From Sphingobium sp. (GTDB lineage: Bacteria; Pseudomonadota; Alphaproteobacteria; Sphingomonadales; Sphingomonadaceae): a stretch of DNA of 35,888 bases. Below the pieces are notes generated by a model that saw only the letters and a program-made list of their open reading frames with translations, was not told where the DNA came from and did no database searches. Positions 1 to 35,888 of this stretch are shown in pieces. The DNA lies in assembly GCA_017984895.1 (NCBI GenBank), contig JAGNYO010000023.1, forward strand, positions 1 to 35,888, in the 5' to 3' direction. Position 1 is the stretch's first letter. Each line of letters opens with the position of its first letter. A program made the translations under genes and the position numbers.

Positions 1-127
1 CATGTACATGACCGGCAAGATCGAAATCGACCCGATGATCACCCATGTCATGGGGTTGGAACAGATCAACACCGCGTTCGACCTCATGCACGCAGGCAAA
101 AGCATCCGATCCGTCGTCGTGTTCTGA
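1..127 (+). CDS. C-terminal end of a class III-type zinc alcohol dehydrogenase (partial)
   Basis: Only the last 41 or so codons are inside the window; the frame runs from the left edge to a TGA at 125-127. The visible peptide has the closing pattern IDPMITHVMGLEQIN followed by AFDLMHAGKSIRSVVVF. This is the usual end of S-(hydroxymethyl)glutathione dehydrogenase and related aryl- or long-chain alcohol dehydrogenases of the zinc MDR superfamily. The catalytic zinc and NAD-binding regions lie outside the window, so substrate cannot be judged. Its position at the edge of a cluster with two further alcohol dehydrogenases and an aldehyde dehydrogenase suggests it may belong to the same oxidation route. 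The gene's start and completeness cannot be seen. Confidence 0.8.
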   Translation, partial: MYMTGKIEIDPMITHVMGLEQINTAFDLMHAGKSIRSVVVF

Positions 128-244
128 TAAAGAATAAGAGCTTTGCTATGTGTTATTTTGTATAAATTTTATAATAATACGAATTGCCTACAAAAATATA
201 GTATAATCTGAATAATGATATATATCAGCAGTAGGGGAGGCATG

Positions 245-1636
245 ATGACAAATACTCAAACCCGGCATTCGACGAATGTAGGACTGGTGTCTTTGTTGAT
301 TGGTGGTGTTCAGATGATCATCACCATGGATATCACCACACTTGGCATCCTGCTCCCCTCGATCAAGCAGACTTTCCCCGTCAGCGAAAACCAGCTCGGC
401 GGGATACTCAGTTTTGGCGCGCTGGTGTTTGCCTGCTTCATGCTGATCGGCGGCAAGCTGGCGGACGAATATGGGCCGCGTTTCTGCATCACGCTCGGCC
501 TGCTGGTGGTGGGTTGCGGCGCGGCACTCGCTGCGGTGGCGCCGACTTTCAATATATTGCTGGCGGCCCGCGTGTTATACGGGTTGGGAGCAGCCTTGAT
601 GATACCGGCGAATTTCGCCTTGCTGAACACCGCCATACCCGAAGGCCTGGCCCGACAGCGCGCCTATAGTATTTTTGCCGGTGTTCAGGGCGCTGCTCAG
701 TTCATTGGCCCGGCGGGCGGCGGCTTTCTTGCCGGATATCTCGGCTGGCGCTCGTTCTTCGGCGCGAATGTGGTATTCATCCTTATTCTGGCAGCCTTAT
801 GTGCCAGCTTTCTGCCGCGCAGCACCCGCCTGAAGCGGTCCTCCTTCGATTTCACCGGCGCGGTCCTGTTTGTACCTGCCGTGGCGCTGATCGTGCTATC
901 GATTTCAGGTGGCTCCGGCGCGATAACATCTCTGCCTTTGCGCATGGCGATGATCGCCGCGGGACTTGTCATGATTGTCACTTTTTTGCGCACGCAGCGG
1001 AGCAAGCGCGATCCGCTACTGCCGCCCAGCGTGATGGCCCATGCAGGCGCCAAGCCGCTGTTTCTCGCCATGACCGCAACGATGGCAGCCAGCAGCGCCC
1101 TGTTCCTGCTGCCCGGTCTGGTCATGCAGCGGGTGCTCGGCATGGCGCCCGGTGATGCAGGCCTCGGCATGGTCCCGCATGCCATCGCCGCGACAATAAC
1201 CGGCAACCTGCTCGGCTGGTTCATGGCCCGGTGGAGCCTGCGCACCAATGTTCTACTGGGCATGAGTGTCATGACCCTGGGCCTGTTCGTCAATGGTTGG
1301 ATGCAGCCGCAGTTCGGCTATGTGCTCAACGTGCTGGTACCGATGGTGATTGGCGCGGCGGGCAGTATCTTCGCGGTTGTCATGCTGTCGGCTCTCATCA
1401 GCAATATGCAGGCTCCGCAAGAGCAAGGGGTCGCATCGGCCCTGATCTTCGTGTGCCAGCAGATTGGCATTTCTCTGGGGGCGGCGGGTCTGCTGGCGGT
1501 GAGCGAACTGGGGGCGACGCCGATTCAAGCCTATAATCTGGCCTTTCTGGCTGCAACGGGGATTACCCTCGTAGGCATTGGCGCTGTCTTGATGGCTCGG
1601 TTGCAGCCCCAGCCAGCGCTTGAACGTCAGTCATAG
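245..1636 (+). CDS. MFS transporter, DHA2-like
   Basis: The protein has about 464 residues, almost all hydrophobic helices, and fits the major facilitator superfamily. The first helix carries the DHA-type pattern MDITTLGILLPSI, and the loop after helix 2 has GGKLADEYGPR, a form of the MFS motif A (GxLaDrxGrr). Later helices have the GxxxGPxGGGxLA pattern of motif C antiporters (near FIGPAGGGFLAGYLGWR). This indicates proton-coupled export or import at the inner membrane; the substrate is unknown. In-frame ATGs lie at 215, 242 and 245. A GGGGAGG Shine-Dalgarno at about 234-240 fits the last of these best, although the spacing is short. A long A+T-rich gap precedes it, and TonB receptor 1 follows on the same strand after about 205 bp, so it probably belongs to the same uptake and efflux system. 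Confidence 0.85.
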   Translation: MTNTQTRHSTNVGLVSLLIGGVQMIITMDITTLGILLPSIKQTFPVSENQLGGILSFGALVFACFMLIGGKLADEYGPRFCITLGLLVVGCGAALAAVAPTFNILLAARVLYGLGAALMIPANFALLNTAIPEGLARQRAYSIFAGVQGAAQFIGPAGGGFLAGYLGWRSFFGANVVFILILAALCASFLPRSTRLKRSSFDFTGAVLFVPAVALIVLSISGGSGAITSLPLRMAMIAAGLVMIVTFLRTQRSKRDPLLPPSVMAHAGAKPLFLAMTATMAASSALFLLPGLVMQRVLGMAPGDAGLGMVPHAIAATITGNLLGWFMARWSLRTNVLLGMSVMTLGLFVNGWMQPQFGYVLNVLVPMVIGAAGSIFAVVMLSALISNMQAPQEQGVASALIFVCQQIGISLGAAGLLAVSELGATPIQAYNLAFLAATGITLVGIGAVLMARLQPQPALERQS

Positions 1637-1841
1637 CAAACAAAAATATGAAATCTGCATTTCAGGTGCAGAAATGAGCGAATACTAACCAAAAGGGGTA
1701 TAGGAACATGATCAATAGCAAGTCATAAGGGGCCATATTGTCTGTAAATATAGTGTATACATTTTTGCTAGGCGTAATATATCTATTATTGTATATAAAA
1801 TTTACTTTGCAAACACTTACAAAAGAAGAACGGAGGGAAAC

Positions 1842-4127
1842 ATGAAACCAATTATAAAATCTTGTCTTGCAGTGTCGTCGCTCAGCGCGCTCGCCGCCAC
1901 ATTGACAACGCTTGCTCCCGGCGCAGCCTATGCGCAGGACGCTCAGGCTAGCGACAGCGGGCTTGCGGACATCGTGGTGACCGCATCGCGTCGTGAAACC
2001 AGCCTGCAGAAGGAATCGCGCGTCGTCAGCGTTGTCGATGCCACTATGCTCGAACGGGCCGCCGTGGTTGACCCCACCACCGTGCAGAACCTCGTTGCCG
2101 GTGTGAACGTTACGCCCAATGGCCAGCAGATGCAGGTCTATATACGTGGCGTTGGCGACCAGACCATCAATGCGACAACCGATCCGGCCGTCGCGGTCAA
2201 TGTGGATGGTGTCTATTATCCCAGAGCCTATGAGGCCACCACACAGTTCTTCGATCTGGAGCGGGTCGAGGTCCTCAAAGGTCCGCAGGGAACCCTCTAT
2301 GGCCGCAACGCCTCGGCAGGCGCGATGAACCTCATCAGCGCGCGTCCGAAATTCAAGACCGAGGGCTTCGCCGAGTTCGAATATGGCAACTATGACAGCA
2401 TTCGTGGCACAGGCGCGATCAACCTGCCGTTCAGTGACAAGATGGCCCTGCGCGTGGCCGGGCAAGTCATCCGCCGTGACGGTTATCTGAGCGACGGCTA
2501 TAACGATGCCGAGAGCGAGGCCTTGAGGGCCAGCCTGCTGCTCGACGCCGGCGAGGGCACTTCGCTGCTCATCACCGGCTCCTATGCACACCAGGGAGGC
2601 AAGGGTAACGCGAGCGTGTTGCTGCCCGACTTCAGCGGAACATTGCCGAGCGCTGTGCCCCTGCCCTCCAATCCCTGGGCTGGGCCGACCGACCCCGCCA
2701 CAGTCGCCCGCATCGAATACACCAACCCGACCAATTCCCGGCATATCGTCGATCCTGCTCTGGGATGGGTGCTGAACGGGTTTGTGGATGCGGACATCTA
2801 CTCCCTCGTGATGGATTTCGAGCATCAGTTCGAGGGCGCGACCCTGACGGTGATGCCGAGCTATGTCGGTTCGCATTTCAAGAACTGGAACGCATCGGCG
2901 GTGGCCGTGCCCACCTATGACGACACGATCAGCGATCAGTTTGGCATTGAAACGCGCCTTTCCTCGCCTGCCGGTTCGCGTCACAAATGGGTGATCGGCG
3001 CAATGGCCATGCATGAGGATGCATCGAGCAACTATCAGAGCTGGATTCCGATTCCGCCCGGCTCGCTCCTCCAGATGACCGAAGCACCACATCGGGACGA
3101 CACCACATTGGGCATTTTTGGCGAAGCCAATATCGCGCTGAGCGATCAGTTCCGCGTGATCGTGGGTGGTCGTTACACGCGGGAAAAGAAGATCGTCGAT
3201 GGATCGACGGATGCGATCGTTGGGCCATTCGGCCTCCTGGGCGCACCCTTCGCCGGCCTGCCGCCCTTCGATATTGGCGGACTTGTCATCAGCTCGCCGA
3301 CCGCGCTCGACATCTCCGGCAAGCGGACCGACAAAGCCTTCAATTACCGCGCAGGTGTCGAATATGACCTGACACCCACTTCGATGTTCTATGCGACCAT
3401 CGCGAGCGGCTTCAAGGCGGGCGGCTTCTACAACGATGTGGCAGGTGCAAACAGCTATAAGCCGGAAAAGCTGACCGCCTACACGGCGGGGATCAAGAAC
3501 CGCTTCCTCGATAATCGCCTTCAATTGAATATCGAAGGCTATTATTGGGATTATAAGGACAAGCAGGAAACTTATGTCGGCCCGCTTTCCATCAATCCGC
3601 TTAGCGTTCTGCTGATTACCGCTAATGCGGCATCGGCGGAAATCTACGGTTTGGAACTGTCCGGCATATTGAAACTCAGCGACAATGATGTGCTGTCAGG
3701 CGATCTGTCCTACACCCATGCGCGCTATGGCCGTTTTGTCATCCCGCTTCTGGGGGGTGGAACCGCAAACAGCACCGGCAAGCCACTGATGCGCGCGCCG
3801 GAATGGAGCGGTCGGGTCAGCTATGAGCACACGCAGCCATTGGGCAGCATGGGCGAACTGATTTTGAACGCATCCATGCGCTTCAGCTCGGATTACTGGC
3901 TGAACAACACCTATCTGCCCGTGGCCTTGCATCCCTCCTATCAGGTGTTCGATGCAGCGCTCACATGGCAATCGGAGTCCGAGCGTTTCTCGGTCACCGG
4001 CTTCGTGAAGAACATTACGGACAAGGCCTATTATACAGGCGCGATATTCCCACCGGCCACGCTTGACGGTCTGGGGCAGATCGCGGCGCCGCGCACTTAT
4101 GGTGCCAGGGTCCGTATGAAGTTCTGA
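1842..4127 (+). CDS. TonB-dependent outer-membrane receptor 1
   Basis: The 761-residue protein has a cleavable signal peptide (about residues 1-31, ending AAYAQ). A TonB-box/plug start follows (ADIVVTASRRE), then a plug domain with the landmarks IRGVGDQ and LERVEVLKGPQGTLYGRNASAGAMN. The rest is a long beta-barrel ending in the aromatic C-terminus RVRMKF used for outer-membrane insertion. The architecture and length match TonB receptors of sphingomonads, which import siderophores but also carbohydrates and aromatic or terpenoid substrates. Neighbouring SDR, MFS and dehydrogenase genes, and no siderophore genes, favour uptake of a carbon source over iron. A strong CGGAGGG site (1831-1837) precedes the ATG. 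The upstream gap (1637-1841) is very A+T rich. The ligand cannot be deduced. Confidence 0.93.
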   Translation: MKPIIKSCLAVSSLSALAATLTTLAPGAAYAQDAQASDSGLADIVVTASRRETSLQKESRVVSVVDATMLERAAVVDPTTVQNLVAGVNVTPNGQQMQVYIRGVGDQTINATTDPAVAVNVDGVYYPRAYEATTQFFDLERVEVLKGPQGTLYGRNASAGAMNLISARPKFKTEGFAEFEYGNYDSIRGTGAINLPFSDKMALRVAGQVIRRDGYLSDGYNDAESEALRASLLLDAGEGTSLLITGSYAHQGGKGNASVLLPDFSGTLPSAVPLPSNPWAGPTDPATVARIEYTNPTNSRHIVDPALGWVLNGFVDADIYSLVMDFEHQFEGATLTVMPSYVGSHFKNWNASAVAVPTYDDTISDQFGIETRLSSPAGSRHKWVIGAMAMHEDASSNYQSWIPIPPGSLLQMTEAPHRDDTTLGIFGEANIALSDQFRVIVGGRYTREKKIVDGSTDAIVGPFGLLGAPFAGLPPFDIGGLVISSPTALDISGKRTDKAFNYRAGVEYDLTPTSMFYATIASGFKAGGFYNDVAGANSYKPEKLTAYTAGIKNRFLDNRLQLNIEGYYWDYKDKQETYVGPLSINPLSVLLITANAASAEIYGLELSGILKLSDNDVLSGDLSYTHARYGRFVIPLLGGGTANSTGKPLMRAPEWSGRVSYEHTQPLGSMGELILNASMRFSSDYWLNNTYLPVALHPSYQVFDAALTWQSESERFSVTGFVKNITDKAYYTGAIFPPATLDGLGQIAAPRTYGARVRMKF

Positions 4128-4130
4128 TAC

Positions 4131-4240
4131 TGTGCGCCGCTCGTCTGCCGGTGCGAACCGGGCACAGGCGGGCGGCGGCACAATCATGATTAGTGTGAAT
4201 GTCCGCTGCTGCCGGCAGCATCGCCCTTCGCAGGCGGACA
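4131..4240 (+). other. Structured intercistronic region between TonB receptor 1 and the SDR gene
   Basis: Three symmetric elements lie between the two genes. At 4131-4182 is a long imperfect hairpin (GTGCGCCGC against GCGGCGGCAC, with an inner TGCCGGT/ACCGGGCA stem). It overlaps the palindrome AATCATGATT at 4182-4191. A TGTCCGC/GCGGACA stem (4200-4206 with 4234-4240) encloses a perfect 14-bp palindrome TGCTGCCGGCAGCA (4207-4220). No U-tract follows the first hairpin, so it is not a textbook intrinsic terminator. RNA processing, attenuation or differential stability of the two cistrons are possible roles. Confidence 0.4.
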
Positions 4241-4256
4241 CAATATGGAGGATTAC

Positions 4257-5006
4257 ATGGGTTTTCTTGATGGTAAGACGGTTGTGGTGACCGGCGGTGC
4301 CCGTGGCATCGGTGCCGCGATTGCTTTTCGTCTGGCGAGGGAGGGCGCTGCCATCGCGATTGTCGACATCGCCGACGCCACCCAGAGCGTGGCGGAAATA
4401 CGCGAAGTCGGCGTCGAATGTCAGGCCTTCACCGTGAACGTGTCAGATCCCGCCGCTGTCGCGCAACTGCGCGATGACGTGACCAAGGCGCTTGGCACGC
4501 CCATGGTGCTGGTCAATAACGCGGCGCTGCACCCGCACCCCACGCCGCTGGCGGAGCTGTCTTTCGAATATTGGCGCAAGACGATGTCGGTCAATCTCGA
4601 TTCGGTCTTTCTGATGACGCAGGCATTCCTTCCCGCGATGCGCGCGGCGCAATGGGGCCGGATTATCAACGTCTCCTCCGCCGCCTATAATGCCGCACCG
4701 CCCAACGGCGCGCCCTATATTGCCAGCAAGGGCGGCGTGCTCGGCCTGACCCGCGCCGTGGCAGCGGAAGCGGGCGTCGATGGCGTCACATGCAACGCGG
4801 TTGCCCCCAATCCGGTCCGCACCCCCGGCGCCGATGGTTCGGTTACCGAGGAAATGTTCCAGATGATCGCCTCGACCCAGCCGGTGCCCAAGGTGATGGA
4901 ACCGCGCGATGTGGCCGGTATCGTCGCCTTCCTTTGCCGGCAGGAAGCCGCCTTCATGACGGGGCAGCATCTGCACATCGACGGCGGCGCGATCCGCGGC
5001 GACTGA
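4257..5006 (+). CDS. SDR-family NAD(P)-dependent oxidoreductase 1
   Basis: This is a classical short-chain dehydrogenase/reductase of 249 residues. It has the N-terminal dinucleotide motif TGGARGIG (about residues 13-20), the NNA motif after strand beta-4, the catalytic Ser in INVSSAAY, the YxxxK pair in PYIASKGG and a C-terminal HIDGGAIRGD. Such enzymes interconvert alcohols and ketones, and many sphingomonad members act on cyclic or aryl alcohols. The start at 4257 is chosen over the ATG at 4245 because TGGAGG (4246-4251) sits five bases before it. It lies downstream of TonB receptor 1 and may be co-transcribed with it. A strong hairpin follows the stop. Substrate is unassigned. Confidence 0.92.
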   Translation: MGFLDGKTVVVTGGARGIGAAIAFRLAREGAAIAIVDIADATQSVAEIREVGVECQAFTVNVSDPAAVAQLRDDVTKALGTPMVLVNNAALHPHPTPLAELSFEYWRKTMSVNLDSVFLMTQAFLPAMRAAQWGRIINVSSAAYNAAPPNGAPYIASKGGVLGLTRAVAAEAGVDGVTCNAVAPNPVRTPGADGSVTEEMFQMIASTQPVPKVMEPRDVAGIVAFLCRQEAAFMTGQHLHIDGGAIRGD

Positions 5007-5013
5007 TCTTCCC

Positions 5014-5053
5014 GGAAGGGGGCGGCCAGCGCTTGCTACTCGCCGCCCCTTCC
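5014..5053 (+). terminator. Hairpin downstream of SDR 1, probable transcription terminator
   Basis: GGAAGGGGGCGGC (5014-5026) pairs with GCCGCCCCTTCC (5042-5053) around a 15-base loop. This is a 12-bp G+C-rich stem with one bulged G, starting a few bases after the SDR stop codon. A clear U-tract is absent, so it may be an imperfect intrinsic terminator or an mRNA 3'-end stabiliser. Confidence 0.6.
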
Positions 5054-5160
5054 ACCCGACCCTATTGCTGTTGCCGCCTGCGGGCTCCTGATCGCCCGAC
5101 CCGCCCTCGGTGGCCCTGTTACGTCCCGGAGGCGGCGCGCTTCCGCCAAGGAGAAGCCGC

Positions 5161-6348
5161 TTGTTGAATCATCGCCAGGTCGCCACGCTTGCAGCGACGA
5201 CCGCGCTCGCCCCCATCGCGCTGGATATGTATCTGCCCGCATCGGTCGAGATGGCTGCCAGCCTGGGCATATCGACCGCCGCGACGGCCAGCACCGTATC
5301 CGTATTTCTCTTTGGCATTTCCGCTGGCCAACTCGTGACCGGCCCTCTTTCCGACAGGATCGGCCGGCGACCTGTTCTGCTGTTCGGCCTCATCCTCTTC
5401 AGCCTTGCTTCTTTTGTGGCGAGCATCGTTTCCAGCATAGAGATCATGCTGGTTGCCCGCCTGTTGCAGGCACTGGGCGCCTGCGCGGCGCTGAGTTCGA
5501 GCCGTGCGCTGGTGAGCGACAAGCTCGACCCGACAAGAGCCGCCAAGCTCTTTTCGCAAATGGCGCTGATTGGCGGACTGGCTCCGGTCCTTGCCCCTCT
5601 CACCGGCGCATGGCTGGTTACACACGGGGGATGGCGGCTGAATTTCACCGTGATGGCGGTTCTGGGCCTTGCCATGCTGGTCGCCTCCTACTTCTTGCTG
5701 CCCGAAAGCCGATCTGGCGATACGGCTGAAAATGCACGGCGCGAAACACCCTTCAAGGCTTACAAGGAGCTGCTGAAGAATCCGGCGTTCAGACTCTATC
5801 TTGCCGCAGGCGCAACCAACAGCGCCGGATTTTTCGCCTATATCGGGAATTCCCCCAGTATTTTTCAGGAGTTATACGGCCTGGCGCCCAGCACTTATAG
5901 TATGCTGTTCGCCCTCAACTCGGCGGCTCTCGTTACCGCATCGCAAATCAACCGCCGGCTGCTGTCACGCTATAGCGCGTTGCAGGTGCTGCGGATGTCC
6001 GGCCGCAATGCGGTGCTGCTGGCTATCGGCTTTCTCCTGTTCGGATTGACCGGGCTGGGCGGCCTGACCTCTCTGGTGATATTGCTGTTCTTTCTGGTAG
6101 GCAGCATTTCCCCAGTTCAGGCCAATACCATGGCCGGCGGCATGGGGGTGGACAGGCTGCGCGCCGGCTCCGCAGCGGCTCTTTTCGGAGCGACCTCGTT
6201 CGCGGTCGGCGCCTTTGCTTCCTGGGCTTCCAGCTTGCTTTATGACAAAACGACCGGGCCATTTTGCTTGCTCATTGCGGCATTCCTGCTGTGCGCCGCG
6301 ATGTTTATCTTCAGGCTGCAACGGGTATCGGCCTCTGCCCCAAAATAG
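5161..6348 (+). CDS. MFS transporter, Bcr/CflA (DHA1) type, copy 1
   Basis: The protein has 395 residues with twelve predicted hydrophobic helices. It starts with the Bcr/CflA signature ALAPIALDMYLPA in helix 1 and carries motif A as GPLSDRIGRRP after helix 2, plus LARLLQALGACAA (motif B). The family exports drugs or small metabolites by proton antiport. A TTG start at 5161 is preferred. AAGGAG (5148-5153) lies seven bases upstream, and the N-terminus then aligns residue for residue with the paralogue at 19531 (LNHRQVATLA against LKHRQIITLA). The two proteins are close paralogues of almost equal length at opposite ends of the catabolic island. A hairpin separates it from the SDR upstream, so it may have its own promoter. 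Confidence 0.88.
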   Translation: MLNHRQVATLAATTALAPIALDMYLPASVEMAASLGISTAATASTVSVFLFGISAGQLVTGPLSDRIGRRPVLLFGLILFSLASFVASIVSSIEIMLVARLLQALGACAALSSSRALVSDKLDPTRAAKLFSQMALIGGLAPVLAPLTGAWLVTHGGWRLNFTVMAVLGLAMLVASYFLLPESRSGDTAENARRETPFKAYKELLKNPAFRLYLAAGATNSAGFFAYIGNSPSIFQELYGLAPSTYSMLFALNSAALVTASQINRRLLSRYSALQVLRMSGRNAVLLAIGFLLFGLTGLGGLTSLVILLFFLVGSISPVQANTMAGGMGVDRLRAGSAAALFGATSFAVGAFASWASSLLYDKTTGPFCLLIAAFLLCAAMFIFRLQRVSASAPK

Positions 6349-6588
6349 AATCATGGAGGCCGAGCCCCAAGGATTGCCTCAATTATAGGTAGACGATTTC
6401 TCCTCCCGCGTGTAGGGCACAGCTATATCAGCGGCGGACGTGCGGAATTGCCTCCTGCCCTTCCGCCATATGCAGGTCGTGCTGGCCTGCGCCCGCCCAT
6501 TTTGCCAAATCCCTCGACATTGCAAGAGGCTGGAGGCACTTACGCAGACTATACGAGGATAGGACCGTCGCGATGAACGGGTATCAAA

Positions 6589-7989
6589 TTGACTGCGGTG
6601 GAGCGCGCAAAACGATTGCATAATCCTGATCCCTCCCTTGCCGCGCACATCGCCCTTAAAGGCAAAAGGCGCATTTTCGCTATGGCGACGGTTTCGATCG
6701 GCACGGTGCTGATGGCTATCGATATAGCCCTGCCCTCTATTGCGCTGCCCAGCATGGCACGATCGCTCCATCTCGAATCCAGCACAGCCGTGCAGTTGAT
6801 GACCGTCTATCAGCTCATTCTGGTCATGACCCTGCTGCCCGTCGCCGCGTTGGGCGAGCGGCTGGGATACCGCACTATCTATATCGGTGGGATCACCCTC
6901 TTTTCGATCGGCGGCGTGCTTTGTTACTTCGCGCCTACTTTTCAGTTGCTGCTGCTGGCAAGAGGGCTTCAGGCTTTGGGAGCCAGCGCCACCACCAGCG
7001 TCACCACTGCGATCATCCGGTCGATATTTCCGGATTCTCATCTGGGCCGCGCGCTGGCAGCGCATTCTGTGGTCGTATCGACCGCCAATGCCTTCGCTCC
7101 CGCGCTCGGTGGGTTGATCGTCGCATGGTTCGACTGGAGAATGGTGTTTATCGTGGGGGTGCCGCTGGCCGTCATCGCCCTGCTGTGCAGTTCGGTTCTT
7201 CCGCCCTCCGTCCGCCGCGAAATCCCGTTCGACTGGACGGCGGCGCTGCTGTGCGCGATGGCCTTTGGCTCCGTTGCGGGTGGACTGGAGCTACTGGTCC
7301 ATAGCCCGCTGACCCTCATCAGCCTGCTGGTGCTGGGACTGGGTGCTGCCGTTGCCTTTTTCTTCGTGCGCCGCGAGCTGTCGCAGCCGGAGCCGATCCT
7401 ACCGCTCGATCTCATTCGCCAGCGGGTAATCGCCCTTTCGGTGACAGGGTCGTTTCTCGCCTTCAACGCGGCGATGATCATCACCGTGACGATGCCTTTC
7501 AGGCTGGCGCATGAGTTCGGGTTTACACCCGGCCAGATAGGCACGCTGATGGCTCCGTGGCCGCTGATGATCATGATCGCTTCGCCTATCGCGGCCATTC
7601 TGTCCGACCGGATCGAACCAGCGCTGCTAGGTGGTTTCGGGATGGCCGCCAGCGTCGTGGGGGTGCTGACCCTGTTCTTTCTGCCCGCTGCGCCGGACTG
7701 GATCGACATTAGCTGGCGTATGGCACTCAGCGGGATTGGATTTGCCTTTTTCACCCAGCCCAACGCAAGACTGATCCTCAAATCAGCGCCCCGTCATCGC
7801 ACCGCCTCTGCGGGTGGGCTGACCTCGACCACTCGCCTCACGGGCCAAGTCCTCGGCTCCAGTCTGGCGGCAGGGCTATTGGCTTTTGGCGCACTCGGCA
7901 GCCAATGGGCACCACTGGTGGCTGCGGCGATGTGTCTGGTCGCCTCGGTTTGCAGTTTCGCACGCCGTTCTTCCCCGGCAGCGGGTTAG
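6589..7989 (+). CDS. MFS transporter, DHA2 (14-helix drug antiporter) type
   Basis: The 466-residue membrane protein has the helix-1 pattern MAIDIALPSIALPSMA typical of DHA2/EmrB-QacA carriers. It has a motif A variant LPVAALGERLGYR and a motif B/C-like stretch LLARGLQALGASATTS. It probably exports a toxic or end-product metabolite. The start is uncertain. A TTG at 6589 gives the longest frame and a GTG lies at 6598, but neither has a good Shine-Dalgarno. An ATG at 6682 would trim the cytoplasmic N-tail. A perfectly placed ATG at 6573 is in another frame and meets a stop after 16 codons. About 240 bp upstream (6349-6588) contain no recognisable gene. Confidence 0.85.
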   Translation: MTAVERAKRLHNPDPSLAAHIALKGKRRIFAMATVSIGTVLMAIDIALPSIALPSMARSLHLESSTAVQLMTVYQLILVMTLLPVAALGERLGYRTIYIGGITLFSIGGVLCYFAPTFQLLLLARGLQALGASATTSVTTAIIRSIFPDSHLGRALAAHSVVVSTANAFAPALGGLIVAWFDWRMVFIVGVPLAVIALLCSSVLPPSVRREIPFDWTAALLCAMAFGSVAGGLELLVHSPLTLISLLVLGLGAAVAFFFVRRELSQPEPILPLDLIRQRVIALSVTGSFLAFNAAMIITVTMPFRLAHEFGFTPGQIGTLMAPWPLMIMIASPIAAILSDRIEPALLGGFGMAASVVGVLTLFFLPAAPDWIDISWRMALSGIGFAFFTQPNARLILKSAPRHRTASAGGLTSTTRLTGQVLGSSLAAGLLAFGALGSQWAPLVAAAMCLVASVCSFARRSSPAAG

Positions 7990-8062
7990 TAACTCTATCT
8001 TTCCACCTAGCTCAAGCAAGAATCCGGCGTAATCCGACGGAATGCGCTTGAACTAATTCATT

Positions 8063-8107
8063 CCGCCCCATAATAATGTATTCTATATCGTCTAACATTA
8101 TGGGCGG
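8063..8107 (+). repeat. Inverted repeat upstream of the DoxX-like gene
   Basis: CCGCCCCATAAT (8063-8074) and ATTATGGGCGG (8097-8107) are inverted copies with one bulged C, separated by 22 A+T-rich bases. It lies 59 bp before the downstream start codon. It could be an operator flanking a promoter or a leader-RNA hairpin. Confidence 0.5.
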
Positions 8108-8166
8108 CAGAGGAGAGGGACAGTCGAGACAGTCTCACCCCTGCGATTCTCGAGGGGAGCATCTGC

Positions 8167-8793
8167 ATGGACGGCCGAATCATTACCACTGCCCGGCTGA
8201 TGATGGGGGTTATCTACGTCGTGAGCGGCCTCAACTGGTGGTTCAAGATGATAACGCCTTATCCCAGCATTTCCGATTTCGTCAGCTCCCCTCCTCCGCC
8301 CGACATGGTGGGTGAAATGATAAAAACCGGAGTGCTGTTTCACATCGTGAAGGGGACCGAACTGCTGGCTGGCCTTGCCTTGCTCGGCAACAGGTTCGTC
8401 CCGCTGATGCTGGTGGCGGTGCTACCTATCACCATCAACATCGCCATTGTCGACGTGTTCTTCATCGCTCATCTGCGCGGGATAGTGATGGGCTCAGGCT
8501 CCTTCATCCTCAATATATTCCTGATGCTGGCCTATATCGGCCATTATCGCGGAGTATTGACAGTGCGCGCCACACCCGATCTGGCTGGGGAGGCCGCGCC
8601 AGTCGATGATAGCAGTTCGGTTGCCCCTGCACTGGCTCGGGGGTTGTCCCGGATCATGCCTTTCTTTGGCGCGTTCGCAATCCTGATGGCGGTGGCCATG
8701 CTGTATTTCGTTACCACACTGATGATCCAGTATGCGCAGAACCCGCTGCCGCTCAGCGCCCTGCATCCGCCTTCTCCCCCTCCCGCCCACTGA
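8167..8793 (+). CDS. DoxX-like integral membrane protein
   Basis: The 208-residue protein has about four to five hydrophobic helices. The N-terminus TARLMMGVIYVVSGLNWWFK resembles the first helix of the DoxX/DoxD family, and a later LLAGLALLGNRFVPL segment fits its second or third helix. DoxX relatives are small membrane proteins often linked to quinone-dependent oxidation, but their exact job is usually unknown. A GGGGAG site precedes the ATG. The next gene starts 16 bp downstream and the quinohemoprotein dehydrogenase follows, so these three probably form one transcription unit. A membrane role in passing electrons from the quinohemoprotein to the chain is possible but unproven. The C-terminus is Pro-rich. 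Confidence 0.7.
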   Translation: MDGRIITTARLMMGVIYVVSGLNWWFKMITPYPSISDFVSSPPPPDMVGEMIKTGVLFHIVKGTELLAGLALLGNRFVPLMLVAVLPITINIAIVDVFFIAHLRGIVMGSGSFILNIFLMLAYIGHYRGVLTVRATPDLAGEAAPVDDSSSVAPALARGLSRIMPFFGAFAILMAVAMLYFVTTLMIQYAQNPLPLSALHPPSPPPAH

Positions 8794-8809
8794 TGAAAGG
8801 AACGCACCC

Positions 8810-9346
8810 ATGGCATTTGAGGAAACCGGGATAAGCCGCCGCGACATCGCACTGGTGGGCGCGGGCCTTGCCGCCTTGTCGCTTCCCGCCACCGATGCAC
8901 AGGCGCGCTCCGGCAAAAACCGCGCGGTTCGCATACCGGCGGAGGACAGGCTCGACATTATCGAACTGATGGCGCGCTATGCCTGGGCTTATGACACCGG
9001 GCATATCGACGGCTTTCTCGATACGTTCACCGAGGACGGCACAATGATCGGGTTCGGCAAGCTGATCGGCGGCAAAGCGGAAATCCGCCCCTTCCTCGTA
9101 GAAGGCCTCGCGAGACGCGGAGATGCAGGCTGGCAGCACCTGACCGACCACCATGTCTTTCGCGATTATACCGGCGACACCTGCACCGTCTTTTCCTTCT
9201 ATACGATGATGGAGGCGGACAGCAGCGGCGCCAATGGCCGGGTGCGCGCCATGGGCTATTACACCAGCCATTGCCGCAAGGAGAAGGGCGAATGGCTCTT
9301 TGCGCGGCGGGAAGTCACCCGCTGGGATGGCAAGCGCCCCTGGTAG
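8810..9346 (+). CDS. NTF2/SnoaL-like protein with Tat-type signal
   Basis: This 178-residue protein begins with SRRDIALVGAGLAALSLP, a twin-arginine-like signal ending near DAQA. Residues of about 40-175 have the pattern of the SnoaL-like/NTF2 fold: an early LMARYAWAYDTGHIDGFLDTFTEDG helix-strand unit, then VF.DYTGDTCTVFSFYTMMEA and a final strand with WLFARREVTRWDG. Family members include polyketide cyclases, dehydratases, isomerases and ligand-binding proteins. The W/Y/D-rich form here is the common SnoaL_4-like type found beside catabolic oxygenases and dehydrogenases. The signal suggests periplasmic action beside the quinohemoprotein enzyme. The ATG at 8810 follows the DoxX stop by 16 bp with AAAGGAA between. 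No catalytic function can be assigned. Confidence 0.75.
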   Translation: MAFEETGISRRDIALVGAGLAALSLPATDAQARSGKNRAVRIPAEDRLDIIELMARYAWAYDTGHIDGFLDTFTEDGTMIGFGKLIGGKAEIRPFLVEGLARRGDAGWQHLTDHHVFRDYTGDTCTVFSFYTMMEADSSGANGRVRAMGYYTSHCRKEKGEWLFARREVTRWDGKRPW

Positions 9347-9506
9347 GACTGGTTTGATCCACTTGGAAAACACTATTCCAATATTGCGTTCCTATCGTTC
9401 TTGACGGCCTCGCAAGCGGCGATACGCAATACATCAACTAGGAGTTTACTCTCGGCACAGACCCGGCCCAGCCGCGCGCAATGCCAGGGAAGGGGAGGAT
9501 ATCGGT

Positions 9507-11648
9507 TTGCCTAGATCCAGGAAATATGCGTCCGGCGTTTTGACACTCCTGTCTGTGACCGCGCTGCTCGTCGCGTGCGGCGGCGCGGTGCCGGGCAGCT
9601 CCGAGGGCGGAGATGACTGGCCGATGTCGGGCAGGAACCCTATGGCTCAGCGCTATTCCGACGCCGAGACGATCAACGCCGGCACTATCGGGAAACTGGG
9701 GTTCGCGTTTGAGTTTCGGGATTTCGTGGTGCGGGGCCGCACTCATCGCGGAGTAGAAGGCACCCCGGTGATGATCGGAGGCATACTGTATTTTTCCGGC
9801 CCATGGGGCGTCGCTTATGCGGTGGACGCGAAAACAGGAAAACCGCTCTGGACCTATGACCCGGAACCCAAGGGGCGCTTTGCCCGTAACGCCTGTTGCG
9901 ATGCCATCAATCGCGGCATCGCGATCAGCGAAGGCCGTCTGTTTACCGCTGCTACCGACGGACAATTGGCGGCCGTGGACATCCGCACCGGCAAGCAGTT
10001 GTGGAAGGTTGAAACCATCACCGATACGCGCTGGAACACCAGCAGCGGCGGCACGCCCGTGGTAGCAGGAGGCGTGGTGATCATCGGCAATGCCGGAGCA
10101 GACATGGGCTCGCGCGGCTACATCAGCGCCTATGATGTCAAGAACGGCAAGCTCGCCTGGCGCTTTTGGGTGGTGCCCGGCGATCCGGCCGAAGGCCCGG
10201 ACGAAACCCCCGATGTCACTACTGCCCGCAAGACATGGCCCGCCGATACGTTATGGCAGCTTGGCCTGGGTGGCAATGTCTGGGAAGGGCTGGCGTTTGA
10301 TCCGGACACCAAGACCGTGTTCGTGGGCACCGGCAATGGCGGGCCGCACCCCTCATGGCTCCGCAGCACGAGCGGCGCGGCCACCGATCAGCTCTATCTC
10401 AGCAGCATCGTCGCGCTGGAGGCAGGCACAGGCCGGGTCAAGTGGCATTATCAGACCACCCCGGCGGACAACTGGGACTATAACGCATCCTCGCCGTTCG
10501 TATTTGCCGATCTCGTGATGGACGGCAAGAACCGCAAGGTGCTGATGCAGGCGCCCAAGAACGGGTTTTTCTATGTGCTTGACCGCATCAATGGCGAATT
10601 GCTGAAGGCGGTGCCTTACACGGCGGTCAACTGGGCAAGCCACATCGACATGAAAACCGGACGGCCAGTTCTGACCGGCAAAGCCGACTATCGCAAGGAA
10701 GCACGCGTGGTATGGCCGAGCATGGCGGGCGCCCATAGCTGGACACCTCTGTCGTTCAGCCCGCGCACCGGGCTGGTCTATATTCCGGTGTCGGAAGGCG
10801 CCTCCAGCTTTCGTGCCGACGCGAAGGGCAAGTTCGTACGTGGTTCGATCAGCCAATCGTCCTACAGCAGCTTCGCACCCTTCTCAGACTCCGCGTTGCA
10901 GAAGCAGTTCGAGGAAGGCCCGAGCCAGCGCTTCAGGGGACAGCTCAAGGCCATGGACCCCGTGACCGGCAAAGTGCGCTGGGAAAGCCCCGACCTGCCC
11001 TTCGTCAATGCCGGCACGTTGGTGCTGGGCGATCTGGTTTTTCAGGGAACATCTGACGGGTATCTGAGCGCTTACGACGCGGCCAGCGGCAAACGCCTGC
11101 TACATCTGTTTGTCGGCACTGGCATCATGGGCGCGCCGATCACCTACAGGATCGATGGCGTTCAGTATATCGCGGTGCTGGCTGGCTTTGGCGGGCCGCA
11201 GGGGTCAGCTTTCCCGCCCGGCACACCAGGCCGCGACTATGAGAATTTCGAGCGGCTTATTGTGCTGAAGCTGGACGGCGGACCCATTCCTCTTCCCCCG
11301 CGCCGCAAACCTGAAGAGCAGCAACCCACGCCCAAAGCCATTGCCGTTGACCGGGCAACGCTGGCGCGGGGGCAGCGCCTGTTCGAGGAGCATTGCCATC
11401 GCTGCCACTGGACCGGCGGCGCGATCGGCAACTATCCCAATCTCTGGAACATGGCCCCCGGAACGATCGACAGCTTCGACCTGATCGTCCGGGAAGGTGC
11501 GCTCGAATATGCGGGCATGGCCAGCTTCGCCGATCTGCTAAGCCCCACAGATACCGCCGCGATCAAGGCGTTCCTCATAACCGACACGATCGAGAAGCGG
11601 GCCAAGGGGCCGAAGGCGGGGGCGCAATATCGCGAGGGATCGCATTAG
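9507..11648 (+). CDS. PQQ-dependent quinohemoprotein alcohol dehydrogenase, lipoprotein
   Basis: The 713-residue protein has an N-terminal lipoprotein signal (lipobox LVAC, Cys24). A PQQ beta-propeller domain (about 35-600) carries the adjacent cysteine pair at 130-131 (NACCD), a calcium-ligand loop GTGNGGP and the catalytic Asp in DNWDYN (Asp324). A C-terminal cytochrome c domain has CHRCH (630-634) and a likely axial Met671 (YAGMAS). This is the type II quinohemoprotein ADH layout: substrate is oxidised in the periplasm and electrons pass through haem c. The residue two after the catalytic Asp is Asn326, not the Asp typical of lanthanide enzymes, so calcium is expected. A TTG start is supported by GGGGAGG eight bases upstream. 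The gene converges on the GMC gene with 11 bp between. Confidence 0.92.
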   Translation: MPRSRKYASGVLTLLSVTALLVACGGAVPGSSEGGDDWPMSGRNPMAQRYSDAETINAGTIGKLGFAFEFRDFVVRGRTHRGVEGTPVMIGGILYFSGPWGVAYAVDAKTGKPLWTYDPEPKGRFARNACCDAINRGIAISEGRLFTAATDGQLAAVDIRTGKQLWKVETITDTRWNTSSGGTPVVAGGVVIIGNAGADMGSRGYISAYDVKNGKLAWRFWVVPGDPAEGPDETPDVTTARKTWPADTLWQLGLGGNVWEGLAFDPDTKTVFVGTGNGGPHPSWLRSTSGAATDQLYLSSIVALEAGTGRVKWHYQTTPADNWDYNASSPFVFADLVMDGKNRKVLMQAPKNGFFYVLDRINGELLKAVPYTAVNWASHIDMKTGRPVLTGKADYRKEARVVWPSMAGAHSWTPLSFSPRTGLVYIPVSEGASSFRADAKGKFVRGSISQSSYSSFAPFSDSALQKQFEEGPSQRFRGQLKAMDPVTGKVRWESPDLPFVNAGTLVLGDLVFQGTSDGYLSAYDAASGKRLLHLFVGTGIMGAPITYRIDGVQYIAVLAGFGGPQGSAFPPGTPGRDYENFERLIVLKLDGGPIPLPPRRKPEEQQPTPKAIAVDRATLARGQRLFEEHCHRCHWTGGAIGNYPNLWNMAPGTIDSFDLIVREGALEYAGMASFADLLSPTDTAAIKAFLITDTIEKRAKGPKAGAQYREGSH

Positions 11649-11659
11649 AGCAGCGTGCT

Positions 11660-13279
11660 TTAGGACATGGTCGGCCCGAAGCGGATCATGTCCGCCGCCT
11701 TTTCCGCGATCATGATAATCGGCGCATTGGTATTGCCGCCGATAACACGCGGCATGACCGAGGCGTCGACCACGCGCAGCCCCTCAACACCGCGCACTCG
11801 CAGTTCGGGATCGACAACGGCTGTGTCGTTCACCCCCATGGCGCAGGTGCAGGACGCGTGGTGGGCCACGATCGCGCTATTGCGGATATGTGCGTCGAGA
11901 TCGTCGTCGCTCATCAGCGCGCCGCCAGGAGTCAGCTCCCCTCGAATAAAGGGCGCCAGTGCACTGGTTGCGGCGAATTCCCTGCTGTGGCGCACCGCAC
12001 GGCGCAGAGTGTGAAGATCCTCAGGATGCTGGAACATGTTGAGGCGGATAAGCGGTGCATCCATGGGATTTGCGGATCGCAAGGTCACGCTGCCCTTGCT
12101 TTCGGGGCGCAGCAGGACATTGAAGATCGTCATCGCATGCCCCGCTCCGCGTCGCACGCCGGGAAACCATACGCGCCCGTCCATCCGGGTAGGGTAGACA
12201 TTGGCCTTGATATCCGGGCGGTTGAGCCCCGCGCGGCTGCGAATGAAGCCAAAGCCGATTACCGGCAGTTGAACATCCCTGCCGCTCAACCCCAGTCCCC
12301 AGCGGATCATATTGCCGGCGAGGCGGTCAAAGCGCAATTCGCGTTCAAAGCCGACCGGCTGGTTCAGCTCGAAGGTCACTCCAGCGAAAGGGTGCTCCTG
12401 TAAATTACGCCCGACGCCGGGCAGATCGACCAGAGGTTTTATTCCCGCCGCACGCAGTTCATCGGAGGGACCAATACCGGAAAGCAGCAGAAGCTGGGGC
12501 GAATTATAAGCGCCTGCGGAAAGAATGACCTCACGCGCGGCACGCACCTTCACGAGTTTGCCGTTGCGCAACAGGGTGACGCCGACCGCCCGCCCATTCT
12601 CGATATCGACCCGCACCACCATCACATTGGTGACGACATGCAGGTTCCTGCGAAGCAGCACCGGGTGAAGATAGCTGGTAGAAGCACTGGCGCGCCGCCC
12701 CTTCTTCACGGTTGCCTCGCCGGGCGAATAGCCCTCGCCGGATTGGGGGCCATGTTGATCGTCAAAGACCGGGTGCCCCATCTCCCTGGCCGCAGCCATC
12801 GCAGCCGAGAACAATGGCTCGAACGTGCGGATCGGCGATACATCCAGCGGCCCTTCGTCGCCATGATGCTCGCTTGCCCCGCGCCAGTTCGCCTCGGACC
12901 GCCGGAAATAAGGCAGCACATTGGCCCAGCTCCAGCCTTTCGCCCCCATTTCCGCCCATTCATCATAATCTGACGGATGTCCGCGCGAATAGATCATCCC
13001 GTTGATCGAGGAGGTGCCACCGATGCAACGCCCGCGCGGCAAGGGGATTCGCCGCCCGCCGGCATCCGGCTCAGGCTCGCTGAAATAATCCCAGTTCAAA
13101 CCCGGCACAGCCATCAACTTCATGAATGCCAGAGGCAGTTTCATCAGCGGATGCGTGTCACGTCCTCCTGCCTCGATCAGCATGACCTTGCTGTCCGCAT
13201 CGGCGCTCAGGCGATTGGCCAGAACGCACCCAGCCGAACCGGCCCCTACGATGATATAATCGGGCGTCTCGGCCGGCAT
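11660..13279 (-). CDS. GMC-family flavoprotein alcohol dehydrogenase
   Basis: The 539-residue protein is a glucose-methanol-choline oxidoreductase. It has the FAD motif [15 protein letters not shown] near the N-terminus, GMC signature 1 ([14 protein letters not shown]) and signature 2 ([19 protein letters not shown]). The C-terminal active site has His474 in [10 protein letters not shown] and Asn516 in GGNTNAP. It resembles choline-dehydrogenase-like and polyethylene-glycol-dehydrogenase-like enzymes that oxidise primary alcohols to aldehydes with a membrane or dye acceptor. It is divergent from the aldehyde dehydrogenase gene, and the shared 114-bp promoter holds a 10-bp inverted repeat, so the two steps (alcohol to aldehyde to acid) are likely co-regulated. 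A GGGAGAA site precedes the ATG. Substrate specificity is not visible. Confidence 0.93.
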
Positions 13280-13393
13280 GGAATTCTCCCTTTCAGAACT
13301 GCCTTCAATCAGCTTGGCGTTATGATTGACACACTATTTTTCATACGCAATTGAAGGCATATTACAATATAACGGAATGGGAGAGAGTATACC
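13280..13393. promoter_or_regulatory. Divergent promoter region of the GMC and ALDH genes with a spaced inverted repeat
   Basis: TGCCTTCAAT (13300-13309) and its exact reverse complement ATTGAAGGCA (13350-13359) are 50 bp apart centre to centre, close to five helical turns, which is what two cooperating dimers would need. A TTGACA hexamer (13326-13331) and A+T-rich stretches lie between and beyond the arms. The rightward arm overlaps an ATACGCAAT sequence also present before the genes at 9507 and 19531. Confidence 0.6.
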
Positions 13394-14869
13394 GTGGCAA
13401 GCCCTGATCCAGCGCCGAACATCGAGCATGCCGCCGCTTACCTGATCGTAAAGCCGAAGTCCTGTTTTATCGGCGGTCAATGGCTGGCACCCGCAACGGG
13501 TGTAGGAGCTGTCCTGCACAATCCCGCCACCGGCGAGAAGATCGGCGAGACAACGCTGGCGACGGCGGCCGAAGCGGATCAAGCCGTTGCCGCCGCACGG
13601 CAGACTTTCGAATGGTTTTCCCTGTCGTCCCATGGTGAACGTAAGGCCATGCTCGAGCGGTTGCTTGCCGCCTTTGAGGCAGCCGCGTCTGACCTTGAAG
13701 AGCTGCTGATCCGTGAAGTAGGCGTAGGTCGCCGGGTTGCGGAAGGACAGAGCGTCATGTGCCGCGCCCATATCGAAACCGCGTTGCACTTGCTGGAGAG
13801 CTATGAGTTCACCAGCACTCCGGCCGACAATGTGCTGGTGGTGAAAGAGCCGGTCGGTGTGTGCGTTGCCATAACGTCCTGGAACAATCCCATCAGCCAG
13901 ATTCTCTGCAAGGCGGTGCCGGCCATTGCCGCCGGCTGCACGGTGGTGGTCAAGCCCAGCGAACTCGCGCCGCTCATCGGTATCCGGGTAGCTGAGGTAT
14001 TTGCCGAGGCGGCTTTGCCCGCGGGCATTTTCAACCTTGTGACCGGCGGCGGAGCGGATGTCGGCGCGCGTCTGGTCGCCCATCCCGAAGTCGATATGAT
14101 ATCCTTTACAGGCTCGGTGCCAGGTGGCGCGGCGGTGGCCCGCGGCGCAGCGCCCACGATCAAGCGCGTGCATCAGGAGCTGGGCGGCAAGTCACCCAAT
14201 ATCGTCCTGCCCGATGCCGACCTTGAGGCAGTGATCCCACTGAGCGTGGCGATGTGTTTCATGAACAGCGGCCAGGTGTGCGCTGCGCCCACCCGTCTGA
14301 TCGTGCCGGAAGATCGCTTTGCCGATGTTGCAGCGATTGCGATCGCCACCGTCACCAAAATGGTGGTTGGTGACCCGCGCGACCCGGCAACGGACATGGG
14401 GCCGCTTGCCAACGCGGCCCAATATGCCCGTGTGCAGCGCTATATCCAGTCCGCACTGGATGAAAGGCTGCCATTGCTGGTCGGTGGCCTGGGCCATCCG
14501 AAGGGCCTCGAAGCAGGCTTTTTTGCGCGGCCGACCATATTCGGCCCAGTGCCACGCGATGCCACTATCGCCCGCGAGGAGATTTTTGGCCCGGTACTGG
14601 TGATCCATTGTTACCGCGACGAGGATGAAGCCATCGCTATCGCGAATGATACGACATTCGGTCTGGCGGCTTATGTCGAATCCCCTGATCTGGACCATGC
14701 GCAGCGCGTGGCTCGCCGTATCCGCGCCGGCCATGTGACGATCAATTTCCCGCGCTGGAACCGCCACGCCCCGTTCGGCGGCTATAAACAATCAGGCAAT
14801 GGCCGTCAGTTCGGCGTGTGGGGGTTCGAGGAATATCTCGAAACCAAGGCGATTGTGACCAGCGGCTGA
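13394..14869 (+). CDS. NAD(P)-dependent aldehyde dehydrogenase
   Basis: This 491-residue ALDH-superfamily enzyme oxidises an aldehyde to the acid. It has the oxyanion-hole Asn164 (SWNNP), the cofactor Lys187 (VVKPSE), the FTGS turn (238-241), the general-base Glu262 (ELGGKSP) and the catalytic Cys296 (NSGQVCAAP). EEIFGPVL is near residue 400. All key residues are intact. The GTG start at 13394 is preceded by GGGAGAG with eight-base spacing. It is divergent from the GMC dehydrogenase, whose aldehyde product it probably consumes. It is convergent with the MBL hydrolase gene, which ends 38 bp after its stop. Specificity cannot be read from these motifs. Confidence 0.94.
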   Translation: MASPDPAPNIEHAAAYLIVKPKSCFIGGQWLAPATGVGAVLHNPATGEKIGETTLATAAEADQAVAAARQTFEWFSLSSHGERKAMLERLLAAFEAAASDLEELLIREVGVGRRVAEGQSVMCRAHIETALHLLESYEFTSTPADNVLVVKEPVGVCVAITSWNNPISQILCKAVPAIAAGCTVVVKPSELAPLIGIRVAEVFAEAALPAGIFNLVTGGGADVGARLVAHPEVDMISFTGSVPGGAAVARGAAPTIKRVHQELGGKSPNIVLPDADLEAVIPLSVAMCFMNSGQVCAAPTRLIVPEDRFADVAAIAIATVTKMVVGDPRDPATDMGPLANAAQYARVQRYIQSALDERLPLLVGGLGHPKGLEAGFFARPTIFGPVPRDATIAREEIFGPVLVIHCYRDEDEAIAIANDTTFGLAAYVESPDLDHAQRVARRIRAGHVTINFPRWNRHAPFGGYKQSGNGRQFGVWGFEEYLETKAIVTSG

Positions 14870-14907
14870 CGGCAACTGAGGGTGCCGCCCTCCCCTACGC
14901 CTCGTAG

Positions 14908-15792
14908 TCAGCCTTCCGTGAATTCGTAGCGGAATGCCCCGCCATTACGCTTGACCCAGCCTGCGCTGGTCTTGCGGAAATGGGCAGGGAATATAACGGT
15001 GTCGGTGTCGGCGTAGCGCTCCAGCACCATCTTGCGCACAGCGACGGCCGTCGGTCCGTCATGATCGAAGAAAAACGGATAGTCCGGCCGCACAAGTTGC
15101 ACCGGATGGTGGAAAATATCGCCGGTGAACACCGCCTGTGGTCCACCTTTGCGGGCATGGAGCAGGCAGCTTCCCGCCGAATGGCCAAACGCAGGCTCCA
15201 TCCACAGCCCCGCCCCGGCCTGGCCCACAATCACGCTGTCCTCATCGACAATCCGCGCCTGCCCAGCCTTGACAACCGGTAGCACAGAATCCTCATAGGC
15301 CTCGCGGTGAAAGGCTTCCTCGGTCTGCTCGCTGAAGAACGCATAGTCTGTGCGCCCCATGACATAGCAGGCATTCGGGAAGGTCGGCACCCAGCGCCCA
15401 TCGATCAGCCGTGTATTCCAGCCGACATGATCGGCATGCATGTGCGTGCACATAACAAAGTCGATCTCTTCGGGCGTGACCCCTAATGCCGCCAGATTTT
15501 CAAGATAGCGCGTGTCGAGATTGTGCGCGAGCGGCACCGATCGGGTCTTGTGATTGCCGTTGCAGGTATCGACCAGGATTTTCTTGCCATCAAGACAAAG
15601 AAGGTAGGAATGGGTGGACAGTGTGAACATCGCCGTCGTTGGATCATCGGCGAGTGTCTCATCCCAATACCAATGCTTGAGCGCCGCCAGATCTTCTACC
15701 GTAACCTGCGGCAGAGACATGGACATGGGCATGCTGCCCTCGCTCTCGAAAACCTTGTCGACGCTCAGATCGCCCAGGATGACCTTGCGCAT
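14908..15792 (-). CDS. MBL-fold metallo-hydrolase (lactonase/esterase-like)
   Basis: The 294-residue protein is a metallo-beta-lactamase-fold hydrolase. It carries the dinuclear metal motif THMHADH (His117, His119, Asp121, His122), His204 in GHSAGS, the bridging Asp225 in FTGDIFHHP and His271 in FPAHF. This pattern is close to quorum-quenching lactonases and other cyclic-ester hydrolases, though many catabolic esterases share it. No signal peptide is visible, so it acts in the cytoplasm. GAGGAG lies about ten bases before the ATG. It is on the minus strand downstream of SDR 2 and TonB receptor 2, which suggests a minus-strand unit of TonB-SDR-MBL. A ring-opening or ester-cleavage step in the same route is plausible. 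Confidence 0.88.
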   Translation of the reverse strand: MRKVILGDLSVDKVFESEGSMPMSMSLPQVTVEDLAALKHWYWDETLADDPTTAMFTLSTHSYLLCLDGKKILVDTCNGNHKTRSVPLAHNLDTRYLENLAALGVTPEEIDFVMCTHMHADHVGWNTRLIDGRWVPTFPNACYVMGRTDYAFFSEQTEEAFHREAYEDSVLPVVKAGQARIVDEDSVIVGQAGAGLWMEPAFGHSAGSCLLHARKGGPQAVFTGDIFHHPVQLVRPDYPFFFDHDGPTAVAVRKMVLERYADTDTVIFPAHFRKTSAGWVKRNGGAFRYEFTEG

Positions 15793-15914
15793 ACTCTTGT
15801 TACTCCTCGCATCCTGATTAGGCCGGTCTATCCATAAATAGCCTGGTAGAAGGCTCGCCCGACAGTATTTAGCGCTGAACGGGACAAGTCAAAAAAGAAT
15901 TCTGCCGCCGCGTG

Positions 15915-16691
15915 CTATTGCCGGACGGCACCGCCATCCACGATCAGGGACTGCCCCGTAATGAACGGGGCATCGTCACTGGCGAAAAAGGCGACCGCGG
16001 CGGCCGCATGTTCAGGCGTGCCGATTTTGGGGATGGCCTGCCCCTTGATCATCTCGGCCCAGAACGCATCGAATTGGTCCTGATTGAACACGCCCTGCGC
16101 ATCATAGAACATCTGGCTCGTGCCGGGTGTAACCGTCGGCCCCGGTCCAACCGCATTCACAGTGATGCCAAACTGCCCCAGCTCGCTGGCCAACGCCCGA
16201 ACATAGCCTAGATTGGCCGCCTTCGAGGCGACATAACCACTCAATCCCGCCGGACCGATGAGAAAGCTGTTGGACACCAGATTGATGATCCGGCCCCAAC
16301 CCTTTGATTTCATATGCGGGATAGCAGCCTGGGTGAAGAGGAACATCCCATCCACATTAAGCGCCATGATCCCCCGCCAGGTTTCGAAGGAAACCGAGTC
16401 ATGCGGCGTCAGGTCATAACGACCGGCATTGTTTACCAGAACATCGCAGCCGCCCAAATCGGCCACGATCCTTTCCATCGTTCGCGTGACCTCGGCTGGC
16501 TGGGTGACATCGCAGGCATAAGCACGGGCCTTGCCTCCGACGGCGGCAATTTCCAAAACGCACTCTGCGACCTCTTCCCTATCGACGGCGGCAATGATCA
16601 ACCCCTCCGCCGCGAGCCTGAGCGCGCAGGCCTTTCCTATTCCTTTTGCTGCTCCGGTAACGACAGCAATCCGGCCTGCGCGCTCTGACAT
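15915..16691 (-). CDS. SDR-family NAD(P)-dependent oxidoreductase 2
   Basis: This classical SDR of 258 residues has TGAAKGIG (about 12-19), an acidic residue after beta-2 (AVDREE) that suggests NAD preference, and LVNNAG. The catalytic Ser is in INLVSNS, the YxxxK pair in GYVASKAAN and the C-terminal LIVDGGAVRQ completes the fold. It differs clearly in sequence from SDR 1 and so is unlikely to be a recent duplicate, but it holds the equivalent place beside TonB receptor 2. The gene lies 123 bp upstream of the MBL hydrolase on the same strand. Likely role: reversible alcohol/ketone oxidation of a pathway intermediate. Confidence 0.92.
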   Translation of the reverse strand: MSERAGRIAVVTGAAKGIGKACALRLAAEGLIIAAVDREEVAECVLEIAAVGGKARAYACDVTQPAEVTRTMERIVADLGGCDVLVNNAGRYDLTPHDSVSFETWRGIMALNVDGMFLFTQAAIPHMKSKGWGRIINLVSNSFLIGPAGLSGYVASKAANLGYVRALASELGQFGITVNAVGPGPTVTPGTSQMFYDAQGVFNQDQFDAFWAEMIKGQAIPKIGTPEHAAAAVAFFASDDAPFITGQSLIVDGGAVRQ

Positions 16692-16741
16692 TCACTCACT
16701 CCATTATCGCCATGTGCCGGCATATATGTCGGCAGGCATCG

Positions 16742-19078
16742 TTAGAAATTATACTTGATGGACGCGGCATATCTGCGCGGCGGAGCCGGCTGAGCTGCCG
16801 AATAGCCCGCACCCAGTGCCCCCTGGATATCGAACACATTGTAATAGTAAATCTTGTCCGTCAGGTTGGTGACTTCCAGAGCGGCTTCCCACTTTTTATC
16901 GGGAGCGCGATAGGTAAGCCGGCCATTCCAGATTGTGTAACCCGCAACCCGGTTGCTCGGCAGATTGACCGCCGCGAAATAAGTAGCTGACTGGTAAGAT
17001 GCATCGATCCGGGGGGTGAGCGTGCCCATATCTCCCAGATCCGCCTCATATTGCGCACCAACGCTCCATTTCCATTTCGGCGTGAGCGGGGCGACCATGC
17101 CCAGTTGCACACCGGTGGCCACATTGACACTCTTGTAACCGAAATCGAGATAGCTGGCCGAGGCATCGAAGGTGAGGCCATCGAGCGGCTGCGCGGTCAG
17201 TTCGCCTTCGAGGCCCTTAATCCGCGCGCTGCCGACATTGGCCTGTGCGATGCAGAACACGAAGGGTCCACCATTACCGCAGTCGTTTATCTCGAGCTGG
17301 ATACCGCTATAGTCGCTGGTGAAGGCGGCCACATTGAGGCGCAGACGCCGGTCAAGCCATGTCGTTTTCAGACCGAGTTCGTAGCTCTTGAGCTTTTCAG
17401 GACCAAAACGCGAGAAAGGGAAGCTCGGCAAGGCATGCGATGGGACAATCGGACGCGGGATGGCGCCGCCGCCCTTGAACCCGGTCGAGAACTGGGCGTA
17501 AGCCAGCACATCGTCCGTGATCTTGAAATCGGCTGCGGCCCGATAGTCCCACCGCGAGCCGTCATAATTGTTGGTTATGCCTGCCACCTGCGGTGGGCCA
17601 CTGTAGGCCGTGCGATTATAGGAATAGTCCTTGCTTTCCTCGGTGTAGCGGAGGCCGCCGGTCAGGTTGATCCGATCGGTGACGTGGAACACCGCATGCA
17701 GGAAACCCGCGTTCGATTCGGACTTCACAATGTCAGACTGAACGAAGTCCACACGGCCAAAGGCGGGGGCGTCAACGCGCCCGGCATATAGGCCGCGCGA
17801 TTTCAGGTGGAAACCACCCACAGTGAAATCGAGCATTGCGCCAAGGGAACCATTAAGCCGCAGCTCCTGCGTGAACTGGCGGTGCGTCGGGTTGTAATAC
17901 TGGTTCTCAAGGCCGAAAGGCGAACCGTCACTATCCGATGAGAATTCCGCGGTATAACGCCGGAAAGCGGTAATCGAGGTCAGGGTGAAGGAATTGCCAA
18001 GATCCCAGTTGACCTGGCCAGAAACACCCCAGGACTTGATCCGGCTGTAGGCCGGGTTGCAATATGCACGGGAGGGATCGCCGCCGACATAATTCTTGTT
18101 GTTGCAATATGTCGCATAGGAAGTGAACGGATCGCTCGAAATAAACCGGCTATCATAGCCTGGAACAGCATCGCCCGCGAAAATCGGATTGGTCGGTGGG
18201 CCCGCATAGGTCTGGGTCGTCGCCTGAACTTCCGAGTTATCGCGCGTGTAATCGCCGCTCAGCTTCACCTCAAGGCCGTCCGTCGGCAGCAGCCGTAAGC
18301 TCGCGCGCGCTGCGGAGTAATTTTTGCCGCCCGCCGTGCCGATCTTGCAATTGCTGTTATTGGTGGAAATCGTGCTGGGAACATCGGTCGCACCCGGATT
18401 GAGGCAGCGATAGTCATAGCGGTTGACATAGCCGTTCACACTATTGGTGAGGCCCGATATACGCAGGAACGCGACATCCTTTGCCAACGTGAAATCGGCA
18501 GCGCCGCGAAACTGCATGCGGCCCTGATTGCCGATGGTAGCGGACAGATAGCCATCACCGCCGCCTTTGGGTGTCGCTGAATAGAGACGGATCGCACCGC
18601 CCAGCGAGTTCCGGCCCGAAAGTGTGCCCTGCGGTCCGCGCAGAATTTCGACACGCTCCAGATCCAGCAACTCCAGCACAGAGCCGGTGAGCGTGGAATA
18701 ATAGACATCATCGACATACATGCCCACACCCGGCTCGAATGCGAAGGACCAGTCGGTCTGGCCAATACCACGGATCGACGCCTGTAGCGCCGGGCCGGAA
18801 CCCGCGCCCGCCGGCTTGAGCGAAACGCTGGGCGACTGGTTGGCCACATCGACAACCGAGGTCTGGCTACGCGCTTCCAGCATTTCGGCGTTGACGGCAG
18901 TGATTGCCAGCGGTGTATCCTGCACATTTTGTTCGCGGAACTGCGCGGTGACAATGATGTCCCCCAGGACCGCGCCGGTATCTCCTGGCTGCGCGTCGGT
19001 TTGCGCATGGGCCGATGTGGCAAGGCTGGTGGCCAAAGCAAGGCCGCAAAGGCCCGCAAAATATTTCCTGTCTAGCAT
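16742..19078 (-). CDS. TonB-dependent outer-membrane receptor 2
   Basis: The 778-residue protein has a signal peptide (about 1-26, ending SAHAQ). A TonB-box region GDIIVTAQFREQNVQDTP leads into a plug with IRGIGQTDWSF and LERVEILRGPQGTLSGRNSLGGAI, and the beta-barrel ends in aromatic IKYNF. A long extracellular loop is unusually rich in Cys (near DYRCLNPG, NCKIG, YCNNKN and AYCNPAY), which would allow disulfides outside the cell. Catabolic neighbours suggest an organic substrate rather than a siderophore. It probably heads a minus-strand unit with SDR 2 and the MBL hydrolase. A 452-bp gap upstream holds its promoter. Confidence 0.93.
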   Translation of the reverse strand: MLDRKYFAGLCGLALATSLATSAHAQTDAQPGDTGAVLGDIIVTAQFREQNVQDTPLAITAVNAEMLEARSQTSVVDVANQSPSVSLKPAGAGSGPALQASIRGIGQTDWSFAFEPGVGMYVDDVYYSTLTGSVLELLDLERVEILRGPQGTLSGRNSLGGAIRLYSATPKGGGDGYLSATIGNQGRMQFRGAADFTLAKDVAFLRISGLTNSVNGYVNRYDYRCLNPGATDVPSTISTNNSNCKIGTAGGKNYSAARASLRLLPTDGLEVKLSGDYTRDNSEVQATTQTYAGPPTNPIFAGDAVPGYDSRFISSDPFTSYATYCNNKNYVGGDPSRAYCNPAYSRIKSWGVSGQVNWDLGNSFTLTSITAFRRYTAEFSSDSDGSPFGLENQYYNPTHRQFTQELRLNGSLGAMLDFTVGGFHLKSRGLYAGRVDAPAFGRVDFVQSDIVKSESNAGFLHAVFHVTDRINLTGGLRYTEESKDYSYNRTAYSGPPQVAGITNNYDGSRWDYRAAADFKITDDVLAYAQFSTGFKGGGAIPRPIVPSHALPSFPFSRFGPEKLKSYELGLKTTWLDRRLRLNVAAFTSDYSGIQLEINDCGNGGPFVFCIAQANVGSARIKGLEGELTAQPLDGLTFDASASYLDFGYKSVNVATGVQLGMVAPLTPKWKWSVGAQYEADLGDMGTLTPRIDASYQSATYFAAVNLPSNRVAGYTIWNGRLTYRAPDKKWEAALEVTNLTDKIYYYNVFDIQGALGAGYSAAQPAPPRRYAASIKYNF

Positions 19079-19530
19079 GACTCCCCCTTCATTTTTTACG
19101 GTTTTCTTCCCGCCGTTGAATCAGCGGGAGACTTGGCCAGCAGGTTATAGTCCACTCTTTGCATTACAATCATTCCTTCATTTCGTAATACATTATTGCA
19201 GAAATGGTTTAATCCGAACGGAGGTTTGACTGTCATGGGTGTGGATTAGGGCGCGCTATGCGACGGAGTGGCGGGAGTGGTAATGAGCGAAGGTTTGCAG
19301 CCTCCCGCCGCACCCATGATTTTGCCGATGGAATACATAATTGCCTTTTTATGCATAACCGATGTCTGGACGGCACAGTGTCAGTTCCCTACCCCGCAAC
19401 CAGCGGACTCTTTCCCCGCCGGCACCGGCCATACCTGATCCTGCATTCAGGGACGGCCCGCCGAAACGCTTCGCATTGAAGGGGGCGACACCCGCCCTGC
19501 ATACGCAATACTTATTTTTGGCACGGCCGG
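19079..19530. promoter_or_regulatory. 452-bp divergent gap between TonB receptor 2 and MFS copy 2
   Basis: No gene with coding character was recognised here; the short open frames are Arg/Ser-rich and look like chance. Near the TonB start a CCCGC/GCGGG stem (about 19110-19129) could form in the leader RNA. An A+T-rich block at 19160-19215 holds AATACATTATT, the reverse complement of AATAATGTATT before the DoxX-like gene and in the same orientation relative to its gene. ATACGCAAT occurs at 19501-19509, just before the MFS start. These are candidate promoter or operator elements. Confidence 0.5.
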
Positions 19531-20715
19531 ATGTTGAAACACAGGCAGATCATAACGCTGGCATCAATCTCGGCCCTTGGCCCGCTGGCACTGGACATGT
19601 ATTTGCCAGCAGCGGTGCAAATGGCCCACGCGCTGGGCGTGTCGTCACGCGAGGCGACCTACACGGTTTCGGTGTTCCTGATCGGTATAGCTTCCGGCCA
19701 ACTGATAGCCGGCCCGATTTCCGACCGTATAGGGCGTAGGCCGATGATATTGGGAGGGTTGGTGCTTTTTGGCCTTGCCTCGATCCTTGCCGCAAGCACC
19801 CACAGCTTCGGCACCATGCTCCTTGCGCGATTGCTACAGGCGTTGGGGGCGTGCGCCGTGCTGAACTCCTGCCGGGCGGTGGTGCGCGATTGCCTGGCCC
19901 ATGGTGCAGCGGCGCGTCTGTTTTCGCAGATGGCGCTGGTGGGCGGACTTGCTCCGGTGCTGGGGCCAATGGTCGGCGCGTGGCTGACCCATGTCGGCAC
20001 ATGGCGTATGAACTTCGTCGTCATGGGCCTGCTTAGCGTGGCGATGCTGCTCGGGTCGTTTTTCTTTCTGCAAGAGAGTCGCTCGGCGGAAACCGCAGAG
20101 CAGGCGCGCAACGAACACCCGGCACGCTCCTATAAAATCCTTATACGCAACCGGGCACTGCGTGACTATCTGTTGGCGGCGAGTTTCAACAGTGCTGGCT
20201 TTTTTGCCTACATCGCGAACTCACCCAGCATATTCACCGACGTATTCGCTCTTACGCCGACACAATATAGCCTGCTCTTTGCCTGCAATTCCGCCGCGCT
20301 GGTAGGCTCTACCCAGATCAACCGCTATTTGCTGCGTACGCATACGCTCGATGATGTGCTGCGCAAATCTGGCCGAAACGCGCTTTTTCTTGCGGCCGGC
20401 TATTGCGGGATCGCCCTGTTTGCAACCGGCAACCTGCCCCTGTTCGCCGGGCTGCTGTTCCTGACGGTAGGGAGTGTCGCGCCTGTCCAGGCAAATACGA
20501 TTGCAGGCGGACTATCTGTTGACGGCCTTCGCGCCGGCTCTGCTGCCGCTCTGTTTGGCGCCACTACCTTCGCATCCGGTGCGGTTGGCTCGTGGATCGG
20601 CGGGCTGATCTATGATCGCTCCGAACGGCCCCTGTGCTTCCTGATGGCAGCTTGCCTGGTGGCCGCACATCTTGCAGTCCGCCGCCTGGGCAAGCCCGCC
20701 CCGGCCCCGGCCTGA
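19531..20715 (+). CDS. MFS transporter, Bcr/CflA (DHA1) type, copy 2
   Basis: The 394-residue, twelve-helix protein is closely similar along its whole length to the carrier at 5161. It shares the helix-1 motif LGPLALDMYLPA, the motif A GPISDRIGRRP, LARLLQALGACAVLNS and the C-terminal region with SVAPVQANTIAGG and GLRAGSAAALFGATTFA. Members of this family are proton-driven exporters of drugs or metabolites. It diverges from TonB receptor 2 and is followed after about 100 bp by a LysR gene on the same strand. The second copy at the far end of the island suggests an ancestral duplication of a transport module. Confidence 0.9.
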   Translation: MLKHRQIITLASISALGPLALDMYLPAAVQMAHALGVSSREATYTVSVFLIGIASGQLIAGPISDRIGRRPMILGGLVLFGLASILAASTHSFGTMLLARLLQALGACAVLNSCRAVVRDCLAHGAAARLFSQMALVGGLAPVLGPMVGAWLTHVGTWRMNFVVMGLLSVAMLLGSFFFLQESRSAETAEQARNEHPARSYKILIRNRALRDYLLAASFNSAGFFAYIANSPSIFTDVFALTPTQYSLLFACNSAALVGSTQINRYLLRTHTLDDVLRKSGRNALFLAAGYCGIALFATGNLPLFAGLLFLTVGSVAPVQANTIAGGLSVDGLRAGSAAALFGATTFASGAVGSWIGGLIYDRSERPLCFLMAACLVAAHLAVRRLGKPAPAPA

Positions 20716-20813
20716 CAGCCCCCACCTCGAACACCTACGCATCGAAGGAATGGTAAAGGTCCGCAAAGTGTATTAGTTATAGCACATTATATTGTTAGAC
20801 CAAATACAGGGTG

Positions 20814-21713
20814 ATGCCATTGGCGGGGTGGGACGGGATTGACGAATTCGTGGCCGTGGCCAAAGCCGGGTCATTTGTTGGTGGCGCACGCGTTCTCGGC
20901 AAATCGAACACGCATATGAGCCGGGCGGTCGCCTTGCTGGAAACACGCCTGCAGGCGCAACTGCTCTACCGCACGACGCGGGCTGTGAAGCTCACCGACA
21001 GTGGCAGCGTGTTCTTCGAACAATGCGAACGGATGATCCAGGAGCGCGACGAGGCGGTCGCGATCGTCAGCGAACGCGGCGAACCGCAAGGCGAGTTGCG
21101 CATCGCAAGCACCACGATGTTGGGAGAGCATTTCATCGTGCCCCTTGCCCAGCGCTATGCCCGTGAGCATCCGAAGATGAGCGTGGCGGTCGAGCTGTCC
21201 AATCGTCAGTTTGATCTGGTCGGCGAAGGGTTTGATCTGGCGGTGCGCGCTGGGCACCTGCCCGATTCCCGTCTGATCGCCACGCGGATTGCATATCGCA
21301 GCCTGCATACATGCGCCTCACCAGCCTATCTGGCACAATATGGCACCCCGCTGACGATCGAGGATCTGGAAGCTCATGACGGGGTCATCGGCACAGGCCA
21401 TATATGGCAATTCAGTGACGGTCGAACCGAAAAACTGTTTAAGCCCAAGGGCCGTTGGCGTTGCAACAGCGGATATGCCGTGCTGAGAGGAACCCTTGCG
21501 GGCATGGGTGTTTGCCAGTTACCGGATTTTTATGTCCAGACCCATTTGAATCAGGGGACATTGATCAGTCTGCTTGAAGAATTCGCCCCGCCCCATGAGC
21601 CGGTCTGGGCAGTTTACCCCCAACAGCGTCACCTGCTTCCCAAGGTGCGCAGCTTCGTCGATCTGTTGAAAAATGAACTGCAATCCTGCCTCGACAGAGG
21701 CTATTACGACTAG
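20814..21713 (+). CDS. LysR-type transcriptional regulator
   Basis: This 299-residue LTTR has an N-terminal winged helix-turn-helix (about 5-65, with GGARVLGKSNTHMSRAVALL as the recognition region). Its substrate-binding domain contains the FDLAVRAGHLPDSRLIATRI pattern of the CrgA-like PBP2 group. It is the only dedicated regulator inside the catabolic island and so the best candidate to control the flanking TonB, SDR, ALDH and MFS genes; the inducer is unknown. The start may be this ATG or the GTG three bases earlier. The upstream gap (20716-20813) is A+T rich. It is co-oriented with MFS copy 2 and the next MFS gene. Confidence 0.9.
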   Translation: MPLAGWDGIDEFVAVAKAGSFVGGARVLGKSNTHMSRAVALLETRLQAQLLYRTTRAVKLTDSGSVFFEQCERMIQERDEAVAIVSERGEPQGELRIASTTMLGEHFIVPLAQRYAREHPKMSVAVELSNRQFDLVGEGFDLAVRAGHLPDSRLIATRIAYRSLHTCASPAYLAQYGTPLTIEDLEAHDGVIGTGHIWQFSDGRTEKLFKPKGRWRCNSGYAVLRGTLAGMGVCQLPDFYVQTHLNQGTLISLLEEFAPPHEPVWAVYPQQRHLLPKVRSFVDLLKNELQSCLDRGYYD

Positions 21714-21801
21714 AGCGTATGTGAGAAAAGCCTCCTGATGTCATTCGTCATCGCGATTGACACAGCCTCGCTTCTCACCGATTGCCTACAATCAAGAATA
21801 C

Positions 21802-23127
21802 ATGTCACATCCCAGCATCCAACGCGAAGTGGAAAGCAACCGCACCTTTATGCAAGATGTGAACGCCAGCACACCTTCATCGGCCCTGACCGCGCCGCGC
21901 ACCTATACGATGCTGATACTCCTGATGATTATCAATGGCATCAATCTGGTCGATCGCAACATGTTCGGCCTGTTGCTGCCAGAGATCAAACGTGAGGTGC
22001 TGTTGAGCGATGCGGAACTGGGGTTGCTGGGCGGTCCGGCCTTTGCACTCACATACGCGTTGTCCGGCATTCCGATCGCCATGGTCGCCGATCGTTTCTC
22101 GAGAAGAAACCTGATCGCTGCGGGCGTTACATTCTGGAGTGCCGCCATCGCCGCGACCGGCAAGGCAACAGACGCCCTTGGGTTGTTCGGAGCCAGAATG
22201 GTGCTTGGTATCGGCCAGGCCTCGAACATGGCACCCTCTTCATCGCTGATTGCCGACCTCTTTCCCAACCGCTCCCGGACCATCGCAGTATCGGTTTATA
22301 CCTCGGGGGGGCCGCTTGGTATCATGCTGGGCTTTCCCTTTATCGGCTGGATGGCACAAGCCCACGGCTGGCGGGCGGCATTTCTGGCGATGGGGTTGCT
22401 CGGCTTCGCGGTGGCGCTCCTGCTGTTGCTGATCGGGAGGGAGCCTTTGCGGGCGCATCACCAGCAGGCCCGGCAGACGGGTAACACCGTTCCCTTCGTC
22501 GCCAGCCTGACGCTGCTCGCCCGTTCGACACCGTTTGTGCTGCTGGTCATGGCCGGGGTTTGCCTTAGTGTCACCAATACGGTGATGAATGTGTGGGCGC
22601 CGACATTCCTGACAAGAGTCCACCATCTGAACCTGCGCGAAACCGGGGATCTGCTCGGTTTATACCGCGGCTTTTTGGGCGTGTTCGCGGCCATCCTCGG
22701 TGGCGTACTCGTTTCGCGCCTCACCCATCGCGATCCACGCTGGGTGGCCTGGGCACCCGCTATCCTGTGCCTGCTGATGGTTCCGGCCGAGCTGCTGTTT
22801 CTGTGGTCAGACAGCGGGGCCGGCTGGCAGGCCGGGCTGATCGCCGATACCATCCTGATGAGCGCCGCGACTCCCTGCACCTTCGCGCTGCTGTTACTGA
22901 TAGTGGACAGCCGTATTCGCGCCTTCGGGGCGGCGGTCTATCTGCTGATCTTCAGCCTCGTGGGGCAAAGCATCGGCTCGGTAGCGGTGGGACTGCTCAA
23001 CGACTGGCTGGCTCCGGAGTTCAGGGAGGGGGCCATCCGCATTTCCATGACATTGTCACCCTGGGCGATCGGCATGACCGGCATCCTCTTGTTCATCCTG
23101 TCCCGCAAGCTGGCGCCGGCCGATTGA
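21802..23127 (+). CDS. MFS transporter, spinster/ACS-like
   Basis: The protein has about 441 residues and twelve helices. Helix 1 reads INGINLVDRNMFGLLLPEIKREV, the NxxDR pattern shared by spinster-like and anion:cation symporter MFS proteins. Motif A is IAMVADRFSRRNLI. Relatives in sphingomonads sit beside TonB receptors and catabolic genes and probably bring organic acids or other substrates across the inner membrane. The start is not settled: this ATG has only a weak AAGAAT upstream, and an in-frame TTG lies at 21757. An inverted pair GTGAGAA/TTCTCAC (21721-21727, 21772-21778) lies in the leader. It may be the inner-membrane importer matching TonB receptor 2. Confidence 0.86.
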   Translation: MSHPSIQREVESNRTFMQDVNASTPSSALTAPRTYTMLILLMIINGINLVDRNMFGLLLPEIKREVLLSDAELGLLGGPAFALTYALSGIPIAMVADRFSRRNLIAAGVTFWSAAIAATGKATDALGLFGARMVLGIGQASNMAPSSSLIADLFPNRSRTIAVSVYTSGGPLGIMLGFPFIGWMAQAHGWRAAFLAMGLLGFAVALLLLLIGREPLRAHHQQARQTGNTVPFVASLTLLARSTPFVLLVMAGVCLSVTNTVMNVWAPTFLTRVHHLNLRETGDLLGLYRGFLGVFAAILGGVLVSRLTHRDPRWVAWAPAILCLLMVPAELLFLWSDSGAGWQAGLIADTILMSAATPCTFALLLLIVDSRIRAFGAAVYLLIFSLVGQSIGSVAVGLLNDWLAPEFREGAIRISMTLSPWAIGMTGILLFILSRKLAPAD

Positions 23128-23145
23128 AGCACCCGCAGCCCGGCG

Positions 23146-24123
23146 CTAAACCGCCGCCTTGCGTGTTTTCCAGAGCGACCAGACAATGCCCGCTCCGATC
23201 AGAGCGAAGGTGACCGCAAGGCTGACGGCGGGCGGAAACTTGTCTCCATCCAGCAAGAAGTCCGAGACGAAGATCTTCGAGCCGATGAACACCAGCACCG
23301 CAGCCAGTGCATATTTGAGGTAGTGGAACCTGTCGATCATTGCCGAGAGCGCGAAGTAGAGAGCGCGCAGGCCGAGCACCGCCATGATATTGCTGGTATA
23401 GACCACAAACGTATCGGTGGTGATCGCAAAGATCGCCGGAACCGAATCCACCGCAAAGACGATATCCGCCAGGTTGATGATCACCAATGCCAGAAACAGT
23501 GGCGTCGCGGCCCTCACCATGCGGCCGGTGCGCTCGTCCGGCACAGTGACGAAGAAGCGTTCGGCATGCAGTTCTTTCGTCACGCGCATGTGCCGGGAGA
23601 TCCAGCGGATCGCGAAATTATTGGCGAGGTCTGGCTTGGAATCGCCCGCGAAGAACATCTTGATGCCGGTGACGATCAGGAAGGCAGCAAAGATGTAGAG
23701 CACCCAATAAGCCTGAGCTACCAGCGCCGCACCGCCCGCGATCATGATCCCGCGCAGCACGATCACACCCATGATGCCCCACAGCAATGCACGATACTGG
23801 TATTTTGCAGGAATGGCGAAGAAGGCGAATATCAGGCTGATGACGAAGATATTGTCGATCGACAATGCCTTCTCGATGAAGAAGCCCGTAAAATATTTCA
23901 TGCCGAGATCGGCGCCCTTTTCCACCCATACCCAGACGCCGAACGCGAGCGCTATCGTGATATAGAAAGCGGAGAGCTTAAGCGATTCCGCAATACCCAT
24001 AACCCGGTCCTCCTTGTGCAGGAGGCCCAGGTCAAAGGCCGTCAGCGCGATCACGAGGGCAAGGAAAGCCAACCAGAACCAGACCGGCGTGCCCAGAAAA
24101 GAGGCAAGGAGAAATCCTGTCAT
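23146..24123 (-). CDS. TerC/Alx-family membrane protein
   Basis: The 325-residue protein has about nine hydrophobic helices and the TerC family hallmarks. These are the acidic helix FTGFFIEKALSIDNIFVISLIF near residue 80-100, and NLADIVFAVDSVPAIFAIT with the conserved Asp/Asn pair near residue 220. TerC/Alx proteins are linked to manganese export and tellurite or pH stress. The gene is the last of a probable minus-strand unit with the DUF465 and zinc-ribbon genes. The 55-bp gap upstream is too short for the yybP-ykoY manganese riboswitch that precedes some terC genes. Divergent OxyR-like control would fit a metal or redox stress role. Confidence 0.9.
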   Translation of the reverse strand: MTGFLLASFLGTPVWFWLAFLALVIALTAFDLGLLHKEDRVMGIAESLKLSAFYITIALAFGVWVWVEKGADLGMKYFTGFFIEKALSIDNIFVISLIFAFFAIPAKYQYRALLWGIMGVIVLRGIMIAGGAALVAQAYWVLYIFAAFLIVTGIKMFFAGDSKPDLANNFAIRWISRHMRVTKELHAERFFVTVPDERTGRMVRAATPLFLALVIINLADIVFAVDSVPAIFAITTDTFVVYTSNIMAVLGLRALYFALSAMIDRFHYLKYALAAVLVFIGSKIFVSDFLLDGDKFPPAVSLAVTFALIGAGIVWSLWKTRKAAV

Positions 24124-24178
24124 GCGTGGAATCTTTCAGCAAATGCGGGCAGGACAGGGACGAGGGCTTGGGGCTGGA

Positions 24179-24442
24179 TCAATCGAACAGTTCCTCCAAA
24201 AATGATTTGCGCCGCTTTCCATAATAGGACGTGTGGTGCCCATAGGAGGGCTGCGGCGCCACTGGCGCGGGGGCGGAAGGCGCGGCAGACTGGAGCGAGC
24301 GCTCGATGATCTTGTCCAGTTCGCCACGGTCCAGCCATACACCGCGGCACTGAGGGCAATAGTCTATCTCGATGCCCTGCCGGTCGCTCATCACGAGCGG
24401 CACATGGCAGGTAGGACAGTGCATTCCATTTTGATGTGTCAT
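24179..24442 (-). CDS. TFIIB-type zinc-ribbon protein
   Basis: This 87-residue protein has one zinc ribbon with Cys9-Pro-Thr-Cys12 and Cys29-Pro-Gln-Cys32, followed by GVWLDRGELDKIIE. That is the standard signature of the bacterial zf-TFIIB family. A Pro/Ala-rich linker leads to a basic segment GKRRKSF and an acidic tail. The family is widespread and its function is not known; it is probably a zinc-binding protein or small adaptor. It lies between DUF465 and terC on the same strand, 55 bp before terC. Confidence 0.85.
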   Translation of the reverse strand: MTHQNGMHCPTCHVPLVMSDRQGIEIDYCPQCRGVWLDRGELDKIIERSLQSAAPSAPAPVAPQPSYGHHTSYYGKRRKSFLEELFD

Positions 24443-24533
24443 TATCAGATCCTGTTAGGGGGGGCGGTATCCGGGGTTGAAAAGTGGGGCGACGCGGATT
24501 CGGGAGAGGCACGCAACCCCTCAGCGGCATGGG

Positions 24534-24707
24534 CTAGGGAGTGGCGGGGTTAGCCCTGCGCTGCAAATGAGCGATCCTGTCCTTGATCTTCAGGCGCATG
24601 CGCTTGAGCGCAGCGATCTTGCTATGGCTCGGCCCATTGCGGCAGCTATCGATGAAGCGATTGAGCCGGCTGTGTTCATGCTGCAAGCGTTCAAGGGTCA
24701 GTTTCAT
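24534..24707 (-). CDS. DUF465 (YdcH-like) small coiled-coil protein
   Basis: The 57-residue protein begins LTLERLQHEHSRLNRFID and continues LKRMRLKIKDRIAHLQ. This is the helical hairpin of the DUF465/YdcH family, whose members end with a conserved K/R-L-x-x-K-D-x-I-x-x-L-like pattern. The start at 24707 is preferred over the upstream ATGs because GAGGAG lies seven bases before it. It is the first gene of the minus-strand unit leading to terC and diverges from the OxyR-like gene across a 99-bp promoter. Function is unknown. Confidence 0.85.
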   Translation of the reverse strand: MKLTLERLQHEHSRLNRFIDSCRNGPSHSKIAALKRMRLKIKDRIAHLQRRANPATP

Positions 24708-24764
24708 GATCGTTCTCCTCATGCAGAGAAGATGCGCACGGACGTTTGATTGCACAAATTGATT

Positions 24765-24796
24765 CTATCAGACATTATTGATAGTATCAGACTATC
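24765..24796. promoter_or_regulatory. Candidate LysR/OxyR-type operator
   Basis: CTATCA (24765-24770), TGATAG (24779-24784) and CTATC (24792-24796) form two overlapping dyads. The right one is ATAG-N7-CTAT (24781-24795), the spacing of an OxyR half-operator and a T-N11-A LTTR box. It sits just before the regulator's Shine-Dalgarno, which suggests autorepression plus control of the divergent DUF465-terC unit. Confidence 0.6.
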
Positions 24797-24806
24797 AAGG
24801 AGGCTT

Positions 24807-25721
24807 ATGAGCACCCTGCGCCAGTTAACCTATCTCGTCGCCTTGGCGGATTACCGCAATTTTCGACGCGCCGCCGATGCGGTAAATATTTCCCAGCCGA
24901 CGCTGAGCCAGCAATTGCGCGCTCTGGAAGCCCGGCTGGGGGTTACGCTGGTCGAACGTAATGAAAGCCCGGTGCAACTGACACCCGTTGGCCGCGAAGT
25001 TGTGGCGCGCGCCCGCAAGATCCTGGTGGATGTGCGGGATGTCGAAGATATGTCTGCCCGCGCGGGCGCCGGAATGAGCGGCACGATCCGCTTTGGCGTG
25101 ACGCCGACGTTGGGGCCGTATCTGATGGCCGGGATCGTCGCCTCCCTGCACCGCCGCTTTCCCGACATAAGGCTCTACGTGCGCGAGGGCATCCCCGACG
25201 AGCAGGCGCGGGAGCTGGCGCGCGGCGACCTCGATATGATGCTCTCGCCCCTGCCCCTCTCAGGCAGCAACCTGCACATCGAGCCGCTGTTCCGTGAGCC
25301 GCTGCACATTGTTTCGCCGCCCGAGCATCGCGTCGCGCAAGCCGCGCTGGTGCGCAGGGAGGATCTCGCCGGCGCAGGCTTCCTCAGCATGGACCGCCGC
25401 CATCACGCGCATCGTCAGGTGCGGGATATCTGCACGGAGCTGGGCGCGGAGCTGCTGGAGGATTATGAAGGCACCAGTCTCGACAGCTTGCGGCAGATGT
25501 GCGGCTCAGGCCTCGGCTTTGCTATATTGCCGGAGTTGTATCTGCGGTCCGAAGTGGGTGGAGAGGACATGGTCAAGCGTCTCGCCCTGACGGACTGGAG
25601 CGCGAGCCGCTCGATCGCGGCAGTATGGAGAGAGGGCGCCGCCTATACCGCCAGCTACCAGACTATCGCGGACATGATCGCCACCGCAGCACATGAAATC
25701 CTCGGTGTGCCAATGGCATAG
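24807..25721 (+). CDS. OxyR-like LysR regulator without the peroxidatic cysteine
   Basis: The 304-residue LTTR has an N-terminal HTH (RRAADAVNISQPTLSQQLRALE, about 20-41) and an OxyR-like sensing domain. In the sensing loop Cys209 lines up with E. coli OxyR Cys208 (RDICTELG against the family form DxCxxxG), and TSLDSLRQMCGSGLG matches the TSLETLRNMVAAG segment. Counting back nine residues, the peroxidatic Cys199 position is His200 (RRHHAHR). An extra Cys232 is present. It may therefore sense something other than hydrogen peroxide, or do so by different chemistry. The start at 24807 follows AAGGAGG closely. It is divergent from DUF465-zinc ribbon-terC. Confidence 0.88.
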   Translation: MSTLRQLTYLVALADYRNFRRAADAVNISQPTLSQQLRALEARLGVTLVERNESPVQLTPVGREVVARARKILVDVRDVEDMSARAGAGMSGTIRFGVTPTLGPYLMAGIVASLHRRFPDIRLYVREGIPDEQARELARGDLDMMLSPLPLSGSNLHIEPLFREPLHIVSPPEHRVAQAALVRREDLAGAGFLSMDRRHHAHRQVRDICTELGAELLEDYEGTSLDSLRQMCGSGLGFAILPELYLRSEVGGEDMVKRLALTDWSASRSIAAVWREGAAYTASYQTIADMIATAAHEILGVPMA

Positions 25722-25845
25722 GCAGGCTGTCTGGTTGCTCGCTATATCGCTGTGCACATTAAGAGCGCTTGTAATATCAGGGCATTTCATTGAACCCAGA
25801 TCGTATTACTGATCTGTAAGCCCCTCCACTATCAGCAATCATCCC

Positions 25846-26340
25846 CTAGATAATATAGCGCAAAGTTATATCGACCTGCACAGAGGCACGCATCGGCATC
25901 ATGGCCTCTTCGAAGTGCGGCGCGCGGGGCCTGAGGGGAGGATTGCGGGAAAACCCGAAACCTTCGCGCGGGATACCGAGCAGCATGTCGAGCTTGCCAT
26001 TGCCATTGCCATCGTGAAACACTCCGATGGCGTATGTGCCCGCGGGGATATCCACGAACCGCACGAAAGCCCGCCCTTTCTCGATCGACAAGGTTGCAGA
26101 GCGCAACGCTCTTTTGCCGCAATCGGGGAAACCTGCGTCGGGCGGGCAGACCATTAACCGGACCACCCCTTTGACGGAGCGTGCACCGTGAATGACTACA
26201 TCGAGCGTCGCCGTATCGGAGGCGCTATGTTCGGCGCGGCCCGGTGTCGCCGCGAGAAAAAGCGCCAAGCCCGTGATCGGTGCGGCACAGACGATCCCAT
26301 ATGCGAAAATAGAGGCCATAATTGCAGTTATACCTGTCAT
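25846..26340 (-). CDS. DUF2141 exported protein
   Basis: This protein of about 164 residues has a hydrophobic signal region ending near PGRAEH. The DUF2141 domain follows, with the hallmark VFHDGNGNGKLDMLLGIPREGFGFS (an acidic, calcium-like loop then the G-x-P-x-E-G-F-S pattern) and paired Cys (VCPPDAGFPDC). The function of this exported beta-rich family is not established. The start (ATG 26340 or 26319) lies inside the 3' end of the hydroxylase gene, so the two frames overlap by 95-116 bp on one strand with no good Shine-Dalgarno. That suggests coupled translation. The pairing with a sterol-desaturase-type gene at a carotenoid locus suggests a role in xanthophyll placement or modification, which is inference. 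Confidence 0.8.
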   Translation of the reverse strand: MTGITAIMASIFAYGIVCAAPITGLALFLAATPGRAEHSASDTATLDVVIHGARSVKGVVRLMVCPPDAGFPDCGKRALRSATLSIEKGRAFVRFVDIPAGTYAIGVFHDGNGNGKLDMLLGIPREGFGFSRNPPLRPRAPHFEEAMMPMRASVQVDITLRYII

Positions 26341-26980
26341 GATGGAGCTGATGATGGGTCGCAGTTATCAGCCATTTTCCCGCCCTGCCCCGCACCAGCC
26401 CGGTGGGAAACAGCTCCCAGCCCATATGGTTGGTCACGCCCATGACCGTCATCACCAGCAGCACGGCAAGAACGACGCCTATGTGCAGCGGCAGGACAAA
26501 AACCAGTGCGGGAATTACAAACGCCCCGCTGAGCGCCTCGAACGGATGAAAGCTCATCGCGGCCCATGCGGTCGGTGGCCTGCTTGCATGATGCACGGCA
26601 TGCACAAGGCGGAAAAGTGCCGGGTGATGCATCAGCCGGTGGGTCCAGTAGAACCAGCTATCATGGATCAGCAGGCACAGCAGGAACGAGACGGGAAGCC
26701 ACCACAGCGGATAGGCTTCGGCATCCTGATAGATCCGGGTCCAGCCGCGCGCCTGCCAGCCCCATGCAACGACCCCTGCCGGCAAGCCATATATTGCGGC
26801 GCTGAGCAGCGACCAGCCGATCTCCCGGCGGATCTGATCGCGCAGACCCGTGTGCAGCCCCGGCTTCCGCTTTTCTCCCCACCAGGCGAACAGGCCACTG
26901 GTCGCAAGATAACGCATCGCGACAATGCCGATCATCAGCAGGGTTGCTATTGCTACAGCGAAACCATCATCCCATTGCAT
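26225..26980 (-). CDS. Sterol desaturase / fatty-acid-hydroxylase family di-iron protein
   Basis: The 251-residue membrane protein has four or so helices and the histidine clusters of the superfamily. These are HDSWFYWTHRLMHH (His106, His114, His118-119), HAVHH (127-131), a distal His185 and ATHHQLHH (209-214). It is a membrane di-iron oxygenase that hydroxylates or desaturates a lipid substrate. It diverges from crtY with only 41 bp between, in a locus that encodes zeaxanthin synthesis. A carotenoid ring hydroxylase acting in addition to CrtZ (for example at C2, as in nostoxanthin producers) is a reasonable hypothesis. A sterol or hopanoid or fatty-acid role is equally compatible with the motifs. 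Confidence 0.85.
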   Translation of the reverse strand: MQWDDGFAVAIATLLMIGIVAMRYLATSGLFAWWGEKRKPGLHTGLRDQIRREIGWSLLSAAIYGLPAGVVAWGWQARGWTRIYQDAEAYPLWWLPVSFLLCLLIHDSWFYWTHRLMHHPALFRLVHAVHHASRPPTAWAAMSFHPFEALSGAFVIPALVFVLPLHIGVVLAVLLVMTVMGVTNHMGWELFPTGLVRGRAGKWLITATHHQLHHDRYNCNYGLYFRIWDRLCRTDHGLGAFSRGDTGPRRT

Positions 26981-27021
26981 CGGGTTGGTTTAACAGCAGT
27001 GCTATGGTAAGGCGAGCGCTC

Positions 27022-28182
27022 ATGACAGCGAACAGGCCCCTCATCATTGTCGGCGGCGGGCTAGCCGGATCGTTAGCGGCGCTGATGCTGGCCGAAAGGC
27101 ACCCGGATCTACCCTTGCTGCTGCTGGAAGCCGGCGAGAGCTTTGGCGGCAATCACACCTGGTCTTTCTTCGATAGCGACGTTCCGCATGCCATGCGCGC
27201 AATAATCACGCAGCTTTCACCTAAGCGCTGGTCAAGGCATAAGGTGCGTTTTCCGGGGCGGGAGCGCGAACTCGCCATGCCCTACAACGCTGTTGCCGCC
27301 CCAGCACTCGATGCGCTGGTTCGCAAGCGGCTGCCCGCTTCGTGCTGGCGGCTCGGCGCAGCGGTCGGGCAAATCGCGCCAGACAAAGTGACGCTCAGAT
27401 CGGGCGAAGAGATTGCCGGGTGCGGGATAATCGACGCGCGTGGCCCGGATGGGCCGATGCCTGGGCTGGACCTTGGCTGGCAGAAATTTGTCGGTGTCGA
27501 GTTTGAGGCACAGGTTCCAGACCCTGACTGCGCCACGATAATGGACGCGACCGTGCGACAGATAGACGGCTACCGCTTTGTTTATGTCCTGCCGCTCGCC
27601 CACAACAGGGTACTGGTGGAGGATACCTATTATAGCGACGGTTCAGCCCTTGACGCTGAATTAGTGGCAGAGCGGGTGCGCGCCATCGCCGCTGAAAGAG
27701 GCTTGGGGGGCGAGGAACTGCGGCGGGAGCAAGGTGTGCTGCCTATCCTGATCGACGGCGACCCGGATATTTTCTGGCCGCTCAACGATCCGGTCGCGCG
27801 GCTGGGCCTGCGCGGCGGCTTTTTCCACCCCACCACGGGCTATTCCTTTTCGCTGGCGCTACGCATGGCCGATCGCCTCTCCAGCCTGCCAGGGAAATTC
27901 GACGGAGCCATGCTTGCCCAGTGGACACGCGCGCAATTCCTGTTGCATTGGCATGAGGGACGCTATTTTCGGCTGTTGAACCGCATGCTGTTTCACGCCG
28001 CCGCGCCGGAGGAGCGTTATCGCATTTTCCAGCACTTCTATCGGCTGGCGTCCGATCTGATCGGCCGATTTTATGCCGGGCGGCTGACTCCGCGAGACAA
28101 GCTGCGCATTCTCACTGGCCGGCCGCCGGTATCCGTCGTCAAGGCAGTGGGTGTCCTGCTTGGCCGGGGCGCGGCGCGATGA
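27022..28182 (+). CDS. crtY: Lycopene beta-cyclase
   Basis: CrtY cyclises both ends of lycopene to give beta-carotene. The 386-residue protein has the N-terminal Rossmann motif VGGGLAGSLAAL (about 10-21), the GGNHTWSFFD segment typical of bacterial CrtY, and the C-terminal GGFFHPTTGYSFSLALRMAD signature. Length fits the family. The ATG at 27022 is chosen over the in-frame ATGs at 26944 and 27004 because the FAD motif then falls at its usual place and AAGGCGAG lies just upstream. It overlaps crtB by ATGA (28179-28182), so the two are translationally coupled. The membrane-associated product feeds CrtZ. Confidence 0.95.
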   Translation: MTANRPLIIVGGGLAGSLAALMLAERHPDLPLLLLEAGESFGGNHTWSFFDSDVPHAMRAIITQLSPKRWSRHKVRFPGRERELAMPYNAVAAPALDALVRKRLPASCWRLGAAVGQIAPDKVTLRSGEEIAGCGIIDARGPDGPMPGLDLGWQKFVGVEFEAQVPDPDCATIMDATVRQIDGYRFVYVLPLAHNRVLVEDTYYSDGSALDAELVAERVRAIAAERGLGGEELRREQGVLPILIDGDPDIFWPLNDPVARLGLRGGFFHPTTGYSFSLALRMADRLSSLPGKFDGAMLAQWTRAQFLLHWHEGRYFRLLNRMLFHAAAPEERYRIFQHFYRLASDLIGRFYAGRLTPRDKLRILTGRPPVSVVKAVGVLLGRGAAR

Positions 28183-29141
28183 CAGTTTGCCCTATGCCCG
28201 ATCGCACGGCGCTTGTTGCCGCTGCGGCGGAAACCATCGCGCGCGGATCGCAGAGCTTTACCGCCGCCAGCAGGCTGTTCGCTCCGGAAACGCGGGATCG
28301 CGCCTGGCTGCTCTATGCCTGGTGCCGCGCCGCAGATGACATTACCGATGGTCAGGAACTGGGGCATGGCGCGCGCGCGCCGCACGATCCATCCGCCGCG
28401 CAAGCCCGGCTCGCGGCCCTGACCCAAACGGCGTTGGACGACGACACAGAGGTGCCGCTGCCTTTTGCCGCCTTGCGTGCGGTGGTGCGCGAAACGGGCA
28501 TGCCGCGCTATCTTCTCGACGACCATCTGGCGGGATTCGCGCTGGATGCAGCGGACTGGAGGCCGAGGCAAGAGGATGACCTGCTGCGCTACTGCTATCA
28601 TGTTGCGGGATCGGTCGGTTGCATGATGGCGGTCGTTATGGGCGTCGATTCGGCGGATGAGGACACGCTTGACCGTGCCTGCGATCTGGGCCTCGCCTTC
28701 CAGCTCGCCAATATCGCACGGGATATCGTGCCCGATGCGCAGATGGGGCGCTGTTATATCCCGGCGCGCTGGCTCGAAGAGTTCGGCCTCGGAGAAACGA
28801 CGCTCACCGACCCCGCCGCCAGGCCAGCGCTGGCAGCAGTGGCGGCGCGGCTGGTGACATTGGCCCAGCCCTATCGCGCCTCGGCGAGGATCGGTGCTGC
28901 GCGCCTGCCCGCCCGCTCACGCCTGGCTGTGCTGGCGGCCGACGCCATCTATGGCGCGATTGGCGAGACAGTGATGCACAAGGGGCAACGCGCCTGGGAC
29001 CAGCGGGTGCGGGTCGGCGCATGGGGCAAGCTGGGCCATCTTGCCATGGCCATGCTGCGCAGCATGAGGCAACCGCCCGCGCAACCGCGCATGGGGTTGT
29101 GGACCCGTCCCCGTCAATCCGTATGCCCCGTCAATCGGTAG
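28179..29141 (+). CDS. crtB: Phytoene synthase
   Basis: CrtB joins two GGPP molecules head to head to form phytoene, the first committed carotenoid step. The 320-residue protein has the first Asp-rich motif DDITD (53-57), the YCYHVAGSVG segment (about 138-147) and the second motif NIARDIVPD (178-186), followed by GRCYIP. All are intact. The start overlaps the crtY stop. The 3' end overlaps the convergent crtZ by 11 bp, so the cluster has no spacer between its two operons. GGPP would come from the CrtE half of the fusion protein encoded at 31221. Confidence 0.95.
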   Translation: MTVCPMPDRTALVAAAAETIARGSQSFTAASRLFAPETRDRAWLLYAWCRAADDITDGQELGHGARAPHDPSAAQARLAALTQTALDDDTEVPLPFAALRAVVRETGMPRYLLDDHLAGFALDAADWRPRQEDDLLRYCYHVAGSVGCMMAVVMGVDSADEDTLDRACDLGLAFQLANIARDIVPDAQMGRCYIPARWLEEFGLGETTLTDPAARPALAAVAARLVTLAQPYRASARIGAARLPARSRLAVLAADAIYGAIGETVMHKGQRAWDQRVRVGAWGKLGHLAMAMLRSMRQPPAQPRMGLWTRPRQSVCPVNR

Positions 29142-29628
29142 GCAAAACCGGTTCGCGAAACTGAGCAACCCCTGAAGCGCGCAACTGCGCCTTCAATCGT
29201 TCCACAGGCGGGGCATACAGGAAACCGAAGCTCACCGTGCCGCGCTTGCTTTCGACCGCGTGGTGCAACCTATGTGCCTGGACGATGCGCTTGAAATAAG
29301 CCGAGCGCGGGACGATACGGTGCGGGATGCGGCGGTGGACGATCCAGTCATGAAAGCCGAAATAGATAGCACCATAGGCGGCAATGCCTGCGCCGACTGC
29401 GGTGGCCTCGCTGCCCCATCCGGCCTGGACTCCGCCATAGATCAGAACAATGGAAGGCACCGCAAAGACCATCGCATAGAGGTCATTCCATTCAAATGGT
29501 CCGCTGCGGGCGCGATGGTGGCTAGCGTGAAGAAACCAGCCTGGCCCATGCATCACCCAGCGATGCATCACATAGGCGAACAGTTCCATTGCCGCGACTG
29601 TGCCGAAAAACAGAAAGATGAGCATCAT
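29131..29628 (-). CDS. crtZ: Beta-carotene 3-hydroxylase
   Basis: CrtZ hydroxylates the C3 positions of beta-carotene to give beta-cryptoxanthin and zeaxanthin. The 165-residue membrane di-iron protein shows the family histidine clusters MHRWVMH (22-27), HASHH (34-38), HDWIVHRRIPHR and HRLHH, with helices between them. Length is typical of bacterial CrtZ. Its ATG overlaps the crtI stop (ATGA), so it is the second gene of a crtI-crtZ operon. It converges with crtB, sharing 11 bp of 3' sequence. No ketolase (crtW) is seen nearby, so hydroxylated rather than ketolated products are expected. Confidence 0.94.
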   Translation of the reverse strand: MMLIFLFFGTVAAMELFAYVMHRWVMHGPGWFLHASHHRARSGPFEWNDLYAMVFAVPSIVLIYGGVQAGWGSEATAVGAGIAAYGAIYFGFHDWIVHRRIPHRIVPRSAYFKRIVQAHRLHHAVESKRGTVSFGFLYAPPVERLKAQLRASGVAQFREPVLPTD

Positions 29629-31091
29629 GGCAGCATCAGGCTGGCTGTCGCCTTGGCGCTGCCCACCACGCCCGGAATGCCCGCTCCCGGATGCGTTCCT
29701 GCCCCCACGAAATAGAGATTGGCGAAGTGGTCATCGCGGTTATGGGCGCGAAACCAGGCGCTCTGTGTCAGCAATGGTTCCAGGCTGAAAGCACTGCCCA
29801 GATGGGCGCCCAGATCCCCGGCGAAGTCCTGCGGGGTGTAATGAAAGCAGGTATCCAGCCGCTCGAACAGATCCGGAATTAGCATGTCGCGCACACGCTC
29901 CAACACCAGCTGCCGATAACGCGGCCCCTCCTCCGCCCAGTCGACCGGCGCCTTGCCGAGATGGGGCACCGGGGCGAGCGCGTAGAAAGCAGACTTTCCG
30001 GGCGGGGCCATGTCCGGGTCGGTGGCGCTGGGGTGGTGGAGATAGAGCGAGGGATCAGCCGCCAGTCGCCCATGGCGATAGATGTCGTCCAGTAACGGTC
30101 CATAACGGTCCGAAAACAGAATCGAGTGATGGGCAACGTCCGGGAAACTGCCTTCGAGTCCGAAGTGCACCACGAACAGGCTCGGGGAAAAACGCTTGCG
30201 CTTGAGCGCACGTACGCGCCGGGCAGCATAAGCTGATCCCTCGATCAAGCCATAGCTGTGCACAAGGTCGCCATTGCTGGCGATCATATCCGCCCGCAGC
30301 GCACGGCCCGAAGCGGTGACAACGCCGGTCACGCGATCGCCCTGATGCTCGATCCGGCGCACGGCATCCCCTAGCACGAGGGTGCCGCCGAGCCGCTCGA
30401 ACAGCGCGACCATGCCGCTGACCAGCGCGCTTGTGCCTCCCTTGGCGAACCATACGCCGCCGGTTTTTTCCAGATGATGGATCAACGCATAGATGCTGCT
30501 GGTCTGCATCGGGTTGCCGCCGACCAGAAGGGTGTGGAACGATAGTGCCTGCCGCAGCTTTTCATTGCGCACGAAGCTGGAAACGAGATCATAGACCGAG
30601 CGCCATGCCTGATGCTTCATCAGCGCGGGGGCCGCGCGGATCATGCTCGAAAAATGCAGGAACGGCACCGCCCCCAGCTTGACATACCCCTCCTGATAGA
30701 CACTGCGTGAATAGGTGAGAAACCGGGCATAGCCCTCGACATCCGCCGGATCGAGCTTGGCGATTTCCGCGTTGAGGCTGGCGTCGTCGTTCGAATAATC
30801 GAAGGCAGTGCCGTCATTCCACAACAGGCGATAGAAAGGCTGAACCGGCAGCAAGGCGACATCTTCCACCATCGCGCTTCCGGATAAAGTCCATAATTCC
30901 TCAAGACAGGCGGGATCGGTGATGACCGTGGGACCGGCGTCGAAGCTGTAGCCCTGCTCCTTCCACACATACGCCCTGCCGCCGGGGCGATCCCGCGCCT
31001 CGATAACGGTCGTGGCAATGCCGGCGCTTTGCAAGCGGATGGCGAGCGACAATCCGCCAAATCCTGATCCTATGACGATGGCGGTAGACAT
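29625..31091 (-). CDS. crtI: Phytoene desaturase (lycopene-forming)
   Basis: CrtI introduces four double bonds into phytoene to make lycopene, with FAD as cofactor. The 488-residue protein starts STAIVIGSGFGGLSLAIRLQ (GxGxxG) and continues with RPGGRAYVWKEQGYSFDAGPT. It closes with the family C-terminal motif NLYFVGAGTHPGAGIPGVVGSAKA. The start at 31091 is preferred over an upstream in-frame ATG at 31154 because the FAD motif should lie at the extreme N-terminus. It forms an operon with crtZ and diverges from the ispH-crtE fusion across a 129-bp gap, so both transcripts can share regulation. Confidence 0.95.
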   Translation of the reverse strand: MSTAIVIGSGFGGLSLAIRLQSAGIATTVIEARDRPGGRAYVWKEQGYSFDAGPTVITDPACLEELWTLSGSAMVEDVALLPVQPFYRLLWNDGTAFDYSNDDASLNAEIAKLDPADVEGYARFLTYSRSVYQEGYVKLGAVPFLHFSSMIRAAPALMKHQAWRSVYDLVSSFVRNEKLRQALSFHTLLVGGNPMQTSSIYALIHHLEKTGGVWFAKGGTSALVSGMVALFERLGGTLVLGDAVRRIEHQGDRVTGVVTASGRALRADMIASNGDLVHSYGLIEGSAYAARRVRALKRKRFSPSLFVVHFGLEGSFPDVAHHSILFSDRYGPLLDDIYRHGRLAADPSLYLHHPSATDPDMAPPGKSAFYALAPVPHLGKAPVDWAEEGPRYRQLVLERVRDMLIPDLFERLDTCFHYTPQDFAGDLGAHLGSAFSLEPLLTQSAWFRAHNRDDHFANLYFVGAGTHPGAGIPGVVGSAKATASLMLP

Positions 31092-31220
31092 GAAAAAAGG
31101 GTCCAGCAGGATTTCGGGATAGTGCAAGCAGATATTGCGCCCAATGGTGAGCACAACCTGTCCCTAGGTGCGTATTAATAGTGGCATTGCAACCCTCTAT
31201 ATGAGAACTTGAGGCATAAT
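31092..31220. promoter_or_regulatory. Divergent promoter of crtI-crtZ and the ispH-crtE fusion
   Basis: This 129-bp gap is the only promoter space for both the desaturase/hydroxylase operon and the fusion gene. It is fairly A+T rich near 31170-31210 (CGTATTAATAGTGGCATTGCAA, then CTATAT), where a rightward promoter could lie. No perfect dyad or known light-regulator site was recognised. TTGAGG just before 31215 serves as the Shine-Dalgarno of the fusion gene. Confidence 0.45.
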
Positions 31221-33095
31221 ATGGGATCACGTTTATTCTTAGCAGGCTCTGGCACAGCCGAAAAGGCGCCGCGCCGCGTGTTGCTGGCTAATCCGCGCGG
31301 CTTCTGCGCAGGTGTTGACCGGGCAATAAAGGCTGTGGAACAAGCGATAGATACCTATGGCGCGCCTGTCTATGTGCGCCGCGCCATTGTCCACAATCGC
31401 GGCGTGGTGGAACGTCTCGAACATATGGGCGCTATATTCGTGCAAGAGCTGGACACGATTCCGGAAGGAGCCATCGCGATCCTGTCCGCCCATGGCAGTG
31501 CGCGGGTCGTGAAAAGCGATGCGCAGCATCGTGGGCTGCGGGTGATAGACGCGATATGCCCGCTGGTAGCAAAGGTTCATGCCGAGGTCGAAGCCTGGTA
31601 TCGCGCCGGGCGGCATGTGCTGTTGATCGGCCATCAGGGTCACCCCGAGATTGTGGGCACCTTGGGCCAGCTTCCGGCCGGGGCCATTTCAGTCATCTCT
31701 CAGCCCCAGGATCTCGATGTGCTGGATCTGGGCCGCAACACTGCTGTTGCCTTTGCGGTGCAGACGACTTTCTCCGTTCGCGATGCGGACGACATGATCG
31801 GCGCGATCCGTGCGCGCTTTGATGATGTCGCCGCACCGCGGGCCAGCGATATCTGCTACGCCACCTCCAACCGTCAGTCCGCGATAGAAGTGATCGCCCG
31901 CGAGGCGGACGTGGTGCTGGTGATCGGCGACGGCATGTCCTCCAACGCCCGCCGCCTGGTGGAGGTTGCGCAGGGCGCGGGTTGCCCAACCGCAATACTG
32001 GTGCAGGACGTGACGGAAGTGCCCTGGGGTATCGTCAGTCAGGCGACGGTGATCGGGCTGACTGCTGCCGCTTCGACACCCGAAAGCACGGTGCGCAGCG
32101 TGTGCGATGCGCTTGCCAATGCCGGGTTCCGGCTGGAGGAAACGGAAGGCGCGCGCGAGCGAGTCCGGTTCCGCCCGGTTTCTCTTCAGCCATTAGATCC
32201 CGACAGGACGGGCACTGCGGCTGAGGACAGGCCTGCACAGGTGCGCCGCGACCTCGATGCCCTGCTCGACCGCGTCATCAAGCCCACTTCCAGCAACGAG
32301 CGGCGACTGACGGAAGCCATGCGCTATGCCGTAATCGGCGGAGGGAAGCGATTTCGCGCTTTGCTGGTGACGACGGTCGCCGATTTGGTGGGCGGCTCCT
32401 ACAGCCATGCGCTCCGGGTCGGCGCGGCCATAGAATGTGTTCATGCGCAGTCGCTGGTTCATGACGACCTGCCCTGCATGGACGATGATGACATGCGCCG
32501 TGGCCAGCCGACCCTGCATCGCAAATTCGACGAAGCGACGGCGGTCCTCGCCGGTGATGCCCTGCTGGCGCTGGCTTTCGAACTGCTGGCCGAGCCGGAA
32601 ACCCATCCTGAGGCCACGGTGCGCTCCCGTCTGGTCCTGTCACTGGCCCGTGCCATCGGGCATGATGGGCTGGCTGGCGGACAGATGATGGACCTCTATC
32701 CCCCCGCACATCCCACCAAAGCCGATCTCTTCGCCTGTGAGAGCCGCAAGACAGGGGCGCTAATCCGCTTTGCAGTCGAGGCCGGCGCTATGTTGGGGGA
32801 ATGCAGCGCCAATGAATTGTCGCTGCTGGTGCGTTTTGCCGAAAATTTGGGCCTGGTATTCCAGATCCGCGACGATATTCTCGATCGTATCGGCGATGCG
32901 GCGGTGGTCGGCAAGGCTCTGGACAAGGATGCCGCGGCGGGCCGCGCCAGCGCGACGAGCTTGCTCGGGATCGAGGGCGCCACGCGGCAGGCGAGCGAGC
33001 TGGAAAGCGCGTGCCATCAGGCACTGGACGCATTGGGGCCCAAAGCAATGCCGCTCCGCGAGCTTGCCCGCTTCGCGGTGAACCGTTTCCACTAG
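31221..33095 (+). CDS. IspH-CrtE fusion: HMBPP reductase joined to prenyl diphosphate synthase
   Basis: This is a single 624-residue frame with two complete enzymes. Residues of about 17-310 are IspH (LytB). They have the three iron-sulfur ligands Cys29 (NPRGFCAGVDRA), Cys113 (DAICPLVAK) and Cys212 (DICYATSNRQ), plus His58, His91, His138, Glu143 and the Ser-Ser-Asn at 240-242. Residues of about 340-624 are a trans-prenyl synthase with GGGKRFR (373-379), the first Asp-rich motif DDLPCMDDDD (415-424) and the second QIRDDILD (548-555). The linker (about 311-340) is Pro/Asp/Arg-rich. IspH makes IPP and DMAPP; the second half would condense them to FPP or GGPP, expected GGPP for crtB. All motifs are intact and no stop lies between the halves. 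ATG 31221 follows a TTGAGG site. Confidence 0.93.
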   Translation: MGSRLFLAGSGTAEKAPRRVLLANPRGFCAGVDRAIKAVEQAIDTYGAPVYVRRAIVHNRGVVERLEHMGAIFVQELDTIPEGAIAILSAHGSARVVKSDAQHRGLRVIDAICPLVAKVHAEVEAWYRAGRHVLLIGHQGHPEIVGTLGQLPAGAISVISQPQDLDVLDLGRNTAVAFAVQTTFSVRDADDMIGAIRARFDDVAAPRASDICYATSNRQSAIEVIAREADVVLVIGDGMSSNARRLVEVAQGAGCPTAILVQDVTEVPWGIVSQATVIGLTAAASTPESTVRSVCDALANAGFRLEETEGARERVRFRPVSLQPLDPDRTGTAAEDRPAQVRRDLDALLDRVIKPTSSNERRLTEAMRYAVIGGGKRFRALLVTTVADLVGGSYSHALRVGAAIECVHAQSLVHDDLPCMDDDDMRRGQPTLHRKFDEATAVLAGDALLALAFELLAEPETHPEATVRSRLVLSLARAIGHDGLAGGQMMDLYPPAHPTKADLFACESRKTGALIRFAVEAGAMLGECSANELSLLVRFAENLGLVFQIRDDILDRIGDAAVVGKALDKDAAAGRASATSLLGIEGATRQASELESACHQALDALGPKAMPLRELARFAVNRFH

Positions 33096-33147
33096 GATCA
33101 GGAGCCTAGTATGGGAAATTTCAGCTTCGGTTCACGGAATCGGGCAT

Positions 33148-33732
33148 TCAGGACCACAGGCCTGATTCGATTGCAATCCGGATCGCTTCCGCATTCGTCC
33201 GCACATCCAGTGAACGCAGCAAGGCGGCGCGATGCATTTTTACAGTGCGTTCCTTGAGGCCAAGCTCGAAAGCGATCTGCTTGTTGAGGCGCCCACGCGC
33301 CAATGCCTCCAGGATTTGCCGCTGACGAGCGGTCAGACCCGCAATCCTGACCCGCGCTTCATGGTGCCGATCGACGCCGCGCAGATCAATGGCAACCTGC
33401 GAACCGAGGAAGTAGCGCAGCGCTCCCGTATCATCAAACAGAGGCGCGATCATCACCGCATTGCGGAACAAGGAGCCATCCTTGCGATAATTGGTGAGTT
33501 CCACCATGGCAGGCTTGCCGGCGGCTACGGCTTGGCGCAAAATGGCGGTCAGTTCCGGCTCCGTATGCTCTCCGCGCAGGAAGCGGCAGTTCTGGCCGAT
33601 GATTTCCGCTCGTGTATAGCCCGTCAGCCGGATGAAAGCCTCGTTGCACGCGATGATAGGATTGTCCGCCAGGCCAGGGTCACTGACCACTGCGGCGATA
33701 CTGCTGTTGGCAATCAGAAATTCCGGGGACAT
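33148..33732 (-). CDS. LOV-LuxR blue-light photoreceptor transcription factor (EL222-like)
   Basis: The 194-residue protein has an N-terminal LOV domain (about 8-120). It carries the photoactive motif GQNCRFLRG with the flavin-adduct Cys49, the flavin-contacting Asn residues in LTNYRKDGSLFRN (Asn81, Asn91) and Gln112 in YFLGSQVAID. A linker helix leads to a LuxR/GerE helix-turn-helix (about 132-194; LTARQRQILEALARG through the recognition helix ERTVKMHRAALLRSL). This is the layout of Erythrobacter EL222, in which blue light frees the HTH to dimerise and activate transcription. It follows the ispH-crtE gene convergently with 52 bp between. GAGG lies about seven bases before the ATG. Light-dependent control of the carotenoid genes is the natural hypothesis; a stress-response role is possible too. 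Confidence 0.93.
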   Translation of the reverse strand: MSPEFLIANSSIAAVVSDPGLADNPIIACNEAFIRLTGYTRAEIIGQNCRFLRGEHTEPELTAILRQAVAAGKPAMVELTNYRKDGSLFRNAVMIAPLFDDTGALRYFLGSQVAIDLRGVDRHHEARVRIAGLTARQRQILEALARGRLNKQIAFELGLKERTVKMHRAALLRSLDVRTNAEAIRIAIESGLWS

Positions 33733-33783
33733 ACTGGCGCCTCACCGAGAGGTTGGTTCATCCCGACACCGCACTGCCTAGCA

Positions 33784-33800
33784 AACTGGATTTTCCAGTT
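33784..33800. promoter_or_regulatory. Palindrome in the LOV-HTH/mgtC divergent region
   Basis: AACTGGA-TTT-TCCAGTT is a perfect 7-bp inverted repeat with a 3-base centre. It lies 52 bp upstream of the LOV-HTH start and about 90 bp upstream of the mgtC-like start. It is a candidate dimer-binding site, perhaps for autoregulation by the LOV-HTH protein. Confidence 0.45.
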
Positions 33801-33888
33801 CAAGTGACTGGTCTGCGCGCCCAATCCCCACCCATTTGAACCATTGCCAGCATCCGCCGTTTACCCTCGACAACGAGGAGGCGGCGAC

Positions 33889-34563
33889 ATTCAGACTCTC
33901 GACCTTATTTTTCCGATAGTGGGTGCGGCTGCGGCGGGTGGCCTGCTCGGTGCAGAGCGCGAATATCGCGCGAGCGCTGCCGGATTTCGAACCCACATAC
34001 TCGTCGCTTTATCATCGGCCATCCTGATGCTGGGCGCGGTGCATCAAGTGCACTGGCTGACGGATACGCCCGCAGACATCATACGAATTGACCCGGTGCG
34101 GATGGCCCATGGCGTTCTCACCGGGATCGGATTTCTGTGCGGTGGCGTCATCTTTCGCGAAGGCGCATCAGTGCGCGGCCTGACCACCGCTGCATCCTTG
34201 TGGATGACATCGTCTTTAGGGATTTTGTTCGGTGTCGGCTTTTACATACTGGCCGTTGGCGCAACCGGCGTTGCCTTGCTGGTTCTTGCGGCCGCAGAGT
34301 TCACCGAGCGGTTTTTGCCGCAGCGGCGGTTTGCCGAACTCAGGATCAGCTTCTGCCGAACATCAGACAGCACTCTCGTCACCTTCGAGCAGATGCTGGC
34401 CGCGCATGGGATCAGGCATCTTGCCATTTCCCAGCGCCTTGATGGTGACAGTTACGAGATTAGCACCACGATCACCGGAGGCACGGCGGCAACGGAAGCA
34501 CGGCTGCTCGAGACGCTAAGGTCCAACCCGGATGTCAAGGGTTTCGACCTGTGCAAAAGCTGA
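33889..34563 (+). CDS. MgtC/SapB-family membrane protein, probable ATT start
   Basis: The protein of about 224 residues has the family N-terminus QTLDLIFPIVGAAAAGGLLGAERE. Core motifs follow: GFRTHILVALSSA, GVLTGIGFLCGGVIFREG and SVRGLTTAASLWMTSSLGILFG. A soluble ACT-like C-terminal domain runs from about 150 to 224. MgtC proteins influence magnesium homeostasis, membrane potential and survival under stress; their transport role is disputed. No ATG, GTG or TTG lies near the expected start. An ATT at 33889 has an ideal GAGGAGG seven bases upstream and gives the usual family N-terminus. A TTG at 33844 in the same frame would add 15 atypical residues. The gene diverges from the LOV-HTH gene and converges on the phosphoesterase gene. 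Confidence 0.85.
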   Translation: MQTLDLIFPIVGAAAAGGLLGAEREYRASAAGFRTHILVALSSAILMLGAVHQVHWLTDTPADIIRIDPVRMAHGVLTGIGFLCGGVIFREGASVRGLTTAASLWMTSSLGILFGVGFYILAVGATGVALLVLAAAEFTERFLPQRRFAELRISFCRTSDSTLVTFEQMLAAHGIRHLAISQRLDGDSYEISTTITGGTAATEARLLETLRSNPDVKGFDLCKS

Positions 34564-34566
34564 ACG

Positions 34567-35436
34567 TTACCGCTCTGATGCGGTCTGACAGGCATCCGGC
34601 TGATCGATGATATCGCGGCAAGCCCAATTCTCTCCATCGAAGCTATAGTCAACATGGCTGAACCTTCGGAATTCCCCGCCGTCCCAGACGACCACCTGGA
34701 GTTCGATTGCGTCGTTTTTGCGAATATGCAGCCAGTTGAAACTTTGCGGCTCGGCATTGCGCAATCGGGTTGACGTTGCCGTCCCGGCCTGCACAATGAG
34801 CGTGCTCCCGGCGTCTTTCACCATTTTCCGCGCGGCTTCAGCGTAAGTCTGGTGAAAATGTCCGGCCAGGGCAATGTGCACGCCCGCCGCACTCACCACT
34901 TTCACGGCATCCCGGCTGCGCCCTACCGCCTCACTCCACTCCCCCTTGCCCCTGATGGGCACAGATAGAAGCGGATGATGCGTGACCAGCACACGCGTCT
35001 TGCCAGCAGCAACGTCCGCCAGGCGCTCTCGGATAAGGCGCATCTGCCGCTCATTGATCCGGCCGTCCTTGAGCGTCAACGAACGGGCTGTGTTGATGCC
35101 CAGAACAGCGACCTCGTCGTTTTCAAAATAGGGGCACAGATCGTTGCTGATATGCCGTCTGTAGCGCCGCAAAGGGGCGCTGAACCGGCGGAATACATCG
35201 TATAGCGGAATATCGTGGTTGCCCGGAATCGTCAGAACCGCCAAGCCCGCCGCGCGGAGCCGATCAAGGTAAGCGCCCGCTTGCATGAACTGCGATACGC
35301 GCGCTCTCTGGGTGAAGTCGCCGCTGATAATGATGAGATCGGGCCGCCGCTCCTGAAGCCAAGCCTCTGTTGCCGAAACGATATCGGCATCATGCGCGCC
35401 GAAGTGAAGATCAGAGAGATGCGCGATACGAGCCAT
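34567..35436 (-). CDS. Calcineurin-like metallophosphoesterase
   Basis: The 289-residue protein has every metal-ligand motif of the family in order. These are SDLHFG (Asp9, His11), SGDF (Asp40), PGNHD (Asn73-Asp75), THHP (His153) and GHFHQ (His193, His195). This arrangement matches the class III cyclic-nucleotide phosphodiesterase/CpdA-like and related phosphohydrolases. A cyclic AMP substrate is possible, as is a lipid phosphate, given the kinase next door. It ends 3 bp from the convergent mgtC-like stop and is divergent from the diacylglycerol-kinase-family gene. No signal peptide or helix is visible, so it is probably cytoplasmic. Confidence 0.88.
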   Translation of the reverse strand: MARIAHLSDLHFGAHDADIVSATEAWLQERRPDLIIISGDFTQRARVSQFMQAGAYLDRLRAAGLAVLTIPGNHDIPLYDVFRRFSAPLRRYRRHISNDLCPYFENDEVAVLGINTARSLTLKDGRINERQMRLIRERLADVAAGKTRVLVTHHPLLSVPIRGKGEWSEAVGRSRDAVKVVSAAGVHIALAGHFHQTYAEAARKMVKDAGSTLIVQAGTATSTRLRNAEPQSFNWLHIRKNDAIELQVVVWDGGEFRRFSHVDYSFDGENWACRDIIDQPDACQTASER

Positions 35437-35514
35437 TGGTCAATGGAACGACCGAACGCACAGGGTGTTTCATGTCAAAACATAGACTGGCTCTTTTTTG
35501 GGATTAACGTCTGT

Positions 35515-35888
35515 ATGGCGAATGCTACCCTTCCACGTGAAGCCGTCCTTGTCGTTAATGTGCAATCCCGCAAGGGAGAGGCGCTGTTCCAAAGCGCCCA
35601 GACCAAGCTGCTGGAAGCGGGAATAACATTGATTGCAGCGCATGCGGTGACCGACCCTGATCAGCTTGAAGGCATAGTGCGGATAGCCGTCGCGGACGGT
35701 GCGCCGATGGTGATTGTAGGCGGCGGAGATGGCTCGCTCTCCGGCACGGTGGATGCCCTCGTCGGAACGGATTGCGTGTTTGCGGTTCTGCCCCTCGGCA
35801 CCGCCAACAGTTTCGCGCGGAGCCTTGGCCTGCCGCTCGATCTCGATGGCGCCATCTCGGCGATCGCCACGGGCCAGGGGTGCAGGAT
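35515..35888 (+). CDS. Diacylglycerol kinase family lipid kinase (partial, runs off the window)
   Basis: The first 124 codons are present. They begin near VLVVNVQSRKGEALF, the usual opening of DAGK_cat proteins, and include the nucleotide loop VIVGGGDGSLSGTVDAL and the following LPLGTANSFARSLGLP. Together these define the YegS/DgkB/BmrU-type lipid kinase fold. The C-terminal half lies outside the window. The enzyme would phosphorylate diacylglycerol or a sphingoid-type lipid; in a sphingomonad the latter is worth considering but cannot be decided here. ATG 35515 has only a weak GGGAT site upstream. It diverges from the phosphoesterase across 78 bp containing a TGTTT/AAACA dyad. Confidence 0.88.
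   Translation, partial: MANATLPREAVLVVNVQSRKGEALFQSAQTKLLEAGITLIAAHAVTDPDQLEGIVRIAVADGAPMVIVGGGDGSLSGTVDALVGTDCVFAVLPLGTANSFARSLGLPLDLDGAISAIATGQGCR

Follow-up and report, generated by a model that had tools for sequence, protein, structure and literature searches.

A predicted fusion of IspH and a prenyl diphosphate synthase encoded in carotenoid gene clusters of Sphingomonadales

One uninterrupted reading frame in a carotenoid gene cluster of a Sphingobium sp. encodes a complete IspH (HMBPP reductase, LYTB) domain followed by a complete prenyl diphosphate synthase domain. Sequence comparisons suggest that the product is probably a second, carotenoid-dedicated IspH tethered to a Gln-type synthase, which together would lead from HMBPP to GGPP. 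The window, i.e. the whole stretch of DNA that was analysed, is 35,888 nucleotides long and includes the features below.

25846-26340, minus strand: DUF2141 protein (Pfam match)
26225-26980, minus strand: FA_hydroxylase-family protein, crtG-like by position only
26944-28182, plus strand: crtY lycopene beta-cyclase (domain matches; true start probably internal)
28179-29141, plus strand: crtB phytoene synthase (Pfam SQS_PSY above cut-off; CrtB model under curated cut-off)
29131-29628, minus strand: putative crtZ (HASHH and HRLHH; no Pfam or NCBIfam match)
29625-31091, minus strand: phytoene desaturase gene crtI, transcribed away from the fusion (TIGR02734, 648.5 bits; start at ATG 31091)
31153-31178, plus strand: conserved 26-bp element in the divergent crtI/fusion intergenic region (motif common to 13 loci)
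31221-33095, plus strand: IspH-prenyl diphosphate synthase fusion gene (ORF translation, 624 aa, no internal stop)
31278-32114, plus strand: IspH (HMBPP reductase, LYTB) domain, residues 20-298 (Pfam match; Cys29, Cys113, Cys212)
32154-32225, plus strand: linker, residues 312-335 (pLDDT <50 in an AlphaFold2 model)
32301-33017, plus strand: prenyl diphosphate synthase domain, residues 361-599 (Pfam match; Gln410, D415, D551)
33148-33732, minus strand: LOV-HTH (PAS and GerE) putative blue-light regulator (full-length EL222 relative)

The fusion protein and its gene cluster

The initial annotation had described a single IspH-prenyl synthase chain at 31221-33095. The frame encodes 624 aa, and both Pfam domains are complete within it. 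LYTB scores 271.6 bits against a cut-off of 24.5 (E 8.1e-81), and polyprenyl_synt covers residues 361-599 (E 2.2e-51). In NCBIfam, the fusion lies above the cut-off of the IspH model TIGR00216 (272.9 vs 187.85) and under those of the other IspH models listed (e.g. NF002190, 366.3 vs 389). The assigned start, ATG 31221, agrees with the aligned relatives; the longest ORF opens at TTG 31209.

Active-site residues were mapped by alignment with E. coli IspH, using its residue numbering and roles. Cys29, Cys113 and Cys212 align with their E. coli counterparts, as do His58, His91, His141, Glu143, Thr183, Ser240, Ser241, Asn242 and Ser285, in agreement with the three Cys ligands and the active-site His, Glu and Ser/Asn residues previously pointed out. 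All 13 fusions retain them, except that His91 is replaced by Leu in one locus (L070). The resemblance to E. coli IspH/LytB (3f7t, 3ke8) extends over the whole domain at 45% identity (Foldseek), but the window protein differs in being fused to a prenyl synthase and in grouping separately from housekeeping IspH in the IspH tree. In the synthase half, the two Asp-rich motifs noted in the initial annotation begin at D415 and D551, and the HAQSL sequence starting at residue 408 places Gln410 five positions before the first of them, in agreement with that annotation.

The fusion gene is located between the divergent crtI and the convergent LOV-HTH gene. With crtI, crtB, crtY and a putative crtZ in the window, its placement inside a carotenoid cluster is confirmed. 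An excerpt of a published description gives HxxHH and HxLHH as CrtZ motifs and reports crtG adjoining a DUF2141 ORF (PMC5989583). All 14 fusion loci, 13 intact and one interrupted, include crtI, and the gene order differs in one of them (L073). A LysR-type regulator gene (24750-25721) is also found near the carotenoid cluster; its best NCBIfam match is OxyR, under the cut-off of that model.

Distribution and origin of the fusion

The fusion was sought in one genome per species across 84,980 species (best 80 of 584 relatives), in sampled genomes and in plasmids. At least 12 other distinct intact fusions were found (L066-L074, L146, L149 in genome G411 and L189 in genome G061), all in Sphingomonadales and 58-74% identical to the window fusion. 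The domain pair singled out in the initial annotation is thus present elsewhere in the order. L146 is carried by the Sphingobium yanoikuyae plasmid pKN1, where it is annotated as ispH alone. Culturable bearers include Sphingobium sp. DEHP117 and Novosphingobium sp. PhB57, both of which also have the LOV-HTH gene, and Croceibacterium xixiisoli S36. The fusion is rare. Three intact and one interrupted fusion were detected in 94 genomes of the genus and four fusions in 397 genomes of a family sample, and an Alphaproteobacteria sample of 289 genomes gave no full-length match outside the Sphingobium genome itself; the three samples overlap, and this genome is included in each count.

Pairwise dN/dS could be computed in 6 of 7 pairs for the IspH half (0.07-0.18) and in all 7 for the synthase half (0.05-0.14), and both halves look to be under purifying selection. 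Over the 24-27 codons of the linker, 4 of 7 pairs gave values of 0.01-0.30, at dS as high as 2.1; the remaining pairs were saturated. A frameshift or assembly artefact at the junction, where the initial annotation had allowed for a hidden stop or frameshift, is ruled out by the at least 12 other intact fusions that cross the junction in frame and by the low dN/dS in both halves.

Three genomes have disrupted or partial forms. The fusion in G478 is broken by a 1,356-base insert that has inverted ends and encodes a frame of 410 codons. The copy in G071 stops after about residue 259 and is followed by other reading frames; these inserted or following frames look like transposases. In G182 only the synthase is present, and the synthase tree places it within the fusions, next to L073 (99/95). 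The fusion is therefore dispensable in these three genomes.

The IspH tree was built from 67 of 101 sequences, including 40 of the 74 labelled housekeeping by default. Thirteen fused and 12 unfused sequences form one clade (100/99), with several long end branches, and 37 other sequences of the family form a separate clade (99/93). Within the former, the 13 fusions and one truncated copy group together (99/87). The IspH half of the fusion falls outside the group of argS-thrB-linked IspH, a linkage checked in 3 of the 37 sequences. Among the 12 unfused members of the fusion clade, the sequence fetched around ispH includes crtI, crtB or crtY in seven and a LOV match without any of these three genes in four; in that fetched for the remaining one (G449), neither a crt nor a LOV match was found.

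In four genomes (L195, L198, L199, L201), the unfused gene, ispH2, and a synthase gene are separate neighbours in different relative frames, and the candidate start of the synthase overlaps the ispH2 stop or lies no more than 8 bases from it. Because these unfused relatives keep the two as abutting genes, a merger of adjacent ispH2 and synthase genes is the likely and simplest account of the fusion, which probably arose once. The synthase tree was built from 57 of 90 sequences; one of these, L169, labelled housekeeping, is the cluster synthase of G362. Synthases of the unfused pairs in G257, G320 and G362 make up a separate clade that lies apart from the fusions, and that of G168 is the only one of the four to group with the fusions (98/95). 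As three of four lie elsewhere, the merger reading draws mainly on the IspH tree; an exchange of the synthase, or repeated pairings of a synthase with ispH2, may have occurred.

Further arrangements of ispH genes were observed. In L193, L194 and L200, ispH2 is found within crt clusters, and no synthase half was detected beside it. The same holds for L196, where ispH2 adjoins LOV, DUF2141 and a partial hydroxylase match, and for L197, where DUF2141 and LOV matches are the only neighbours. Two genus members, G441 and G331, carry a different second ispH (L157 and L158), which in the IspH tree groups with L076 and L077 outside the two main clades.

Predicted activity and role of the fusion

The first Asp motif could be read in 108 of 112 frames with a synthase match, and 90 sequences remained after removal of identical copies. 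Five residues before this motif, all 20 cluster-linked synthases (14 fused and 6 unfused, one of the latter with only ispH2 and LOV neighbours) have Gln, or His in two of them, and 70 of 70 other synthases, including the ispA of the same genome, have Tyr. Loci of the latter lack crtY, crtB, crtI and LOV at E 1e-40, and 63 of the 70 are at least 10 kb in length. One sequence, L172, has no crt gene in its 3.9-kb copy, and the longer copy, L201, includes crt genes. An aromatic residue at this position is characteristic of FPP synthases, and its loss fits a longer product; Gln410 is a departure from that rule.

The synthase half resembles FPPS/IspA enzymes (Zymomonas 4kkm, E. coli 1rqi) over the whole domain, including both Asp motifs, but differs in having Gln for Tyr, in being fused and in its location in a carotenoid cluster. 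It shares with CrtE of carotenoid clusters the expected role and the position among crtB, crtI and crtY, but is far under the cut-off of the NCBIfam CrtE GGPP synthase model (NF045685, 229.7 vs 460), and is marginally above that of the FPP synthase model (NF045485, 278.5 vs 275). The best solved relative, 4kkm, is of the Tyr type and its structure is titled FPP/GFPP synthase, so the position before the motif does not by itself decide chain length in this order. The initial annotation had read Gln410 as a sign of a longer product. The separation of Gln/His from Tyr types supports this, but GGPP itself, most likely the product of this half, is inferred, since the 4kkm title and the NCBIfam preference for the FPP synthase model bear on it as well. 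The second, free ispA that the initial annotation had considered is present as a Tyr-type short-chain synthase on another contig of the assembly (C13), and probably continues on contig C89 as one gene.

IspG was found in the Sphingobium genome, hence the MEP pathway likely runs. IspH yields both IPP and DMAPP, and a fused IspH would hand the synthase both of its substrates, which suggests a reason for the pairing. The IspH half would reduce HMBPP to IPP and DMAPP, and the synthase half would join these, most likely to GGPP, which would feed the CrtB encoded in the same cluster. Expression would probably be shared with the divergent crtI and may be governed by the EL222-like LOV-HTH protein, and the fusion would give an extra precursor supply for carotenoids. 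In eight genomes searched for IPP isomerases (six with an intact fusion, one with an interrupted and one with a truncated copy), no match to the type 1 enzyme was found, for which the control matched in 5 of 14 genomes and above the cut-off in 2. For type 2, the only matches were weak and partial, and in none of the eight was there one above the cut-off.

In the AlphaFold2 model, two domains are folded, and they match structures of IspH and FPPS. Confidence is low in the linker and also around the first Asp motif (residues 417-426). The model points to a flexible, disordered tether and supports no docked domain arrangement, and it lends no support to the channelling suggested in the initial annotation. 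That the tether forms a true channel, in which IPP and DMAPP made by the IspH half reach the synthase active site without being released, is attractive in that the steps are consecutive, IspH makes both co-substrates, the fusion is kept in 13 genomes or plasmids and the unfused relatives are neighbouring genes. We nevertheless consider it unlikely, as the monomer model, made from ten sequences, has a pTM of 0.49, places neither the linker nor the two domains relative to each other with confidence, the linker sequence differs among fusions, and equal stoichiometry and co-expression could account for the fusion without channelling.

The initial annotation had also raised the presence of a free ispH. 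None was found, the fusion being the only LYTB match in this assembly, which has a listed completeness of 100%. At face value, this would make the fusion the sole IspH, serving all isoprenoid synthesis after loss of the housekeeping gene. However, in all three relatives examined (G464, G411, G478), housekeeping ispH shares a block with argS, thrB and rnhA, and this block was likewise not found. A 19.9-kb DNA query of the block matched the Sphingobium genome over scpA-nagZ on contig C41, which ends 1,315 bases past nagZ, and the part with argS, thrB and rnhA had no match in this genome. A search for the ArgS family, which succeeded in all 14 controls, gave no match in this genome either; its matches in the three relatives are partial, over about 60-68 positions. 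A joined ArgS-ThrB-RnhA query, which was without a run on a positive genome, also gave nothing in this genome. As argS, which is essential, is near ispH in the relatives and was not found in the assembly, the block is likely missing from the assembly and the free ispH is probably with it in the gap. A second, separate IspH match was moreover present in six of six other fusion-bearing genomes examined. The fusion as sole IspH was consequently not accepted and is regarded as improbable. Beside nagZ on C41 (L217, C41:1-9000), a different, PEP-CTERM-like gene was observed where relatives carry a SPOR-like gene.

Least probable of all, and very much so, is a degenerate or regulatory leftover IspH beside a working synthase, for which the lone synthase of G182, the cut copy of G071, the His91 replacement in L070 and the long end branches would speak, since apart from that His91 the Cys ligands and other checked residues are invariant in 13 of 13 fusions and dN/dS in the IspH half is low. 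A carotenoid-dedicated second IspH tethered to its synthase remains the preferred reading.

Possible light control and relation to known systems

The neighbouring LOV-HTH protein matches EL222 (8a5r) over its full length (E 5.4e-56), with PAS and GerE domains, and includes GQNCRFLRG, presumably the LOV-domain Cys motif. A full-length LOV match adjoins the fusion in 10 of 14 fusion loci and a partial match in L071; no LOV gene was found near the fusion in L149, L073 and L189. In the 12 loci from which its motif was built, and also in L152, which did not contribute to it, the 26-bp element is the top motif match between crtI and the fusion. Scored with each locus left out, the window copy reaches 24.0 and the others 26.1-34.0; in 100 base-shuffled windows the maximum averaged 11.3 and never exceeded 21.5. 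The element was not found in L189 and L073, both also without a neighbouring LOV gene, and is present in L149 although no LOV gene was found nearby. A sigma-70 scan of 31000-33800 gave one promoter-like site, against a shuffle mean of 1.0.

An excerpt of a published study gives the EL222 binding consensus as RGNCYWWRGNCY (PMC10521638). Between crtI and the fusion in the window, the best match to RGNCYWWRGNCY has 2 mismatches and was equalled by 47 of 60 shuffles. The best among the 13 crtI/fusion regions, in L071, has 1 mismatch and was equalled by 11 of 60; at spacer 5, L071 alone has a full match, equalled by 6 of 60. The 26-bp element does not match the consensus. Control through the published EL222 site was thus rejected, the window being no better than shuffles with spacers 3, 4 and 5 included. 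The regulator is like EL222 in its full length, but the published consensus is unmatched and its targets here are presumptive. Given the EL222-like LOV-HTH gene and the conserved upstream element, light control of the fusion and crtI by this protein is plausible, and the locus is a possible natural target context for an EL222-family photoreceptor.

A fuller scheme, offered tentatively, would be a light-inducible terminal branch of the MEP pathway reserved for carotenoids. There would be no recognisable isomerase, one chain would lead from HMBPP to GGPP with IspH setting the DMAPP:IPP ratio, crtI would be controlled together with the fusion by the EL222-family protein, and tethering would partly insulate this branch from the housekeeping pool.

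The initial annotation had held IspH to be normally a stand-alone enzyme, which stands apart from one other fusion in NCBIfam, IspH with ribosomal protein S1 (NF000907). In that fusion, IspH is likewise the N-terminal part of a two-part chain, but the partner is a ribosomal protein and not a pathway enzyme. Among the matches listed in a search of literature titles and abstract openings, with subscription journals and preprints mostly outside its coverage, no description of an IspH-prenyl synthase fusion was found.

This gene family unites, in nature, the step that yields both isoprenoid building blocks with the step that joins them, and unfused neighbours persist in relatives. Pathway engineers build such enzyme tethering by hand. 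The fusion opens the questions of an IspH paralogue dedicated to pigment supply, of tethering as an aid to precursor flux, and of which genes are under an EL222-family photoreceptor in a natural setting.
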